Positions 1 to 64,000 of a stretch of 64,000 nucleotides of DNA are shown piece by piece; the first letter of the stretch is position 1, and every line of letters begins with the position of its first letter. Made by a program: the position numbers and the translations under genes. Origin of the DNA: Balneolaceae bacterium (GTDB taxonomy: Bacteria; Bacteroidota; Rhodothermia; Balneolales; Balneolaceae); assembly GCA_006969905.1 (NCBI GenBank), contig CP030887.1:2152001-2216000 (forward strand). Direction: 5' to 3'. The notes below the pieces were generated by a model. That model saw nothing but the letters and a program-made list of their open reading frames with translations. It searched no databases and was not told where the DNA came from.

Positions 1-383
1 CCAAATTTGATAACGAAGCTGAAAACAAGGTAGTGGACGAAGATGGGATAGAAGATGGCTGGATGGCACTGGATATAGGGCCGCAATCAGCCATTGCCTT
101 TGGTAATGTAATTAAAAGCGCGAAAACAGTTCTTTGGAATGGGCCTATGGGCGTTTTTGAAATGAGTAATTTTGCTGAAGGTACGTTCGCTGTTGCTGAA
201 GCCCTTGCTGAAGCTACTAAGTTTGGTGCAACTACCATTATTGGCGGTGGAGATTCTGCCTCAGCGATTAAGAAATCCGGGTTAAGCGATCAGGTTTCCC
301 ACGTTTCAACCGGTGGGGGGGCAAGCCTCGAATATTTGGAAGGTAAAGACCTGCCCGGTGTAAGTTCTTTAACGGATAGATAA
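1..383 (+). CDS. pgk: Phosphoglycerate kinase, C-terminal part (5' end outside window)
   Basis: The reading frame is open from base 3 to the TAA at 381-383, giving about 126 residues of the C-terminal domain of phosphoglycerate kinase, the glycolytic enzyme that interconverts 1,3-bisphosphoglycerate/ADP and 3-phosphoglycerate/ATP. Visible family motifs are the WNGPMGVFE segment and the nucleotide-binding glycine-rich [10 protein letters not shown], followed by [14 protein letters not shown] and the usual LPGV near the C-terminus. These are the last conserved blocks of the roughly 400-residue enzyme, so only the 5' two thirds is missing because of the window edge, not through decay. A strong hairpin follows the stop codon. 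Confidence 0.97.
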
Positions 384-398
384 GCAGGACATAAAGAA

Positions 399-422
399 AA
401 GCTGGTTTTATAAAACCAGCTT
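399..422. terminator. Bidirectional terminator hairpin between pgk and the nuclease gene
   Basis: A perfect 12-bp inverted repeat (AAGCTGGTTTTA and its complement, no spacer) lies between two convergent genes. It is followed by a short T-rich stretch on the plus strand (TTCTTT) and T-rich sequence on the minus strand, so it probably ends both transcripts. Confidence 0.75.
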
Positions 423-438
423 CTTTGTGCAGTATTTA

Positions 439-1371
439 TTAGTCTCCAAAAATATCATTCAAGAATTTAGCCGTTCTGTAACCGGAAAGGGCAATTCGCT
501 TTTCTGCAATCTTATAGGAATCTTTTAGATAGCTCTCAGGCGGCATTTCATCTTGTTTTAAACCTTCCGGGTAAACAGAAGATCGTGTGATCATTTGTCC
601 TTCAACATTCCAGGATTCAGAACTTTGTATCGCAATTTCTTTATCGAGTTCACTCGCCGGGTGTTTAAGCATAATCTGCTTTGCTACCGCTTTGTAGTAC
701 TCGTATTGTTCAACATCGTCCGACTTTGGCTTAGCAAGGTCTATTATTCCGTCCCAATAAGCATGAAGGTTTCGGGGCCATTCACTTCCCAACCTGAAAT
801 CGTTTCCTCCCCGGTCGCCATCTGGGGTTTCTTCTGTAACCCGGGATGTATTGTGCAACGGCATGTGTATATCACCTATAAGATGCAGAATCCATGCGAT
901 CTGAACAGCCTTTTCTTCATCAGAAACATTTGGGTCTGAAAGGGTTTTCTGAAAAGTGGTGATTCGTTCAACTATATTTTCATCATCGGTTTGGCCTTCT
1001 GCATCCACCGGGCCATTTTCGGTTTGTTTCCAGTAAGTACCAATATAATGCCAGTTTCCGCGATGGTACTTTTGGTTACGCTCAGGCTTACTTCGATCTC
1101 TTACTATATCCGGCCAGTATCCGGCATTCATGACAAAATATTTCTCAGGATGCTTTGATTCAGGATCAAATTCATCTGTAAGATCAGAATCAGCAGGGGC
1201 GTTTTTAAGGATCTCAATTATCCTTTCTTTTGCAACAGGTGTCAGGTATTCCCAGGCAATTGCTCCGATAACTCTGTGCCCGGTCGAGTTCCAGGCATAG
1301 ATTTGTTTTGAAGGAATAAAAATGGGAAACAATAACGAAAGGATGAGAATCTTAGAGACAATTTTTTTCAT
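439..1371 (-). CDS. Secreted S1/P1-type nuclease
   Basis: 310 residues with an N-terminal signal peptide (residues 1-26, hydrophobic, ending IYA) so that mature Trp27 becomes the N-terminus. In S1/P1 nucleases this Trp is the first zinc ligand. Further ligand motifs are present in order: GHR near residue 31, NWHYIG, the HLIGDIHMPLH block, GGNDF and NLHAYWD. The family is zinc-dependent and cleaves single-stranded DNA/RNA and 3'-nucleotides, so the likely role is extracytoplasmic nucleic acid or phosphate scavenging. Length matches the family (about 260-310). It stands alone between a bidirectional terminator and an AT-rich gap. Function is inferred from motifs. Confidence 0.9.
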   Translation of the reverse strand: MKKIVSKILILSLLFPIFIPSKQIYAWNSTGHRVIGAIAWEYLTPVAKERIIEILKNAPADSDLTDEFDPESKHPEKYFVMNAGYWPDIVRDRSKPERNQKYHRGNWHYIGTYWKQTENGPVDAEGQTDDENIVERITTFQKTLSDPNVSDEEKAVQIAWILHLIGDIHMPLHNTSRVTEETPDGDRGGNDFRLGSEWPRNLHAYWDGIIDLAKPKSDDVEQYEYYKAVAKQIMLKHPASELDKEIAIQSSESWNVEGQMITRSSVYPEGLKQDEMPPESYLKDSYKIAEKRIALSGYRTAKFLNDIFGD

Positions 1372-1446
1372 AAAGTAAGATTTGTTGAACTTTAAGATAC
1401 TAAGCTTTTTTATTCAGAAGTTTAAAAGCGCATTAAAAAATGGTTA

Positions 1447-1472
1447 TAAAAAAAGGGCTCATAAAGCCCTTT
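1447..1472 (-). terminator. Rho-independent terminator after the DinB-like gene
   Basis: Minus-strand hairpin AAAGGGCT/AGCCCTTT with a five-base loop, followed on that strand by a run of seven or more T before ATAACC. It begins a few bases after the stop codon of the gene at 1478-2065. Confidence 0.85.
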
Positions 1473-1477
1473 AAAAG

Positions 1478-2065
1478 TTACATGGCATTTAGCTCACCTA
1501 AAACTTCCTGCATTTGGAATAAATGCCTTTGGCTATGGGCACTTATAATCAAAAAAAGTTGATAGATATCAACTTCGCCAAAGGGTAGGGCAGTTTTATA
1601 AGCTCTTAAATTCTGATCCATATTTATGTAGTCGATCAGTTTCTTTCTGGAAGATTCAAGTTCATCCAGCATAGCTTTGCGAGAATCCCATTTGCCTGTG
1701 GGTTCAAATGGCGCAGCAGTTTTTACCTTAGTTCCCCTGTTAGCAAGTATCCCAATATAAACACCATCCATTCCTGACAAATCCAGATTTGGGTCTTCTT
1801 CACCTGAAGCCACGGTCTGTTGCGCTATACCAAAGAAAGTCACTTCTGTAACAAGTATGTGTTCTAATGCATTGGCAACTGACCAACCTCCGTTTTCCGG
1901 TTGAGTAGACCATTGTTCTTCAGTAAGATTTGAAACAGTTTCTACAATTTGATTATGAGTAGCTTCTAAATATTTAACGGCAAATTCTTTTTCTGCATCT
2001 GTTAATTGGGCAGATACAGTGAGTGCCAAAAAGCACAGGGCTAAAGTTGATAATAGTTTTTTCAT
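1478..2065 (-). CDS. Exported DinB-superfamily protein
   Basis: 195 residues with a short signal peptide (MKKLLSTLALCFLALTVSA then Q). The body is a predicted four-helix bundle of the DinB/YfiT type: an early histidine in the NALEHIL helix and the C-terminal AHSQRHLFQMQEVL helix supply the His residues that bind metal in this superfamily. Cytoplasmic relatives include thiol transferases and DNA-damage-induced proteins, but the enzymatic activity of exported Bacteroidota members is not established. A GGAG ribosome-binding site precedes the ATG. It is monocistronic, with a terminator downstream. Family assignment is good; function unknown. Confidence 0.8.
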   Translation of the reverse strand: MKKLLSTLALCFLALTVSAQLTDAEKEFAVKYLEATHNQIVETVSNLTEEQWSTQPENGGWSVANALEHILVTEVTFFGIAQQTVASGEEDPNLDLSGMDGVYIGILANRGTKVKTAAPFEPTGKWDSRKAMLDELESSRKKLIDYINMDQNLRAYKTALPFGEVDIYQLFLIISAHSQRHLFQMQEVLGELNAM

Positions 2066-2193
2066 AATTCTCCATAATTAATGATTGGTTTGAAAGTATA
2101 ACAAATGGCAGGTAAAAAAGGAGACATGACAAAAAAAGGAGTTATACATGAGTATCAGCGAATTTACAGATGCTCTTTTTCACCCATAAAAAT

Positions 2194-2223
2194 AAAGGAG
2201 GTATGCATTTGCACACCTCCTTT
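2194..2223 (-). terminator. Terminator after the WG-repeat operon
   Basis: Inverted repeat AAAGGAGGT...ACCTCCTTT enclosing a TGCA-TT-TGCA core. On the minus strand it is followed by T-rich sequence (TTATTTTTAT), about 50 bases after the stop of the last WG-repeat gene. The plus strand also carries a T run, but no plus-strand gene precedes it. Confidence 0.7.
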
Positions 2224-2274
2224 TTAACCTAAGCCATAGGATAAAGTGAGAGAAATCACTAGGCCTATTTTAAA

Positions 2275-3327
2275 TTAATTGGTTGGATACCAAATATATT
2301 CTCCTGACTTGTTGATATACCCATAGTGCTCTTCAATTTCCTCACCAACAGGAACATATATGGTTATTCTTGCTAATCCATTAAAGAAGGGTTCTACTTC
2401 ATCAAATGTAGAGTTTGTGATTAACTGACCTGTTTTATCAATAAATGTCCACCTGTTGTTAATCATCACCGGGGCACGATTTTCAGTAAAGATGCCTACA
2501 CCATCGAATTGCTCTTCAATTACCAGTTCTCCGTTTTTATCAATAAAACCGAATTGATTGGTAGCTTTTCTTGCTGGTGCAAGTCCATTTCCAAAATCGC
2601 CTACACTTATAAACTGGGGAGAAATGCTTACATCTCCATTGCCTGAAATGAATCCCCACTTATCGCTTATTCTAACTGCTGCAAGGTTATCAGAAAAGGA
2701 TCTTGCTTCACTGTATTTGAGTTCAATTACCGTATTTCCGTTTTTGTCTATAAAACCATACAGGTCGTCATCACGGACTAAAGCCCTTCCGTTGCTGAAT
2801 GTATTTTCCTCAACAAAATCCATGTCTTCAGGGAGGGATGTTGATTCAATTTTATTGCCATTGCTATCGATATAGTAGTACTCGGAGTAGTCTATACTTC
2901 TGACAAAAGCCCGGCCATCAGAAAAAGGATAGGCACTTCTAAAACGGGGATTAACTTCAAAAATCCCTTTTTTGTTTATATAGCCCCACCGATCATCAAT
3001 TCTAACGGCTGCAAGCCCTTCATTGAAATCTCCCAGGTTCCAGAATTCACCTTCTATCACAAAATCACCATTACTGTTGATATATTTCCAGTCCCAACGA
3101 TACCGGACTGCTGCCAAACCATCTTTAAATGCTGCGGCTCTTTGGTATTGAGGTTCAATTTTAACACGGCCTTCTTTGTCGATATATCCCCATTGTCCAT
3201 CAAGTAAAACAGGATATAGTTCGACCTGGGTAGTTTCATCATCGTTGCCTGTAATAGAATCTACGAGATTGCATGAAAGCAATAAGCTTGAAGTAAAAAG
3301 GACAAAAAGTAGAGTTTTGATTTTCAT
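2275..3327 (-). CDS. WG-repeat lipoprotein (second copy of a tandem pair)
   Basis: 350 residues starting at MKIKTLLFVLF. A longer in-frame ORF begins at 3423, inside the upstream gene, and lacks any signal, so the internal ATG at 3325-3327 is chosen. The N-terminus is a lipoprotein signal (lipobox LLSC) followed by NLVDSITGNDD. The rest is nine tandem repeats of about 35 residues centred on W/Y-G-Y/F-I-D/N-K-x-G turns (WGYIDKEG, WGYINKKG, YGFIDKNG, WGFISGNG, FGFIDKNG, YGYINKSG), several with the Trp or Gly degenerate. WG repeats form beta-rich scaffolds of unknown role. It follows its paralogue with a 7-bp gap and is the last gene of an operon with DUF1800 and DUF1501 genes. Confidence 0.85.
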   Translation of the reverse strand: MKIKTLLFVLFTSSLLLSCNLVDSITGNDDETTQVELYPVLLDGQWGYIDKEGRVKIEPQYQRAAAFKDGLAAVRYRWDWKYINSNGDFVIEGEFWNLGDFNEGLAAVRIDDRWGYINKKGIFEVNPRFRSAYPFSDGRAFVRSIDYSEYYYIDSNGNKIESTSLPEDMDFVEENTFSNGRALVRDDDLYGFIDKNGNTVIELKYSEARSFSDNLAAVRISDKWGFISGNGDVSISPQFISVGDFGNGLAPARKATNQFGFIDKNGELVIEEQFDGVGIFTENRAPVMINNRWTFIDKTGQLITNSTFDEVEPFFNGLARITIYVPVGEEIEEHYGYINKSGEYIWYPTN

Positions 3328-3334
3328 AGTAGCA

Positions 3335-4381
3335 TTAGTTTGATGGGTACCAAATGTAATCACCGGATTTATTGATGTATCCGTAGGAGGCTTCTTCCTC
3401 GGTTCCAAACCGGATTCGGGCAATACCGTTTAAAAAGCTTTCAGCAGCATCAAAGGGTTGGTTAATAACAATTTTACCCGAGCTTTTTGAGATATAGAAC
3501 CAGTCACTACTCACCCTTACTGCAGCCATATTTTCAGAGAAAGCCTTTACCTGTGCAAATTGCGGGGGTATGATAAAATTACCATCTGTATCAATGAACC
3601 CGATATAGCCGTCATCACTAACCCAGGCTCTTCCATCCGAAAAATTTCCGGCTAAATCATATTTGGGTGTAATCACCGGGTTTCCTTGCTCATTGATGTA
3701 TCCCCAACCCTCATTGGTTTGAACGGGAGCTACACCATCCACAAATTCTCCTGCTTCAGAAACCTGGAAAGAAGGGCTAAGGACTACTTCTCCGCTTTGG
3801 TTTACATATACCCATCCATTAAAAGTTTCAACTGCTGCTAAGCCACCGGAGAACAGGCGGGCATCACTAAATGATGGCTCAATAGCATTGGCACCGGTAG
3901 TATTTACAAAACCCCACAGTCCGTCAAGTCGAAAAGCAGCTAATCCTTCAGAAAATGAAGCGGCAAAATCGAATTGAGGGCTAATTGCAAATTCCCCGGT
4001 ACCATCTATGTAACCATATTGGCCTCCAGGCAGCTGTGCAGGAGCAAGTCCATCTGCAAAATTACCTACGGTAGCATAGGCGGGGGCTACAACAACCTTG
4101 GGAGGATCGGCTTGAACTACTCCCCAAAGAGTGCCGGTACGAACTGTTGCATAACCATCGGATACATCCCGGGCTTCATCAAATTGCGGGCTTATAACCA
4201 CTTTGCCTTCCTGGTTGATAAACCCCCATTTGTCATTTAAAAGAATAGGGTGGAGGGTATCCTCAATTGTTTCTTCATCTTTCCCGGTGATTCCATCCAC
4301 AAGATTACATCCTGAAAGAAAAATCAAGGATAAGATGGAGAGGATTAATGCCAAGAGTTGTAGCTTTTTAGAGTTTATCAT
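3335..4381 (-). CDS. WG-repeat lipoprotein (first copy of a tandem pair)
   Basis: 348 residues with a lipoprotein signal (LIFLSGCNLVDGITGKDEE; lipobox LSGC) almost the same after the Cys as in the downstream copy. Nine repeats follow, turn by turn in register with the paralogue (WGFINQEG, YGYIDGTG, WGFVNTTG, WGYINEQG, YGYINKSG and degenerate units). Both proteins end in SG-E/D-YIWYP-T/S-N. It is presumably anchored in the outer or inner membrane and faces the periplasm or surface. It starts 7 bp after the DUF1501 gene, so it is co-transcribed. A tandem duplication followed by divergence is the simple explanation. No biochemical function is known for the family. Confidence 0.85.
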   Translation of the reverse strand: MINSKKLQLLALILSILSLIFLSGCNLVDGITGKDEETIEDTLHPILLNDKWGFINQEGKVVISPQFDEARDVSDGYATVRTGTLWGVVQADPPKVVVAPAYATVGNFADGLAPAQLPGGQYGYIDGTGEFAISPQFDFAASFSEGLAAFRLDGLWGFVNTTGANAIEPSFSDARLFSGGLAAVETFNGWVYVNQSGEVVLSPSFQVSEAGEFVDGVAPVQTNEGWGYINEQGNPVITPKYDLAGNFSDGRAWVSDDGYIGFIDTDGNFIIPPQFAQVKAFSENMAAVRVSSDWFYISKSSGKIVINQPFDAAESFLNGIARIRFGTEEEASYGYINKSGDYIWYPSN

Positions 4382-4388
4382 CTTGATG

Positions 4389-6029
4389 TTATTTAATGAG
4401 TGTCATTTTTCTTGATAATGAACCGGAAGGACTGCTAAGCTTATACAGGTAAACTCCACTGGCCAGCCCTTGTGCATTAAATTCTGCCTTATGTTCGCCT
4501 GCTTCCATATTGGAATTAAGCAAGGTAGCTACCAGCTGCCCCCTGATATCGAAAACTTCAAGTTTTACTTCTCCACTTTGAGGTAGTTTAAATGAAATTG
4601 CTGTGGTTGGGTTGAACGGGTTTGGGTAGTTCTGTTCTAACCTGAAGGATTTTGGGATATTGATGGATGGAGATTCATTGCTTACGGCAAGTTTATCAAC
4701 AAAAGGTATATTTGAATAGCTACCGCTTAACACTGTCTCGGTTCCCAGGCTCTCCAGGCCAAACCAATCGGTCATTATAGAATTATAAATGTCACGGTAA
4801 TCAGTTCCATAAACAGGATCACCTGAATTATCTAAATCTATCAGGTTTGCATGTTCACCATATAGTCCGCTGTTTACAGGACCAAATGCCAGTACTGGTG
4901 CTGATGAACCATGATCGGTTCCGTTAGAAGCATTTTCATCCAGGGTTCTTCCAAACTCCGAAAATGTCATGGTCAATGCCCGGTTATGATTAAAATCTGC
5001 TTCCAGATCAGTGTAAAAAGCATTTACCGAGTCAGCAATGTCAGCTAAAAGATTAGCATGACCACCTTCAACCCCTCCCTGGTTGTTATGGGTGTCAAAT
5101 CCACCTCTCGAAACAAGAAATATTTTTGTTTTCAGTCCCCCTCGGATAAGGCGGGCAACGATAGCCAGGCTGCGTGATAAACCGGAATTAGGATATTCAG
5201 CTAAATTTGTTGCCTGGTCTGCTGCGTCCTGGATAGACTCTAAATAGCGGAATGATGAGTTTGCAACTTTTCGGGCAAAAGAAAGGGAACGGCCAAAATC
5301 ATTTTGAGGAACATTATCTTCGTCATAAAACCCGCCTTGATCCAGGAACTGGCTGAATTGGTTAGCCCCACCAAAAGTTACGCCAAGGTTTCCAAACTCA
5401 CTTTGGAATAAGGTTGCTGAGCCTCCTATGCGAACTCCAAGAGGGAATTCAGGTGGATTAGCTATAAAATCCGGATTATCCTCAACCAGATACCTGCCAG
5501 CCCATCCTGTACCTATCATTTGATCAGAGCCACTCGCGGTTGTCCAGATGTCGGTTGCTCGTGCATGCGAGCGGTTTGTGTCATCATAACCCACATTATT
5601 AATTACAGCCATTTTTCCATCGCCCCAAAAAGGCTCAAGAGCGCTCATGGCAGGGTGCATTCCTATATCATCACTCAATAAAACGGATTCATTTTTACTT
5701 ATGGCTATAGTGGGGCGTTTTTGATAATAGATATCATTTTCAACAGGGATAATAGTATTCAATCCATCGTTGCCTCCACCAAGTTGGATGAGTACCAGAA
5801 CACGATCACCAGGTACATTAATAAGACGATTCAAGAATTTGGAGCGTGCCATTGCATTTACGGAAACCCCGTTAAGCATTAAACCAGAACCAATAGCACC
5901 AATTCCAAGGCTTGCAAGAAAGCTTTTTCTTGTCCAGGTATTATGATCATGTTCGTGGGCTTCTCCATGTTCGAGACTGCTGCCGTACCTGTTCTTAACA
6001 TTCTTTGGTTTGTGATGATGATTACACAT
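4389..6029 (-). CDS. DUF1501 protein with Tat-like signal and type A T9SS sorting domain
   Basis: 546 residues. An unusual Cys/His-rich leader (MCNHHH, then HEHDH) precedes a Tat-like segment with an Arg34-Lys35 pair and a hydrophobic stretch (residues 37-58). The DUF1501 body, sulfatase/alkaline phosphatase-like, shows GGNDGLNTIIPV, RSHARATDIW, RGGFDTHNNQ, FSEFGRT and GTDHGSSAPVL. Residues from about 460 to the end are a type A C-terminal sorting domain (EQNYPNPFNP, then GQLVATL and a terminal K-rich strand) that directs outer-membrane passage by the type IX system. It starts 22 bp after the DUF1800 gene, with which the family almost always pairs. A GAGAGGAG ribosome-binding site precedes the ATG. 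Substrate unknown. Confidence 0.93.
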   Translation of the reverse strand: MCNHHHKPKNVKNRYGSSLEHGEAHEHDHNTWTRKSFLASLGIGAIGSGLMLNGVSVNAMARSKFLNRLINVPGDRVLVLIQLGGGNDGLNTIIPVENDIYYQKRPTIAISKNESVLLSDDIGMHPAMSALEPFWGDGKMAVINNVGYDDTNRSHARATDIWTTASGSDQMIGTGWAGRYLVEDNPDFIANPPEFPLGVRIGGSATLFQSEFGNLGVTFGGANQFSQFLDQGGFYDEDNVPQNDFGRSLSFARKVANSSFRYLESIQDAADQATNLAEYPNSGLSRSLAIVARLIRGGLKTKIFLVSRGGFDTHNNQGGVEGGHANLLADIADSVNAFYTDLEADFNHNRALTMTFSEFGRTLDENASNGTDHGSSAPVLAFGPVNSGLYGEHANLIDLDNSGDPVYGTDYRDIYNSIMTDWFGLESLGTETVLSGSYSNIPFVDKLAVSNESPSINIPKSFRLEQNYPNPFNPTTAISFKLPQSGEVKLEVFDIRGQLVATLLNSNMEAGEHKAEFNAQGLASGVYLYKLSSPSGSLSRKMTLIK

Positions 6030-6051
6030 ACACTCCTCTCTCGTTGAGAAA

Positions 6052-7659
6052 TTAGATTAATTGATAGGCCGGTAGCTGCTGCAAATAACCGATATACTGC
6101 CTTAAGTTCTCGGCAAAGGTTTCTTCGTAAAAAAGGTTACCATCGTTATCTGAGCTTACAGTCCATTCATACCAGGGGATATCACCAAGAAGTATTTTTG
6201 TGAGATTTACTTTGTAGGCAGGCATTCCGGTTGTGTTGGGTAATAATTCCGGGTTGCCCGCAAATTCTTCTTCAACCTGCCTGATTCCTACTTTCTCTAA
6301 TGGCAGTGCTATTAAATGTTCGGCTATATCTTCTGCTAAACTAAAAGGGTTAGACGGATCAGAAATTTTCTCTGCTATACGAATTGGGCTGTACTCCGAC
6401 CCTGTATTATTATAGCCATATATAATGTCAGTGAGATTGTCCCATCTTGAGGGGAGGAGATTGGTATTTAACCAGGAAAAGTGACCCAGGGTACCATCAG
6501 AATCCGGAGGATTATACCCAGACCAACCAAAAACAGTTTCTGGCCGTAAAAGCTCTTCGTTGAGTTCCTGCATACTAACCCGTATATATTCCTTTATGCC
6601 GGAAGTAGGTGGAACTTCGAGTTGCCTTAAAAAAGTAATGAAAACTTCAATAGGGCTTTTAATCCTACAGCCCATAAAATCAGCTTCATAAAAATGAGCA
6701 CTTGAAAGTAGTTTTTTAAGTACATCGGCAACAGAAAAATTTACCGTAATGCAGTAGTCTGCAAGTTCTTGTATAATTGCGTTATCTGGTTCAGCACTTA
6801 CAAAAAATACATACAGTTTCTTGCAGATGAACCAGGCAACTTCTGCTTCCTTTTCCTCAAATATTAAATCAATTACCCCATCCAGGTTATAATTTCCCGT
6901 TTTGCCGAAAATGGTTTTCGGTGTAGCATCATGCCTGTTAGAGTCAAAGTAAGCGGAAAGCGTAGCATCATTTACTCTCCAGCCGGTAACTGCGCGGGCA
7001 ACTTCGGCAACATCATTTTCACTATAATTTGGAGTTCCGTTTTTATCATTAGTACCAAGTGTAAATAACTCTTTTAGCTCTCTTGCAAAATCCTCATTTG
7101 GCTGCCCGGCAGTATTATTGTAGTTGTTGAGGTAATAAACCATTGCCGAATTCTTACTCATCGAGCGTACGAGTTCCTTGAAGTTTCCGAGCCCTTCCAA
7201 ATGCATAAGCTTAAAATATTTGTACATGTGGTTTGCATAGCTATCGGGAGCTTTGTCAGGTAAGGCATTCATATTGTTATAGGAAACCGCAAAGTGATTA
7301 CTCCAGAATAGCATCATCCTTTCCAGCATGCCTCCCTCATACATTCTATCCATCCACTGAAACTGGATAGCATACATATCCTGGATATTTCCGGAATTTC
7401 CATTTTTGAACCAGGACGGATCATCAGGTAGTGGGGTTGTTAATGCTTCATTTACCAACTCATTTGCTGCTGCAGTTGCATTTCCAAGACTTCTTACCCT
7501 GTTTAAATCATTTATTCTATTCCCGAAGTGGGTTCTTCTTACCAGATGGGCAGCTTGTGCTTTACCCCAGGGGCCATTATACGGTTCTAGCCCAGCTGAA
7601 GAAGTTTTCTTTTTTGTACGATTTGATATTGCAGCTTCCGGAAACCCTTCTTGACTCAT
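6052..7659 (-). CDS. DUF1800 family protein
   Basis: 535 residues matching the DUF1800 family: HLVRRTHFG near the N-terminus, WSNHFAVS, the NEDFARELKELFTLG block, then VAEVARAVTGWRVN and GHFSWLNTN late in the protein. DUF1800 proteins are encoded next to DUF1501 proteins across many phyla and are thought to act at the cell surface with them, but no activity is proven. Unlike its partner, this product has no recognisable signal peptide: the N-terminus is polar (MSQEGFPEAAISNRTKKK), so export would need its partner or an unnoticed upstream start. It is the first gene of the four-gene minus-strand operon. Confidence 0.9.
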   Translation of the reverse strand: MSQEGFPEAAISNRTKKKTSSAGLEPYNGPWGKAQAAHLVRRTHFGNRINDLNRVRSLGNATAAANELVNEALTTPLPDDPSWFKNGNSGNIQDMYAIQFQWMDRMYEGGMLERMMLFWSNHFAVSYNNMNALPDKAPDSYANHMYKYFKLMHLEGLGNFKELVRSMSKNSAMVYYLNNYNNTAGQPNEDFARELKELFTLGTNDKNGTPNYSENDVAEVARAVTGWRVNDATLSAYFDSNRHDATPKTIFGKTGNYNLDGVIDLIFEEKEAEVAWFICKKLYVFFVSAEPDNAIIQELADYCITVNFSVADVLKKLLSSAHFYEADFMGCRIKSPIEVFITFLRQLEVPPTSGIKEYIRVSMQELNEELLRPETVFGWSGYNPPDSDGTLGHFSWLNTNLLPSRWDNLTDIIYGYNNTGSEYSPIRIAEKISDPSNPFSLAEDIAEHLIALPLEKVGIRQVEEEFAGNPELLPNTTGMPAYKVNLTKILLGDIPWYEWTVSSDNDGNLFYEETFAENLRQYIGYLQQLPAYQLI

Positions 7660-7847
7660 AGAAATTTGATTTAGTTTTTACTGCTGTTATAAGAGTGATG
7701 TAAACTCATTTGTGTTACAGTATTCCCCAAATTAAATAATTGAACTTTGTTTATGGAGAAAAGTTTCCATTCTACATACAAAATTTATAATTGATTGTTA
7801 TTTAATATAGTGGTTCATAAAGAGTGTGTTTAAATAAGGAGGTAGCT

Positions 7848-9908
7848 ATGTTTTTGAAAAGAATGCTCATTTCTATGTTAGTGTGTTTTGTGGGGTATCT
7901 CCAGGTCAATGCGCAGAAGCTTAAATTTGGAGAAGTACCTATTTCAGATCTTAAAATGGAAGTGTATGAAAAAGACTCATCTGCAAATGCAGTTGTGTTA
8001 TTCGATGTGACAGAGGCGTTCATTAATGAAGAGTTTGTAATACAAATGCAGAGACATGTTCGAATAAAGATATTAACGGACAATGGGCTTACTGAGGGAG
8101 ATATAAGCCTTGCTTTTAGGCATGATGATCCTGAACAAAGGATTTCTAAATTAGATGTTCGTACTTACAACCTAACTGAATCTGGTAAGGTTGAAAAAAG
8201 CAAATTGGGCAAGAAGGATAAATATCTTGAAAAGACATCTGATAATTGGTCTGAATTAAAGTTTGTTGTGCCTAATCTCAAAAAAGGATCAGTTTTTGAA
8301 TACAAATATAAATGGACATCTGAGAGTATTCATGACTTAGGTAGTTGGTACTTTCAGAGGAATATACCAGTGAAGTGGAGTGAGTATCAGGTTAAGATTC
8401 CTGAATGGTTTAAGTTTATGATATATAAAAGAAGCTATCATGATTTTTTTGTTGATACTCAAGGTTTATATAATGGTAAGGCTACGATCACGTATAGAGA
8501 AACAGAATACATTCAGAGAGGCAATGCCATTAGAGCTACAGAAGGTAAATCATATCTAAAAGCTATGGTAATTGACTATTTGGGTACTGAGTATCATTGG
8601 GTTCTTAAGGATTTGCCAGCGATTGAAAATGAGCCTTATATGAAAGCCAAGTCAGACTATTATGCTTCTGTTCATTTTCAATTATCCAGGGTGCAATTTC
8701 CAAATTCTGTGCCAGAAAATGTATTAAACACTTGGTCTGCATTAGCAGAGGCCTTAGAAAAAAATGATTTATTTGGAGAAAGGATAAATGAGAGTCGTTT
8801 CTTCAAGGGGAAGATAAATGATCTTCTTTCTGATTCACTTTCAGAAACTGAAAAACTAGGCCTGATCTATGATCATGTACAGAAAAAAATAGAGTGGGAT
8901 AACAAGTATCGACTTTTTGCTTACAGGAATCTTCAGGATATATATGAGTCAGGTTCTGGCAATAGCTCCGAAATAAATCTGACGTTGATTAAAATGCTAA
9001 AAGAAGTAGGTTTTAAAGCGTATCCGGTTATCATAAGTACACGAAGTAATGGAGAAATTATTGATCTTTACCCGATAACCAGTCAGTTTAATCATACTTT
9101 AATTTCAGTTGAAGTTGATGGAAAGACTTACTTAATCGATGCTACTAAAAAAGGAATGCCATTTAGTTTGCTCCCGGCTGAAGTAATGAATGAGAAAGGA
9201 CTGCTTATTGATGGAAGTAATTCCAGATGGGTTACTGTTAAGAGTAATACAAAAAATCGGCATACTAAGGTACTAAATTACGAGATAGATGAAAATGGCA
9301 ATGCTAAAGGGGTGCTAGATTGCTTTATGACTGGTCAATTTTCCTATTTAGCGAAAAAAGAAATAGACTTTTTGGGCGACCAGAATCCATACGCAGGCAA
9401 TGGAGACGTTTCTATTTTTGATAAAAGAATTGAAGACTTTTTAATTGATTCTGTTTCAATTAGCGAAATTGGTAACGAAGGAGCTATCAAGTATAAAGCT
9501 CATTTCCAATTAAATGAATTGGCTTCTCTCGATGAAGAGATTGTATACCTGAATCCTAATGTTGTTAATTCTGGTTTTGAAAACCTATTCAAATTGCAAA
9601 ACAGAAATTATCCGGTTGATTATGAGTTTCCTTTTTCGAATAAGTTAACCATTAACATCACTATACCTCAAGACTGGCAGGTAGACGAAATACCTAAATC
9701 GGTGCTTCATAGGCTTAAAAACCGTGATGGTGAGTTTAGAAGGCTTATTCAGGCTGAAGGAGATAGAATAACAATTCTTTATTCTCTTAGAATTAATAAA
9801 CAGAGAATTATGCCTGAGGATTATAAAAATCTAAAAGCTATGTATGATTTAATGGAGAAAACACTAAATGAAAAGATTACTCTAAAAAGAGTTATTAATG
9901 AATTATAA
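7848..9908 (+). CDS. Exported DUF3857 / transglutaminase-like protein, catalytic Cys replaced
   Basis: 686 residues from the ATG at 7848, which has a strong AAGGAGG site 6 bases upstream; an earlier TTG/ATG in frame is less likely. A signal peptide (FLKRMLISMLVCFVGYLQVNA) is followed by a DUF3857 beta domain (to about residue 300), a transglutaminase-like domain (about 330-440) and a C-terminal beta-rich DUF3858-like region. In the transglutaminase core the nucleophile position reads GNSSEIN, with Ser373 where a Cys would be, while His416 and Asp431 (LIDAT) are kept. So it probably lacks classical transglutaminase/protease activity. The stop overlaps the next gene by 11 bp. A role in envelope or surface polymer handling is a guess. 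Confidence 0.8.
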   Translation: MFLKRMLISMLVCFVGYLQVNAQKLKFGEVPISDLKMEVYEKDSSANAVVLFDVTEAFINEEFVIQMQRHVRIKILTDNGLTEGDISLAFRHDDPEQRISKLDVRTYNLTESGKVEKSKLGKKDKYLEKTSDNWSELKFVVPNLKKGSVFEYKYKWTSESIHDLGSWYFQRNIPVKWSEYQVKIPEWFKFMIYKRSYHDFFVDTQGLYNGKATITYRETEYIQRGNAIRATEGKSYLKAMVIDYLGTEYHWVLKDLPAIENEPYMKAKSDYYASVHFQLSRVQFPNSVPENVLNTWSALAEALEKNDLFGERINESRFFKGKINDLLSDSLSETEKLGLIYDHVQKKIEWDNKYRLFAYRNLQDIYESGSGNSSEINLTLIKMLKEVGFKAYPVIISTRSNGEIIDLYPITSQFNHTLISVEVDGKTYLIDATKKGMPFSLLPAEVMNEKGLLIDGSNSRWVTVKSNTKNRHTKVLNYEIDENGNAKGVLDCFMTGQFSYLAKKEIDFLGDQNPYAGNGDVSIFDKRIEDFLIDSVSISEIGNEGAIKYKAHFQLNELASLDEEIVYLNPNVVNSGFENLFKLQNRNYPVDYEFPFSNKLTINITIPQDWQVDEIPKSVLHRLKNRDGEFRRLIQAEGDRITILYSLRINKQRIMPEDYKNLKAMYDLMEKTLNEKITLKRVINEL

Positions 9909-11829
9909 AACATTTTCTTTATTAGCCCTGTCTTTTTTTATTAGTCAGTGCGTTTCTACTTCTAAATATCTTGTTCTAGATACTAATGACTATGCAAGTA
10001 TTTATCCTTCTGTGGATAAGGTTAGAGGAGCTAACTCCATTGTGCATTACAGTGAAGTGACTTTAGATATAAAAAATGAAAAAAGTGCTCTTTTCAAACA
10101 TAAAGAAGTGTTTACTATTTTAAACAAGAAAGACAAAACCTTAGCTCAATTGGTTGTTTGGTATGATCAATTCCGAAAGGTCAATTATATAAAGGCTAAT
10201 ATAATTGATGCTAAGGGAGCTATTATAAGATCATTTAACTCCAATAGCGCTGAAGATTATAGTGCTTCAGGTTCTAATACTTTTTTTTCCGATAGCAGGG
10301 TGAAAGTGCTTGAACTTTTTCACAACTCCTATCCTTACACTATTGAATTTGAATATGAATTAGCTTTAAAAGGATTATTAAACCTCCCTTCATGGTATCC
10401 AAAGAGTTATAACCAATCAGTAGAAGAGGCTATATTTCGATTGATTGACAGATCAGATATGGGTGTAAGATACTATCAAAAAAATTTGGATAGCGAACCA
10501 GAAGTTAAAATGGAGGACGGGATAGAAGTAAAAGAGTGGTCTATCAAAAACTCGCTGGCGGTTGAACGAGAGCCTTATGCACCACCCTCAACTGAAATTC
10601 TACCCCATATATCTGTTGCACCCGGTAAATTTATCATGGATAAATCTATTGGTGATGCTACAACCTGGGAGAGCTTTGGTAAATGGTACTTTGAGTTAGG
10701 AAAAGATACCAGGGAGCTCTCAGATGAAGCCAGGAAAGAAATTGATGAAGTGGTTAAAGGTTTAACAAGTGAACGTGAAATCGTGCATGAAGTATATCAT
10801 TATCTCCAAAAGAAGACTCGCTATGTAAGTATCCAATTAGGAATAGGTGGGTGGAAGCCTTTTACAGCTAATTATGTATTCGAAAAAGAGTATGGCGATT
10901 GTAAAGCTTTAACAAATTATATGCAGGCTGTACTTGAATACTTGGGAATAAAAGTAAACCCCGTTCTTATCAGAAACGGTGCTTTTGATCCAATCGTAAA
11001 GCCGGATTTCCCAAGTAATCAGTTTAACCATGTAGTAATACTGGTTACCTTAGAGAATGGTGAAGAAATTTGGTTGGAGTGTACAAGTAAGTACATGCCT
11101 CCTGGAGAAATAGGTAGTGGAAATGAAGGGAAAAATGCACTGCTTGTTTTGCAGGATGGAGGGACGCTTATAAAAACCCCGGAGAGTAAAGCTGAAGATA
11201 ATGAGACTATGACAACACGTAAAATTTCTTTGAATGAAGATGGAATAGCTATGTTAGAAGCATATTCGCAAAAAACCGGTATTCAACGACAAAACTTAAT
11301 ACATGAGCTGTTACCGATATCAGAAAAGCAGAGGAGAGAGTGGTTTGAGGAGAACATGCCAGTTTCTGGTTACTCAATTAAAAACCTCGATTTCTCAAAT
11401 ATTGACCAGGACAAGAACTCAGAAATCAGTTATTCTTTACAACTAAATAATTATGCTTCTACATCTTCCTCAAGGCTCTTTGTACCTCTTAACAAACTCA
11501 ATAGCTGGGATCTGAACCCCAAAGAACAAAATAACAGAACACAGGGTGTTTGGTTGAGCTATCGTTTTTCAGAAAAGGATTCCACCGTTTTTGAAATACC
11601 TGAAAATTTCAAGATTGAAACTATGCCAAAAGAAACTATCATAGAAACTGAGTTTGGTTCCTTTTCCACTCAGATAATCAACGATATTTCTGGAAACATT
11701 GTATTTAAAAGAGAACTTAGAATCACTGAAAACAAATTAAAGCCAGAACAGTACGATGACTTCAGGGATTTTTTCCGATCTGTATCAAAAGCAGACGAAC
11801 AGCAATTTGTTTTGGTAAAAAGAAACTAG
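9898..11829 (+). CDS. Exported DUF3857 / transglutaminase-like lipoprotein with intact Cys-His
   Basis: 643 residues. The N-terminus (SLLALSFFISQC) is a probable lipoprotein signal. The domain order is the same as in the preceding gene: DUF3857 beta domain, transglutaminase-like core, C-terminal beta region. Here the core keeps the nucleophile in EYGDCKAL (Cys335) and the histidine in NQFNHVV (His378); the third position is Glu394 in WLECTS, a variant seen in this family. The gene overlaps its diverged paralogue by 11 bp and is surely co-transcribed. The pairing of a Cys-containing and a Ser-containing copy suggests an active subunit with a non-catalytic partner, but this is inference. Confidence 0.8.
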   Translation: MNYKTFSLLALSFFISQCVSTSKYLVLDTNDYASIYPSVDKVRGANSIVHYSEVTLDIKNEKSALFKHKEVFTILNKKDKTLAQLVVWYDQFRKVNYIKANIIDAKGAIIRSFNSNSAEDYSASGSNTFFSDSRVKVLELFHNSYPYTIEFEYELALKGLLNLPSWYPKSYNQSVEEAIFRLIDRSDMGVRYYQKNLDSEPEVKMEDGIEVKEWSIKNSLAVEREPYAPPSTEILPHISVAPGKFIMDKSIGDATTWESFGKWYFELGKDTRELSDEARKEIDEVVKGLTSEREIVHEVYHYLQKKTRYVSIQLGIGGWKPFTANYVFEKEYGDCKALTNYMQAVLEYLGIKVNPVLIRNGAFDPIVKPDFPSNQFNHVVILVTLENGEEIWLECTSKYMPPGEIGSGNEGKNALLVLQDGGTLIKTPESKAEDNETMTTRKISLNEDGIAMLEAYSQKTGIQRQNLIHELLPISEKQRREWFEENMPVSGYSIKNLDFSNIDQDKNSEISYSLQLNNYASTSSSRLFVPLNKLNSWDLNPKEQNNRTQGVWLSYRFSEKDSTVFEIPENFKIETMPKETIIETEFGSFSTQIINDISGNIVFKRELRITENKLKPEQYDDFRDFFRSVSKADEQQFVLVKRN

Positions 11830-11943
11830 TTTTAAAAAATTCATTAAGTATTACTTAATGCAAAGCTTACTCAAAATTTTTTTGTAAGGATTTCCAATCA
11901 ACTATGTCTTACTTTGCAAACAAAATTAATTTGAGGATACGTA

Positions 11944-12396
11944 ATGAGTTCACTTAATAAAGCTATGATCATCGGACGATTGGGACAAGATCCCGAAGTT
12001 CGATATACACAATCGAATACAGCCGTTGCCACGCTAAATATTGCCACCAGTGAGCGATATAAGGATGGGAACGGAGAGTACCAGGAGCGTACAGAATGGC
12101 ACCGCGTAGTTGCATGGGGTCGCCTGGCTGAAATTTGCCAGCAATATCTTCATAAAGGTTCGCAGGTTTATATTGAAGGCCCGATCCAAACCCGCCAATG
12201 GGAAGATAAGGAAGGCCAAAAACGGTACACTACCGAGATTAAAGCCTTGCAAATGACCATGCTTGACAGTAAAGGAAGTGGCGGAGGATCAGGTGCTCCT
12301 TCAGCAGGACAGCAGCCAGCTGCTAATAAGCCAATGTCTAGTAATGTAGAATTAGGCAGTAACTTTGACGACATGGATGACGACCTTCCATTCTAA
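11944..12396 (+). CDS. ssb: Single-stranded DNA-binding protein
   Basis: 150 residues. The N-terminal OB fold (residues 1-108) has the usual [15 protein letters not shown] start and [15 protein letters not shown] block. A Gly/Ser/Pro/Gln-rich linker leads to the acidic protein-interaction tail DDMDDDLPF. It coats ssDNA in replication, repair and recombination and recruits partners through the tail. A promoter-like TTACTTTG lies upstream at 11909-11916, and a strong terminator follows. In Bacteroidota ssb is often found next to gldE, as here. Confidence 0.97.
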
Positions 12397-12414
12397 TCAA
12401 AGGTTGATTTCGAT

Positions 12415-12448
12415 AAAGCGATGCAAGCCCGGTTTGCATCGCTTTTTT
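12415..12448 (+). terminator. Rho-independent terminator of ssb
   Basis: Stem AAAGCGATGCAA / TTGCATCGCTTT with a short GCCCGGT loop, continuing into a run of six T. It begins 18 bases after the ssb stop codon. Confidence 0.9.
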
Positions 12449-12502
12449 ATTTTGTAGCTAGTGCTATGCTCATTAAATTCGGGTTAATCAAAAAAAGAAC
12501 AT

Positions 12503-13888
12503 TTGGAAACAGCAGAAGAGCATCATAGTATTATATTAGCACCTGTTATAAGTTATATCTCGCCTCTTATTGATGGGGGGTTGGACCCAATAGTTATATC
12601 CATCCAGCTTTTGGTAATGATTCTCGGACTGGGATTTTCAGCTGTCTTCTCCGGCTCAGAAGTAGCCTTCTTTTCACTCTCGTCCCGGTTAGAAGAATTA
12701 ACAAATGCTACGCTTTCACACAAAGTAGATTCGCTCATTCTGAAAATGCTGGAAAAACCCCGCAGGCTTCTGGCTACTATACTTATAGGGAATACCTTCG
12801 CAAATATTGTTTCCTCTGTAATGGCGGCAGTAATTACAGGCAGCTTGATTTCATATTTTGGATTGTCAAAACTCATTGTATTCACGGTAGAGATCGTAGT
12901 TCTCACTTTTATGATTTTGATTATCAGCGAGATTACTCCAAAAATTATAGCCATTAACAACCCGCTTACAGTTTCGAGGAGGTGGGGGCTTTTCATCTAT
13001 GTACTTTTTGTAATAATGAAACCTTTCACTAAAATACTTGCAGAAAGCGCAATTGTACTCGAAAGATATCTTCCAAAGCCATCCAGCAAAATGACACAGG
13101 AAGATATAAAGACAATGGCAGAAGTGAGTGAACAGGAAGGTTCTATCAAAGAAGACGAGCGGGAGATCATTGAAAATGTTATCGAGTTTGGGAGCATAAC
13201 AGTAAGAGAGATCATGACCTCCAGGGTTAATATTGTTTCTGTTTCGATGGAAGATTCTCTGGCAGATGTGTTAAACGTAATCCAGGAGAAGGCACTTTCC
13301 AGGATGCCGCTGTATGAAAATGACCTTGATAACATAATCGGAGTGATCTACGCCAAAGATATTTTACCATTCCTTAATTCAGAAGATGCATCACCATCAT
13401 TTAATTGGAAGTCGATTTCAAGAAAGCCTTTGTTTATTCCGGCAACAAAAAAACTGGATGACTTGCTGAGAGATTTTCAGCAGGAAAAAACACACATTGC
13501 GATTGTTGTTGACGAATATGGAGGTACGGAGGGTATTGTTACGATGGATGATATACTGGAAGAAATAGTGGGCGATATAACCGATGAATCTTCGGATGAT
13601 GAACAGCTTTATACACAGCTTCGTAGTGGCATTTATATTTTTGATGCGAAGATCGATTTGGATGATATGGAAGATATTCTCAGCTGTGAGTTAACCACAG
13701 AAGATGATGAGTTTGAAACTCTTGGGGGGCTTATTTATCACTTAACGGAGAGTTTGCCAACCGTAGGAGAAAGGGTGGAGTATAAAGCGCTGGAGCTAAC
13801 AGTACATTCCGTTCAAAATAACAGGATCAAAAAGGTAAGGGTTAAAGTAAAAGAACAAGAAAAACCTGTTACTGAAACTGAATCCTGA
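12503..13888 (+). CDS. gldE: GldE-like CNNM/CorC-family membrane protein (DUF21, CBS pair, CorC_HlyC)
   Basis: 461 residues. An N-terminal DUF21/CNNM membrane domain (about 30-200, with the GSEVAFFSLSS signature and several hydrophobic helices) is followed by a CBS pair (about 215-340, EIMTSRVNIVSV and VDEYGGTEGIVTMDDILEEIVG) and a C-terminal CorC_HlyC FAD-like domain. The family moves or senses Mg2+/Co2+; the Bacteroidota branch next to ssb is called GldE and supports gliding/T9SS. The start is TTG (12503-12505) after an A-rich tract, as no nearby ATG would keep the first helix. The expected downstream gldD lipoprotein gene is absent; murB follows after 3 bp. The GldE name rests mainly on linkage. 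Confidence 0.8.
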   Translation: METAEEHHSIILAPVISYISPLIDGGLDPIVISIQLLVMILGLGFSAVFSGSEVAFFSLSSRLEELTNATLSHKVDSLILKMLEKPRRLLATILIGNTFANIVSSVMAAVITGSLISYFGLSKLIVFTVEIVVLTFMILIISEITPKIIAINNPLTVSRRWGLFIYVLFVIMKPFTKILAESAIVLERYLPKPSSKMTQEDIKTMAEVSEQEGSIKEDEREIIENVIEFGSITVREIMTSRVNIVSVSMEDSLADVLNVIQEKALSRMPLYENDLDNIIGVIYAKDILPFLNSEDASPSFNWKSISRKPLFIPATKKLDDLLRDFQQEKTHIAIVVDEYGGTEGIVTMDDILEEIVGDITDESSDDEQLYTQLRSGIYIFDAKIDLDDMEDILSCELTTEDDEFETLGGLIYHLTESLPTVGERVEYKALELTVHSVQNNRIKKVRVKVKEQEKPVTETES

Positions 13889-13891
13889 TTT

Positions 13892-14923
13892 ATGTCTTCA
13901 CCCTTAAAGATCTACGAGTTTTACGATCTTTCTTCTCATAATACTATGGGAGTTTCTGCAAAAGCCCGGTTTTTTACAGAAGTGAATACCGTGGATGCTC
14001 ATCGAAAGGCACTTGAATTTGTACAAGAAAATGAACTTCCGGTTTTGATACTAGGAGGGGGGAGTAATATACTTTTTGTAAAGGATTTTCCCGGTTTGGT
14101 GATCCACCAAAACTCAAAAGGGATTGAGCTGGTTGCAGAAAACGATGAACAAGTTGAGGTCACGGTTGCTGCTGGAGAAAACTGGCATCAACTGGTACAA
14201 TTTTGTGTTAATAAAGGTTGGGGTGGTATTGAGAATCTTTCCCTGATACCCGGTAATGTTGGGGCTGCTCCTATCCAGAATATCGGGGCGTATGGCGTTG
14301 AGTTGGAAAGTGTATTTTCAAGTCTTGAAGCTTTATATATAAAAACCGGGGAGATAAGGACCTTCAGTAAAGACGAATGCGCTTTTGGTTACAGGGATAG
14401 CATTTTTAAGAAAGAACTAAAGGGAGAAGTAATTATCATCTCCGTGAATTTGATTCTTCAAAAGAACCAGCAAGTTCAATTAAGCTACAAAGCCCTTTCT
14501 GATTACTTAGAAAAAAATAGGATTAACAATCCCGGGATTAAAGAAGTAAGCGAAGCGGTAATAGCAATTCGTCAAAGTAAACTTCCTGATCCAAATGAGA
14601 TTGGTAATACAGGCAGCTTTTTCAAGAACCCCGTGATTCCGGTTAGCCTTTTTGATGATTTGAAGCAGAAATATCCGGATATACCCGCTTATCCAGTATC
14701 AGGCGAGCAGGTAAAAGTACCCGCAGGATGGTTGATAGAAAAAGCAGGTTGGAAAGGAAAAAGAGAGGGAGAGGTTGGTATGCACGCTAAGCAAGCTTTG
14801 GTTTTGGTGAATTACGGAAAGGCAACCGGGCAGGATCTTTGGGAATTTGCCAACAAAGTAAAGCGTTCGGTACATCAACAATTTGATATTGATTTAACCC
14901 CCGAAGTAAATATAATTTCATAA
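13892..14923 (+). CDS. murB: UDP-N-acetylenolpyruvoylglucosamine reductase
   Basis: 343 residues, the NADPH- and FAD-dependent enzyme that makes UDP-MurNAc for peptidoglycan. The FAD domain shows NTMGVSAKA, LGGGSNILF and LIPGNVGAAPIQNIGAYG; the C-terminal domain has the GYRDSIFK block of the E. coli-like type I enzymes, GNTGSFFKNPV with the catalytic Ser, and KAGWKGKREGEVGMH. Length suits type I MurB (about 340). It begins 3 bp after the gldE-like stop, so the two are likely co-transcribed. Cytoplasmic and essential. Confidence 0.96.
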   Translation: MSSPLKIYEFYDLSSHNTMGVSAKARFFTEVNTVDAHRKALEFVQENELPVLILGGGSNILFVKDFPGLVIHQNSKGIELVAENDEQVEVTVAAGENWHQLVQFCVNKGWGGIENLSLIPGNVGAAPIQNIGAYGVELESVFSSLEALYIKTGEIRTFSKDECAFGYRDSIFKKELKGEVIIISVNLILQKNQQVQLSYKALSDYLEKNRINNPGIKEVSEAVIAIRQSKLPDPNEIGNTGSFFKNPVIPVSLFDDLKQKYPDIPAYPVSGEQVKVPAGWLIEKAGWKGKREGEVGMHAKQALVLVNYGKATGQDLWEFANKVKRSVHQQFDIDLTPEVNIIS

Positions 14924-14950
14924 TTTCTACATTAATAAAGGTCACCTAAA

Positions 14951-16456
14951 TTGAAATCTGATTCTATGCATACAACATATCTAAAGACAATTGTATTCAT
15001 TGTTATTTTTACAACGCTAAACTCGTGCGTTTCTATACAGGTAAGCCCGGTTTCCGGGAATAAGAGAGCATACGGCTATACCTGGGAGAAAGAACTCCAA
15101 ATTGGCAAAGAAGCTGACCAGGAAATCATTGCTCAATATGGTTTATATGATGACGAAGAACTTTCTGCCTATGTATCTGAACTGGGCCAAAAGCTACTCG
15201 AAGTAAGCCACTTCAGCAGGGAAAGTACTCCTGAGCAGTATCAAAATACTGAGTTTACTTTCAGAGTGCTAAATAGTCCTGTTGTTAACGCTTTTGCCTT
15301 ACCGGGTGGCTATGTATATGTGACAAGAGGCTTAATGGCTCACCTTGATAATGAAGCACAATTAATGGTTGTTTTAGGCCATGAGATTGGGCATGTGGCT
15401 GCAAGACATGCGTCACAAAGGGCAGCTGAGCAGCAATTCGGCCAGTTAGCGATAATCGGAGGTGCAGTATTAGGCCAATCGTTTGGGCTGGATGGAGGTA
15501 GCATTCTTCAGTTAAGCAGTCAAACAGCACAATTGCTATTCTTGTCGTATGGCAGAGACGACGAAAGGGAGTCAGATGCACTGGGTGTTGAGTATTCTGC
15601 CATGATAGGCTACGAAGCAGCAGAAGGAGGTGAGTTCTTTACTTCCTTAAAAAGAATTTCAGAAAAAGCAGGTTTCAGTATTCCATCTCACTTGTCCTCC
15701 CATCCAGATCCGGGTGAAAGGGAAAAGAAAATACCGCAGCTTGCACAAGAATGGGAACAAAAAGGATATGAGCAATCGATCATTGACCAGGAAGAATACC
15801 TGAAAATGACAGATGGTATTATGTATGGTGAAAACCCACGGGAAGGATTTGAAAGGGATGGAATGTTTTATCACCCTGACCTCGCTTTTAAATTTCCTGT
15901 TCCAACCGGTTTCCAGGTATACAATCAGCCTTCGGCAGTAATCCTTGCCAATGAAGCACAGGATGCTATCGTTCAATTCAGTATTGATAGCAAAAACTCT
16001 ACACCAGAAGCTTCGGTAAAAGCCGTATTGGCACAAGAGGGAATGACTACTGTAAAACAAAACTCAGCAAACCCTAATGGTTTGACTGGTTACGAGGCTG
16101 AAGCGACATTGACTATGGAAGATGGTACCAATTTGACTATTGATATCTCGGCTTTAAGCTATGGCGGAAATGTATATCGCTTTTTGAGTTATACTAAGGC
16201 TGATCAGTTTGCTACGTATAGTGATGAATTTGACCAGGTACCGGGGGGCTTCACTCAACTGACTGATCAAAGTATTTTAACTATTAAGCCCGTACGGCTT
16301 CAGCTTACAAGGGCAAGCAAAACTGCTCCTTTTTCTGATTTACTTCCAAGCACTTTGCCTATGGATATCGATGCAGAAGACATTGCTATTATCAACCAGG
16401 TTCAGTTGAATGAAACCGTTGAAAGGGGAAGCTGGATTAAAATTCCTGTACAGTAG
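14951..16456 (+). CDS. M48-family metalloprotease lipoprotein (BepA/LoiP-like)
   Basis: 501 residues. The start is TTG at 14951 with AAAGG about 10 bases upstream; an ATG five codons later is an alternative. Signal with lipobox LNSC (Cys26). The M48 catalytic domain covers about 50-260: HEIGH at 144-148 binds zinc, with the third ligand in DERESDALGVEY. The second half is a beta-rich region of unknown fold, ending in a LysM-like stretch (IAIINQVQLNETVERG). Relatives such as BepA and LoiP are periplasmic quality-control proteases acting on outer-membrane proteins; that role is inferred. It follows murB by 27 bp and is closed by a hairpin. Confidence 0.88.
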   Translation: MKSDSMHTTYLKTIVFIVIFTTLNSCVSIQVSPVSGNKRAYGYTWEKELQIGKEADQEIIAQYGLYDDEELSAYVSELGQKLLEVSHFSRESTPEQYQNTEFTFRVLNSPVVNAFALPGGYVYVTRGLMAHLDNEAQLMVVLGHEIGHVAARHASQRAAEQQFGQLAIIGGAVLGQSFGLDGGSILQLSSQTAQLLFLSYGRDDERESDALGVEYSAMIGYEAAEGGEFFTSLKRISEKAGFSIPSHLSSHPDPGEREKKIPQLAQEWEQKGYEQSIIDQEEYLKMTDGIMYGENPREGFERDGMFYHPDLAFKFPVPTGFQVYNQPSAVILANEAQDAIVQFSIDSKNSTPEASVKAVLAQEGMTTVKQNSANPNGLTGYEAEATLTMEDGTNLTIDISALSYGGNVYRFLSYTKADQFATYSDEFDQVPGGFTQLTDQSILTIKPVRLQLTRASKTAPFSDLLPSTLPMDIDAEDIAIINQVQLNETVERGSWIKIPVQ

Positions 16457-16460
16457 TGAA

Positions 16461-16492
16461 AAAAGAAGGCTCTGATGAGCCTTCTTCAATTC
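16461..16492. terminator. Bidirectional terminator between M48 protease and porin genes
   Basis: Stem AAGAAGGCTC / GAGCCTTCTT with loop TGAT, between two convergent stop codons. The plus strand continues T-rich (CAATTCTTATTTTA), and the minus strand has a TTTTTT run directly after the stem. Confidence 0.85.
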
Positions 16493-16511
16493 TTATTTTA
16501 TTTGTAATTAC

Positions 16512-17201
16512 CTAAAGTGAAAACCCAAAAACGAGAAATCCTGTTTCTGTAGAAGGGTTAACGATATAGCTTACTCCTACAGGTAAAGAGAAAGAATCGG
16601 TAAACACAATACTTTTTGAAGCTGATAAACCGATATCCTGTATAGTGGCCCCGGTTGTACCATATAGGGCACTTTCACCGGGTACAAAACCAATAAAAGC
16701 TTCAAGGCTAACATCATCCAGTTCAAAAGGGTAAGAAGCATTTATATAAATCGAATTATCAGGGTCGTTCAGTACATTCATATAAGCAGTAACAGAAAAA
16801 GCTCCCGAGTACCCGATAAAGGGTTCGATAATGTGGCTGCCATCCTGGTTGAAATCAAAGTAAGCGCCCGGCGCAGATGGGAAGAAATAATCAGTAACTC
16901 CCAGGCTTAATGAAGTTTCTTCACTCAATGCAATAGAATAAGAAGCCCAGATATCCAGTTCGTTTGCCGAAGCATCATTAAAGGCATAAGAGCCCCAGGC
17001 CCCAATTTGCAAATCGCCTTTTGAATAAGACAGAGCGGGTTGATAGGTCATGGATTGGCCGAAATCCAGCCCCCGCCAGATGTAACGACTTACTACATCT
17101 GCACCCAGAGAAACCTGAGATTGAACATTAGCTGATCCCAAGATCATTGAAAAAATAAATAGTGAAAAAATGGTTTTTATAGTTTTTTGAAACGATTTCA
17201 T
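16512..17201 (-). CDS. TorF-family putative outer-membrane porin
   Basis: 229 residues with a signal peptide (to about residue 28, ending VQSQ). The mature protein is a chain of short amphipathic beta strands with the family's early SLGADVVSRYIWRGLDFG motif and an aromatic final strand ending in GFLVFGFSL, typical of small outer-membrane barrels (Gcw_chp/TorF). It is downstream of amt on the same strand, 148 bp away across a hairpin, a pairing that suggests it helps ammonium or amine entry across the outer membrane. An AAAGGA site precedes the start. The transport substrate is inferred only from context. Confidence 0.75.
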   Translation of the reverse strand: MKSFQKTIKTIFSLFIFSMILGSANVQSQVSLGADVVSRYIWRGLDFGQSMTYQPALSYSKGDLQIGAWGSYAFNDASANELDIWASYSIALSEETSLSLGVTDYFFPSAPGAYFDFNQDGSHIIEPFIGYSGAFSVTAYMNVLNDPDNSIYINASYPFELDDVSLEAFIGFVPGESALYGTTGATIQDIGLSASKSIVFTDSFSLPVGVSYIVNPSTETGFLVFGFSL

Positions 17202-17291
17202 TGTTTAAAATCCTTTATCGATTTGCGTATGGTGGTTAACACATTTCAAAGCTATGCCAGTAGCGATGAAAGCGAAGTTGTTTTCCATTTT

Positions 17292-17315
17292 GAGAGAGGA
17301 CTTTTGTCCTCTCTC
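17292..17315 (-). terminator. Perfect 10-bp hairpin between amt and the porin gene
   Basis: GAGAGAGGAC / GTCCTCTCTC with a four-base TTTT loop (AAAA on the minus strand). No T run follows on the minus strand, so it could be a partial terminator, an mRNA-stabilising or processing hairpin that sets different levels of amt and porin, rather than a full stop. Confidence 0.5.
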
Positions 17316-17349
17316 GCGCTTTTATGGATAGCGTGATTTACCTGAGATT

Positions 17350-18687
17350 TCAGGCGAGGGCGTTCTCCTCTTCTGTTTCCAGTTTCTTGAGTACGGAATC
17401 TCCAAATTCCGGGTAGGCGCTAGCGTCATGTTCATGTAAGTCTAATCCCATTTCTTCAAGCTCCCCGTTTACACGCAGAGGGATAAATTTATCAATGGTT
17501 TTGAATACGATATAGCTGACTGGGAAGGTCCAAAGAAAAGCAGCAGCAATTCCGATAGCCTGAACGCCCACTACACTCCAGCTAAAACCAGCTGAATCAA
17601 ACAAGCCAGCAGCAAGAGTTCCCCAGGCTCCACACACACCATGCACAGTAATAGCGCCAACAGCATCATCTACATACTTTTCAATGAATTTGTAAGAGAA
17701 GTAAGAAATTACCCCTGCAATGGCTCCTGCAAGAATTGCAAAGCCCGGTGTTAAATTAGCACAGCCTGCCGTAATACCCACCAAACCAGCTAGTACACCG
17801 TTGAGTGTAAATTCGCCATCCGGTTTACCGGTTTTTATCCATGTTACAATCATAGCCATGGTGGCTCCGGCTCCGGCCGCTAAAAAGGTATTTAGTGCAA
17901 TTAGGGCAATAGAAGTATCACCGGTGGTAGTAGAGCCTGCATTAAAGCCGAACCAACCTAACCAAAGAATGAAAACCCCCAACGCCGCAGTGGGTAAGCT
18001 GTGTCCTTTTATAGCCTGGGGCTTACCATTGATATATTTTCCAACCCGCGGGCCCACAACCATTACACCTGCCAGTGCAGCCCATCCGCCAACGGAATGA
18101 ACAACAGTGGAGCCTGCAAAATCAATAAAGCCTAAGCTTTCTAGCCAGCCGCTGCCGTTATAAAGGCTTCCCCAGGCCCATGATCCGAATATAGGATATA
18201 TTATCCCGGTGATCAGAATTGAAAAAGTAATGTAAGCCGAGAACGAAGTACGTTCGGCTACTGCCCCGGAAACAATAGTTGCAGCTGTTGCTGCAAAAAC
18301 TGCTTGGAAGAAAAAGAAGGTGTATGTCCATTCGGTTGACCATTCACCCATTTCTGAAAGAAAGAAACCATCTGTTCCAATCCATCCGGCAGCAGTTGTT
18401 CCAAACATAAGCCCAAAGCCTAAGGCGAAGAAAGCCAATGACCCTGCCGAAACATCCATTACGTTTTTCATAATGATATTTACAGCATTCTTAGCCCTTG
18501 TAAATCCTGTTTCTACTAAAGCAAAGCCTGCCTGCATAAAGAAAACAAGACAAGCTGCAATAATAGTCCATACATAGTTAAGATTTACCTGTACGGTCTC
18601 TGCAGAAAGTGCAGCATCTTGTGCATTGACTGCTTCAGTTGCGAAAAGTACCAGCAACAAAGTCGGTAGTTTGTATCTGTTCTTCAT
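17350..18687 (-). CDS. amt: Ammonium transporter
   Basis: 445 residues with a cleavable-looking N-terminal signal (MKNRYKLPTLLLVLFATEAVNAQ) and about 11 membrane helices. Amt family signatures include the opening VWTIIAACLVFFMQAGFALVE, the FFFFQAVFAATAATIVSGAVAER block, the DFAGSTVVHSVGGWAALAG stretch with the first pore histidine, and AVGAITVHGVCGAWGTLAAG with the second. It imports ammonium for GSII (25538-26551) and related assimilation. No glnB/glnK PII gene sits beside it, though a PII-like sbtB lies 37 kb away. Downstream is a TorF-like porin. Confidence 0.96.
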   Translation of the reverse strand: MKNRYKLPTLLLVLFATEAVNAQDAALSAETVQVNLNYVWTIIAACLVFFMQAGFALVETGFTRAKNAVNIIMKNVMDVSAGSLAFFALGFGLMFGTTAAGWIGTDGFFLSEMGEWSTEWTYTFFFFQAVFAATAATIVSGAVAERTSFSAYITFSILITGIIYPIFGSWAWGSLYNGSGWLESLGFIDFAGSTVVHSVGGWAALAGVMVVGPRVGKYINGKPQAIKGHSLPTAALGVFILWLGWFGFNAGSTTTGDTSIALIALNTFLAAGAGATMAMIVTWIKTGKPDGEFTLNGVLAGLVGITAGCANLTPGFAILAGAIAGVISYFSYKFIEKYVDDAVGAITVHGVCGAWGTLAAGLFDSAGFSWSVVGVQAIGIAAAFLWTFPVSYIVFKTIDKFIPLRVNGELEEMGLDLHEHDASAYPEFGDSVLKKLETEEENALA

Positions 18688-18814
18688 TTAGAATTTGATT
18701 TGTTCATTAATTAAGTAGTGTCACATAAGTCAATGACTAACATAATTAGGTATAATTAAAAATAAAACGTAATAAATTAATCATTGAATTGATTAGGCTT
18801 TATATATGGAAGTA

Positions 18815-18854
18815 GAAGCGCTTTTCTATTGAGAAGAGTACATGAAAGCGCTTC
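18815..18854 (+). promoter_or_regulatory. Inverted repeat with two AAGCGCTT boxes in the purB leader
   Basis: GAAGCGCTTTTC (18815-18826) and GAAAGCGCTTC (18844-18854) are near-perfect inverted copies around a 17-base spacer. Each contains the palindrome AAGCGCTT, with centres 30 bp apart. A GGTATTTTTTTA T-rich tract follows the second copy. It lies about 130 bp upstream of the purB ATG and upstream of amt on the other strand. It could be an attenuator/terminator hairpin, or a pair of LacI-family-like operators on one helix face; the sequence alone does not decide. Confidence 0.5.
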
Positions 18855-18985
18855 GGTATTTTTTTATTGAGGGGTTGTTTTTGACGGAGCCAAAAAAAGC
18901 GGGATTGATTACTTTAAACTGTTTAGCAATTCTTATCTTAGAGCGCAGCATTAGCTCTACTAACCACAAGCAAAAGAAATTTATT

Positions 18986-20281
18986 ATGATTGAACGGTAT
19001 TCCCGAAAAGTAATGTCCGATATCTGGACTGAACAAAATCAGTTTCAGGCGTGGCTGGAGGTAGAATTAGCAGCTTGTTGGGCGTGGGCAAAACTGGGAA
19101 CCATACCAATGGAAGATGTAGATAAGTTGTATAAGTCAGCTTCTTTTGATGTAGACCGGATCAAAGAAATTGAGGCAGAAACCCGGCACGATGTGGTTGC
19201 TTTTACCCGGGCTGTATCTGAAACCCTGGGAGAAGAGAAGAAATGGGTTCATTTTGGGCTTACATCAACTGATGTGGTAGATACTGCGTGGGGAGTGCGT
19301 TTAAAGCAAGCCAATGCGCTTATTAAAGAAGACCTTGAACGAATTATTGATGTATTGGCTGAAAAAGCCAGAAAGCATAAGTATACCATTATGATGGGAC
19401 GGACTCACGGAATACATGCAGAGCCCACTACTTTTGGTTTGAAATGTGCATTGTGGTATGCAGAGATGAAAAGGAACCTGGAGCGTTTTGAAAAGGCAGC
19501 TGCAGATGTTGAGTTTGGTAAGCTTTCAGGCTCGGTAGGTACTTTTGCAAATATTCCACCTGAAGTGGAGCAATACACTTGCGAGAAACTGGGTTTAACC
19601 CCGGCACCCATTTCCACACAAACTTTACAAAGGGACCGTCACGCTCATTATCTGTCTACTCTGGCACTAATTGGCTCTACACTGGAAAAAATGGCCGTAG
19701 AGGTTAGGCATTTGCAGCGCAGTGAAGTTCGGGAGGCAGAGGAAGCATTTCGAAAAGGGCAGAAAGGCTCTTCATCCATGCCACATAAACGTAACCCGAT
19801 TAGTTCTGAAAATATTTCAGGATGTGCCCGGGTTCTCAGAGGTTATATGGTAACGGCTTTTGAGAATATTCCACTCTGGCATGAACGGGACATTTCACAT
19901 TCTTCCGCAGAACGGATCATTTTACCGGATGCTACTATCTTACTGGATTATATGTTGAGTCGGTTTGCAGGGGTAATCGAGAATCTTGTGATCTTTAAAG
20001 ATAATATGGAAGCCAACATCTGGAAAACGCAGGGACTGGTCTTTTCACAAAGGGTTCTTAATAAATTGATCGAAAAAGGGGTTGTAAGAGAGCTAGCCTA
20101 CGATTCAGTACAACCTTTAGCGATGGAGGCTTGGGAAAACCAAAAGCTTTTCAAGCCTTTAGTTGAAGCCGATAAGTTTATTATGAGCCACTTAAGCCAG
20201 GAAGAAGTAGATGATGCCTTTGATCTGAAGCATCACACCCGAAATGTAGATGTGATTTTTGAAAGGGTTGGGTTAGCCTAA
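18986..20281 (+). CDS. purB: Adenylosuccinate lyase
   Basis: 431 residues from the ATG at 18986 ([16 protein letters not shown]). An upstream in-frame ATG at 18842 would add 48 unusual residues and overlap the leader hairpin, so it is rejected. The product has the fumarase/aspartase superfamily signature [12 protein letters not shown] (residues about 260-275) and the upstream [14 protein letters not shown] with a catalytic His, and [12 protein letters not shown]. It splits adenylosuccinate to AMP and SAICAR to AICAR in purine synthesis. Length equals the short bacterial PurB. The stop overlaps the convergent menE stop region by 9 bp. Confidence 0.97.
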
Positions 20282-21757
20282 GGTATTCACCAACTCCCAG
20301 CGTTTAACCTTACCGGTAGTTGTTCGGGGAAAATCTTTTACAACCCGGAGTTCTTTAGGGATCTTAAAGTCGATAAGTTCAGATTTTAGCTGTTCTTTTA
20401 TTTCAGAAAGGTCAGGATTCTTTCCATTCATCAGGGTTACAATAGCGGTCACTTTTTGTCCCCATTCTTCATCAGGTACTCCGATCACTACCGCTTCTTT
20501 TATGGAAGGCAGTTTTTCAAGAGCTTCTTCAACTTCAACAGGATTTACATTTTCACCGCCTGTTATGATCAGGTCTTCTCTTCTTGATTCGATAAATAAT
20601 TGCCCAAAGCCATTAAGATGCCCAAAGTCTCCGGTCTTAAACCATCGCTGCGGGTCAAAGTTACCTTCATTATGTTCTTTGTGGTAATAGCCATCAAAAA
20701 CCTGGGGCCCTTTCAGCCAGATACTTCCAGACTGGTTTTTGCCCAGTACTTTTCCTTTTTCGTCTTTTATCTGTAGTTGATTAGGGGGGAATGGTTTTCC
20801 CACACTTCTTAAAGGGGTGTATATACCGGAAGGTGCGGTCATAGGATTAGCCACAATTTGTGCACAGGTCTCTGTCATACCATAGCTTGAGATAATCGGT
20901 ATTCCGCGCTCTACTGATTTTCGCAATAAGGTGGAATTGGAAGGGCCGCCTCCCAGTAAAATTGCCTTAAATTCCCGATGTGTTTTGAATAAAGGATCAT
21001 CCAGTAATCTCTTTAACATTGTAGGTACCAGGGAAGCAGCCTGGAAACGTGGGTTTTCGGCCAGGAACTCTTTAATCATCTCTTCATGGAACTGAACCAT
21101 ACGGTAAATAGCCGATCCATATAGGAGGGAACGGATAATTATAGAAATACCACCAATATGATTTAAGGGAAGGCAAAGCAGCCAGAAATGATTGGGATCA
21201 GGTTTGAAGTTTTTAGCCGATGCTTTTGCCGAAGCAATCATTTGGCGGCGTTTTACCGGAACAATTTTGGGCTTACTGGTTGTGCCGGATGTGAAGAAAT
21301 ACCCAAAAACCTCTGATTCTTTGATTTTATCAGGGTTGGGAAGTTTTAATTCCCTGATGTCAAAGGTGAAGGCATTCAGGAAAAAGTTTTCATCCATCTG
21401 GATTACATCATCCCCGCTAAGGCGGGAGCGGCTCCTGCTGTCACAAAAAATCAAAGAAGGACTCAACTCGTGAACATATTCTTCCAGCTCCTTTTGAGTA
21501 AGCTTCGGGTTTAACGGAATGATGGGGATACCCAATTTCCAGCAGGCAGCAATACCGAAAATCAGCATATCGCTTGACTCCGACAAAAAAGCAATGGGCC
21601 ATTTCAGAGAGTCTGCCTTTTGTTCTACAATATCTTTAAAGTAAGCTGTAAATCTGTCCAGGTCATGGTAAGTGAACATTCCATGTTCTGAGGTAAGAAA
21701 CACTTCCTGTGGAGTACTTTTTTTGAATTCAAAAATATGAAGCCGTGATTTAAACAC
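20273..21757 (-). CDS. menE: o-Succinylbenzoate-CoA ligase
   Basis: 494 residues of the acyl-CoA synthetase (ANL) superfamily: phosphate-binding loop [51 protein letters not shown] and the C-terminal [13 protein letters not shown] with the adenylation Lys. Position directly after menC (5-bp gap) identifies the substrate as o-succinylbenzoate, which it activates to the CoA ester in menaquinone synthesis. The start codon is GTG (21755-21757). It is the last gene of menA-menC-menE; its 3' end overlaps that of purB. Confidence 0.92.
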
Positions 21758-21762
21758 TTTCG

Positions 21763-22830
21763 TTAAATCTCTCGTAGTTTACTTGCATCAATGTCAATTC
21801 CAAGTCCGGGTTTATCATTTAACTTGTAATAGCCTGATTTCAGTCCTGATTCAGAACCCAAATCAAAAGTTAAAAGAGAACCTGTTGACAATCCATGAGC
21901 AAAAGCCTTACTTCCCCAACCCGTTGCCAGAGTAGCTGTTGCTGTCCTTCCGATTATACTTTCAAGTGATGTAGTTAATACCACATCAATACCATGAGAT
22001 TGAGCGAGCTTAATTGTTACGTCAATATCCTGAAATGTACCAAATACCATAGGTTTTAATATAAAAAGATGTACTGCCCCAAGTTCTGCTAGCCTTTCTG
22101 CATCCTTTTTGTTCCCCAGTGATTCATCAGCTGCAATTTTTACACCTGAGGATAAGCTTACTTTTTTTAACCCTTCAAAATCATCTTTATGAACAGGCTG
22201 TTCACAATACTCTATTTCAAATGGTTCTAATGCATTTAAGTTTTCGATAGCCTGTTCAACTTTCCAGGACTGGTTAGCATCCAACCTGATTTTAGTTTCC
22301 GGAAGTTCTGCACGTAATGCTTTTATTATCTGTTTCTCTTTTTCAAAATCAGCTCCCACCTTCAGCTTTATCGTATCAAATCCTTCAGTAGAATATTTTT
22401 TTGCTGTTTTAAGGGCTTCCATCTCTGATGTGATACCAATAATAGCATTAGTTTTAACACGATCAGGAGAACCAGGAAAGAGATATTGTATTAACGGTTG
22501 ATTACTGAGTTTTGCACGGTAATCATTGAAAAGAGTGTCCAATCCAAAAAATAAAGAAGGGAGGATATGGATCTGTTTTAGCAGGTAAAGAAACTGGGTT
22601 TCATCACCATCTTCAATGGATTTTTCAATGTGATTTTTGTTCAGTTTTAGCACAGGTAGTACCTGATCAATAGATTCCCGGGAAAAACCAGGCAGAGGTG
22701 CTATTTCTCCATAAGCTGTGATATTATCCTTTTCAAACTGAAGGATAATTCCCTCCCTGTATTCAAAAGTACCTATTCCGGTTGAGAAGGGTTTTTTAAA
22801 AGGAAGGCGGTATGTGAAGATCCTGAGCAT
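21763..22830 (-). CDS. menC: o-Succinylbenzoate synthase
   Basis: 355 residues, enolase superfamily. The active-site elements are in order: TIKLKVG with the catalytic Lys, IRLDANQSW and YCEQPV and KIAADESLG supplying the three metal-binding acids, and LFILKPMVFG with the second Lys. The reaction dehydrates SHCHC to o-succinylbenzoate in menaquinone synthesis. The ATG abuts the stop codon of menA with no gap, and menE follows after 5 bp, so the three form one transcript. Confidence 0.94.
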   Translation of the reverse strand: MLRIFTYRLPFKKPFSTGIGTFEYREGIILQFEKDNITAYGEIAPLPGFSRESIDQVLPVLKLNKNHIEKSIEDGDETQFLYLLKQIHILPSLFFGLDTLFNDYRAKLSNQPLIQYLFPGSPDRVKTNAIIGITSEMEALKTAKKYSTEGFDTIKLKVGADFEKEKQIIKALRAELPETKIRLDANQSWKVEQAIENLNALEPFEIEYCEQPVHKDDFEGLKKVSLSSGVKIAADESLGNKKDAERLAELGAVHLFILKPMVFGTFQDIDVTIKLAQSHGIDVVLTTSLESIIGRTATATLATGWGSKAFAHGLSTGSLLTFDLGSESGLKSGYYKLNDKPGLGIDIDASKLREI

Positions 22831-23715
22831 TTAAAGAATAATACCTATAGAAAAAAGGATGCCAAATAGTGTCATAAACTTAGCTGTTTTTTCCAACTGT
22901 GGGTTAAGCTGACGCTTGTCGGTTTCAACCCAAATAGTTTTAGCATGGAGAAAAGCAATGGGCAACAAGGCGAGTGGTAAGAAAATCCATTCCGAGTAGT
23001 CCAGCATAAAGTAGAAATGAGGCGGGATAGCATAGGCTAATAAAAGCATTAGGGTATATTCTGCCTTCAGTGTTTGTTCTCCAAATAGAACGCCCAGGGT
23101 TTTTTTACCCGAAACTCTGTCCTGTTCCACATCCCTGAGATTGTTAACAACCAGGATATTGGTACAAAGCGCACCCACAGCTAGTGAAGCCCAGAATGAT
23201 GCTTCTGACCATTCTAACGCATTCACATAATAGGTTGCCATAACAGCAACAATTCCGAAGAAAATAAATACAAAAATATCGCCCAGCCCATTGTAACCGA
23301 GAGGGTAAGGCCCCCCGGTATAAAGCACACCAAACAGTAATGAAAGCAGCCCGATTAGAAGCACGATCCAGCCCCCGATCCAAACCAGGTAAAGCCCCGA
23401 AACAAAGGCAAGGGCCATGCTGATGATCGTAGCGTTTAGCATAGTTTTGGGCGCAACAAGCCCGGAAGCGGTAGCTCTTTGAAATCCTATCCTTTCGTTA
23501 GTATCCGCTCCTTTTTTGAAATCGAAATAATCATTGGCAAAGTTTGTACCTATTTGAATTAAAAAGGCACACAAGAGTGCCACAGAGGTTGCCGGCCAGT
23601 GGATTGCCCCATCTTTCCAGGCAAGGGCGGCTCCAACCAAAACAGGCACAAATGCTGCTGCAAGTGTTTTAGGGCGGGAAGCGTCTATCCAGGTTTTTAT
23701 TTTATCGGAGCTCAA
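22831..23715 (-). CDS. menA: 1,4-Dihydroxy-2-naphthoate polyprenyltransferase
   Basis: 294 residues, integral membrane UbiA-family prenyltransferase with about nine helices. The two Asp-rich motifs that bind Mg2+-diphosphate are NDYFDFKKGAD (about residue 62) and NNLRDVEQDRVSGKKT (about 190). It attaches the polyprenyl tail to DHNA, the membrane step of menaquinone synthesis. The start is TTG at 23713-23715 (MSSDKIKTWIDASRPKT), as no ATG is better placed. First gene of menA-menC-menE; the other men genes are 11 kb away in a second operon. Confidence 0.94.
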   Translation of the reverse strand: MSSDKIKTWIDASRPKTLAAAFVPVLVGAALAWKDGAIHWPATSVALLCAFLIQIGTNFANDYFDFKKGADTNERIGFQRATASGLVAPKTMLNATIISMALAFVSGLYLVWIGGWIVLLIGLLSLLFGVLYTGGPYPLGYNGLGDIFVFIFFGIVAVMATYYVNALEWSEASFWASLAVGALCTNILVVNNLRDVEQDRVSGKKTLGVLFGEQTLKAEYTLMLLLAYAIPPHFYFMLDYSEWIFLPLALLPIAFLHAKTIWVETDKRQLNPQLEKTAKFMTLFGILFSIGIIL

Positions 23716-23843
23716 ATGTAGTAGTTAGTTTATAAGTTAAAGATAAAGTTTTTGCACAGCAGATAAACAAAGCAAATCATTGATGGCGTAGTGCTTTCAC
23801 TTTTATATCTTGTCAAAAAATACAACAGGGAAATCAAAACATC

Positions 23844-25217
23844 ATGAATAGAAGAAATCGTTGGCTTTGTACTGGTTTATTACTCTTTTTTGCAGGATGC
23901 TCTGCAACGAATGAACTGACCACCTCTAATGAGGTAGAAAGCAGCCCGACCAAACTGGATCAACTGGCTATACTGTTTGACCATTCTGCAATATTTAACA
24001 GCAACTTTACAGGCTTTGCCCTTTACGATCCTTTGGCTGAAGATTTTTTGTTTACCCGGGATGCCAACAAGTATTATACACCTGCCTCTAATACAAAACT
24101 ATTTACTTTTTATGCCGGGTTAAAAATGCTCGAAGATTCTGTTTATGGGCTTAATTACAAGTATAAAGAGGATAGTTTGTTTTTTTGGGGAACCGGGGAT
24201 CCAAGTTTTTTGCATGAAGATTTAGGAAACAGAAAGGTTTTTGACATGCTCAAATCCCATGATGGCCCCCTAATATTTTCTGATGCTAATTACGAGGATG
24301 TGAAATTAGGCTCGGGATGGGCCTGGGATGATTATAATAGTTCATACTCAGCTGAAAAAACACCGATGCCTGCTTACGGTAATCTTGCAAAGTTTACGAT
24401 GGAGCGGATAAGTACATACCGGGTTCATGAAATAGAGGGAGAGATTCAGGTTGATCCACCATACTTCAGAAATAAAATCGAAGATGCTGGTATTGGAGAG
24501 GTATCGATAGTTCGTGAGCAGGATGGGGGTATCTTTGAATACAGTTCATACGCTGATACCACGCTGGTGGATTGGTACAGGCCTTATAACTACTCTCCGG
24601 AAAGCTTTGTGGAAATGATTTCCGATACGTTAAAAAGGGATATCATTTATAAGCTTGAGCCTCTGCCAAAGGAGTATAACCGAATTAAAACAGTTATAGC
24701 GGATACGCTGTACAAGCATATGCTACAGCCCAGTGATAATTTTATAGCAGAGCAGATTTTGTTAATGGCATCCGATTATCAATTTGGCACACTTAATACC
24801 AGGCAGGTAATAGACTATATGCTCGAAAATCATCTTGATGATCTTCAGGATGAACCCAAATGGATTGATGGATCGGGCTTATCCCGCTATAATCTGTTTA
24901 CCCCCAGGAGTGTAGTGCGCCTACTGGAGAAAATTGATGAAGAATTCGAGTCTGATGAAAAATTATTTGAACTTTTCCCTGCTGGTGGCCAAAGCGGAAC
25001 TATCAGAAGATGGTATGAAAACAGGAATGACGGTTCTGCTTATGTATATGCAAAAACCGGGACACTAAGAAATAATCATTCACTCAGCGGGTATCTAATT
25101 ACTGCCTCCGGTAATAAATTATTGTTCAGTTTTATGAACAATAATTACACTTCATCTTCCAGTGTGGTAAAAACAGAAATGGAAAAAGTGTTATGGTTTA
25201 TCCATGAAAATTTCTGA
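23844..25217 (+). CDS. dacB: D-alanyl-D-alanine carboxypeptidase/endopeptidase, PBP4 type (S13), lipoprotein
   Basis: 457 residues. The lipobox FAGC (Cys19) indicates a lipoprotein, unlike E. coli PBP4. The S13 active-site motifs are complete: SxxK as Ser82-Asn-Thr-Lys85 in TPASNTKLFT, SxN as PSDNFIAEQ, and KTG in YAKTGTLRNNHSLSGY. The enzyme trims peptide stems or cross-links of peptidoglycan in the periplasm. It is divergent from menA with a 128-bp gap and followed by a long intergenic region. Confidence 0.92.
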   Translation: MNRRNRWLCTGLLLFFAGCSATNELTTSNEVESSPTKLDQLAILFDHSAIFNSNFTGFALYDPLAEDFLFTRDANKYYTPASNTKLFTFYAGLKMLEDSVYGLNYKYKEDSLFFWGTGDPSFLHEDLGNRKVFDMLKSHDGPLIFSDANYEDVKLGSGWAWDDYNSSYSAEKTPMPAYGNLAKFTMERISTYRVHEIEGEIQVDPPYFRNKIEDAGIGEVSIVREQDGGIFEYSSYADTTLVDWYRPYNYSPESFVEMISDTLKRDIIYKLEPLPKEYNRIKTVIADTLYKHMLQPSDNFIAEQILLMASDYQFGTLNTRQVIDYMLENHLDDLQDEPKWIDGSGLSRYNLFTPRSVVRLLEKIDEEFESDEKLFELFPAGGQSGTIRRWYENRNDGSAYVYAKTGTLRNNHSLSGYLITASGNKLLFSFMNNNYTSSSSVVKTEMEKVLWFIHENF

Positions 25218-25399
25218 TCACTTGTTTTAGTTTACTCTCAGAATTAGCTCAAAAGAGGTTAAAAAATCTCTTGAAAAGCTGTGGAAAACTCTTCATCACC
25301 ATTAATTCGACAAAACGTGAGTTAAATAAATGAAGAAGATTTTATTCCATACAAAACATAGTTAGGATTAGATTTTTTGGAAGCGGTTTTCTATAAAAT

Positions 25400-25435
25400 A
25401 ATTTAGGTTAAAGAATTTAATTACCTGTCTAAATT
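25400..25435. promoter_or_regulatory. Inverted repeat in the glnII upstream region
   Basis: In the 320-bp gap 25218-25537, AATTTAGGT (from 25400) pairs with ACC-TGT-CTAAATT (ending 25435), a bulged 9-bp stem just upstream of the promoter-like boxes. It could be an operator for nitrogen control. The first 150 bases of the gap contain only a weak AAGAG/CTCTT hairpin near 25250 and no gene. Confidence 0.3.
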
Positions 25436-25464
25436 AATTGTGTATAAAAAATACTCTTATTTAA

Positions 25465-25496
25465 TTGAGTGTTTATGGTATTCTAAGTTATATTTT
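25465..25496 (+). promoter_or_regulatory. Bacteroidota-type promoter for glnII
   Basis: TTG at 25465-25467 and TATATTTT at 25489-25496, 21 bp apart, match the -33 TTG / -7 TAnnTTTG consensus of Bacteroidota housekeeping promoters with one mismatch. The predicted start site lies about 35 bases before the glnII ATG. Confidence 0.45.
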
Positions 25497-25537
25497 CCCG
25501 TCAAAATATTAACTCGAAAACTACTTACCAATCACAC

Positions 25538-26551
25538 ATGGCAGCATCAAAACTCGAATATATCTGGCTTGATGGCTATAAACCAACACAAACTTTAAGA
25601 AGTAAAACCAAAATCATTCACGATTTCAGTGGTAAACTGGAAGATTGTCCGGAATGGTCATTTGATGGAAGCTCTACGCAACAGGCAGAGGGAAATTCTT
25701 CAGACTGTTTGTTAAAGCCCGTGGCAATTTTTCCTGATCCCTCACGAAAGGATGCCTTTCTTGTAATGACGGAGGTACTTAATGCAGACGGAACTCCTCA
25801 CGAGTCTAACGGTCGTGCAACCATCGAAGATGAAACTGATGAATTCTGGTTCGGTTTTGAGCAGGAATATTTTTTATGGGATCATGAAACGGATAAGCCT
25901 TTAGGTTTTCCTGATGGCGGATATCCGGCACCACAAGGCCCATACTATTGTGGTGTAGGTGCACATGCAGCTTTTGGAAGAGAAATTGTAGAAGAGCATT
26001 TAGACATCTGCTTAGAAGCTGGATTAAATGTTGAAGGTATAAATGCAGAAGTGGCAGCAGGGCAGTGGGAATTCCAGATATTTGCAAAAGGTGCCCAGTC
26101 AGCCGGTGACCAGATTTGGGTAGCACGCTATTTGATCCAAAGAACAGCGGAAGCATACGGGGTAGGAGTGAACTGGCATCCCAAACCATTAGGCAATCTT
26201 GATTGGAACGGATCAGGGATGCATGCAAACTTCTCAAACGAATTAATCAGGACTGCCGGTTCAAAAGAAACCATTGAAAAGGTTTGTGAGGCTTTCCGCC
26301 CTGTGGTTGATGAGCATATTGCTGTTTATGGAGCTGATAATGATCAGAGATTAACTGGTGATCATGAAACGGCATCTATTAATGAATTTTCTTACGGAGT
26401 ATCTGACAGGGGAGCATCTATCCGTATCCCGGTTTATATGGTTTCTCATGGATGGAGTGGTTACCTGGAAGACAGACGACCTGCATCAAACGGTGATCCG
26501 TACAAGATTGCGGCAAGAATTATAAAAACAGTGAAAACTGTTAAAGCATAG
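25538..26551 (+). CDS. glnII: Glutamine synthetase, type II (eukaryotic-like)
   Basis: 337 residues, much shorter than GSI (about 470) or GSIII (about 700). GSII motifs are clear: WSFDGSSTQQAEGNSSDC, FGFEQEYFL with metal-binding Glu, GPYYCGVGA, GINAEVAAGQWEFQI, NWHPKPLGNLDWNGSGMH and LTGDHETASINEFSYG. It makes glutamine from glutamate, ammonium and ATP in the cytoplasm. GSII is the eukaryotic type and is also present in a range of bacteria including Bacteroidota. It has its own promoter region and a strong terminator, so it is monocistronic. With amt it forms the ammonium assimilation route. Confidence 0.95.
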   Translation: MAASKLEYIWLDGYKPTQTLRSKTKIIHDFSGKLEDCPEWSFDGSSTQQAEGNSSDCLLKPVAIFPDPSRKDAFLVMTEVLNADGTPHESNGRATIEDETDEFWFGFEQEYFLWDHETDKPLGFPDGGYPAPQGPYYCGVGAHAAFGREIVEEHLDICLEAGLNVEGINAEVAAGQWEFQIFAKGAQSAGDQIWVARYLIQRTAEAYGVGVNWHPKPLGNLDWNGSGMHANFSNELIRTAGSKETIEKVCEAFRPVVDEHIAVYGADNDQRLTGDHETASINEFSYGVSDRGASIRIPVYMVSHGWSGYLEDRRPASNGDPYKIAARIIKTVKTVKA

Positions 26552-26579
26552 CATTTCGCTTACTTATCGTAGTAAATTA

Positions 26580-26612
26580 AAACCCTGCTTTCCATTGAGA
26601 GCAGGGTTTTTT
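26580..26612 (+). terminator. Rho-independent terminator of glnII
   Basis: Stem AAACCCTGCT / AGCAGGGTTT with a ten-base loop and a six-T tail, starting 28 bases after the glnII stop. Confidence 0.9.
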
Positions 26613-26629
26613 ATTGTGATTCAAAAAGA

Positions 26630-27271
26630 ATGACTATTGAACTAATAGTTTCTGTTTGCCTGATATGCTGCCTATGCTTGTTAATCAGTGAATGGAAAGC
26701 CTTCAATTTCGGTAAGGTTTTGTTCAAATCTTTAGCCTCTCTGGCATTTGTGGCCCTGGCTTTTACGTTAACAGGGCAATGGAATTCTTTTCACGTTTGG
26801 ATGATTGCGGGTTTTGTTTTTTCAATGCTGGGTGATGTGCTTTTATTACCTGAAAAGAACCAAACTGCATTTATTTCAGGAATGGCTGTATTTGGTTTGG
26901 CCCACACTAGCTTTGCCATTGCTTTTATTTTAGCTGGCACAATCAATACATGGTTTTATATAAGTCTTGTCACTGCCTTATTCCTGGCAATTCCAAGTTA
27001 TCTGTGGCTGAAACCCAACCTGAAAGAGATTTATAGGTATTTAGTACCCGTGTATGTTTTTCTGATTGCTGTAATGATTCTTTTTTCAGGTTATGCGGCC
27101 GGAAGGGCATCAGGTTCATATTTGTTTTTTGGAGGTGCGCTACTTTTTGGAATCTCCGACCTTTTCGTGGCCAGAAATCAGTTCGTAAAAAAAGAGTTTG
27201 TAAACAAAATGATTGGATTGCCCCTGTATTATATTGCTCAACTTATGTTAGCATTAGGCCTCATATATTGA
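26630..27271 (+). CDS. YhhN/TMEM86-family membrane protein (lysoplasmalogenase-like)
   Basis: 213 residues made of about eight hydrophobic helices. The conserved polar residues of YhhN/TMEM86 are visible: GDVLLLPEKN in helix 3, the GISDLFVARNQF block and the final YYIAQLMLALG helix. Mammalian TMEM86B hydrolyses the vinyl-ether bond of lysoplasmalogens; bacterial members are less studied. Located in the inner membrane. It starts 18 bases after the glnII terminator and may be read with csaA 27 bp downstream. Confidence 0.8.
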   Translation: MTIELIVSVCLICCLCLLISEWKAFNFGKVLFKSLASLAFVALAFTLTGQWNSFHVWMIAGFVFSMLGDVLLLPEKNQTAFISGMAVFGLAHTSFAIAFILAGTINTWFYISLVTALFLAIPSYLWLKPNLKEIYRYLVPVYVFLIAVMILFSGYAAGRASGSYLFFGGALLFGISDLFVARNQFVKKEFVNKMIGLPLYYIAQLMLALGLIY

Positions 27272-27298
27272 GTGAAAGTAAATCGAGTATAAAAAAAT

Positions 27299-27637
27299 AT
27301 GAAAGAGATAAATTGGAGCGAGTTCGAACAAGTAGAACTACGTGTTGGTACCATCATCGAGGCATCCGATTTTCCTGAAGCCAGAAAGCCTGCTTATAAA
27401 CTGGTAGTGGATTTTGGTAAAGAAATAGGGAAAAGAAAATCATCTGCACAAATAACTCATCATTACAATAAAGAAGAGCTTATTGGCCAGCAGGTAGTTG
27501 GGGTTGTGAATTTTCCCTCTAAACAAATTGGCCCCTTTATATCCGAATGTCTGATTACAGGTTTTTATGATGAAGAAGGACACGTTGTTTTAGCCGTACC
27601 ACACAAAAGTGTGCGAAATGGAGCAAAACTGTTGTAA
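27299..27637 (+). CDS. csaA: CsaA-like tRNA-binding domain protein
   Basis: 112 residues, a single tRNA-binding OB domain of the CsaA/Arc1/MetRS-C type. Motifs are the opening VELRVGTIIEASDFPEARKP, the KSSAQITHHY block, VGVVNFPSKQIGPFISE and the final VRNGAKL. CsaA is a small dimeric protein that binds tRNA and was described as a chaperone connected with protein export in Bacillus. Length is exactly that of the family (about 110). Confidence 0.9.
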   Translation: MKEINWSEFEQVELRVGTIIEASDFPEARKPAYKLVVDFGKEIGKRKSSAQITHHYNKEELIGQQVVGVVNFPSKQIGPFISECLITGFYDEEGHVVLAVPHKSVRNGAKLL

Positions 27638-27743
27638 TTACGAAAAATAATTGTGACTCGGAGAATGTTTACACGAAGAAACAAAATTTTGCTTTGTGAG
27701 TAAGAGAGAACTCCTTAGTTTTGGCGCTCAATATTTTACAGCT

Positions 27744-28190
27744 ATGAAGATCATACTTTCATTTTTGTTACTATTCTTTATCGGAACAGAAGTTCTGAAT
27801 GCACAGGAAATATCAATCCCTGATTCTGATCGTACATCCAGTTTTACTTTGCAAATAAAAGGGCTCAGGAAAGCTGAAGGTGAAGTGAGAATTGCGATGT
27901 TTAATTCTAAAGAAGCCTACACAAAAGAGCCTGTTCATGCTGTAGTTCTTCCCGTAGATTCAACCGCTGTAACCTGGGAAGTGGAACAACTTCCGTTTGG
28001 TGAATATGCCATTGCAATTTACCACGATAAGAATACCAATGGAAAACTGGATACGAATATTTTAGGAATACCTAAAGAACGCTATGGGTTTTCCAATAAT
28101 GCACGGGGCAGGTTTGGCCCGGCCTCTTGGTCTGACGCAATGTTTGTGGTAAATAGTTCTTTTCACAAGGTGGAAGTTGAAATAAAGTAA
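27744..28190 (+). CDS. Exported DUF2141 protein
   Basis: 148 residues from the ATG at 27744 (MKIILSFLLLFF), which gives a clean signal peptide ending VLNAQ; the in-frame GTG at 27696 would put 16 polar residues in front. The body is a transthyretin-like beta domain of DUF2141: LRKAEGEVRIAMFNSKEAY, LPFGEYAIAIYHDKNTNGKLDTN with a calcium-type D-x-N-x-N-G loop, and GIPKERYGFSNNARG. Function is unknown; the family is secreted and common in Bacteroidota. Isolated between csaA and a permease gene. Confidence 0.85.
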   Translation: MKIILSFLLLFFIGTEVLNAQEISIPDSDRTSSFTLQIKGLRKAEGEVRIAMFNSKEAYTKEPVHAVVLPVDSTAVTWEVEQLPFGEYAIAIYHDKNTNGKLDTNILGIPKERYGFSNNARGRFGPASWSDAMFVVNSSFHKVEVEIK

Positions 28191-28264
28191 ACTACGTTCA
28201 CTACTTTGAAACACACTTGGGCTATATGCGTAGTTGTTTCCGTTAAAACTACGGGATTCAGAAT

Positions 28265-29479
28265 ATGCAGTATTTCATCAAGTCTATTTTTATAGCGTTA
28301 CAAAACATAAAAGCCAATCCGCTTCATACATTTTTATCGACATTAGGGATTATTATAGGGGTTGCAGCCTTGGTAGGCATATTGGCTTTGGGGGATGGGC
28401 TTGAACAGACAGGCAGGCAGCAACTGGCAAATACCACATCCTTAAATATCATCAACCTGAGTTCAAGGAGTACAAAGACCGTAAATGGGGTCAGGGTTCA
28501 AATCCAGGATCGACCTGTTTTATCGATAGCACAAGCAAGGGAGCTTGAAGAAAATTACAAAGATAAGGCACACCTGGAGTTTTTGGATACCCGCACTACT
28601 GAGATTGCCTACCAGGATTCAGTAATAGGTGCTTATCTGCAAGGAAATATGGAAAACGGACTTTTCTTTGCCCCGGATAGCATGGCTTTAGGAAGATACA
28701 TTTCGAGGGAAGATGTTCAATCTGCAAGGCCTGTTGCAGTTCTGACATACGAAGCAGCTGAACGCCTGTCAGGTTCACCTGAATCCATGATCGGAAAAAA
28801 AATCTTATCTGAAGAAATAGAATATGAAGTCATCGGAGTATTTGAAGAAAAGGAAAGAGACATACCGAAGGTGTTTGTTCCTGTTACAAGTTATTTGCAG
28901 AAAGAGAACCAGCACCCGGATATCACTATGAAGGCATTTAAAGCAGAGGAAATCCCTGAAATTGAAACCGGTTTAAAAAGCTGGCTGGATGAGGCATTTA
29001 CAGAAGGGAGTGATGCATTTATTGTTTCCACCAACAGGGCCAGGGTAGAGCAATTCTCGCAGGGCATTTTATTATTTAAATTAATTATGGGGGCTATTAC
29101 AGGTATTTCTGTTTTAGTAGGCGGGATAGGAGTAATGAATGTATTATTGATTTCGGTAACAGAGCGTACTAAGGAAATTGGAATCCGAAAAGCTACCGGC
29201 GCAAAAAAGAAAGATATTGTGCTTCAGTTTATGGCAGAGTCAGTTACTATTTCATTCGTAGGGTGCGTCATCGGCTGGATAGTTGGCATACTTGGTATTT
29301 TTATTTTTGTGCCTATTGTTAATGCATATACCGAAATAGGGCAGTTCCAGGCAGCAATAGGAGCCGGTACCGTAATGGCTATCTTAATAATTGCCCTTAT
29401 AATTGGTGTTCTTTTTGGAACATATCCAGCCTGGAGAGCAGCACAGTTAACTCCTGTGGATGCAATCAGGCATGAATAG
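28265..29479 (+). CDS. MacB/FtsX-type ABC transporter permease, no ATPase gene nearby
   Basis: 404 residues: first membrane helix (about 20-45) with the STLGIIIGVAALVGILALGDG start, a large periplasmic MacB-PCD domain (about 50-260) and three C-terminal helices of the FtsX domain containing GGIGVMNVLLISVTERTKEI and the conserved IRKATGAKKKDI loop. The end, TPVDAIRHE, is standard. MacB-type permeases couple with an ATPase for mechanotransmission or export, but none is encoded next to it: upstream is DUF2141, downstream the convergent DUF4097 gene. The partner must be elsewhere. Confidence 0.9.
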   Translation: MQYFIKSIFIALQNIKANPLHTFLSTLGIIIGVAALVGILALGDGLEQTGRQQLANTTSLNIINLSSRSTKTVNGVRVQIQDRPVLSIAQARELEENYKDKAHLEFLDTRTTEIAYQDSVIGAYLQGNMENGLFFAPDSMALGRYISREDVQSARPVAVLTYEAAERLSGSPESMIGKKILSEEIEYEVIGVFEEKERDIPKVFVPVTSYLQKENQHPDITMKAFKAEEIPEIETGLKSWLDEAFTEGSDAFIVSTNRARVEQFSQGILLFKLIMGAITGISVLVGGIGVMNVLLISVTERTKEIGIRKATGAKKKDIVLQFMAESVTISFVGCVIGWIVGILGIFIFVPIVNAYTEIGQFQAAIGAGTVMAILIIALIIGVLFGTYPAWRAAQLTPVDAIRHE

Positions 29480-29488
29480 AGCTTCGAA

Positions 29489-30850
29489 CTAAAGTTGCTT
29501 TATAATAATATTTCCACTCCTGTTGCGGATCCGGATTCTTGAATCTGAATCATTTCCAGCTACTCCGGATAGGGAATGCTGATTCCCCTCTTTTATCGAG
29601 TTACGGTCAGAGAGGTTCAAATTAGTTTCTATGTTACCATAACGCAGTTCTAAATCTACAATGCCGGCAAATTTCTGCTTCAATTTTAACTCAACATCTC
29701 CATATTCAGACTTAATGTTTACGTTATCTAATCGGGAATTCGCCTCAATTTTTGCAGAACCAGACCGATTATTAATCTCCAAATTAGAGCCTCTGAAATT
29801 TGCCACTTTGATTGGCAGGTATTGTCCCGAAATATTCAGGTTGTTTTCAAGGCCGTCTATTTCTATTTCTCCTGAACGATTTTCAATACCTACATTTCCG
29901 CCTACATTTTCCAGGTCAATATTAATATAGCTCCCTGTAATAACTATACTTCTCCTAACATCTTTAAGGCTTACAGAAGCTGAACGGCCTTCAATACTCA
30001 CACCGTTGTCACCGGTAATATTTACAGCATTAATATTTACATAGCCACCTTTAACCAATATGTGGGGAGTATTAGAAATATCTACGTTAGCGCTTCTGTT
30101 CTCGATGGTAATACCGCCTTCAATATTTGTTAACTCATGGTTTACATATGGTCCTTTGGCTGTTAATTTTCCCTGGATATCGAAAGCATTTACATTGGCA
30201 CTTCTGTTTGTGATATCAAGCTCTCCATCTATTTTCGATACATTTATTTTTGAATAGCTTGCTTCAAGCTTTACACGCCCGGTGATTTCACGTACATCAA
30301 TATTCGCAGATCTGTTAAAAACTAAAACGTCACCTTTAACATTAACTACTAAAACCCTGCCATAGGGATTATTAATAGTTACATTTTGGTTTACATCCTC
30401 AACTTTAATCTGCCCGCTTCTGTTGTTTACTTCTACACCCCGGTTAAAGGAGCTTACTTCTATATTGGAATAGCGCGTCATTAAGCGGAGCATTATTTCA
30501 GAAGGCATTGTTACCATAAGCTCATGCTTTTTAATGTTGTAATTTGTTTTTCGGTTTTTGTTTTTCGGGAATTCAACTTTGATTAAAGCCCGTCCACCTT
30601 CCGATTCCAGCAAGGGTTCAAAATTTTCAAAGTAGTGCTCATAAGCTTCGCGGTTTCCGTCAAAGTTGTAGGTATAGGTAATTTCCTGGGTATTTGAATT
30701 ACCTTGAACAGATATTTTCATTCCGGCTTCTATTCTCCAGGCCAATTCATCAAAATCAGCTGCATCAAACGAACCATTTTTTGTTCCTGACTGGGAATAA
30801 ACTGACAGGGGAAGTACAATAATTGTGAGTGTTAAAAGAATTTTCTTCAT
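29489..30850 (-). CDS. Exported DUF4097-type beta-solenoid protein with alternating NRS and Tyr turns
   Basis: 453 residues with a signal peptide (MKKILLTLTIIVLPLSVYSQ). From about residue 120 it is a regular repeat of coils of about 21 residues, alternately turning at NRSA/NRSG (eight copies: NRSGQIKV, NRSANIDV, NRSANVNA, NRSANVDI and so on) and at xYxx (RYSNIEV, SYSKINV, GYVNINA, SYINIDL, EYGDVEL, RYGNIET). This is the DUF4097 right-handed beta-helix pattern in long form. The start codon overlaps the stop of the anti-sigma-like gene (ATGA), so it is the third gene of the ECF sigma operon. No catalytic residues are evident; a surface or periplasmic adhesive or sensing role is a guess. Confidence 0.8.
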   Translation of the reverse strand: MKKILLTLTIIVLPLSVYSQSGTKNGSFDAADFDELAWRIEAGMKISVQGNSNTQEITYTYNFDGNREAYEHYFENFEPLLESEGGRALIKVEFPKNKNRKTNYNIKKHELMVTMPSEIMLRLMTRYSNIEVSSFNRGVEVNNRSGQIKVEDVNQNVTINNPYGRVLVVNVKGDVLVFNRSANIDVREITGRVKLEASYSKINVSKIDGELDITNRSANVNAFDIQGKLTAKGPYVNHELTNIEGGITIENRSANVDISNTPHILVKGGYVNINAVNITGDNGVSIEGRSASVSLKDVRRSIVITGSYINIDLENVGGNVGIENRSGEIEIDGLENNLNISGQYLPIKVANFRGSNLEINNRSGSAKIEANSRLDNVNIKSEYGDVELKLKQKFAGIVDLELRYGNIETNLNLSDRNSIKEGNQHSLSGVAGNDSDSRIRIRNRSGNIIIKQL

Positions 30851-31344
30851 GATTTTGTCTCCTCGTTAAGTAAAAGGTCTCTGTAAAAATCCAGTTTTGT
30901 TGCGTAAAGTTGTTTAAGGTTACTTTGCTTTGATGGCGTTGCTCCATGTAAAAGCATATCCGTTTTCAGTTCTTCTATAAGCTGATCGATTTCGGCAATC
31001 GCTTCCGCTGTTGATTTAATTGAAGACTTGTTCTGGCTCTCTGCCTGTTCAATAAGTATTGGCGTAATCTCCTTAAGTTGGTCTGTGGCTGTGCTTAGTG
31101 CCGTGTACATTCTCTCTGTTGATAGTCGCGTATCACTAAGCATATATTTTGTAGTTGAATAAATTCCAATCCCGGCAAATAGAAGTAGCAAGGCGGCTGC
31201 ATTTCCTATCCAAAAACTCCTCCAGTGGAAAGAGTTTTCCGGGTTAATTGTCGGTGAAAGGTGAGATTGTATGGCAGACCACATTTTTTCCTTCTCCTGT
31301 CCGGTTGGTAAATCTATATCGGGATATATTTTTTGCTTATCCAT
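30847..31344 (-). CDS. Single-pass membrane protein, probable anti-sigma factor
   Basis: 165 residues: a short cytoplasmic N-terminus (about 1-45, with PTGQEKEKMWSAIQSHLSP), one membrane helix (about 46-66, IGNAAALLLLFAGIGIYS) and a helical coiled-coil-like periplasmic part (about 75-160). This cytoplasm-TM-periplasm plan, and the overlap of 8 bp with an ECF sigma gene upstream and 4 bp with DUF4097 downstream, make it the likely anti-sigma factor. No zinc-binding HxxxCxxC ASD motif is visible, so the sigma-binding fold is unproven. Confidence 0.6.
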   Translation of the reverse strand: MDKQKIYPDIDLPTGQEKEKMWSAIQSHLSPTINPENSFHWRSFWIGNAAALLLLFAGIGIYSTTKYMLSDTRLSTERMYTALSTATDQLKEITPILIEQAESQNKSSIKSTAEAIAEIDQLIEELKTDMLLHGATPSKQSNLKQLYATKLDFYRDLLLNEETKS

Positions 31345-31864
31345 GTTGTGTGATTTTTCTAAGTTCTTTTTTAGCCCTGTGCAAGGTTACCCTGGAAGCA
31401 CTTTCTGTGATACCAAGCATTGCACTGATTTCTTCGTGGCTATATTCTTCAGCTATATGAAGGAGTACAATTAACCTCTTATCAATTGAAAGCGATTTCA
31501 AAGCTTGTTTGGTCAAATCCCATGTTTCGGTATCTCGGTTTGTTCCAACTTCATTATCATATAAAACATCATCGGCTAACTCTTCAAAGTGAATTTCTTT
31601 TCGTTTATCTGTCCTCATTTCATTCAGCCCGATTGTAAACAACCAGGTTTTGAATCGTGATTTATACTGAAACTGGTTAAGCCGGGTAAACGCTTTTATA
31701 AACGTTCTCTGGCACCAGTCCTGCACATCTGTACGATTTTCAGAAAACTGAGCAAGGAATTGAAATAACTCTCTGATATGAAGCTCATAAAGATGCTTAT
31801 AAGAGGGCTGATGACCTTTCTTTGCTTGTGAGATAATTAATTGTTCTTCAGCTTTGGAAATCAA
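31337..31864 (-). CDS. ECF-type RNA polymerase sigma factor
   Basis: 175 residues. Region 2 is recognisable (LYELHIRELFQFLAQFSENR, then DVQDWCQRTFIKAFTRLNQF and KTWLFTIGLNEM), and region 4 shows a helix-turn-helix in EEYSHEEISAMLGITESASR followed by VTLHRAKKELRK. It would direct RNA polymerase to a stress or envelope regulon, held by the membrane protein encoded next. Start is TTG at 31862-31864. First gene of sigma/anti-sigma/DUF4097. Confidence 0.92.
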   Translation of the reverse strand: MISKAEEQLIISQAKKGHQPSYKHLYELHIRELFQFLAQFSENRTDVQDWCQRTFIKAFTRLNQFQYKSRFKTWLFTIGLNEMRTDKRKEIHFEELADDVLYDNEVGTNRDTETWDLTKQALKSLSIDKRLIVLLHIAEEYSHEEISAMLGITESASRVTLHRAKKELRKITQHG

Positions 31865-31965
31865 TGTCTGTTCTATTTGATACTTAGATGCAATGCAATG
31901 ATGAAATGTTACACGAATACATCTAAAACAAAACTTTTAAATAAAAATGGGCAATGAATGCTTTT

Positions 31966-31992
31966 AGCATAAGAATGCTAGCATCAAGATGC
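31966..31992. promoter_or_regulatory. Two adjacent small palindromes between the sigma operon and the basic exported protein gene
   Basis: AGCAT-AAGA-ATGCT (31966-31979) and GCATC-AA-GATGC (31981-31992) lie side by side in the 199-bp divergent gap. A third imperfect one, around CTTATTGC/GCGATAAG, follows at about 32020-32040. They could be operator sites or leader hairpins for the divergent genes; no clear TAnnTTTG box was found beside them. Confidence 0.35.
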
Positions 31993-32063
31993 GAAAAACG
32001 AGCCTTCAATAAATGCGTTACTTATTGCAAGCGATAAGCGCATAACTCTAAACAGGAGGCATT

Positions 32064-32690
32064 ATGAAACGGCAAATAACTCTAACTATCATTATCAGCT
32101 TTTTTGTGATAACAGGTTTTTCACACGCTCAATCATACACAATGAGAGTGAACTACGGTGCCGGAGACATTTGGAAGAATCATGAGTATTCCAGGTGGGA
32201 TTTAAAACAAGACATCATAGAGTTGGAAAGTTTTCAGCACAAAGTAGATCGTTTTATAATAGCCACAGAACGGCAGCAGGTAATTAGAGCCCGAAGAATT
32301 AAGAGTGATATCATAGACCTGATGCACAAAGAAATCCGGGATACCCGGTATAAAATACGTGCAGCAAAACAGGAGTTACGCTATGAACATAACTCAGGTT
32401 TACGAAATAAAAGAAATAGAGGTCACGCTTATGGAAAACGAAATAGTGGTTCTGGTATTAAAAAACGGGATTATATAGATGATCGAAGAGACTTGAAACG
32501 CCTGAATAATAGGTTAAACCGACAAATTGAAATAGCCTTTAAGCTTGAGAACCTATTTCTGGATCGTTCTCATAAATATTGGAAGCAGGCAAGAAAGCAC
32601 GAGCGATTAATGAGCCGTTTTGAGGAAACCCTCCATGCCGATATTGATCAAAGCCGTTCTGAATTAAGAGAAGACAGGTTCAGGAACTAA
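32064..32690 (+). CDS. Exported basic helical protein of unknown function
   Basis: 208 residues with a signal peptide (ITLTIIISFFVITGFSHAQ). The mature part is very rich in Arg, Lys, Asp and Glu and predicted as long helices (about 45-110 and 135-205), with a glycine/asparagine/arginine-rich linker (about 112-135, RNKRNRGHAYGKRN). No known domain was recognised; general composition recalls small periplasmic helical stress proteins (Spy/CpxP), without their LTxxQ motif. An AGGAGG site precedes the ATG. It is divergent from the ECF sigma operon, which may control it. A terminator follows directly. Confidence 0.65.
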   Translation: MKRQITLTIIISFFVITGFSHAQSYTMRVNYGAGDIWKNHEYSRWDLKQDIIELESFQHKVDRFIIATERQQVIRARRIKSDIIDLMHKEIRDTRYKIRAAKQELRYEHNSGLRNKRNRGHAYGKRNSGSGIKKRDYIDDRRDLKRLNNRLNRQIEIAFKLENLFLDRSHKYWKQARKHERLMSRFEETLHADIDQSRSELREDRFRN

Positions 32691-32692
32691 GT

Positions 32693-32718
32693 AAAAGCCT
32701 CCAAATGGAGGCTTTTTT
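32693..32718. terminator. Bidirectional terminator, overlapping the GNAT stop codon
   Basis: Stem AAAAGCCTCC / GGAGGCTTTT with loop AAAT and further T on the plus strand. It sits just after the stop of the basic exported protein and reaches into the stop codon of the convergent acetyltransferase gene. Confidence 0.85.
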
Positions 32719-32995
32719 ATGTTACATCATGGAGTTCTTTATTCCTCCTGAAAACAACTCGTGCATAAGGGCATAAAGGAAGTATTTTAAGATCATAGTT
32801 TCTTGCGTAGTCTGCTGCATGGAATACTAATTTTTTGCCAAATCCTTCACCCCTATACTTATCCGATACTTCGGTATGATCAATGATAATTTTTTTGGGC
32901 CCTGCTTTTGAATAAGTCATTTCGGCCGCTCTTATTCCATCTCTTTCGATATAGAAAGCTCCCTTGGTTTCCGATTCTTCATGTTGAATATTCAT
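32717..32995 (-). CDS. Small GNAT-type N-acetyltransferase (NATD1-like)
   Basis: 92 residues, the compact GCN5-related form. The acetyl-CoA pyrophosphate loop is VSDKYRGEGFGKKLV; the substrate side has IDHTEV before it, and LKILPLCPYARVVFRRN after it closes the domain, as in NATD1/YjdJ proteins. The acceptor is unknown. Cytoplasmic. Monocistronic, sharing a terminator with the convergent gene. Confidence 0.85.
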   Translation of the reverse strand: MNIQHEESETKGAFYIERDGIRAAEMTYSKAGPKKIIIDHTEVSDKYRGEGFGKKLVFHAADYARNYDLKILPLCPYARVVFRRNKELHDVT

Positions 32996-33045
32996 ATACT
33001 GTAATGAGTTTGTTTTGGAAAGATAATCGGCAAAACTATATCTAA

Positions 33046-33924
33046 ATGAAACGTATGAAAACTTTTTTGTGCATTACCTCTCTGGTAATGATGATGTTTG
33101 ATTCAAGTCTGGTGCTTGCACAGTTCAATTTCACAAAAGAAAAGGGAAAGAAGTTAGAGCCATACAAGCGAATAGATAATCCGGCAAGAGACGAAGTTTC
33201 AGGAATGGTAAAAAGCAAACAACTGCCAAATGTGTTCTGGGTTCATGGAGATTCGGGTACAGAACCAAGAATTTATATGATTGATGCAGATGGTGAACTG
33301 GCAGGTGGAAAAAAATATAAAGGGCATAAACTGGATGGGATCAGGAATAATGATTGGGAAGATATTGCCGTTGATGATGAGGGAAATATAATTGTAGCAG
33401 ACATTGGCAATAATTGTAAATGCAGGGAAGATTTATCATTGATTTTTCTCGAAGAGCCGAATTCTTCTGATAAAGAGATTCAAAAAACCATGGTGTATCC
33501 AATCGTTTACCCATCCAAAGAAGGGTTTTTAAACAGGGTTTTCAAAAGTACCCCTAACGCAGAGGCCGTTTTTTATTTGGATACAGTATTTATACTTACA
33601 AAAGAGGAAGGGGGCAGGGATACCCGTTTACTGAAATTGCAGAACCCGAAAGAAGATGAGACTAATACGCTTATTGAAGTTGAAGAATTTGACTTTGATA
33701 GTGAAGTAACCGGAGCTGATGTATCTCCGGATAAACAGCACCTGGCGGTTTTGACGTACCAGTCTGTATGGGTTTTTCCAGTTGATGGAACTCCTTCTTT
33801 TTTCGATGGAGATGTACAATGGTTAAGGTTTCGCGCAAACCAGGTAGAAAGCATAGCTTTTCACAATAATAAGACTCTGATTATTGCTGAGGAGAATGGG
33901 GAGCTTTATAGGATCGATTTATAG
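33046..33924 (+). CDS. Exported beta-propeller-like protein
   Basis: 292 residues with a signal peptide ending VLAQ. It has repeated four-stranded segments of beta-propeller type: VSGMVKSKQLPNVFWVHGDSG, the NDWEDIAVDDEGNIIVADIGNN blade, EVTGADVSPDKQHLAVLTYQSVW (written here in parts) and a last IIAEENGELYRIDL blade. The DWEDIAVD...VADIGNN pattern occurs in secreted Bacteroidota proteins that resemble phytase/SdiA-regulated esterase-like propellers; no activity can be assigned. Its stop codon directly abuts that of the convergent membrane protein gene. M1 or M4 could start translation. Confidence 0.65.
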   Translation: MKRMKTFLCITSLVMMMFDSSLVLAQFNFTKEKGKKLEPYKRIDNPARDEVSGMVKSKQLPNVFWVHGDSGTEPRIYMIDADGELAGGKKYKGHKLDGIRNNDWEDIAVDDEGNIIVADIGNNCKCREDLSLIFLEEPNSSDKEIQKTMVYPIVYPSKEGFLNRVFKSTPNAEAVFYLDTVFILTKEEGGRDTRLLKLQNPKEDETNTLIEVEEFDFDSEVTGADVSPDKQHLAVLTYQSVWVFPVDGTPSFFDGDVQWLRFRANQVESIAFHNNKTLIIAEENGELYRIDL

Positions 33925-34440
33925 CTACTCAATTATATAATCAGGATTATTTAGCTTCTGTTGATCAGTAAATGAGAGATCAAGCATCTCAATGAGCTCC
34001 ATCTTTTTTGGGAATACTCTGATCATTTGAATCAAGCTTAGTGCAGCTACAACAACAAAAGCTATGTGTAATGTTAGCATTAGAAATACAAGAGCTACTA
34101 ATGCCGAGGCTTCCAAAGTTACTGCCTGAATCAACTTTCCTTGACGGTAGGCGGCTAATTTTTTAGCAAAACTCATATCTTTTTTGGCTTTAGAAACCAA
34201 TTTTTTAAAAACGGCATCACCTGTAAAAGTCATTATTGCCAACAGGGCAATGCTTCCAAGAACAAGGTAAATCGTCAATTCCTGGTCAAAGACCACTAAA
34301 GGAAGTATGTCAAGAATAAAAAGTACAAGTACTACAATACCAAGATTAATTATACCCAAAATGAAAGCACCAAACAGAATAGTAGCCGCTTTAAAATATG
34401 CTGCAATCGTTTGGGACTGGTTCTGAGTTTGATATTTCAT
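33925..34440 (-). CDS. Small membrane protein in the menaquinone operon
   Basis: 171 residues with four probable membrane helices (about 18-45, 55-75, 105-125, 128-142) and charged loops. No family was recognised. Its ATG overlaps the menB stop by 4 bp, so it is translated with the menF-menD-menH-menB operon as the last gene. That invites a link to membrane quinone steps, for example carrying or organising DHNA/MK, but nothing in the sequence proves it. Confidence 0.7.
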   Translation of the reverse strand: MKYQTQNQSQTIAAYFKAATILFGAFILGIINLGIVVLVLFILDILPLVVFDQELTIYLVLGSIALLAIMTFTGDAVFKKLVSKAKKDMSFAKKLAAYRQGKLIQAVTLEASALVALVFLMLTLHIAFVVVAALSLIQMIRVFPKKMELIEMLDLSFTDQQKLNNPDYIIE

Positions 34441-35273
34441 GATGGGCTACGGTTGAATTTATCCCAATTAGGTTTTCTTTTTTCAAGAAATGCATTTTTA
34501 CCTTCTTCTGCCTCTTCAGTCATATAGGCCAGCCGGGTCGCTTCTCCGGCAAATACCTGTTGCCCAACCAAGCCATCGTCAATCAGGTTGAAAGCAAATT
34601 TTATCATTTTAATGGCTGTGGGGCTTTTCTCCAGTATTTCCTGTGCCCATTCATACGCTGTTTCTTCGAGTTTATCATGGGGAACAACAGCATTGACCAT
34701 TCCCATTTCAAAAGCTTCCTGGGCTGAGTAGTTTCTTCCCAAAAAGAATATCTCACGTGCTCTTTTCTGTCCAATTTGACGAGCAAGAAGTGCAGAACCA
34801 AACCCTCCGTCAAAACTGGCAACATCTGCATCTGTTTGCTTAAAAATAGCATGTTCTTTACTCGCAAGAGTCATATCGCAGGTAACATGTAAACTATGGC
34901 CTCCCCCAACAGCCCATCCCGGAACAACGGCAATTACCACTTTTGGCATAAATCGGATTAATCGCTGAAGCTCAAGCACATTTAACCGGGGAATACCATC
35001 GTCAGCTTTGTATCCTGTTTTAGAGCGGACATTTTGATCTCCTCCCGAACAAAAAGAATATTTTCCGTCTTTAGGAGAGGGGCCTTCGGCGCTCAACAAA
35101 ACCACACCAATATCATTGTCTTCCTTAGCATCTGTAAAAGCCTCAAACATTTCAAAGAGAGTTTTTGGGCGAAATGCATTTCGTACTTCAGGTCGATTGA
35201 ATGCAATGCGCGCAACCCCATTCTGCTTTTTATAAGTAATATCTTCGTATTGTTTTACGGTTATCCAGTTCAT
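34437..35273 (-). CDS. menB: 1,4-Dihydroxy-2-naphthoyl-CoA synthase
   Basis: 278 residues of the crotonase superfamily: FNRPEVRNAFRP, the CSGGDQNVR oxyanion segment, WAVGGGHSLHVTCDMTLAS, and SFDGGFGSALLARQIGQKRA, the MenB-specific active-site block. The bicarbonate-dependent branch of MenB has a Gly at the position where other crotonases have Glu (VGGGHSL), as here. The enzyme cyclises OSB-CoA to DHNA-CoA. It overlaps menH by 4 bp upstream and the membrane protein gene by 4 bp downstream. Confidence 0.96.
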   Translation of the reverse strand: MNWITVKQYEDITYKKQNGVARIAFNRPEVRNAFRPKTLFEMFEAFTDAKEDNDIGVVLLSAEGPSPKDGKYSFCSGGDQNVRSKTGYKADDGIPRLNVLELQRLIRFMPKVVIAVVPGWAVGGGHSLHVTCDMTLASKEHAIFKQTDADVASFDGGFGSALLARQIGQKRAREIFFLGRNYSAQEAFEMGMVNAVVPHDKLEETAYEWAQEILEKSPTAIKMIKFAFNLIDDGLVGQQVFAGEATRLAYMTEEAEEGKNAFLEKRKPNWDKFNRSPS

Positions 35274-36091
35274 GATAAGTAGTTCGTTTTAATAAATTCT
35301 TCCAACAATGAAATATACTCTTCGGGTTGATCGAAATGTACTCTATGTGCAGCATCTTTAATAATTGAAAGGGAACAGTTATCGATCTTTTTAAGCATGG
35401 AATTCATGATGCTAACAAACTTTGTATCAAGGCCTCCTGCAATAAGCTTTACAGGTATGGCTAATTGATGGAGTAAGTTCCCCAAAAAAGGCATTGTTCC
35501 TGTTCCAAACCCTAGAAGGGAGTTACCCATCCACACAGGATTTTGATTGTTCTGGATATGAGATATAGTGCTTTTTTGTTGTTCAGATGCTTCCCCTGCT
35601 TTAAAAAGAGACATATCATCCCATTTCTTTAAAAAACTTTCAAAATTACTCATTATTGAATCTGCACGTTGTGCATCAAGTGCCTGACGGGCCTGGCGCT
35701 CCTGTGGGTTTTCTAAGCCAAATGTGGTACTCTCAAGGATTAAGCCCCGGAACAAATCAGGTCTTTGCAGGCAACACTGAATAGCAAGTCTTCCTCCCAT
35801 ACTGTACCCTAAAAGGTAAAGCGGAGTAGGGAATTGTTCTGATATCAACTTGCAAATATCAGCAATCTGCTCTTTTGATGAAAAACGATAATGCATTTCT
35901 GAGCCATCTGTTTCACCATGCCCGAGTAAGTCAATGGTAATTGGGTTGCAAAAACCAATAAGCGAAGGAATAAGATGTTTGAACGAATGGCTGCTTCCCA
36001 TAAATCCATGGAGCAAAACCAGGTAAGGCAAATTATCGTTTTGCTCGTGGACCTCGAAATGATAGGATATTCCTCTGATCCTGATCTTCAT
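35270..36091 (-). CDS. menH: SHCHC synthase-like alpha/beta hydrolase
   Basis: 273 residues from the ATG at 36089-36091 (MKIRIRGISYHFEV); an upstream in-frame ATG inside menD at 36118 is possible. The alpha/beta-hydrolase triad is visible: nucleophile in LLGYSMGGRLAIQ, Asp in AGGLDTKFV and His in AAHRVHFDQP, with LHGFMGSSHSF for the oxyanion. MenH eliminates pyruvate from SEPHCHC to give SHCHC. The LESTTFGLENPQERQAR stretch resembles the lid of MenH proteins. The position between menD and menB supports the call. Confidence 0.88.
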   Translation of the reverse strand: MKIRIRGISYHFEVHEQNDNLPYLVLLHGFMGSSHSFKHLIPSLIGFCNPITIDLLGHGETDGSEMHYRFSSKEQIADICKLISEQFPTPLYLLGYSMGGRLAIQCCLQRPDLFRGLILESTTFGLENPQERQARQALDAQRADSIMSNFESFLKKWDDMSLFKAGEASEQQKSTISHIQNNQNPVWMGNSLLGFGTGTMPFLGNLLHQLAIPVKLIAGGLDTKFVSIMNSMLKKIDNCSLSIIKDAAHRVHFDQPEEYISLLEEFIKTNYLS

Positions 36092-36093
36092 GG

Positions 36094-37800
36094 TTATTCG
36101 TCTTCGGAAAAGTTCCAAAGTTTATGCCGCTCGATCATTGAATCATCGGCATCAGTCATACACTCAATTACACGAACGCCCGGTTTATCGATATATCCTT
36201 CAAAAGCCGGGATCAACTGTTCGGGCCTGGAAACCAACGCGTGATCAATATGATATCCCCTGCAAATAGAAACAATACGGACATCCTGCGGGGTTTCGAA
36301 ATAAGCTTGGTGTTTCTCCTTCATTTTGTACACAGGAAGCATCCTGAAAATAGTGCCTCCTCCATTGTTTAGTATCACAATCACCAGTGGTTGATCCACA
36401 TATTTTGCGCTTAATAATGCATTAACATCATGGAGAAAAGCCAGGTCTCCAACAAAAAGTATCCCCGCAGTTTTAGTACTTTGAGATATTCCTATAGTAG
36501 TGGATATAATCCCATCAATTCCGGCAGCGCCTCTGTTTACAAAAAAAGTCTTACCATCATAGTCTCCAAAAAGAGCCATATCCCTGACCGGGAAGGAATT
36601 TGAAAGCATTGTGAAGCTTTTTTTGGGTAACAGGGGAGCCAGATGATTAAAAATATATCCATCGGTGAGAGGGGAAGATGGTTGTATAATGTCTGCCCGG
36701 GTTTGTTTGAACAGTTTTTCAAGGCTTTTCCAACGTTTTAACCAACTGCTCTGGGCATTCCCGGTTATATCAGGGATTTCCAAATGCTGATCAATGAGTA
36801 CATGCCTATGAGGAGCAAAGTCTCCATCTCTCCATGTATTTTTATGAGCAAATATAATTTGATGAACCCCGGGATAATACTCCAGGTAGTTACTCAATCC
36901 TTTGGAAACAGGGAATGAACCAAAACGAAGAATTAGATCCGGTTCCAGTTCTTCTATGAGATCAGTATTTCTTAAAAAACCGGAAAACCCGGTTATAGTG
37001 TACTTAGAACTGGGAACATTAGATCCGGGTTCAACAAGAATGGGGGCATTAAGTATTTTGGCTAGATCAGTAATGAAAGAATTATTCTCGAAATGATTTT
37101 CCGGACCAGCAATAAAAACCGGATTCTCTGCTGCAATTAGTTGAGACCAGAATTTCTCCCCTAAACGGGTACCAATGTTTTCGATATCGTAATTTGTTCT
37201 TCTGCGCTTACTATGATTGACATTTTCTTCTTCAACCTGCCTGAGAAAATCAGCATCTGGTTCTAAAGGTTTTGAAAAAGGAAAGTTGATGTGTGCCACA
37301 CCTGATCTTGAAGTAGAGTAATAAATACATTGCTTGGCAGCAGTTTGAATACGTTCTGATGCTTCTTTTTTTGAATTGGGCTCACCTGCTTCGTGGTAAA
37401 AAACAGCCGATGGAAAAATCTTTACCTGATCAATAGTTTGTGAAGCTCCAATCCCTCTCAAATGCGGTGGGCGGTCTGCGCTGGCTATGATCAAGGGTAT
37501 GCCTGATGCAGTAGCTTCTTCCACAGCGGGATGATAATTAGCTAATGCTGTACCGGAAGTGCATACTAAAACTGAAGGCCTACCTGTTACTTTGGCCTGT
37601 CCCAGTGCAATAAATGCGGCAGAGCGTTCATCAAGCACTACAGAATTTGTGAAACCAGGATGTGCAGTAAATGCAAGGGTAAGAGGGGTAGAGCGTGATC
37701 CCGGTGAAATTATAACATCTTGAACCCCTTGCTCGAAAAGCGTTCTGACGAAAATTGTACTCCAGTAGAATGCCAGGTTTTGCGGCTCAATTGCTTGCAT
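36094..37800 (-). CDS. menD: SEPHCHC synthase (ThDP-dependent)
   Basis: 568 residues, standard length. The N-terminal ThDP domain has VIISPGSRSTPLTLAF with RSAAFIALGQAKVTGRP and CTSGTALANYHPAVEEA; the C-terminal domain has RGAAGIDGIISTTIG and the FVGDLAFLHDVNALL cofactor loop. It condenses 2-oxoglutarate and isochorismate. The gene overlaps menF by 14 bp and is followed by menH after 2 bp. Confidence 0.96.
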   Translation of the reverse strand: MQAIEPQNLAFYWSTIFVRTLFEQGVQDVIISPGSRSTPLTLAFTAHPGFTNSVVLDERSAAFIALGQAKVTGRPSVLVCTSGTALANYHPAVEEATASGIPLIIASADRPPHLRGIGASQTIDQVKIFPSAVFYHEAGEPNSKKEASERIQTAAKQCIYYSTSRSGVAHINFPFSKPLEPDADFLRQVEEENVNHSKRRRTNYDIENIGTRLGEKFWSQLIAAENPVFIAGPENHFENNSFITDLAKILNAPILVEPGSNVPSSKYTITGFSGFLRNTDLIEELEPDLILRFGSFPVSKGLSNYLEYYPGVHQIIFAHKNTWRDGDFAPHRHVLIDQHLEIPDITGNAQSSWLKRWKSLEKLFKQTRADIIQPSSPLTDGYIFNHLAPLLPKKSFTMLSNSFPVRDMALFGDYDGKTFFVNRGAAGIDGIISTTIGISQSTKTAGILFVGDLAFLHDVNALLSAKYVDQPLVIVILNNGGGTIFRMLPVYKMKEKHQAYFETPQDVRIVSICRGYHIDHALVSRPEQLIPAFEGYIDKPGVRVIECMTDADDSMIERHKLWNFSEDE

Positions 37801-39265
37801 ATTCTAGTGCCGACAGCATAGGTATAAATTTAAGGTTTGTCTCAGCCCATTCTTTCTCGGGATCAGACCCTTCAACAATACCACAACCTGCATAGAAACG
37901 CACCTCATCTTTTTTAATAATTCCGCTCCTGATCCCAACAGCAAACTCTCCGTCTCCGTTGGCATTAATCCAACCGATGGGGGAAGCATACCATCCACGG
38001 TCAAAATTTTCATGTTGGCTGATAAAAGGCACAGCCTTGTCTTTTGGGAATCCTCCCACAGCAGGAGTTGGATGCAGGCTCTTAAGAACTTCTGTTTTTG
38101 AAACCCCGTCTTTTATGTGGGCACGAACAGGAGTATGAAGATGCTGAACATTGGAAAGTTTTTTTATTTCCGGAGAATCAGGAATTACCAGTTCATCTGA
38201 AAAAGGTGTTAATTCCTTCTTTATAGCATCCAACACAATGCTATGCTCCCACATATCCTTTTCACTTTTAAGCAATTCTGATTCAAGTTTAGCATCCTCT
38301 GATGCTGTTTTTCCTCTGGGAGTACTTCCGGCCAGGCCTTCAGTAAGGATGAATTCGTGGTTAAAGGATGCTAGTCGTTCCGGTGTACACCCTATAAAAC
38401 TCGCATCTGCATTTTGACGAATTAAGAATGAATAGCAATCAGGGTATTGATGGCGGAGTCGATTTAAAATATGAGTATCAGATACGGGAGTTTCTAATGG
38501 TATGGGAAGTTCTCTTGCAAGTACAATTTTGGAAAACAAACCATTTTTAATCTGTTTTTTTGCAAGGTTCACCGAATTAATCCATTGCTGGTGTTCTATT
38601 GATTCAGAGTCGGGAACGGTTATAGAATTAAATTTATCAAGTTCGGGACCAATAGAATAGCTTTCAGCTTTACAAATTCTATCCAACTGTTCCAGTTTAT
38701 TAAATAAACTATCTGATACTTCTTCAGCGCTATTGTTATTACTGATATCAACAAAAATGGTAAGTATGGTGAGTTTGCCCTCCCGAAGAATCATCCATTC
38801 CGGCAAAGTAAATGAACCCGCTCCAAAATCTTTCCACTGTTTACTTATGTTATGATCATTGAAGGAGAAACCACCCAGTAAAAAAGGTACAGCTAAAGAA
38901 TGCCTAAGATTAGTAAAGTGTGAAATCCGGTTGATAAGATTCTTACCAAGAGCGGAAGCTTCTTTGTATCGGTTTCTTCCTGTTGTTTGAACCCGTTCCA
39001 GCTCACCTGCCGCAACAATTGAAAAACCTGAATTTGGTTGCTCCCAGAAGTATTCAAAGGATTCTTTTAGCGGGTTCTGTTCAAGTACAGCCAGCGGGTC
39101 TACATTCGGAATAGAAATAGAGATTGAAAAATAGGAAAGCTCTTTCTTTGATCGGCAATCAAGTGCTTTATTGATGGCTGAAGCTAAATCAAAGTTATCA
39201 ACTTGTTTTGTTAAACAACTGGTTAAAGTTTTCTTTTTTGTGCCATGATGAGGCATAAGGAGCAT
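37787..39265 (-). CDS. menF: Isochorismate synthase
   Basis: 492 residues, chorismate-binding (MST) family. The catalytic core is in the C-terminal half: KIVLARELPI, FIGCTPERLASF, TEGLAGSTPRGKT, LHTPVRAHI, LHPTPAVGGFPK and CGIVEGSDPEKEWAETN. It converts chorismate to isochorismate, committing it to menaquinone. The N-terminal half is variable. Two Met codons (1 and 4) could start it. First gene of the menF-D-H-B operon, with a 28-bp palindrome 5 bases upstream of the ATG. Confidence 0.94.
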   Translation of the reverse strand: MLLMPHHGTKKKTLTSCLTKQVDNFDLASAINKALDCRSKKELSYFSISISIPNVDPLAVLEQNPLKESFEYFWEQPNSGFSIVAAGELERVQTTGRNRYKEASALGKNLINRISHFTNLRHSLAVPFLLGGFSFNDHNISKQWKDFGAGSFTLPEWMILREGKLTILTIFVDISNNNSAEEVSDSLFNKLEQLDRICKAESYSIGPELDKFNSITVPDSESIEHQQWINSVNLAKKQIKNGLFSKIVLARELPIPLETPVSDTHILNRLRHQYPDCYSFLIRQNADASFIGCTPERLASFNHEFILTEGLAGSTPRGKTASEDAKLESELLKSEKDMWEHSIVLDAIKKELTPFSDELVIPDSPEIKKLSNVQHLHTPVRAHIKDGVSKTEVLKSLHPTPAVGGFPKDKAVPFISQHENFDRGWYASPIGWINANGDGEFAVGIRSGIIKKDEVRFYAGCGIVEGSDPEKEWAETNLKFIPMLSALEYASN

Positions 39266-39270
39266 TAAGC

Positions 39271-39298
39271 TTTATTTTCAATTTAAATTGAAAATAAA
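39271..39298. promoter_or_regulatory. Perfect 28-bp palindrome directly upstream of menF
   Basis: TTTATTTTCAATTT at 39271-39284 is followed without spacer by its exact reverse complement (39285-39298). It ends five bases before the menF start codon. It is almost all A/T (one C-G pair per arm), so it is a poor terminator stem but a good candidate operator or cruciform, placed where a bound protein would block men operon expression. Confidence 0.6.
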
Positions 39299-39358
39299 AA
39301 ATCCTTGGCAAAAATTCACATTCTGAATTTAACCCCTTAAATAGGTAAGAGAATTCGA

Positions 39359-39634
39359 CTATTTAGCATCGTCATCATGGCCTGAATTGAATGGGTTTTC
39401 AATCCCATATTCTGTCAAGTCATACTCTGCAAGTTCAAAGAAATAATCCCATGCTGCTTTGCTTTTGCCATCTTTGTCTACCCAGGAAGGGTGGCTTTGC
39501 TTTATAAGACCCACTACGCGTTTGGCGTATTTAATTCGTTCTTCATCATCTTTAACACGGGGTAGTGCAGCTATCATCAAATCCAGGTTGTAGCCGCAGT
39601 CAAAATCTTTTGGTTTCTTTTGTTCTATGAACAT
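39359..39634 (-). CDS. Small conserved protein, possible DUF4290 member
   Basis: 91 residues, soluble, with helices GYNLDLMIAALPRVKDDEERIK (in two parts: YNLDLMIAAL and RVKDDEERIKYAKRVVGLI), HPSW, and AAWDYFFELAEYDLTEYGIENPF. This order resembles the DUF4290 family of Bacteroidota, whose members are usually about twice as long, so it would be a short version. Acidic C-terminus (GHDDDAK). It is 93 bp upstream of menF on the same strand, separated by the palindrome. Function unknown. Confidence 0.6.
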   Translation of the reverse strand: MFIEQKKPKDFDCGYNLDLMIAALPRVKDDEERIKYAKRVVGLIKQSHPSWVDKDGKSKAAWDYFFELAEYDLTEYGIENPFNSGHDDDAK

Positions 39635-39714
39635 TGTTATCCGTTTTTTAAAATAATGATGGAAAATAGTGCTTTAGTAGTATAGATTAAAGAAAATCGC
39701 AGGAATAGATTCAG

Positions 39715-40182
39715 ATGAGAAAAATCGTTTTCACATTGTTACTTTTCTTTTCCAGTATAGAAGTGTTAGCCCAGGATAAACCCGAAGTTCGAAAAGCGGT
39801 TTATTTCGAAATTTTAGGGCCTGGCGGACTGTATTCAATTAATTATGAACAACGAGTAAAAGATCACTCAATTTTAAGAGCAGGATTTTCTTATTTAAAT
39901 ATAAAGGATGGATTTATTAGTGTTGAAGGATACACAATTCCAATTTCAAAGAGTTGGTTGAAACCGATGGATGAAGATTCTTTTATAGAAATAGGCTTTT
40001 TTGCCACATTCTCTGACTTTGACAATACAAAAGATTTATGGATAGGGCCTTCATTGGGTTTCAGAGAACAGAAATTGAACAAAAAGGCGGGAGTTGTTAA
40101 GCTATTCTTTTCACCACTTTATTCTATTCGGGCTAATGTAATAGCACCAAGTGGTGGCTTGTCATTTGGGTATAGTTTTTGA
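39715..40182 (+). CDS. Small exported protein, probable outer-membrane beta-barrel
   Basis: 155 residues with a signal peptide (MRKIVFTLLLFFSSIEVLAQ). The mature part has alternating polar/hydrophobic strands (VYFEILGPGGLYSINYEQRV, LRAGFSYLNI, FIEIGFFATFSDF, LWIGPSLGFREQ, GLSFGYSF with terminal Phe), the usual pattern of eight-stranded outer-membrane barrels. The FEILGPGGLYSINYE opening recurs in Bacteroidota hypothetical proteins. Stands alone. No ligand known. Confidence 0.7.
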   Translation: MRKIVFTLLLFFSSIEVLAQDKPEVRKAVYFEILGPGGLYSINYEQRVKDHSILRAGFSYLNIKDGFISVEGYTIPISKSWLKPMDEDSFIEIGFFATFSDFDNTKDLWIGPSLGFREQKLNKKAGVVKLFFSPLYSIRANVIAPSGGLSFGYSF

Positions 40183-40257
40183 ATTATTACGATCCCTCAC
40201 TGAATTATTTCTTAGCTTTAAGGATTATAACTTCATCAAAAAAACGAAAAATAGTAC

Positions 40258-41241
40258 ATGTATTTTAATTCCATTTTGGAAACAGTGGGTAATACCCCAC
40301 TAATCAAACTCAATAAGGTAAATGGCGGTTCTAAAGGTACTCTTCTTGCGAAGGTAGAGTATTTCAATCCGGGGCATAGTATTAAAGATCGTATTGGAAT
40401 TAAGATGATCGAAGATGCGGAGAGAGAAGGAAGGATAAAGCCTGGTGGAACCATTATTGAAGGTACTTCAGGTAATACAGGAATGGGATTGGCTCTTGTA
40501 GCAGTGAGCAAAGGCTATCAATGTGTATTTACGACTACCGATAAACAAAGCCAGACTAAAATTGATTTATTAAGGGCACTTGGGGCTGAGGTGATTGTAT
40601 GCCCAACCAATGTAGAGCCCGAAGATCCCCAAAGTTATTATTCAGTAGCCAAGCGGTTGAGTGAGGAAACCCCAAATTCTTTCTACCCGAACCAGTACGA
40701 TAATTACAGTAATTTATTGGCTCATTACGAAACTACCGGGCCTGAGATCTGGCAACAAACGGAAGGTAAGATCACTCATTTTGTTGCTGGAATGGGAACA
40801 GGGGGTACAATATCAGGTACAGGTAAGTATTTAAAAGAAAACAATCCCAATGTAAAAGTAATTGGGATTGACAGTATAGGTTCTGTGTACAAAAAATACT
40901 TTGAAACCGGGGAATTCGATAAAAATGAAATCAAACCTTACATGACAGAGGGGATAGGTGAGGATATTATCCCTGGAACGATTGATTTTGAATACATAGA
41001 TGAAGTAATTCAAGTGGGAGATAAAGAATCTGCATTGACAACCCGAAGATTGGCTCGTGAAGAAGGCCTATTGGTTGGTTGGTCATGTGGTTCTGCCGTG
41101 CAGGGAGCAATTGATTACATAAAAACTAATCCGCTAAATGAAAATGATGTAATGGTTATTATTTTACCGGATAGTGGCACCAGGTATATCGGCAAGGTTT
41201 ACAATGACGAATGGATGAAAGAACAAGGATTTTTAGACTAA
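40258..41241 (+). CDS. PLP-dependent cysteine synthase / cystathionine beta-synthase-like enzyme
   Basis: 327 residues, fold-type II PLP enzyme. The PLP lysine is in NPGHSIKDRIG, the substrate loop is EGTSGNTGMGLAL, and phosphate binding is GMGTGGTISGTGKYLKE. The stretch PTNVEPEDPQSYYSVAKRL and TGPEIWQQ are closer to cystathionine beta-synthase than to CysK (which usually has a shorter loop here), but the C-terminal regulatory CBS domains are absent. Substrates could be O-acetylserine plus sulfide or serine plus homocysteine. The next gene, DUF3467, starts 12 bp downstream. Confidence 0.88.
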   Translation: MYFNSILETVGNTPLIKLNKVNGGSKGTLLAKVEYFNPGHSIKDRIGIKMIEDAEREGRIKPGGTIIEGTSGNTGMGLALVAVSKGYQCVFTTTDKQSQTKIDLLRALGAEVIVCPTNVEPEDPQSYYSVAKRLSEETPNSFYPNQYDNYSNLLAHYETTGPEIWQQTEGKITHFVAGMGTGGTISGTGKYLKENNPNVKVIGIDSIGSVYKKYFETGEFDKNEIKPYMTEGIGEDIIPGTIDFEYIDEVIQVGDKESALTTRRLAREEGLLVGWSCGSAVQGAIDYIKTNPLNENDVMVIILPDSGTRYIGKVYNDEWMKEQGFLD

Positions 41242-41253
41242 AAGGAAATAACT

Positions 41254-41571
41254 ATGGCAGAGAAAACAAATACAATGAACCCTGGTCAAATGGAGATCGA
41301 GCTTAAGGAAGAGGAAGCTACGGGGACTTATTCCAACTTAGTGATGATTACTCATTCTCCATCCGAGTTTATTCTTGACTTTATAGCTGTAATGCCGGGA
41401 GTACCTAAGGCAAAAGTGGTAAAGAGAATGATCCTGACTCCAGATCATGCGAAAAGGTTAGCCGGGGCATTAACTGATAATGTGAAGAAATATGAAGAAG
41501 AGCATGGAACTATTAATTCAAAAGAAAAAATTGATATTCCAATGTACAGGGGGCCTCTTCCTGAGGCTTGA
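41254..41571 (+). CDS. DUF3467 protein
   Basis: 105 residues. The DUF3467 pattern is evident: an acidic start (MEIELKEEEATGTYSNLVMITHSPSEF), FILDFIAVMPGVPKAKVVKRMILTPDHAKRL and a final ENVKKYEE-type helix (DNVKKYEEEHG). Soluble and conserved across bacteria and archaea, no known role. Probably co-transcribed with the PLP enzyme. It ends 1 bp from the convergent lptG stop. Confidence 0.88.
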   Translation: MAEKTNTMNPGQMEIELKEEEATGTYSNLVMITHSPSEFILDFIAVMPGVPKAKVVKRMILTPDHAKRLAGALTDNVKKYEEEHGTINSKEKIDIPMYRGPLPEA

Positions 41572-41572
41572 T

Positions 41573-42655
41573 TTATTTTTTAGCTTGTACTAGAAGAATG
41601 ATACCTACACAGAAAAAGAAAATGTGGGGTAAAGTAGCTGCAGTAAGGGGGGAGAGTGTATCATAGTAACCAAAAGGTTCAGAGATTTTTATAAATGCCA
41701 GGTATAAGAAACTGATAGTAAGCCCGGCAGCGATATAGATGCCTTTTCCTCCGCGTCTGCGTACTGAGGCTACGGCAAAGCCTATTATGATTACCACAAT
41801 GATAGAAAAAGGATAGGCAACCCTTCCATAATATTGAACTAATGGGATATTGACACTTCCTGCTCCGCTTCGCAAAATAGAGTCAATGTAATCACTGGCC
41901 TCTTCATAAGTAAGTTGATAAATATCCGATGTGGTTCTGGATAAATCTCTGGGAAGTACACTTAGAGAAGTATCTATGAGTCCAATATTTGTCTCTTTAT
42001 AACCATATTCAGTAAACTTTCTTACCTTAACTGAAGATAATTCCCACTTTTGCTCTTCCTCATTCCAGTTCATTCTATTTGCAGTAATTGTTTTTTGTAC
42101 TTTCTGATCGTCATATTTTACTATTTGAATGCGATACCCGATGTTCTGGTTTTTATCAAAATAGTTAACCCTCAGAATTGAGTTACTGGACAGCTGCCTA
42201 TAAATATCACTTCTGTCTAAGTTTTCGGATTTACGTTTAATATATTTTTGCTCAAAGGCAATTCTCTCAACATTAGATTTTGGAATGATCTTCGCATCTA
42301 AAAAGCTAATTGTTATAGAAGTAATACTTGCGAAAACTAAATAGGGGATAATTAATACATATAGGCTTACTCCAGCAGCTTTAAGGGCAGTAATTTCCAA
42401 TCTTTCGGATAATTGCCCAGTAAGAAAAAGACAAGCTGTAAAAATGGCAACCGGTAGTACCAAACGGATCATCTCAGGTATGTAGTTCAAATAATAGCTT
42501 CCCCAGATTTCAGCCATTTTTGCTCCTTTATCAGTGAAGTCATCGCTATTCTCTGAAAAATCGATCATAATGAAAATGAAGATCAAGACCAGCAACACGA
42601 ACAAAGTGTAGGTAAGTAGCTTAACGAAAATGTACTTACTGAATGTATTAAGCAT
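41573..42655 (-). CDS. lptG: LptF/LptG-type permease (LPS export)
   Basis: 360 residues: three membrane helices at each end (about 12-33, 55-75, 95-115 and about 270-355) around a periplasmic beta-jellyroll (about 125-265), the plan of YjgP/YjgQ permeases. GQLSERLEITALKAAGVSLY is the conserved coupling region that contacts the ATPase LptB. With its neighbour it would form the inner-membrane part of the LPS transport bridge. It overlaps the preceding gene by 8 bp. The F/G naming by order and length is tentative. Confidence 0.85.
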   Translation of the reverse strand: MLNTFSKYIFVKLLTYTLFVLLVLIFIFIMIDFSENSDDFTDKGAKMAEIWGSYYLNYIPEMIRLVLPVAIFTACLFLTGQLSERLEITALKAAGVSLYVLIIPYLVFASITSITISFLDAKIIPKSNVERIAFEQKYIKRKSENLDRSDIYRQLSSNSILRVNYFDKNQNIGYRIQIVKYDDQKVQKTITANRMNWNEEEQKWELSSVKVRKFTEYGYKETNIGLIDTSLSVLPRDLSRTTSDIYQLTYEEASDYIDSILRSGAGSVNIPLVQYYGRVAYPFSIIVVIIIGFAVASVRRRGGKGIYIAAGLTISFLYLAFIKISEPFGYYDTLSPLTAATLPHIFFFCVGIILLVQAKK

Positions 42656-44072
42656 TCTTTGAAAAAAGTTTTCCTAGTTTTAGGCCATGTGTGAGCCTGA
42701 GCGTCAGATAAATACCCAACACACCCAAAACAATATTAAAACTCCACATGCCAATAAAAGGGGATATAAAAAGACGATCAGCAAGTTTTTCACCCTGAAT
42801 AAGTGCTATCCAATAAAAGGTAAGTATAACTGCACTAATGATAGCTGCTACTCCAAAATTTCCTTTCCTAGTCATAATCCCCAATGGGGCACCTACCAAT
42901 ACAAATACAAGACAAGCGAAAGGTATCGAAAATTTTTTATGAATTTCCACCAGGTACTTATTTATGCTTTTTGTCCTCCATGTTATGTTTGTTGTAGTAT
43001 TTTCTAATGCTGCTTTATAATTATTCAAATCAGAAATTGTATTTTTTAGGATCAATTCCTGTTTAATAATGCTTTTCTGATTGTATATTATAAGATAATG
43101 AGATGTTGTTTTTGAAAGGCTAGAATCAGATAAGATGTTTGAAACTAACTTTTGTTTCTCATTCTGAATTTGATCTTCACTCGCTTTAGGTAGTGTAAAA
43201 TTAAGGTTGGAAGCCTTTTTAAATTGATTTACTTTTTCGCTACCTAGAGAGTCAACCAAAACTAGCATTGATTGTATATTCATAGTACGGTCACTCCTGT
43301 TTCTACGATTTGGATCAGATCTTTCAAAAGCTAAATCAGCTAGATCAAATGTTATTCTATGCTGTTTAAAGTTGCTTTTTTCTATGAGTGTACGGGTTCG
43401 TGAATTAGGCCTTGAATAGGATTGTAGTGTTCCATCATACAAATAAAGAGAAAGCGTGTTACTTTGTTCTGATATAAGATATCCTTTGTCAGCTTTAATT
43501 ATTGCACGATCTCGATCTGAGTTAACCTCTTGAAATAGAACTACTCCATAAAGGCTATCAGTTTTACTGTCGATATCTTCGACTAAAAATGTATACCCAT
43601 CAATTCCATAGTAGAAAGAATTAGGCTGTAGGTCAAAGCCGGGCTTCTTAATTCTTATATCAATAAACAATGATCTTGCTTTATGGTTAGCCTCAGGCAG
43701 TACATTGTTGGAAAACCATACAAGGGAAATGAAAAGTATAAGGGAAGATACTAATACAGGGGCTATTACTTTAAAAGGGTTTACCCCCGAAGCCCGTAAT
43801 GCAGTAAGTTCATTAAGCTCTGAAAACTTTCCAAAAGCCATTAATGTAGCAACCAAAACAGCCATTGGCGCGGCAAGAACAACCATATAGGCAAGGTTTG
43901 TAAGAATCAGCTCAAGAATTACAGAGAATGGGATGTCCTTACCAATTAGCTTATCGATGTGAAGGATCAAAAACTGCATTAGCAAGAGAAACATGATAGT
44001 TAGAAAGCAAAAAAGAAAAGGCCCTACATGCTTCTTCAATAAATCAAGTTGTATGCTGTTAATGAACTTCAT
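42648..44072 (-). CDS. lptF: LptF/LptG-type permease with extended periplasmic region
   Basis: 474 residues, about 110 more than E. coli LptF. The first three helices (with FGKFSELNELTALRASGVNPF as the coupling loop) and the last three (FSIPFACLVFVLVGAPLGIM onward) are typical. The periplasmic part (about 120-385) is longer, with a helical insert rich in Asn, Ser and Lys (about 275-370) after the jellyroll. This long form is common in Bacteroidota. It pairs with the gene at 41573-42655 (8-bp overlap); LptA, LptB and LptC are not in the window. Confidence 0.87.
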   Translation of the reverse strand: MKFINSIQLDLLKKHVGPFLFCFLTIMFLLLMQFLILHIDKLIGKDIPFSVILELILTNLAYMVVLAAPMAVLVATLMAFGKFSELNELTALRASGVNPFKVIAPVLVSSLILFISLVWFSNNVLPEANHKARSLFIDIRIKKPGFDLQPNSFYYGIDGYTFLVEDIDSKTDSLYGVVLFQEVNSDRDRAIIKADKGYLISEQSNTLSLYLYDGTLQSYSRPNSRTRTLIEKSNFKQHRITFDLADLAFERSDPNRRNRSDRTMNIQSMLVLVDSLGSEKVNQFKKASNLNFTLPKASEDQIQNEKQKLVSNILSDSSLSKTTSHYLIIYNQKSIIKQELILKNTISDLNNYKAALENTTTNITWRTKSINKYLVEIHKKFSIPFACLVFVLVGAPLGIMTRKGNFGVAAIISAVILTFYWIALIQGEKLADRLFISPFIGMWSFNIVLGVLGIYLTLRLTHGLKLGKLFSKNA

Positions 44073-44259
44073 CGCTATGCAACATTCTTAAACACTATTT
44101 ATAATTAATTATCGTACTTAATTAGCAATTATTGATGCTATTTTAATGAAATATCTGTGGCATTAAAACTTTCAAGATGTTTAAATATATGCTATTATCG
44201 TGCCCGATTACCAACAACGAATAAAAAAACGAGCCTATTACCCATTGCTACATAATTAG

Positions 44260-47200
44260 TTGTATATAAAACAAAGAGTTGTTTTAAGGTTGGTAAAATA
44301 CTCTCAAACAGTTTTTTCTCTTTTCAAGTTTATCGGTTTTGTGCTGTTTGCTATGACTATACCCAAAAACGGATACGCACAGGACATGGATGCGCCGGTT
44401 GATACATTAAACGTTATACCGGATTCTGCATTGGCAGGGATAAAATTCTTTTACCCTGGCGGGCAAAAAAGAACAGCTTTACTGAGTAATCAAAAGAAGG
44501 GGAATATTTATTTATTATTAGAGAATCAAATCCGAACTACCATCAAATGGGATTCTGCCAATACTTTCAAGATTGAGAAGTCTTTATTTGGATATTCTAC
44601 CTTTATTCCATCCGTTTTAGACAGGGAAAGCTATATTGCCTTAAAGAGAGAGGAACAAAAAAGATCAATACGCACAGAGTTAATTGAAGAAGGTAAAGCA
44701 CAGCAGGAACAGGGCAGGGGCTTACTGGATTTTAAGATAAAAGTACCCGGAGGAGAGCGCTCTGCATTTACGACCATTTTTGGTAAACCCGAAGTAAATC
44801 TTAGGGTAAATGGTACTGCTAATATGAATGTTGGTGCTTCAATCCAGAATGTTGAAGACACCAACCGCCCACCGGATCAATGGAGGCGGGTTGATCCTAC
44901 CTTTAACCAAAATCTACAATTGAATATACAGGGTACAATAGGTGATAAACTTACTATTGCAACTGATTGGGATACTGAACGGCAATTTGATTTCCAGAAT
45001 AGATTGAAGATTCGTTATGAAGGTTATGAAGACGAGATCATCAAATCCATCGAAATGGGTAATGTGTCCATGGAGACAGGGAACTCATTGGTTAGGGGTG
45101 GCGGGGCTCTTTTTGGAATAAAAGCTGTGTCAGAACTTGGCCCGCTGAAATTAACTTCTGTTGTTTCCCAGCAAAATGGCCAGAGCAATTCCCAAACTAT
45201 CTCCGGAGGATCGCAAGAGTTGTTCTTTGAATTACGACCTGCCGATTACGATGATGATCAACACTTTTTTGTAGATTTCTATAACCGTCAGGAGTTTGAA
45301 GGTAATCTGTCAAACCCAACATTACCGGGTATTGCCTATCAAATTGAAGAAATCAGGGTTTGGATAGAAGACACGCAAATAAGTACAGAATCTGATGCAG
45401 TACAGGCACTGGCAATGCTGGATCTTGGAGTGGTTGATAATGGAGATGGTACATACGGCTTTCCAAATACTGAACTAGATGATATTAATGATGCAAAGCT
45501 TGCTGAACTAAGATCTGAAAACAATATTGATGTGGAAGAGCTGCAACTTCCAAGCGGTATATATCAAAACAGTTATTATCGCCTGCTTGATCCCGATCAA
45601 TACGCAATCGATAAAAACCTGGGGATTATAAGTTTAAACAGAAGGGTGGGAAACCAGTCTTCTTTGGCAGTTTCTTTTACTTATAGAACATCAGACGGGC
45701 AGCAAGTTCAGGTTGGAGATATTAATGCCAATTCCGGTGGCTACACGTATTTAAAACTACTCAGGCCAAGGGATCTTGACCCTGCAAGAATCGATTGGCT
45801 GCTTACATTAAGAAATATCTATACGCTTGGGGTTTCGGGTGTAGAGCAAGATGGGTTTAACTTTGAAATTGAAGTAACCCGGGATAATATTTCGAGAACA
45901 AGAATTGAAGGTAGAGGCCCAACTTTACTCCAGGATTTGGGATTGGACAGATTGAACTCTAATGGTTCGATTGGTTCAGATAACATCATTGATTTTGATC
46001 AAAGTGCTATGGTTTTTAACCCGAATACGGGTAAAATCATGTTTCCATACCTGGAGCCCTTTGGTGATCGCATAGATTCTCTTGTAAGTGATCTTCCTAC
46101 CGATCAGTCTACACTTATTTTTAGCGAGTTGTACGATGATAAAGTTATTGAAACCCAGCAAAACTCTAAGAATAACTTTTTTAAGATCAATGGCTCTTCT
46201 AAAGGTGGCGTATCCTCTACATTTTTTCTAGGTGAGTTAGTAGAAGGTTCGGTAAAGGTATTCGCAAATGGTGTAGAGTTAACGGAAGGTAGTGACTATG
46301 AAGTGGATTACTCTTTTGGAATGATTTCCATTTTAAATGATAGGTATATCGCGCGCGGTCAGGATTTACGTATAGAGTATGAGAACAACCAGTTTATAGC
46401 CATCGGCCAAAAAAACTTTACAGGGGTAAGAGCAGAATACACAGTTAACAGAGACATAAGCATTGGGAGTACATACTTCAGGTTAAACGAACAGCCCTTA
46501 AGTGATAAAATAAGAATTGGTAACGAGCCTATTAATAACACGGTTCTGGGTTTTGATGCAAATGCCCGGTTTGATACCCCATGGCTTACAAGAGCCATAG
46601 ATAAAATTCCACTTCTTCAAACTAAGGAAGCATCCAATATCAGTTTTAGTGGAGAATTTGCTCAATTGAGGCCAGGTGTAGCACAAACTAATGCAGTAAG
46701 AGATGCCATAGATAATAATGAATTATTCGGCGATGAAGAGCAGGGGCTTGTATTTATAGATGATTTTGAAGGCTCGGAATATACCATACCTTTTGACTTT
46801 GCCAGCCGCTGGTTCTTACCGTCTCCACCGGCAGCAGTACCCGGTTATGCCCCTGATGAATCTCATTTCCAGCCTGATGGGGGAGATCCCAGCAGTGCTA
46901 CAACGGATAAAGTAGCTCGGGCTGATTTAAGAGCCCAGTTTTCCTGGTACGAAGTTCCCAGAAATATTGAGAACATTTTGGGAAACGTGGTTAGAACTGA
47001 TGAAGCGTCCATTGTGAGATTGACTGACGTATTTAGGGGCCGGCAAACCATTGAGCAGGACAACAGGATTATCCCTCTTGATATATATTACAATCCACTA
47101 GAAAGAGGGCCTTATAATTACAACCTGGACTTAAAAGAAGTTCTGGAAAACACACCTGAAAGAATGTGGGGGGGTATGACAGCACCCTTACCACCCGGGC

Positions 47201-50200
47201 AGCAGGATTTAGTACAGAATAACATTGAGTTTTTGGAATTTTGGGTTCAAAGCATTTTACCGGATGGCCAAAGCCCGGAAGGATTGGAGGAAGACTATGC
47301 GGGTAAAATTTACATTGACCTGGGAGTTATTTCCGAGGATGTGATTCCCAATGGTAGCCAGAATAGTGAAGATGGCCTTGCACGTGATTTGGAAAGCCTT
47401 GAGCTTGATTTAATAGACCGCTCCTATATTCCGGCAGATCCGGTTGCACCTTTGGGTGAATTCTCTAACGTGAACAGAAATTTAGAAGATGTGGGATTTG
47501 ATGGTGTTCCCAATACCAATGGATTTCAACCAAACCTTACAGAAACTCAGCTTTTTAGTGAATTTATTGAAAAGATGCGAACAGACTATGGAGAAGAAAG
47601 CGAAGAGTTTCAGAAGATTGTTGCAGACCCCTCAAATGATGATTATGTGTTTTATGGAGAGTCTATAGTAGACGATTTAAAACTTCATGAGAGATTTCAC
47701 CGGCTGAGAGGATATTACGATGGTAACACCCCGGTTGCTGGAGGCAATGATAAATTGGCTGTTACGCTAAAACCTGATAACGAGGCATTGATAACACCTT
47801 CCAGTATTCAGCCCAATAATGCTTACTATCAATATGAAATCAATTACAATCCTGCAAAGCCATCCGACCTGGAAATAGGTTCGCCGGGTACTTTTATTAT
47901 TGATAAGGTTGACAGAGGGAGTCAAACCACTACCTGGAGATTAATTCGGATACCTATTACTGAGTTTACAAGACAAGTGGGCAATATAAACGGCTTCAGA
48001 AATATTACTCATATGCGGATATGGATGTCTGGGTATAAGAAGCCTTTTACCCTACGTTTTGCTACCCTTGAATTTTTGGGCAGCCAATGGAGGAAGGTTG
48101 AAGAAATTACCGAAGCACGTACTTCTAATGCTGAATTTAAAATATCCACTATCAATATTGAAGAGAATGCAAGCCGGGAACCTATCCCATATCGCCAACC
48201 TGAAGGGTCCATTCGGGCTATTAACAGGGGGGCACAAATTCAATCGCTGGCAAATGAGCAATCACTGGTTTTAGATGTTGAAGACCTTGAAGCCGGTCAA
48301 ATTCAAATGGTAAAGAGAGTATATCCGAATGGGCTTAATTTTCTTAATTACTCTAATGTACGCATGTTTGTGCACGGAGAAGGATTTGATGAACGGGGAG
48401 AAGCGGAATTGGTAATCCGTTTTGGCAGTGATTTAGAGAATGATTTTTATGAATACCGACAGCCTGTTACTCCTTCTGATCCGGACTATCCCTATGGGGA
48501 TTTTGACCCAAATGAAAGAGGGCGACTAAATGAGGATGCAGCCCAGGTATGGCTGTATGAAGAAAACAGCATGAATATTGTTATTTCGGCATTTAATGTA
48601 TTAAAACAGGCAAGGGACCGGGCAGGAGAAGATCCCGGAGAACTATTTGAGAGGAATGGTTTAATAGGTGAAGAGGGGGCTCCGGGGGCAGTTTTGGCAA
48701 TGCGCGGTAATCCTTCCTTAGATCGTATTACAGAACTGGCAATAGGGATAAAGAATCCGTATGAGCAGGGAGTACCCGGAGTAGGCCGACCAGTTATAAA
48801 TGCCCAATTTTGGGTCAATGAGTTACGTGTATCAGGATTCGATAATGAGAATGGCTGGGCAGCAAATGCAAAAGCCAGCTTCAAACTGGCTGATTTTGCT
48901 ACAGTAAATACCAATCTTACTCGGCAAACCACTGGTTTTGGTGGGATTGAATCAAGACTTGGGGAACGGAGCATGTCTGATGATTTGGGCTATTCAGTAA
49001 GCTCTACGGTAAATCTTCATAAGCTTGTACCAGATAGATATGGGTGGAGTTTCCCGGTAACAGTATCGACCAGAAAAACGACTTCTACTCCACGGTTTTT
49101 ACCGGATCAGGGCGACATCCGGTTAGATGATTTTATAGATGCTGTTAACATTGATGAAACGCTAACAGAAGCTGAAAAGGAAAGAACTATTGATCAGAAA
49201 ATATCTGACATCCAAACGATTACTGAAAATTACTCTCTCAATATTTCGAATATTTCGAAAAGAAACTCAAAAAGTAAATTAGCAGAATATACTTTGGATA
49301 ATACCCGGTTGAGCTATGTTTATAATCAGGGATATGCACGAAACCCACGTTTAGACTTTCAGAATAACTGGAATTACACGGCCGGTATCAGTTACAATTT
49401 GAGTTTTAAAAATGTGAAACTTTTCAGGCCGTTCAAGTTTACAGAATCTGTACCGGGCCTGAATTTGCTTTCCGGTTTACGATTAGGCTATATGCCTACC
49501 AGTATCAGTGCAAATGCATCATTGGCTCGAAATTACAGGGAAAGTCGACAGGCTTTGTTAGGCTCCGATGAGAAACTGCGCCTTGATCAGAACCATTTAT
49601 TAACACAAAAGTCCTCTTTTGGAATAAACTATAATCTTACTCCTTCCATCACAACTTCATTTAGGTCGAATACCAGCTTTGACCTTACACAGGCAGGGCA
49701 AAAACCATCAGGCAATACAGGAGTGGACAGTCTCACTTTCGATGTGATTCCAACTTTTGAGGTACTTGATGGAGTACTGTTCGATACACTTACCGCCCGG
49801 CGCTCCAGTTATTCAGAGACTTTTTCAGCTAGCTGGAGGCCACGGTTAAACAGGATAAAGTCCTTGGATTGGATGACTTATTCAGCCTCCTATGGGGGTG
49901 GTTTTCAATGGATAAACAGTGGTGAAGGCACGGGTTTGGGAGCAAGGGTTTCGAACAGTTTCCAGCTTGATAATTCTTTCAAATTTGATACTGATAAATT
50001 GATTAAGAAAATTGGTTTTGTAGAAAAGTTGCGTAAAAAAGATGCTGATGAAGAGAGGGCAAGAACACAGAGGAAAAGAAATGCAGAGAGGGATACTACA
50101 AAAACCCCTCCCGATTTGATAGGTGGAGCTCAATTTTATGGAAGAAAGGTTTTGTTGGGATTATTTAGTATGCGTAGCATAGACCTTTCTTACAAAAAGA

Positions 50201-51510
50201 ATAAATCCTCGGGGCAGGCCGGTTACGATGGGGACGCACCAATATACTATGCGTTTAACGATCCGGGTTCTCAACGCATATCTCCAAATATCGGATACAG
50301 AATGGGTTTAACAGAGAGGATTTCAAGAGATCAACTGATTGGTTCAAATAATACAAATCAGGCTATAGGATTGGGGGTTAATAATTCTTATTCCGACAAT
50401 ATAACATGGGGAACTCAACTCAATTTGTTTAAGAATATTACGATTGACCTTGATTGGTCAACCCGGTGGGATGAAAGGAGAACAGAAAATCTGACGCTGA
50501 CGATAGATGATGAATTTACATCCATCGCTACAGCTTCAGGAGATATAAGTTCCTCTGTTTGGTCATTTGGTAACGGCTATGAGCAATTATTTAAATCGCA
50601 GCTTTCTGCTGCTTTTGCAGATTTGGATGGGAGTACCATTAATGATGAAACCGGTAATAATGATGGGAAAACAGTACTTGAAAGGGTTAGTTTACAGCAA
50701 GACTTTAGAACAAGCTATTTGGGAGGTAATGCCAATGCAATAGGCAGGAAGGGGTTCACTCCCATACCAAAGCCCAGCTGGAGAGTAACGTGGCAGGGAA
50801 TAGAAAAGCTGATTCCTTTTATTGGAGATAAAATAAGCCGTGCTTCCTTAACGCATGGTTACAGAGGATCATACAGGTTGGGCTGGCAATTAAATACCCA
50901 GGCAGGTACAGAAATTTCCCAAACTGTGGGTTCATTTACGGTTATCAGTACACCTGATGAGTTTGAGCCATCAACGATATCGATTGATCAAAGATTCAGC
51001 CCTTTGGTTCAGCTTAATCTTACATGGAAGTCAAACCTGCGAACAAACTTGGGATACGAGACAAGTACCATTACCAGCTTAACAATGTCTAGTAATACAA
51101 TTTCAGAACGAAAATCACGGGGCTTTAAATTCAATATCAACTATACATTCAGGAAAGTGAGAATTCCGATTTTCCCGAAGTTAAAGAACAATATAGATTT
51201 TGCATTGAGCGGTACCTTTAGTGAAGACTCCGATCAGAATTTTGTTCTTCCTAATGATCTTAACCGGGCTTTGAAGGAAGTGGGGGAGAAAGGTACCGAT
51301 GTGGATCAATACGACTTTATCCCGACACAGGAAACAGGGCAGCAGCGATTTAATGGCAGCCTGGTTATTGGGTACAGAATTTCCGCAAATATGAATTCTA
51401 ATTTTGAGTACACATATAACAGGGTAATACCTACCAATGGATCAACAATCCCTCCAAGAACCAATCAGGAGATCAGGTTCAATATCCGGATTGCTATTCG
51501 TTCAAGATAG
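44260..51510 (+). CDS. sprA: SprA/Sov, outer-membrane translocon of the type IX secretion system
   Basis: 2416 residues, the size of Flavobacterium SprA (about 2400), the giant 36-strand barrel that carries T9SS cargo across the outer membrane. Family features: LDFKIKVPGGERSAFTTIFG and RVNGTANMNVGASIQN early, IGDKLTIATDWDTERQFDFQN, the VFIDDFEGSEYTIPFDFASRW plug-region motif (in parts), NNIEFLEFWVQ, and long beta-rich tracts to the terminal Arg-rich RFNIRIAIRSR. The start is uncertain: the TTG at 44260 or the TTG at 44290 both give a signal peptide ending NGYAQ, and neither has a clear ribosome-binding site. The end overlaps lnt by 17 bp. Its cargo in this window includes the DUF1501 protein. 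Confidence 0.95.
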   Translation: MYIKQRVVLRLVKYSQTVFSLFKFIGFVLFAMTIPKNGYAQDMDAPVDTLNVIPDSALAGIKFFYPGGQKRTALLSNQKKGNIYLLLENQIRTTIKWDSANTFKIEKSLFGYSTFIPSVLDRESYIALKREEQKRSIRTELIEEGKAQQEQGRGLLDFKIKVPGGERSAFTTIFGKPEVNLRVNGTANMNVGASIQNVEDTNRPPDQWRRVDPTFNQNLQLNIQGTIGDKLTIATDWDTERQFDFQNRLKIRYEGYEDEIIKSIEMGNVSMETGNSLVRGGGALFGIKAVSELGPLKLTSVVSQQNGQSNSQTISGGSQELFFELRPADYDDDQHFFVDFYNRQEFEGNLSNPTLPGIAYQIEEIRVWIEDTQISTESDAVQALAMLDLGVVDNGDGTYGFPNTELDDINDAKLAELRSENNIDVEELQLPSGIYQNSYYRLLDPDQYAIDKNLGIISLNRRVGNQSSLAVSFTYRTSDGQQVQVGDINANSGGYTYLKLLRPRDLDPARIDWLLTLRNIYTLGVSGVEQDGFNFEIEVTRDNISRTRIEGRGPTLLQDLGLDRLNSNGSIGSDNIIDFDQSAMVFNPNTGKIMFPYLEPFGDRIDSLVSDLPTDQSTLIFSELYDDKVIETQQNSKNNFFKINGSSKGGVSSTFFLGELVEGSVKVFANGVELTEGSDYEVDYSFGMISILNDRYIARGQDLRIEYENNQFIAIGQKNFTGVRAEYTVNRDISIGSTYFRLNEQPLSDKIRIGNEPINNTVLGFDANARFDTPWLTRAIDKIPLLQTKEASNISFSGEFAQLRPGVAQTNAVRDAIDNNELFGDEEQGLVFIDDFEGSEYTIPFDFASRWFLPSPPAAVPGYAPDESHFQPDGGDPSSATTDKVARADLRAQFSWYEVPRNIENILGNVVRTDEASIVRLTDVFRGRQTIEQDNRIIPLDIYYNPLERGPYNYNLDLKEVLENTPERMWGGMTAPLPPGQQDLVQNNIEFLEFWVQSILPDGQSPEGLEEDYAGKIYIDLGVISEDVIPNGSQNSEDGLARDLESLELDLIDRSYIPADPVAPLGEFSNVNRNLEDVGFDGVPNTNGFQPNLTETQLFSEFIEKMRTDYGEESEEFQKIVADPSNDDYVFYGESIVDDLKLHERFHRLRGYYDGNTPVAGGNDKLAVTLKPDNEALITPSSIQPNNAYYQYEINYNPAKPSDLEIGSPGTFIIDKVDRGSQTTTWRLIRIPITEFTRQVGNINGFRNITHMRIWMSGYKKPFTLRFATLEFLGSQWRKVEEITEARTSNAEFKISTINIEENASREPIPYRQPEGSIRAINRGAQIQSLANEQSLVLDVEDLEAGQIQMVKRVYPNGLNFLNYSNVRMFVHGEGFDERGEAELVIRFGSDLENDFYEYRQPVTPSDPDYPYGDFDPNERGRLNEDAAQVWLYEENSMNIVISAFNVLKQARDRAGEDPGELFERNGLIGEEGAPGAVLAMRGNPSLDRITELAIGIKNPYEQGVPGVGRPVINAQFWVNELRVSGFDNENGWAANAKASFKLADFATVNTNLTRQTTGFGGIESRLGERSMSDDLGYSVSSTVNLHKLVPDRYGWSFPVTVSTRKTTSTPRFLPDQGDIRLDDFIDAVNIDETLTEAEKERTIDQKISDIQTITENYSLNISNISKRNSKSKLAEYTLDNTRLSYVYNQGYARNPRLDFQNNWNYTAGISYNLSFKNVKLFRPFKFTESVPGLNLLSGLRLGYMPTSISANASLARNYRESRQALLGSDEKLRLDQNHLLTQKSSFGINYNLTPSITTSFRSNTSFDLTQAGQKPSGNTGVDSLTFDVIPTFEVLDGVLFDTLTARRSSYSETFSASWRPRLNRIKSLDWMTYSASYGGGFQWINSGEGTGLGARVSNSFQLDNSFKFDTDKLIKKIGFVEKLRKKDADEERARTQRKRNAERDTTKTPPDLIGGAQFYGRKVLLGLFSMRSIDLSYKKNKSSGQAGYDGDAPIYYAFNDPGSQRISPNIGYRMGLTERISRDQLIGSNNTNQAIGLGVNNSYSDNITWGTQLNLFKNITIDLDWSTRWDERRTENLTLTIDDEFTSIATASGDISSSVWSFGNGYEQLFKSQLSAAFADLDGSTINDETGNNDGKTVLERVSLQQDFRTSYLGGNANAIGRKGFTPIPKPSWRVTWQGIEKLIPFIGDKISRASLTHGYRGSYRLGWQLNTQAGTEISQTVGSFTVISTPDEFEPSTISIDQRFSPLVQLNLTWKSNLRTNLGYETSTITSLTMSSNTISERKSRGFKFNINYTFRKVRIPIFPKLKNNIDFALSGTFSEDSDQNFVLPNDLNRALKEVGEKGTDVDQYDFIPTQETGQQRFNGSLVIGYRISANMNSNFEYTYNRVIPTNGSTIPPRTNQEIRFNIRIAIRSR

Positions 51511-53059
51511 TCTCTTCTTTTTTAAAACGGGCAAATACCCATCCTGCAACAACAAAAATCAGCAACAGGTATGAAAGCCAGTCTCCAAATTTAGTGTAAG
51601 GTGTTTTAGAGTCTTTATTAGGCACTGAAAAAGCGAAACCTGTCCGTACCCAGTAATCTGTTTTTTCAAATATTCGTCCATTGGGGTCAATGATTCCTGA
51701 TATACCATTATTAGCGCTTCGCACAATCCATCGGTCAAATTCAATAGCACGCAGGCGGGCATAGGCAAAGTGCTGATGATGGCCACTGGTATTTCCCCAC
51801 CAGCCATCGTTCGTAATTATAGTAATAAAATCTACTCCCTCGTTTACAAAATCCCGGTTCCAATCAGGATAAACAGAGTCATAACACACAAGGCCGCCTG
51901 TTACAAACTGGTTAGTGGCAATAACGGTGGGTTCTGTTCCTTTACCAAAACCTGCTATTTTTCCCCAGTTAACCCATTCGAAAACGTCTATTGCAGTTAA
52001 AAATCCTAAGAATGGAACCCTTTCAACTATTGGCACCAGGTTTGCTTTTTTATAATAAGTAACGGTTCCGGCATCATCCACATATAAACTCGAATTGAAA
52101 ATATTATAAGCTTGTCCCCTGTAAACACCGCGGTATAAATCAGGTTCTTCCCCTTCTGGGTATAACTCAAAAAGGCCTGTACCGATTATGAATGATTTAT
52201 TCCAGGTTTTAGCTGAATCAGCAACCCGGCTTACGGTTTGGGAGTTTATGAGAACAGAGCCATCAATAGCATTTTCCGGCCAAACAATAAGTTCTGTTTG
52301 CGACGTGATGGTTTGGGTTGTTAAGCTAAAAAGGCTGTCCAGAACTTCGGGCAATCCACTCATTCCTCCATAGTCCTGGTAAGAATCATGATTAGGTTGA
52401 ATTACAGCTACCTCAGTTTTATCAGAGTCAGAAAAATATTCTGCATCAGAAGAGCTCCAATAGTGGATCAACGATAAGCCAGGGAGAACAAGCAAACAAG
52501 CAGTAGCATATATGGATAAGCGCTTGCTCTTTGTTCGAATGGCCTGGTAACTTAAAGCTGCTGTGGTAATTGCCCAAAAGCTAATTCCTAAATGTCCTGT
52601 AATCGAGATGTACTGAATGATGCTGACCTGTTTAGACCAGGCATTGGCTATGGTTAACCACGGCCATGCCAAATCCCAGTTGTGATGTAAGTATTCATAA
52701 CTCGTCCAGGCCGCTGCCTGAAGAAATCCAATGATTACCGGGGTTTTGATTTTTTGAAGAAAGTAACGGCCAAAAATCAGGGGGATAGTCATCAACACAC
52801 TGTTTGCAAGAATGGCTGCAATACCTGCGTAAGAGCTTGCCATCATTAACCAGTAGGTCGTAATCAAATTCCAAAGCACAAAACCGGGATAGGCAAAATA
52901 TGCCAGTTGCTTATTTGAGTCACTAATTTCTGCCAGGCGAAAGAATAGGATGAAAGCAGGAATACTTAAGAAAGACAGGTTAACAGGAGGGAAACTCAGC
53001 CCAAGCAAAAAACCTGCTGCCAATGAAAGTCCCCATTTATTATTCCAGAAATTATTCAT
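51494..53059 (-). CDS. lnt: Apolipoprotein N-acyltransferase
   Basis: 521 residues: about seven N-terminal membrane helices (1-205) then a nitrilase-like periplasmic domain (about 225-485) with the triad Glu in ELIVWPENAIDG, Lys in YYKKANLVPIVE and Cys in GGLVCYDSVYP, plus NDGWWGNTSGHHQHFAYARLRA (given here in part: NDGWWGNTSGHHQHFAYARL). It adds the third acyl chain to lipoproteins, of which this window encodes several. It overlaps rsmI by 4 bp and sprA by 17 bp convergently. Confidence 0.94.
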   Translation of the reverse strand: MNNFWNNKWGLSLAAGFLLGLSFPPVNLSFLSIPAFILFFRLAEISDSNKQLAYFAYPGFVLWNLITTYWLMMASSYAGIAAILANSVLMTIPLIFGRYFLQKIKTPVIIGFLQAAAWTSYEYLHHNWDLAWPWLTIANAWSKQVSIIQYISITGHLGISFWAITTAALSYQAIRTKSKRLSIYATACLLVLPGLSLIHYWSSSDAEYFSDSDKTEVAVIQPNHDSYQDYGGMSGLPEVLDSLFSLTTQTITSQTELIVWPENAIDGSVLINSQTVSRVADSAKTWNKSFIIGTGLFELYPEGEEPDLYRGVYRGQAYNIFNSSLYVDDAGTVTYYKKANLVPIVERVPFLGFLTAIDVFEWVNWGKIAGFGKGTEPTVIATNQFVTGGLVCYDSVYPDWNRDFVNEGVDFITIITNDGWWGNTSGHHQHFAYARLRAIEFDRWIVRSANNGISGIIDPNGRIFEKTDYWVRTGFAFSVPNKDSKTPYTKFGDWLSYLLLIFVVAGWVFARFKKEETILNE

Positions 53060-53739
53060 TCACTGTATCCTTTTCCTGAAACTACAACGGCAATTTCACC
53101 TTTAATACTGTTTCGGGATTCATAGTCCTGCAGTAAATCGTTAATGGTTCCCCGGTTTACTTCTTCGAATTTCTTGGTTAGCTCACGCGCAATGGCTGCG
53201 ATTCTATGCTCTCCAAAATACTCTTTTAACTCCTTGAGTAATTTTACAATTCGGTGAGGGCTTTCATAAAAAATCATAGTTCGTTCTTCATCAGTTAAAG
53301 CCAAAAGTTTTTTTTGCCGTCCTTTTTTATGGGGTAAAAAACCTTCAAAAGTATATCGGTCGCTTGGTAATCCGCTTGCTATCAAAGCGGTAGTGGCGGC
53401 ATCAGGTCCGGGGATAACAATCACATCAAATCCTTCTTTCTTGATGGCTCTTATAGCCAAAAAACCGGGATCAGAAATGCCGGGCATTCCTGCATCACTA
53501 ATCAAAGCAACACTTTGGTTACCTCTGAGGATATTCAGAATATGCTCAACTTTGGAATGTTCATTATGCTGGTGAAACGAAAAAACAGGCGTATTAATTT
53601 TAAAGGCAGTGAGCAATTTACCGGATGTACGAGTATCTTCGCAGGCGATGTAATCTACTGATTGCAAAACCTCGACTGCCCGGGGAGAGAAATCACCAAG
53701 ATTACCTATAGGAGTTGCAACGATATAAAAAACGGACAC
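53056..53739 (-). CDS. rsmI: 16S rRNA (cytidine(1402)-2'-O)-methyltransferase
   Basis: 227 residues from the GTG at 53737-53739 (VSVFYIVATPIGNLGD), which matches the family's N-terminus; the ORF is open to a GTG at 53793, but those 18 extra residues contain a TATCTTTG promoter-like box. Tetrapyrrole-methylase fold: CEDTRTSGKLL, ALISDAGMPGISDPG, VIPGPDAATTALIASGLP, FYESPHRI and ARELTKKFEE. It methylates C1402 in 16S rRNA. The stop overlaps lnt by 4 bp, forming rsmI-lnt. Confidence 0.93.
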   Translation of the reverse strand: MSVFYIVATPIGNLGDFSPRAVEVLQSVDYIACEDTRTSGKLLTAFKINTPVFSFHQHNEHSKVEHILNILRGNQSVALISDAGMPGISDPGFLAIRAIKKEGFDVIVIPGPDAATTALIASGLPSDRYTFEGFLPHKKGRQKKLLALTDEERTMIFYESPHRIVKLLKELKEYFGEHRIAAIARELTKKFEEVNRGTINDLLQDYESRNSIKGEIAVVVSGKGYSE

Positions 53740-53760
53740 AGATTGTGAATTTGGTTCGCC

Positions 53761-53768
53761 CAAAGATA
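53761..53768 (-). promoter_or_regulatory. TATCTTTG -7 promoter box for rsmI-lnt
   Basis: A perfect match to the Bacteroidota TAnnTTTG element on the minus strand, placed so that transcription would begin about 15 bases before the GTG at 53739. No clear TTG -33 element accompanies it. Confidence 0.4.
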
Positions 53769-53808
53769 CAAGCATTCCATTATTAAGAAACACTAAAGAC
53801 GATTGAAA

Positions 53809-54189
53809 ATGAAATTTAAGCCATCAGGACTAAATCACATCACTATAAGAGTAAACAGAATTGATGCATCTAAAGAGTTTTACGGAGATATATTAGGCCT
53901 GGAATTGGTGCGCACTATGGGCCAGAGCATGGCGGTATACAACATTGGTAATGGAGATACTTTGGTGATAGTAGAAGCAGAAACCAGTTATGATCCAACA
54001 TCCAGAGACTTCAGGGTTGACCATTTCGGTTTCTACGTTGAATCTCCCGAGCAAGTAGATGAACTGGCTTCCTACTTCCGCGATAAAGAAGTTACCATTA
54101 TGAGTGGCCCTGCTAACCGGAAAAAAGGGCGGTTTTTATTTGTAGCTGACCCTGACGGGAATATGATTGAATTCTTCTATGAAGAGTGA
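53809..54189 (+). CDS. VOC (glyoxalase/dioxygenase fold) family protein
   Basis: 126 residues from the ATG at 53809 (MKFKPSGLNHITIRV); a TTG two codons earlier is equally in frame. Two beta-alpha-beta-beta-beta modules of the vicinal oxygen chelate fold are visible. Metal-ligand positions are His in LNHITIRV, His in VDHFGFYV and Glu in NMIEFFYEE, with the family's DPDGN turn just before. Family members include glyoxalase I, dioxygenases and antibiotic-resistance proteins, so the substrate cannot be assigned. Divergent from rsmI and convergent with the LCIB-like gene (3 bp between ends). Confidence 0.85.
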   Translation: MKFKPSGLNHITIRVNRIDASKEFYGDILGLELVRTMGQSMAVYNIGNGDTLVIVEAETSYDPTSRDFRVDHFGFYVESPEQVDELASYFRDKEVTIMSGPANRKKGRFLFVADPDGNMIEFFYEE

Positions 54190-54192
54190 TGC

Positions 54193-54888
54193 CTAAGGGT
54201 ATACTCTGAAATCCATATTTCTTATTTCAAAGTAGTTTTCAATATCCCAATCGGTGTTGATTACAACGCCCCCCATGAGGTAAATTTTCAGATCGGTAAG
54301 CTCGTTTTCAATCGCTTCCAGTATCCGGGTAAGCTTCAGGTGAATGGCATCATAGGCAACATCAGTAGCTTTTTTTAAAGGATAAGAATCACTGAAAATC
54401 TCCTTTCTCTTGTGGTAAAGATGCTGGATAACCCGGGCTTGCTGATAGTCTAACGGATTACTGGTAGGCAGCTCCTCTTTATGTTCAATATTTGATAATG
54501 CGCCTACAAGAGAACCACAGCAGGTTGAAAGCCCGAACTGGTGATGCCGGTTCACTTGTCCCAGTTGTCCATCCCTTGAAACCCCGATATGGGGCCCGTA
54601 CATAATAATGGCTGCTCCATGCGTAGGTACATGGCTTAAAAAAGCTTTCATACCTGTAATTCCGGCAAAAGGTAAGCCCGAAATTCCTCCAAGAATAAAA
54701 GGGCCCGGCCCGGCAAAAATATCGTTAAACTGGTGGAATACATTATTGACCTCATCACTACAAAAAGACGTAGCCCAGAGAGTATTTTCGGGATCCAAAC
54801 CGCAGTCTTTAAAGTCATCAAGGATTTGATCTTCAAGTTCTGAAATAATAATTGCGTTGGGGAAATGGATTGGAATAGCGTTATACAT
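54193..54888 (-). CDS. LCIB-type (beta/theta) carbonic anhydrase-like protein
   Basis: 231 residues matching the low-CO2-inducible LCIB/C carbonic anhydrase domain: SFCSDEVNN (Cys43, Asp45), ILGGISGLPFAGITGMKAFL then SHVPTHG (His86), MYGPHIGVSRDGQLGQVNR and STCCGSLVGAL (Cys123/124). In LCIB enzymes a Cys-His-Cys triad binds zinc and a CxD aspartate gates it; all have counterparts here. The reaction would be CO2/bicarbonate interconversion. No signal peptide, so cytoplasmic. An AAGGA site lies 8 bases from the ATG. It is divergent, across 132 bp, from sbtA-sbtB (bicarbonate uptake), which supports the call. Family recognition is from memory of motifs; activity is untested. Confidence 0.8.
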   Translation of the reverse strand: MYNAIPIHFPNAIIISELEDQILDDFKDCGLDPENTLWATSFCSDEVNNVFHQFNDIFAGPGPFILGGISGLPFAGITGMKAFLSHVPTHGAAIIMYGPHIGVSRDGQLGQVNRHHQFGLSTCCGSLVGALSNIEHKEELPTSNPLDYQQARVIQHLYHKRKEIFSDSYPLKKATDVAYDAIHLKLTRILEAIENELTDLKIYLMGGVVINTDWDIENYFEIRNMDFRVYP

Positions 54889-54949
54889 ACTAGGGTTCCT
54901 TTTTCAGGAATCTTGTTCGGTTTTTTTATTTATCTGAAGTGAATTGTGG

Positions 54950-54957
54950 TATCTTTG
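54950..54957 (+). promoter_or_regulatory. TATCTTTG -7 promoter box for sbtA-sbtB
   Basis: Perfect TAnnTTTG element 63 bases before the sbtA ATG; the -33 position has TTTATTT rather than TTG. It lies in the 132-bp region shared with the divergent carbonic anhydrase-like gene. Confidence 0.45.
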
Positions 54958-54986
54958 CTCGAATTTAAGGAAAAGCCGGATTTTTT

Positions 54987-55017
54987 ATATCAGGCAATAA
55001 TTTCTAGACACTGATAT
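54987..55017 (+). promoter_or_regulatory. Leader hairpin next to the sbtA start codon
   Basis: ATATCAG (54987-54993) pairs with CTGATAT (55011-55017) around a 17-base loop. The 3' arm ends three bases before the sbtA ATG, so the folded RNA would cover the ribosome entry site. No Shine-Dalgarno sequence is evident there. Confidence 0.4.
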
Positions 55018-55020
55018 TTA

Positions 55021-55977
55021 ATGGACTCTTTGTTATCCAACTTTGCATCTCCGGTTGTGCTGGCTTTTGTTTTGGGAATAGTGGCAAAAGTAGTAAAAAG
55101 TGACCTGGAGATACCACGCACTATATACCAGGGTATATCAATTTATTTGTTACTTGCCATCGGATTGAAAGGGGGAGTAGAGCTTAGCAAAACACCCTTC
55201 AACGAGTTCTTCCTACCGGCGGGCATTACACTTTTCTTAGGTGTTCTTACACCACTTATTGCTTTTGCTGTTCTTAAATATATCGGTAAAATGGATTTAA
55301 CCAATTCAGCAGCGGTGGCAGCGCATTATGGTTCTGTATCTGTAGTTACCTTTATTGCTTCGGTCAGTTACCTGGAGGCTCAGGGCGAAAACCCGGAAGG
55401 GTTTATGCCGACACTGGTTGCCATATTGGAAATACCGGGTATTATCGTTGCTCTTCTGATTCCTCAAATCGCAAATAAAAACGGAGGATCCTTCAAAAAG
55501 GCCCTTCATGAAGTCATTACCGGAAGCAGTATTGTTTTGCTACTTGGAGGTTTGATAATCGGATATATAGCCGGACCTGTGAAGTTTGAATCAGTCAGCC
55601 CGTTTTTTGTGAGCGGCTTCCAGGGAGCACTGGTTATTTTTCTTTTAGAGCTGGGAATGGTTACCGCCAAGAGATTACAGGATTTAAGAAAAGTGGGTTT
55701 TTTTCTTGTTGGCTTTGGGATACTGATTCCGATCTTTCATGGCGTATTAGCAATTTGGTTAGGACTGATGGCAGGTCTCAGTATCGCAGGTGCTGCGGTG
55801 CTTGCTGCAATGGTTTCCAGTGGTTCGTATATTGCGGCACCGGCTGCAGTGAGGATTGCACTACCCAAAGCAAGCCCCACACTTTATTTGACAGCTTCAT
55901 TAGGAATTACCTTTCCCTTCAATATTGCGCTAGGTATTCCGCTTTATTATGTAATTGCTCAATGGTTAGGAGGTTAA
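55021..55977 (+). CDS. sbtA: SbtA-type sodium-dependent bicarbonate permease
   Basis: 318 residues, about ten membrane helices in two repeats, with the family start LLSNFASPVVLAFVLGIVAK and DLEIPRTIYQGISIYLLLAIGLKGG (in parts), the HYGSVSVVTFIASVSYLE segment near the substrate site, and SSGSYIAAPAAVRIALPKA in the second half. Cyanobacterial SbtA is a high-affinity Na+/HCO3- symporter of about 370 residues; this is the shorter bacterial form. It begins the sbtA-sbtB transcript (1-bp gap) opposite the LCIB-like carbonic anhydrase. Expected role: bicarbonate import for anaplerotic carboxylation or pH control. Confidence 0.9.
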   Translation: MDSLLSNFASPVVLAFVLGIVAKVVKSDLEIPRTIYQGISIYLLLAIGLKGGVELSKTPFNEFFLPAGITLFLGVLTPLIAFAVLKYIGKMDLTNSAAVAAHYGSVSVVTFIASVSYLEAQGENPEGFMPTLVAILEIPGIIVALLIPQIANKNGGSFKKALHEVITGSSIVLLLGGLIIGYIAGPVKFESVSPFFVSGFQGALVIFLLELGMVTAKRLQDLRKVGFFLVGFGILIPIFHGVLAIWLGLMAGLSIAGAAVLAAMVSSGSYIAAPAAVRIALPKASPTLYLTASLGITFPFNIALGIPLYYVIAQWLGG

Positions 55978-55978
55978 C

Positions 55979-56281
55979 ATGGCATTAGTAGAATTATATT
56001 TGGTAACAATTATCACAGAGCGGCTTTTACGGGATGAAATTCTCGAAAAAATGACCGAACTGGGCGCTAAAGGTTTTACTTTAACAGAAGCTACCGGCGA
56101 AGGCTCCAGGGGTATTCGGGCAAGTGATTGGGAAGGTAAAAACGTAAAAATCGAAACAGTAGTGAGTGAAGAAGTAGGTAACTCAATTATCGATTTTATT
56201 GCAGAATCCTATTTTGAAAACTATGCGGTCATTACCTATTCCCATCCGGTAAATGTAGTCAGGGGCGATAAGTACATTTGA
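55979..56281 (+). CDS. sbtB: SbtB-like PII-family regulator of bicarbonate transport
   Basis: 100 residues with the PII ferredoxin-like fold: LVTIITERLLRDEILEKM, LGAKGFTLTEATGEGSRG leading into the T-loop (about residues 40-56) and VKIETVVSEEVGNSIIDFIAE. GxGSRxxR before the T-loop is the SbtB-type variant of PII. SbtB trimers bind adenine nucleotides (cAMP, AMP, ADP, ATP) and close SbtA. The protein ends at HPVNVVRGDKYI and so lacks the C-terminal CGPxGC redox loop of cyanobacterial SbtB. It starts 1 bp after sbtA. Confidence 0.88.
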   Translation: MALVELYLVTIITERLLRDEILEKMTELGAKGFTLTEATGEGSRGIRASDWEGKNVKIETVVSEEVGNSIIDFIAESYFENYAVITYSHPVNVVRGDKYI

Positions 56282-56594
56282 AGATTGCCGACTTATTGAG
56301 CAGAGTTTAAAGCGGGCAAACAAAATGTATTTTAGCTTTTATTTTATTTTTCTAACCCGCATTAATTGGCAGTATTAATGTGTATCTTTTGCGCTACATC
56401 GTGAGTTCACGATAAGACTGGAAAACTGACTTGTTCAGTTAAACCTTTCAGGTTTATAAAACATTGCTGGCTTTATAAATAATCAAGCTGTCTGCTTGCC
56501 TCTTGTCATTAGCTCACCACAACCAAATAATGGTTCCGGGCAAGAATATCATACAGCACAGGCTTTTTGATCGGGATACAAATACAGATTTATA
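56282..56594 (+). promoter_or_regulatory. Long structured leader of the DEAD-box helicase gene
   Basis: A 313-bp gap without a gene. A TATCTTTTG promoter-like box lies at 56383-56391. After it come, in order, ATCGTGA-GT-TCACGAT (56398-56413), AACTGA/TCAGTT (56424-56440), AAACCT-TTC-AGGTTT (56441-56455) and two TTTATAAA repeats. If transcription starts near 56398, the 5' leader is about 200 bases with several stems, like the long leaders of cold-shock helicase and csp mRNAs. Confidence 0.45.
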
Positions 56595-58316
56595 ATGTCG
56601 ACTTTTAATGAACTGGGCCTTAAGCAAGAACTGCTTGAAGCCGTAGAACTATTGGGTTTTACAAACCCAACCAAAGTGCAGGAACTGGCTATACCTACGA
56701 TTCTTGCTTCTCAAAGAGATTTAGTTGCACTGGCTCAGACCGGAACGGGCAAAACAGGGGCTTTCGGATTACCAAGCCTGCAGCAAATAGATGTGAACTC
56801 TGATGCCGTTCAGGTTTTGGTGCTTTCGCCAACCCGGGAATTAGCTATTCAGATTGCAAAGGATATGAAAGCTTTCGCAAAAAAGATGAAAGGTGTGAAA
56901 ACCGTAGCTGTTTACGGAGGGGCAACTATTTCCACGCAAATAAAGGCACTTCAAAACGGCTGCCAGGTTGTGGTAGGTACACCAGGTAGAATGCTCGACC
57001 TGATCCGTAGAAGAAAGCTGGATGTAAGCAGTGTTCGCACGTTGATACTGGATGAAGCGGACGAGATGTTGAATATGGGTTTCCAGGAAGACCTGGATGC
57101 TATTTTAGAAGGTACTCCTGAAGGAAAGCAAACTTTGTTGTTTTCGGCCACAATGCCTAAGCAGATAGCTAAAATGGCTAAAAAGTACATGCGTGATCCT
57201 GAAGAAATTGAAGTGGGAGAGCGCAATTCAGGAGCAAAGAATGTGGAACACCACTTTTATATGGTGCATGCCAAAGACCGTTTTGAAGCTTTGAAACGAA
57301 TTGTGGATATGAACCCGGACGTGTACGGGATTGTTTTTTGCCGAACCCGGCGCGAAACGGCGGAAATTGCATCAAAACTTAATAAGGATGGCTATGATGT
57401 GGATTTGCTGAACGGTGATCTTTCCCAGGCACAGCGTGATGATGTGATGAACCGCTTCAGGACCAAAGAGCTACAGCTGTTAGTGGCAACCGATGTAGCT
57501 GCACGGGGTTTGGATGTGGACAGCCTTACTCATGTTATCAACTTTAATCTGCCTGATGATCTTGAGGTATATATACATCGCAGCGGAAGAACCGGGCGTG
57601 CAGGAAAAACAGGGATTTCTATTTCAATTGTTCATACCAGGGAAATGCGAAGAATCCGGGATTTAGAAAGAATGTCGGGTAAAGAATTCATCAAAAAAGA
57701 AGTACCCACAGGGGAAGAGATATGTGCCATCCGCATGCTGGATTTAATTGACACAGTGAAAGAAACCAAGGTAAATGAAGAGCAGATACAGAAGTTTCTA
57801 CCAAATGCCCTTGAAAAGCTTGCTGACCTGGAAAGAGACGAACTGATTAAACACTTTCTATCCGTTGAGTTCAATCATTTTTTGGAGTATTACAAAGATG
57901 CTTCCGATTTAAATGCCAAAGGAGGAGGAGAAAGAAGAAAAGGAGAATCAAGACGAGGAGACAGGGCTGAAAAAGGGAGACGAGGAGGTGGAAGAGATCG
58001 GGATTTCAGCTCTAATGGTTACGAGCGATTTTTCATTAACGTTGGCCGTCGTGATGGTTTAAACCCGGTACGATTAATGGGCCTGATAAATGAAAACCTG
58101 AGAGGTACCAAGCCAGATTTTGGCAAGATTGATGTACAGAATAACTTCTCCTTTTTTGAAGTGGAAGCAGGATTTCAAAATGACTTGATTTATAGCGCAA
58201 AAGGTTCAAAATTTGAAGGCAGAGACGTGTCGATAGAGACTGCCCAACAGGAAAAGAAAAGCAGGGGAGGTTCTTCAAAAAAGCGGAAAGGGAAAAAGAG
58301 TAAACCAAAAAAATAA
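56595..58316 (+). CDS. deaD: DEAD-box RNA helicase (DeaD/CsdA-like) with C-terminal DbpA-type domain
   Basis: 573 residues. All helicase motifs are present: Q motif region FTNPTKVQELAIP, AQTGTGKT, PTRELAIQ, GTPGRMLD, DEADEM, SAT, then VFCRTR, ATDVAARGLDV and HRSGRTGRAGKTG. After a charged, Arg/Gly-rich linker (about 435-475) comes a DbpA/CsdA RNA-binding domain (about 478-550, FFINVGRRDGLNPVRLMGL) and a Lys-rich tail. Such enzymes unwind rRNA during ribosome assembly and mRNA at low temperature. The next gene starts 6 bp downstream. Confidence 0.95.
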   Translation: MSTFNELGLKQELLEAVELLGFTNPTKVQELAIPTILASQRDLVALAQTGTGKTGAFGLPSLQQIDVNSDAVQVLVLSPTRELAIQIAKDMKAFAKKMKGVKTVAVYGGATISTQIKALQNGCQVVVGTPGRMLDLIRRRKLDVSSVRTLILDEADEMLNMGFQEDLDAILEGTPEGKQTLLFSATMPKQIAKMAKKYMRDPEEIEVGERNSGAKNVEHHFYMVHAKDRFEALKRIVDMNPDVYGIVFCRTRRETAEIASKLNKDGYDVDLLNGDLSQAQRDDVMNRFRTKELQLLVATDVAARGLDVDSLTHVINFNLPDDLEVYIHRSGRTGRAGKTGISISIVHTREMRRIRDLERMSGKEFIKKEVPTGEEICAIRMLDLIDTVKETKVNEEQIQKFLPNALEKLADLERDELIKHFLSVEFNHFLEYYKDASDLNAKGGGERRKGESRRGDRAEKGRRGGGRDRDFSSNGYERFFINVGRRDGLNPVRLMGLINENLRGTKPDFGKIDVQNNFSFFEVEAGFQNDLIYSAKGSKFEGRDVSIETAQQEKKSRGGSSKKRKGKKSKPKK

Positions 58317-58322
58317 AGCAGG

Positions 58323-59231
58323 ATGAAAGCCTTTGATGTAGTCATTCTCACCGAATCCAGGTACCTGAATCCCGAAAGCGGGGATGGATATGTATTGAAT
58401 ATTCTGAAAGAAGACCGGCTACTGCAAGAGGCCCTGGAAAAGAAGGGACTAAAAGTTACCCGAAAAGATTGGGCCGATCCTGATTTTGACTGGAGTTCAA
58501 CACATTGTGCTATTTTCAGGACTACCTGGGATTATTTTGACCGTTTTGATGAGTTCAAAGCCTGGTTAGACCGGGTTGAATCCCAAACCCAATTCATTAA
58601 CCCGGTTTCCCAGATACGTTGGAATATGGATAAGTGGTACCTGAAAGATTTACAAGGCGAGGGAGTCCGGGTGGTAGAGACAAGGTATATCAAAAAGGGA
58701 TATGAACATCCTTTGCATCGTATTCTTGAGGAATCAGGATGGGAAGATGCTATTCTTAAACCTACCGTTGCCGGTGCAGGCCGCCATACCTATCGCATTA
58801 ACCCCGAGAATGTAGCGGAGTATGAAGAAGTGTTTTCCGCTCTTATAGCCGAGGAGGATATGATGCTTCAACCTTTCCAGGCTAAAATAATGGAGAAGGG
58901 AGAAGTTTCTTTTATGGTGATTGGAGGCAAGTTTACCCATGCCATTCTTAAAAAAGCCAAAGCGGGGGATTTCAGAGTGCAGGATGATTTTGGCGGTACG
59001 GTTCATCCTTATGAAGCCAGCCAGGCGGAAATAGAATTTGCCGAACAAGTAACCAAAGCCTGTGAGCCCTTACCTGTGTATGCCCGCGTAGATGTGATGT
59101 GGAACAATGAAGATCAGCTTGCTGTTTCGGAAGTGGAGTTAGTGGAGCCTGAGTTATGGTTCAGGGAAAACCCTGAAGCTGCGGATTTATTGGCGGAGGA
59201 GGTTCGAAGAGAATTAGAGCTGCAACAATGA
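58323..59231 (+). CDS. ATP-grasp domain protein
   Basis: 302 residues, cytoplasmic. The N-terminal part has the IFRTTWDYFDRFDEF segment typical of a RimK/glutathione-synthetase-like ATP-grasp group; the ATP-binding core includes AILKPTVAGAGRHTYRI and MLQPFQAKIMEKGEVSFMVIGGK (in parts), and the Mg-binding end is YARVDVMWNN followed by EVELVEPELWF. The family joins a carboxylate to an amine or thiol with ATP. Homologues include DcsG-like and prokaryotic glutathione synthetase-like enzymes; the substrate is unknown. It follows the helicase by 6 bp. Confidence 0.85.
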   Translation: MKAFDVVILTESRYLNPESGDGYVLNILKEDRLLQEALEKKGLKVTRKDWADPDFDWSSTHCAIFRTTWDYFDRFDEFKAWLDRVESQTQFINPVSQIRWNMDKWYLKDLQGEGVRVVETRYIKKGYEHPLHRILEESGWEDAILKPTVAGAGRHTYRINPENVAEYEEVFSALIAEEDMMLQPFQAKIMEKGEVSFMVIGGKFTHAILKKAKAGDFRVQDDFGGTVHPYEASQAEIEFAEQVTKACEPLPVYARVDVMWNNEDQLAVSEVELVEPELWFRENPEAADLLAEEVRRELELQQ

Positions 59232-59265
59232 TCAGGGCAATTCGTCTTTAGCGAAAAACACATGC

Positions 59266-60015
59266 ATGAATTATCCTTTAGTTAGACCCGTATACTACTA
59301 TTCTCTATTTAAAGAGATCCTCAATTTTATAAAAAGCCCAAAAAACGTACTTAATACTGAGAAATCCGTTAGAGTTAAAGTTTATGATACAATAGGGCTT
59401 TATTTCATAAAGCTTGTATTTCTTATTCCTGTAGTACTTTTTTTCGCATTGGTTTACGACCCTGAGAATGTACAAAGCGTTAGGATGATGGATCGCTTTA
59501 CTCCACCAATGCTGCTTTTAGTTGGCGGTATTATTTTGCCTTTGGTTGAAGAAATCGGATTCAGGCTTTCTTTAAAATTCAAACCTGTGTACCTGGCGGC
59601 ATCATTAAGTGTTTTTGTGTATTACTTTCTTACGAAAGCAGTCTTTCAGACTAATATCTCGTTAGTAGACGAAAGTTTTGCAACAAGAGTCTTGATCTCC
59701 TTGTCTTCAGGAGTGGTACTATTGCCAATATTCAATACAAGCTCTGTAAAAGAAAAGCTGGCCTCGTTTTGGAACAGGCATTTCCGCAGCATCTTTTATC
59801 TTTCTTGTATCATCTTTGCATGGATACATATAAGTAAGTACGAAATTACCTTTCTAAATGTACTTTTATTACCCATCCTGACAATTCCTCAATTGCTTAG
59901 CGCAATAATTTATGGATATACACGAGTGTCTTTCGGATTCAAATATCCCCTGTTTTTGCACATGTCTGTCAATTTAATAGCAATTAGCCTGTCGCTTTTA
60001 CCATTCACAGATTAG
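59266..60015 (+). CDS. CPBP-family intramembrane metalloprotease (CAAX/Abi type)
   Basis: 249 residues with about seven membrane helices. The three CPBP active-site motifs are in order: EExxxR as Glu95-Glu96-IGF-Arg100, FxxxH in FAWIHIS and HxxxN in LHMSVNL. Bacterial members process peptides or modify membrane proteins; substrates are rarely known. It is 34 bp downstream of the ATP-grasp gene and ends at a strong hairpin. Confidence 0.85.
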   Translation: MNYPLVRPVYYYSLFKEILNFIKSPKNVLNTEKSVRVKVYDTIGLYFIKLVFLIPVVLFFALVYDPENVQSVRMMDRFTPPMLLLVGGIILPLVEEIGFRLSLKFKPVYLAASLSVFVYYFLTKAVFQTNISLVDESFATRVLISLSSGVVLLPIFNTSSVKEKLASFWNRHFRSIFYLSCIIFAWIHISKYEITFLNVLLLPILTIPQLLSAIIYGYTRVSFGFKYPLFLHMSVNLIAISLSLLPFTD

Positions 60016-60034
60016 TAGGCTTTTCTCCAACATA

Positions 60035-60065
60035 AGAATATCATGCACTGTGTGCATGATATTCT
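60035..60065. terminator. 14-bp perfect hairpin, probable bidirectional terminator
   Basis: AGAATATCATGCAC (60035-60048), loop TGT, then the exact complement (60052-60065). It lies between convergent genes. A T-rich tract (TATTTTTTAA) occurs on the plus strand 15 bases further on, with no immediate T run, so some other role for this unusually long stem is possible. Confidence 0.6.
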
Positions 60066-60088
60066 GGTTTAGCAATAGTATTTTTTAA

Positions 60089-60547
60089 TTATTGGTCACC
60101 AGGTGCAGGAATTTTATTTCTAAAATCAAAAGCTATTTCTGAAGCACCATTTTTTTGTAAGTAATCTAACCTCTCAACTGCTTGTTGCACTGTAGGGTAT
60201 TCTCCAATCGGTACCCACCACATTGCGGTATAGACTTTTCCATAGGACTGAAACCATTCCTTTCTTCTTCTCAAAAAATCAGCATGAAAAGTTTTGTAAA
60301 CAAATTTTTCCAGACATTCAATTGACTCCCAAACGGATACATTAATAATTACCTGTTCGTCATTATAGGGGTTGAAACTAGTCGCATCGTTATTCTCGTC
60401 TTTTAATCTCCAAACAAAACCATCACTGCTTTCGGCTAAATTGTTTACACGATCCAAATTATCTACAAATTCTTTCATGACAGGGTCGTCAATATTTACT
60501 CCTTTCATTCGGGCAACGTTGATTTGTGCTATATTATATTCTTTCAT
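60089..60547 (-). CDS. DUF3291 protein
   Basis: 152 residues with the DUF3291 sequence pattern: IAQINVARMKGVNIDDPVM, then FVDNLDRVNNLAESSDGFVW (typical LDxIN...SPGFVWRL), VSVWESIECLEKFVYKTFH and MWWVPIGEYPTVQQAVERLD. The fold is probably a dimeric alpha-beta barrel of the heme-degrading/ABM type; function unknown. Cytoplasmic. Next to it are the attC-like element and an orphan gene, so this part may be a variable spot. Confidence 0.87.
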   Translation of the reverse strand: MKEYNIAQINVARMKGVNIDDPVMKEFVDNLDRVNNLAESSDGFVWRLKDENNDATSFNPYNDEQVIINVSVWESIECLEKFVYKTFHADFLRRRKEWFQSYGKVYTAMWWVPIGEYPTVQQAVERLDYLQKNGASEIAFDFRNKIPAPGDQ

Positions 60548-60569
60548 AGGTACAGTTTTATATTATCTC

Positions 60570-60628
60570 CAACGGTTTGGCTATGCGCAGTGTCCCGAAG
60601 GGCATTGCGTATAGGTGTTGTTGTAACC
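60570..60628. repeat. attC-like imperfect hairpin element with left arm of an inverted repeat
   Basis: CAACGG...GGCTATGCGCAGTG (60570-60592), TCCCGAAGG, then CATTGCGTATAGGTGTTG (60603-60620). The arms pair as CTATGCGCAGTG/CATTGCGTATAG with an unpaired GGTTTGG side and outer CAAC/GTTG, the layout of integron attC-type or similar dispersed elements in Bacteroidota genomes. It runs into TGTTGTTGTAACC (60616-60628), the left copy of an inverted repeat. The GTTRRRY core of true attC sites is not exact. Confidence 0.5.
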
Positions 60629-60631
60629 AGT

Positions 60632-61108
60632 TTATTCTAGTCTGTTAATCAATTTTTTAAAGTGTGGATAATAAATTCTACCCCACATAGGATTTTTTTC
60701 AAATTGGAAAGTTTCTTGGGATTTAGAATCATGAACAACAGGAATTGAAAACCCTGCCCACTTTTTGCCTGATTTTAATTTTTGGCAGTAGTCTTTGGCT
60801 TTATCCGAAATATTATTTGAAATCAAAACTGATATTACTCCTAATCCTGATTGAAGTCCCCTTGGCCAACCTTTATAGTTTTGCTTGGAAAACTTAAACG
60901 ATTCAGATAAATGATTTTCTATTAGAGTTTCATCTATTTCTTGATTCCCAAAGTCAGTTACCACAATGAAGGTATTTAATTGTGTAGCCATCCAACTCCA
61001 TTTAAACTTCTTTTCATATCCAACTACGCTTTTATTATCTAGGATATTTTCTTCAGAATGATAAATAGAAGATTCTTTTAGTTTAGCTTTTATTGATTCA
61101 ATGTTCAT
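60632..61108 (-). CDS. Hypothetical protein inside a 13-bp inverted repeat
   Basis: 158 residues, no signal peptide or membrane helix, no family recognised. It has an aromatic-rich core (KKFKWSWMATQLNTFIVVTDF, then YKGWPRGLQSGLGVISVLIS, GKKWAGFSIPVVHDSKS and NPMWGRIYYPHFKKL) that looks like a compact globular alpha/beta protein. The gene is exactly bracketed by TGTTGTTGTAACC (60616-60628) and its inverted near-copy (61126-61138). That and its orphan character suggest a cassette-like insertion. Confidence 0.65.
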   Translation of the reverse strand: MNIESIKAKLKESSIYHSEENILDNKSVVGYEKKFKWSWMATQLNTFIVVTDFGNQEIDETLIENHLSESFKFSKQNYKGWPRGLQSGLGVISVLISNNISDKAKDYCQKLKSGKKWAGFSIPVVHDSKSQETFQFEKNPMWGRIYYPHFKKLINRLE

Positions 61109-61125
61109 TCTTTATTGTTTTAATA

Positions 61126-61138
61126 GGCTACAACAACA
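61126..61138. repeat. Right copy of the 13-bp inverted repeat
   Basis: GGCTACAACAACA is the inverted copy, with one mismatch, of TGTTGTTGTAACC at 60616-60628. It lies 17 bases upstream of the start codon of the enclosed minus-strand gene. Confidence 0.5.
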
Positions 61139-61142
61139 GAGT

Positions 61143-61203
61143 AAAGTGAACTCTATTCACTTTATCCCTATTTCAAATTTAAGTTTTATTCACTTTATCC
61201 CTT
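61143..61203. repeat. Direct and inverted TTCACTTTATCCC repeats
   Basis: TATTCACTTTATCCCT occurs at 61154-61169 and again at 61187-61202, 33 bp apart; AAAGTGAA (61143-61150) is inverted to the first. The group lies upstream of the minus-strand orphan gene and may be operator sites. The 358-bp gap 61109-61466 also contains CTGGTTAAACC twice (61304 and 61364) and a stop-bounded 33-codon reading frame without a start codon at about 61343-61440 (minus), perhaps a gene remnant. Confidence 0.4.
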
Positions 61204-61287
61204 TTAAAAAACAGGATAAAAGGAATAAACTGCATTCAGAAATAAACTACAAGTTCCTGTTATTTTGAATGAACAGCTGAAAATAAA

Positions 61288-61320
61288 AATAGCAGTTCAA
61301 CCCCTGGTTAAACCGCTATT
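61288..61320 (-). terminator. Possible terminator downstream of the TonB-dependent receptor
   Basis: Bulged stem AATAGC-A-GTT / AAC-C-GCTATT; on the minus strand it runs into TATTTTTATTTTC. It lies about 150 bases after the receptor's stop codon. Confidence 0.45.
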
Positions 61321-61466
61321 GAAGGTTTTTGAAATATGGTATTAGTTCATTTTCTGGTTAAACCATTTGGATGAGCCTCTTTCACAGATTCATTCGCTTC
61401 GGTATCCTGATCGTAATAGCTGAATTTATTAAAGGGGGAATCCGGTTGCTATTCTAAATTCCATAA

Positions 61467-63641
61467 TCAAAACTTAAGCTTAAACCCGCCATTAATTACG
61501 AAACCGTCTACCGGGGCATAAATGTCCCTGAATTGGGGATTGTTTACACTTCCGGTGAAGATTGTATCAAAGTCAGACTGGCGGGTATCCAGGAAGTTCT
61601 CAAAGTTCAGGAATATTGAGAATTGGTTTATGATTTTCTTTTCAGTCATTAGTCCCATAATCCAGTAGGCTTTCCCTTCCGAACCATCACTTAGTTGCTG
61701 GGGGCTGAAGTAATAGGCTTCCAGCCCAATCCAGAACTCTCCGTGTTTCTCATACATAAGTACATTATTCAGGCGGTGTTCCGCCACTAAAGGGAAGGTA
61801 GTCGAGTTCCCATTGTAATGCTCCTGTACATTGGCGTGCGTGTAGCCCACAAACAGTTTAAAATGATCGTAACTCCACTTCATGTTTACTTCCACACCGC
61901 GCGTATCCACATAGCCATCAGGTTGCAGGAATTCAAAACCATTGTTTACCGGGGTGAGAACCAACGGGTCATCAATTTGGGTATAGAAAAACAGCACATT
62001 GGTTGAAAGAGCTATTTTATCGGTAACAGCAAGTTGGTAGTTGATGTCAAAGTTTCCTCCGAAAGACCGCTCTGCATTAAGGCCATCAGTATCAACTGGC
62101 CGGATGTTCTGGAACTGCAATCTTTCCGCGTCTTCTGAGAATACGGTAGGGGCTTTGTATCCCAATCCTCCTCCTAAACGAAAAGTTAATTGCTGGGAAG
62201 GCTCGAGCATAACCGATAAACGGGGCAGTGCAAAAAGGCCGTATTCACTTTGGTAGTCCAGGCGGAACCCGGTTTCCAGTGTCCACTTTGGTTGTATACT
62301 CCAAAGGTTTTGGACGAATCCCCCGACAGTGGTTTCTGAAAAGCCTAAATCACTGGATTCAATCCCGTCTTCCTGGTCAAAAGAATCAGTCCACAGGTTT
62401 ACACCTCCAATCCATTCGGTTTCTTCCTTTACAAAGTTGATGCTTGCTTCGCTGAAGGAAGAAGTCTGCACCCCGGAAAAGGTAAAATCAGGAATCTCAA
62501 CAGACCGGTCATAAAAATTAAAACTGTTTTTCAGGCTTAATGTGGTTGTTTGATTGAGCCTGTGATCGAGTTGAAACTGGCTGGAGATCCGTTGGGTTTC
62601 ATTTCGCTCGAAATAGGGATCAGTTACTTCTTTTCCTTCCACAAAATCTATATTCCCACCTAGCCGGTTCTCAGTGATGATATTTAATCCGGCATTTAGC
62701 GTGGTCTGTTCACTGGGGTAAAAGAAGAATCTTGGATTGAGGGTGAGCCTCTCAAACTCCGGAATAGCTGTGAGACCGATATTTGCAGGATCATAAGGAG
62801 TTCCCCGGTTATAGGATGCAAAGACGGTTGCACCTGTTTTGCCATAACGCTCTGAGTAAAATCCACTGGCATCTAATCCCAGGGCAGAAGTCCCATTCAG
62901 CATAAAACTGAGTTCCGATTCATCTTCCGGGGTTTTGGTTATGAGGTTCACAAGGCCGGCAATAGCTCCACCGCCATATAATGTAGACGAAGCACCTTTT
63001 ATCACCTCTACCTGTTTTAAATCCAGCGGGGCAATTTGCATGATACTTAATCCACCGGAAAAGCCGGAGTAAAGTGGAAGCCCGTCTCTTAGCAACTGTG
63101 TGTATTTCCCATCCAGGCCCTGGATACGAATGCTTGAGTTGTAACTGGTCGCTGAGGTTTGCTGGGTTTGAATTCCGGTACTTTCGTTCAGTAACATTCG
63201 TATATCGCCCGGCTTCATATTTCCTTTTTCGACAAGTTCTTCACCTGCAATAAATTCAACTCTTGTGGGGATGTCTTCAATAGTCCTACTGGTTCGGGTG
63301 GAACTGATAATCACCTCTTCTAACTCTTCATGATCGTGATGAAGTTCAAATACCTGGTTCTGTAAATCACCGGGTAAGGGGAAAGACCGGCTGAAGGACA
63401 AGGTTTCATATCCTACATAGCGAATTTCAATGAGGTATTCCCCATCAGGGATATTGTTAACGGTTGCCTTTCCATAAGGGTCTGTAGTATTACCAAGATT
63501 CAGAGAAGGGAAAAAAACAGTAGCCCCGATAATGGGTTTGTTAGTCTCATGATCTAATACCGTAACTGTGAAAGAGTTTTGAGCTAAAGCAGATTGGCTG
63601 ATTAAAAAAGCCAGCAGAATCAGATGATACTTCATGTACAT
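61467..63641 (-). CDS. TonB-dependent receptor with carboxypeptidase-like N-terminal domain
   Basis: 724 residues. After the signal peptide (to ALAQ) comes a CarboxypepD_reg-like domain (about 22-100), a His/Asp/Glu-rich link (LHHDHEELEE), the TonB plug (about 110-240, IRIQGLDGKYTQLLRDGLPLY in parts, and VEVIKGASSTLYGGGAIAGLVNL) and a 22-strand barrel to the terminal aromatic FKLKF. It imports a bound substrate (siderophore, metal, vitamin or sugar) through the outer membrane with TonB energy. The metal-like His-rich linker is only a hint to the substrate. M1 or M3 may be the start. No partner transporter is adjacent. Confidence 0.93.
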   Translation of the reverse strand: MYMKYHLILLAFLISQSALAQNSFTVTVLDHETNKPIIGATVFFPSLNLGNTTDPYGKATVNNIPDGEYLIEIRYVGYETLSFSRSFPLPGDLQNQVFELHHDHEELEEVIISSTRTSRTIEDIPTRVEFIAGEELVEKGNMKPGDIRMLLNESTGIQTQQTSATSYNSSIRIQGLDGKYTQLLRDGLPLYSGFSGGLSIMQIAPLDLKQVEVIKGASSTLYGGGAIAGLVNLITKTPEDESELSFMLNGTSALGLDASGFYSERYGKTGATVFASYNRGTPYDPANIGLTAIPEFERLTLNPRFFFYPSEQTTLNAGLNIITENRLGGNIDFVEGKEVTDPYFERNETQRISSQFQLDHRLNQTTTLSLKNSFNFYDRSVEIPDFTFSGVQTSSFSEASINFVKEETEWIGGVNLWTDSFDQEDGIESSDLGFSETTVGGFVQNLWSIQPKWTLETGFRLDYQSEYGLFALPRLSVMLEPSQQLTFRLGGGLGYKAPTVFSEDAERLQFQNIRPVDTDGLNAERSFGGNFDINYQLAVTDKIALSTNVLFFYTQIDDPLVLTPVNNGFEFLQPDGYVDTRGVEVNMKWSYDHFKLFVGYTHANVQEHYNGNSTTFPLVAEHRLNNVLMYEKHGEFWIGLEAYYFSPQQLSDGSEGKAYWIMGLMTEKKIINQFSIFLNFENFLDTRQSDFDTIFTGSVNNPQFRDIYAPVDGFVINGGFKLKF

Positions 63642-63710
63642 TTATAAAGGTTTAAGTGTACAATAATACAGGAAAAAAGAGGAATTCAGTTATACTATTT
63701 TGACGAATGT

Positions 63711-64000
63711 TTAGCTTTTTATTTCATCAAATAATCTTTTTACCTGCAAATCTCCGAAGCCATAGATGCTTTCACGTTTGCAAAACTCTTTAAACACGGG
63801 CCCAAATTCTTCAGTGTCAAGTTCATCCATTATTGAGGCAAGGGAGCGGGTCGGCCTGCCGGGGGTTTCACCAGTTGGTGTTCTTTCTATATGGGCCTTC
63901 ACGGCAGGGAGGATGAACGGATATAGGTTTTCCAGTTCTTTCGCAGTTTTGACTAAATCTTCTGTATTGTCATTTTGATATGATTTCCAGAGGCTTGCAA
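63711..64000 (-). CDS. Unknown protein, C-terminal part (5' end outside window)
   Basis: The frame is open from the stop at 63711 to the right edge, at least 96 residues; an internal GTG at 63902 is not needed as a start, because coding-like sequence continues upstream (SLWKSYQNDNTEDLVKTAK, ELENLYPFILPAVKAHIERT). The visible part is helical and polar, with PTGETPGRPTRSLASIMDEL and a terminal LFDEIKS. No family was recognised. It is 69 bp upstream of the TonB-dependent receptor on the same strand. Confidence 0.6.
   Translation of the reverse strand, partial: ASLWKSYQNDNTEDLVKTAKELENLYPFILPAVKAHIERTPTGETPGRPTRSLASIMDELDTEEFGPVFKEFCKRESIYGFGDLQVKRLFDEIKS

Follow-up and report, generated by a model that had tools for sequence, protein, structure and literature searches.

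The window analysed here, a stretch of 64,000 nucleotides from contig CP030887.1 of a Balneolaceae bacterium, contains a compact locus in which the gene for an LCIB-family protein lies divergent from the genes for an SbtA-family permease and an SbtB-like PII protein, and we put at about even the chance that this locus is an inorganic-carbon supply or balance module of a heterotroph. The module is a combination of known families, and no description of LCIB linked to SbtA-SbtB was found in the open-licence PMC literature, among the matches listed. The reading draws on the families, the predicted folds, the conserved putative active-site residues, the gene linkage and the fact that LCIB and signal-less beta-carbonic anhydrase almost never share a genome; the catalysis, the cargo and its direction, the gating by PII and the purpose are what we infer. 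In the proposed mechanism, LCIB in the cytosol would equilibrate CO2 and HCO3- for bicarbonate-using carboxylases, the SbtA-type permease would most likely bring in HCO3- together with Na+ under CO2 scarcity, as in saline or alkaline water, the SbtB-like PII trimer would gate the permease from the cytoplasm by adenine nucleotides, and both arms of the module would be transcribed divergently.

The LCIB-family gene occupies positions 54193-54888 on the minus strand (231 aa), the Sbt_1/SbtA-family permease gene positions 55021-55977 on the plus strand (318 aa) and the SbtB-like PII gene positions 55979-56281, also on the plus strand (100 aa), each being defined by its open reading frame and a Pfam match. 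The first-pass annotation had described an LCIB gene divergent from SbtA-SbtB; the open reading frames agree exactly with its positions, and Pfam matches back all three of its family assignments. NCBIfam gave no match for the LCIB, permease or PII protein. The start codons of LCIB and SbtA stand back to back across a divergent intergenic region of 132 bp (54889..55020), and the gap from SbtA to the PII gene is 1 bp. Inside the intergenic region, TATCTTTG at 54950-54957 resembles the Bacteroidota -7 promoter box, and TATCTT is present in five of the six direct LCIB/SbtA intergenic regions compared, being missing in G073; a sigma-70 promoter scan returned 9 sites against 7.1 expected. Outside the module, a glyoxalase-family gene identified by Pfam (53803..54189, plus strand) is convergent with LCIB as a syntenic neighbour, such a gene also lying close to LCIB in 14 of 21 fetched loci of the bacterial family, and the far flank of the syntenic site is formed by a plus-strand gene (56595..58316), recognised by similarity among loci, which we take to encode a DEAD-box helicase.

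The 231-residue protein falls inside the LCIB family, as had been proposed: it matches LCIB_C_CA (PF18599) with 180.3 bits (E 4.3e-53, cut-off 25), residues 15-228 covering profile positions 4-222 of 223. It shares with Chlamydomonas LCIB and Phaeodactylum PtLCIB4 the Pfam family, the fold and the Cys/Asp/His/Arg positions, and differs from the LCIB/LCIC family as known from them in being a 231-aa bacterial form beside a transporter of bicarbonate type, the genome having no RuBisCO large subunit. PtLCIB4 matches it in sequence with an E value of 1.2e-28, and the predicted model (pLDDT 92) superposes on PtLCIB4 with Z 29.2 and an rmsd of 1.9 A over 225 aligned residues, as compared with Z up to 12.5 for canonical beta-carbonic anhydrases. 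C43, D45, H86, H100, R114 and C124 are invariant in all 24 LCIB sequences compared; the conserved Cys/His/Cys positions among them are the presumed Zn ligands. No hydrophobic stretch was found at the N-terminus. These sequence features suggest that the protein is probably an LCIB/LCIC-type carbonic anhydrase, a converter of CO2 and HCO3- in the cytosol. Reviews disagree on whether such proteins are active: a passage of PMC5876011 reports three structurally characterised LCIB homologues to be inactive, whereas a passage of PMC9614477 reports PtLCIB3 and PtLCIB4 to be active. The Ser that follows the first Cys had been suspected, from a PtLCIB4 S47R entry, of making the window protein inactive; we dropped this reading because wild-type PtLCIB4, which carries the same Ser, and PtLCIB3 are reported active in that part of PMC9614477.

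The permease matches Sbt_1 (PF05982) with 379 bits (E 2.3e-113, cut-off 27), and its predicted model (pLDDT 86) aligns with SbtA 8zor over 315 residues at Z 41.5, an rmsd of 2.2 A and 30% identity. Like cyanobacterial SbtA-SbtB (Slr1512-Slr1513), the pair has a full-length Sbt_1 fold with a PII-like gene directly downstream and the GEGSR motif; it differs in its identity of only about 30%, in the residues described below, in a shorter T-loop without CGPxGC, in the adjoining carbonic anhydrase and in the absence of RuBisCO large subunit and DabA from the genome. Two of the four residues of the docked HCO3- site of Synechocystis SbtA (Ser114, Tyr140, Ser324 and Ser327) are kept, as Ser107 and Ser269, and Val133 and Ala272 replace Tyr140 and Ser327; Ala mutants of these docked ligands in Synechocystis SbtA retain about 10-40% activity. 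In a quick tree of PF05982, built without bootstrap, the window permease falls in a different clade from canonical SbtA. Since the Tyr140 and Ser327 equivalents are missing and the clade is separate, the earlier name of Na+/HCO3- permease is too firm; the protein is, on these sequence comparisons, a non-canonical branch of the SbtA family, and by analogy HCO3- may be its cargo.

The same residues bear on another explanation, in which this permease clade carries some other small anion, perhaps one linked to the TCA cycle, and its anhydrase neighbours matter only indirectly. Among the Sbt_1 sequences of the compared loci, the Tyr140 equivalent is missing in 77 of 80 and the Ser327 equivalent is Ala in 76 of 79 readable ones; the genome itself carries elsewhere (545369) a canonical SbtA paralogue with all four site residues, and isocitrate dehydrogenase lies within 5 kb of Sbt_1 in 7 of 61 genomes. 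We nevertheless regard a different anion as quite unlikely, given that a carbonic anhydrase lies as close in 16 of the 61, that the PII partner is kept and that the fold is by far nearest to SbtA (Z 41.5, the next transporter family listed reaching 23.2), though a shared fold does not show the cargo.

The PII protein matches P-II with 68.7 bits (E 6.2e-19, cut-off 25) and keeps GEGSR. Its closest solved relative, similar over the whole length, is TTHA0516 (PDB 2cz4, E 5.7e-31), followed by SbtB structures; TTHA0516, which we take from its locus tag to be a Thermus protein, is hypothetical by its entry name. The pattern C.P..C, representing the C-terminal CGPxGC redox loop, is missing from all 59 distinct PII sequences encoded close to Sbt_1, that of the window included. 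This loop is present in some SbtB only.

Gene neighbourhoods in relatives were determined with our own ORF calls and with HMMs built from the fetched loci, selected proteins being checked against Pfam; one genome, G305, is 7% contaminated with a contig of 4.6 kb. In 92 genomes of the family, LCIB is present in 46, SbtA in 26 and both in 12. The two genes are divergent and no more than 2.7 kb apart in 11 of these 12, the exception being G297, in which they lie on different contigs, and the PII gene adjoins SbtA in all 11 linked genomes. The linkage, whose conservation in related genomes the earlier annotation had made a test of its reading, is therefore not due to chance; it is real but patchy and lies within one family. 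Outside the family no pairing was seen: 8 of 80 loci (the best 80 of 283) are paired, and all 8 are from the family. The linked genes may be directly divergent or have LysR and isocitrate dehydrogenase, or LysR only, between them, with other flanks in L122 and L131. One relative that carries the pair is Rhodohalobacter halophilus. In the same 80 loci, SulP adjoins LCIB in two (L144 and L154); a gene of about 560 aa near LCIB in other Bacteroidota was also considered as SulP, and the scanned examples are PhoX phosphatases (L138, L155, L169 and L191) and an amidohydrolase (L141).

The patchiness is what would be expected if the locus combined two independent functions, LCIB being the family's cytosolic enzyme and SbtA with its PII gene having been inserted beside it and inherited, with no joint role. 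LCIB was found without a Sbt_1 match in 34 of the 46 LCIB genomes, so that the annotation had tied it too closely to SbtA, and SbtA without LCIB in 14 of 26 SbtA genomes. In the 7 congeners searched, LCIB is always present and SbtA always missing, and congeners without SbtA still have LCIB between the glyoxalase and helicase genes; in G261 this syntenic site holds SbtA and its PII gene but no LCIB. We consider this explanation unlikely, if not by a wide measure, because the pair is kept with differing flanks (L122, L131, L133 and L220), because 9 genomes, each of another genus, have a beta-carbonic anhydrase near a permease of the same clade, and because supported branches of the LCIB tree force all 4 of the changes that the label 'SbtA-linked' requires, the bootstrap being unsettled and long branches flagged.

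Across the phylum, Sbt_1 was found in 61 of 247 genomes. Loci were fetched from all 61, some stretches being cut short by contig ends (among them L087, L088, L209, L211, L216 and L217); G137 is represented by one Sbt_1 copy, its second (C12) lying outside the set. Within about 5 kb of Sbt_1, LCIB occurs in 7 genomes and a beta-carbonic anhydrase in 9, that is, either kind in 16 of 61; the chance expectation for one randomly placed gene in a 3.7-Mb genome is about 0.003 per genome, or about 0.2 of 61. Neither was found at this distance in the other 45. Of these 9 beta enzymes, 7 appear to be exported and for that reason do not compare directly with LCIB. SbtA and its PII gene are accompanied by a signal-less beta-carbonic anhydrase in G199 and G119, where LCIB was not found. 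The extent of 2.1 kb proposed for the system thus proves too narrow, as the permease of relatives also lies by isocitrate dehydrogenase, LysR or beta-carbonic anhydrase. The neighbouring isocitrate dehydrogenase group (c16) had been considered as catalase or SulP before Pfam identified one scanned protein, the others being assigned by similarity.

A LysR-type regulator near SbtA in several relatives, sometimes beside the gene for this 2-oxoglutarate-making enzyme, recalls the NdhR/CcmR control of cyanobacterial sbtA. The window locus differs in having no such LysR, the best match in its genome being only 24% identical to that of the relatives. An isocitrate dehydrogenase/LysR pair in this genome was accordingly rejected: its PF18324 isocitrate dehydrogenase lies at 2314258, away from the module, with no LysR of that kind beside it.

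We compared two carbonic anhydrase types, LCIB and beta, in the 92 family genomes. LCIB occurs in 46 and the signal-less beta-carbonic anhydrase in 20, only 1 genome having both (Fisher p 4.7e-6) and 27 having neither; in the 66 better genomes the numbers for LCIB, beta enzyme and both are 35, 18 and 1 (p 2.0e-6). These tests ignore relatedness, 11 of the 20 genomes with the beta enzyme belonging to a single genus. 'Signal-less' denotes a score class, at least 169 bits on PF00484, and 19 of the 20 proteins lack an N-terminal hydrophobic stretch, the start of L254 being uncertain. Low-scoring beta-carbonic anhydrases show no exclusion, occurring in 16 of 46 genomes with LCIB and 11 of 46 without (p 0.36). 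Of these lower-scoring matches (n=28, at most 147 bits), 11 N-termini were inspected: 8 have the stretch, 2 lack it and the start of L260 is uncertain. The two without it, L262 (G042) and L269 (G264), come from genomes without LCIB; a 79-bit PF00484 fragment of G274 was excluded from both groups. As LCIB and the signal-less beta enzyme occur together in a single genome of the 92, LCIB probably serves the family as cytosolic carbonic anhydrase whether SbtA is present or not.

The RuBisCO large subunit (PF00016) was not found in the window's own genome (0 of 1), the control set being positive in 5 of 14, and DabA is absent as well. The earlier statement that nothing suggests autotrophy thus extends, for these two markers, to the whole genome, and a carbon-concentrating mechanism serving RuBisCO was rejected. 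Supply of inorganic carbon outside autotrophy has been suggested for the DAB/MpsAB systems of heterotrophs in a passage of PMC13144422; the window genome differs in lacking DabA. We take the DAB/MpsAB proteins to be unrelated to those of the module.

Such a heterotroph might instead use the locus for pH or Na+ balance, the anhydrase turning respiratory CO2 into HCO3- and H+ and the permease moving HCO3- with Na+, in or out. A carbonic anhydrase divergent from a HCO3--type transporter would suit this purpose, Rhodohalobacter halophilus is among the relatives with the pair, and a passage of PMC10880623 notes that autotrophs with pH optima below 4.3 have no SbtA-family genes; no antiporter gene adjoins the pair in the window, and we judge this use improbable. 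PMC10880623 also counts against the carbon-supply module, as CO2 leak is expected where a cytosolic carbonic anhydrase accompanies a bicarbonate importer. Counted against the module too are the loss of two of four HCO3- ligands, the frequent separation of LCIB and SbtA, the restriction of the pairing to this family in the 80 loci compared, the apparent export of most neighbouring beta enzymes, and the lack of a nearby anhydrase of either kind in most Sbt_1 genomes.

A broader proposal, which we put forward tentatively and hold to be possible but doubtful, is that the non-canonical, PII-gated SbtA-type branch would be a heterotroph inorganic-carbon module with an interchangeable carbonic anhydrase, either LCIB or a beta enzyme inside or outside the membrane. 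Several genera would add isocitrate dehydrogenase and a LysR able to read 2-oxoglutarate, coupling HCO3- handling to the TCA cycle like cyanobacterial NdhR, and LCIB would replace the beta enzyme as cytosolic carbonic anhydrase in much of the family.

The LCIB type is best known from algae, and here it stands in a non-photosynthetic bacterium beside a bicarbonate-type transporter and a small regulator. Its near-exclusion with the signal-less beta-carbonic anhydrase is an independent genetic argument for LCIB as a working enzyme. One Pfam name lumps two SbtA branches, and this genome carries both; therefore, one organism can show if the non-canonical branch moves bicarbonate.

The three genes that the first-pass annotation had proposed as an inorganic-carbon set are all present: an LCIB gene on the reverse strand (54193-54888), a divergently transcribed Sbt_1 (SbtA-type) permease gene on the forward strand (55021-55977), and a PII-family gene (55979-56281, forward strand) that starts 1 bp after the permease gene. 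A glyoxalase-family gene converges on the LCIB gene, the two stop codons being 3 bp apart, and a helicase gene is found downstream of the PII gene. The genome containing the window (G000) consists of one contig with a completeness of 99.77%. A very large ORF of 2416 aa at 44260-51510, presumably SprA, is a neighbour conserved in the loci of relatives.

A Pfam profile search matched the LCIB protein to PF18599 over almost the entire profile, and PtLCIB4 and other solved LCIB proteins were among its sequence matches. Its predicted model (pLDDT 92) aligned with PtLCIB4 over 225 residues (Z 29.2, rmsd 1.9 Å), whereas Z reached at most 12.5 against classical beta-carbonic anhydrases. Residues C43, D45, H86, H100, R114 and C124 are invariant in all 24 proteins compared from G000 and its relatives. 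C43 is followed by Ser, as in wild-type PtLCIB4, which is apparently constitutively active according to one review (PMC9614477); another states that activity was absent in three structurally characterised LCIB homologues (PMC5876011). Since no hydrophobic stretch was seen at its N-terminus, the window protein is probably cytosolic.

The PII protein matched TTHA0516 over its full length, with SbtB as the next match. It keeps the GEGSR motif, has a shorter T-loop and lacks the CGPxGC loop; the pattern C.P..C was found in none of the 59 distinct PII sequences encoded near Sbt_1 genes. By analogy with cyanobacterial SbtA-SbtB, the PII protein would gate the permease. In other families the protein encoded after SbtA is PII-like but of a different and shorter kind (93-97 aa, lacking GEGSR; fetched loci L090, L100, L104, L116, L201, L202 and L208), possibly another type of regulator.

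Among 92 genomes of the Balneolaceae, SbtA was found in 26, LCIB in 46, and both in 12 (G000, G073, G123, G135, G139, G187, G231, G263, G265, G297, G305 and G308). The two genes are divergent and no more than 2.7 kb apart in 11 of these 12, and a PII gene follows SbtA in all 11. LCIB and SbtA are directly adjacent in six of the 11, with a spacing of 82-153 bp; they are separated by genes for a LysR regulator and isocitrate dehydrogenase in four (G123, G139, G231 and G265) and by LysR alone in G305. In G297, whose LCIB is a divergent long-branch sequence, they lie on different contigs. Against a general linkage, 34 of the 46 LCIB genomes, including all seven congeners, have no SbtA, 14 of the 26 SbtA genomes have no LCIB, and G261 carries SbtA and the PII gene at the usual site, between the glyoxalase-family and helicase genes, without LCIB. 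In a scan of public genomes, SbtA adjoined LCIB in 8 of the best 80 of 283 confirmed LCIB loci, all in genomes already counted in the family. In a separate set of genomes from the phylum, none of the three LCIB loci outside the family (L057, L058 and L070) has SbtA beside it. On a tree of 93 LCIB proteins the SbtA-linked state needs 4 changes, against a mean of 10.6 after shuffling; all 4 are forced by supported branches, on a tree with unsettled bootstrap and flagged long branches. No report of the LCIB-SbtA-SbtB linkage was found in the portions of the literature searched. Other neighbours of LCIB were seen in other Bacteroidota: among the same best 80 loci, a PhoX phosphatase gene in eight (L138, L145, L155, L160, L169, L174, L176 and L191) and a CobW/COG0523 gene with strong scores in four (L138, L156, L166 and L181), a context suggestive of limitation by metal or phosphate. 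A transporter gene of the SulP (sulfate permease) family directly adjoins LCIB in L154 and L144 (a Gilvibacter MAG and a Calditrichaeota MAG).

The permease model matched Synechocystis SbtA with Z 41.5 across 315 residues, the next family listed being LYCHOS (Z 23.2). In Synechocystis SbtA, HCO3- was docked to Ser114, Tyr140, Ser324 and Ser327, and replacing these residues by alanine left about 10-40% of the activity (PMC8352866). At these positions the window permease carries Ser107, Val133, Ser269 and Ala272. Among the Sbt_1 sequences of the fetched loci, Tyr is absent from the first changed column in 77 of 80, and the second is Ala in 76 of 79 readable sequences. One and the same trio keeps both Tyr and Ser and is set off by a very long branch. 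To this trio belongs a second SbtA of G000 (C1:545369-546307, L084), whose site is canonical throughout (FGAVS, Tyr, SSNSDIS); a 111-aa PII gene of its own accompanies it. By site residues and branch length, G000 thus has two kinds of SbtA: the window permease is non-canonical, and the canonical-looking copy elsewhere offers a ready internal control for it. Judged from its residues, the non-canonical branch may have a different mode of bicarbonate binding or another cargo. SbtA-like proteins are already known from heterotrophs (PMC10117731).

The phylum set comprised 247 genomes, of which 61 had Sbt_1 and 24 had LCIB. Within about 5 kb of Sbt_1, LCIB occurred in 7 of the 61, all of them Balneolaceae, a beta-carbonic anhydrase in nine, of nine genera (G079, G119, G125, G133, G137, G144, G179, G199 and G239), and neither in 45; one randomly placed gene per genome would give 0.003 per genome, or about 0.2 of 61. 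Seven of the nine beta enzymes have a hydrophobic N-terminus and are therefore probably exported. The other two belong to genomes of the window's family and order (G199 and G119), where the profile search gave no LCIB match. In G079, G125 and G137 the beta gene precedes SbtA on the same strand, with a gap of 17-44 bp; the called frames of the two genes overlap in G133.

Isocitrate dehydrogenase, identified by Pfam (PF00180 and PF18324) in L063 and by similarity elsewhere, is encoded near Sbt_1 in 7 of the 61 (G049, G091, G123, G139, G199, G219 and G231), and in G265 and G268 of the family set. These neighbours accompany non-canonical SbtA (L063, L071, L080, L082, L085, L101, L108, L220 and L228), mostly with LysR beside them. 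LysR genes of one similarity group occur near Sbt_1 in G042, G068, G088, G091, G111, G123, G139, G150, G199 and G231; the matches in G142 and G186 are weaker or more distant. In G000 no close relative was found (best 24% identity). The stretch TTAATTATTATTT is common to the LysR/isocitrate dehydrogenase intergenic regions of G123, G139, G231 and G265. One source (PMC13249358) describes NdhR, a LysR-type regulator of Synechocystis, as a repressor of sbtA that responds to metabolites, among them a TCA intermediate; that the LysR near bacterial Sbt_1 senses 2-oxoglutarate would be a guess.

Beta-carbonic anhydrases (PF00484) were found in 42 of the 92 family genomes, in two score groups, at least 169 bits (20 genomes) and at most 147 bits (27 genomes), a 79-bit fragment in G274 being excluded. 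The N-terminus is free of signal-like features in 19 of the 20 high-scoring proteins, and the start of the remaining one is uncertain; among the 11 low-scoring proteins examined (of 28), eight begin with a signal- or lipobox-like segment. Among these eight is the enzyme of G000 (C1:2913740-2914192; L237, L261), whose lipobox-like N-terminus, FGACTN, places it probably outside the cytoplasm. LCIB (46 genomes) and the high-scoring enzyme (20) co-occur in only 1 of the 92 (Fisher p 4.7e-6), and in 1 of the 66 better genomes (35 and 18; p 2.0e-6); these tests ignore relatedness, and a single genus supplies 11 of the 20 high-scoring genomes. No such exclusion was seen with the low-scoring group, present in 16 of the 46 LCIB genomes and in 11 of the 46 that lack LCIB (p 0.36). 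LCIB is accordingly the probable cytosolic carbonic anhydrase of the Balneolaceae. In this search, which covered LCIB and PF00484, neither LCIB nor the high-scoring enzyme was found in 27 of the 92.

The most economical reading is that LCIB and a PII-gated permease form a module for bicarbonate supply and balance, in which cytosolic LCIB would interconvert CO2 and HCO3- and the permease would import HCO3- at need. Two points weaken it: the permease site is altered, and a leak is to be expected if a bicarbonate importer operates alongside a cytosolic carbonic anhydrase (PMC10880623, which also describes a one-or-the-other pattern in some autotrophic archaea and Firmicutes). The divergent transcription of the two genes would allow LCIB and the permease to be used alternately.
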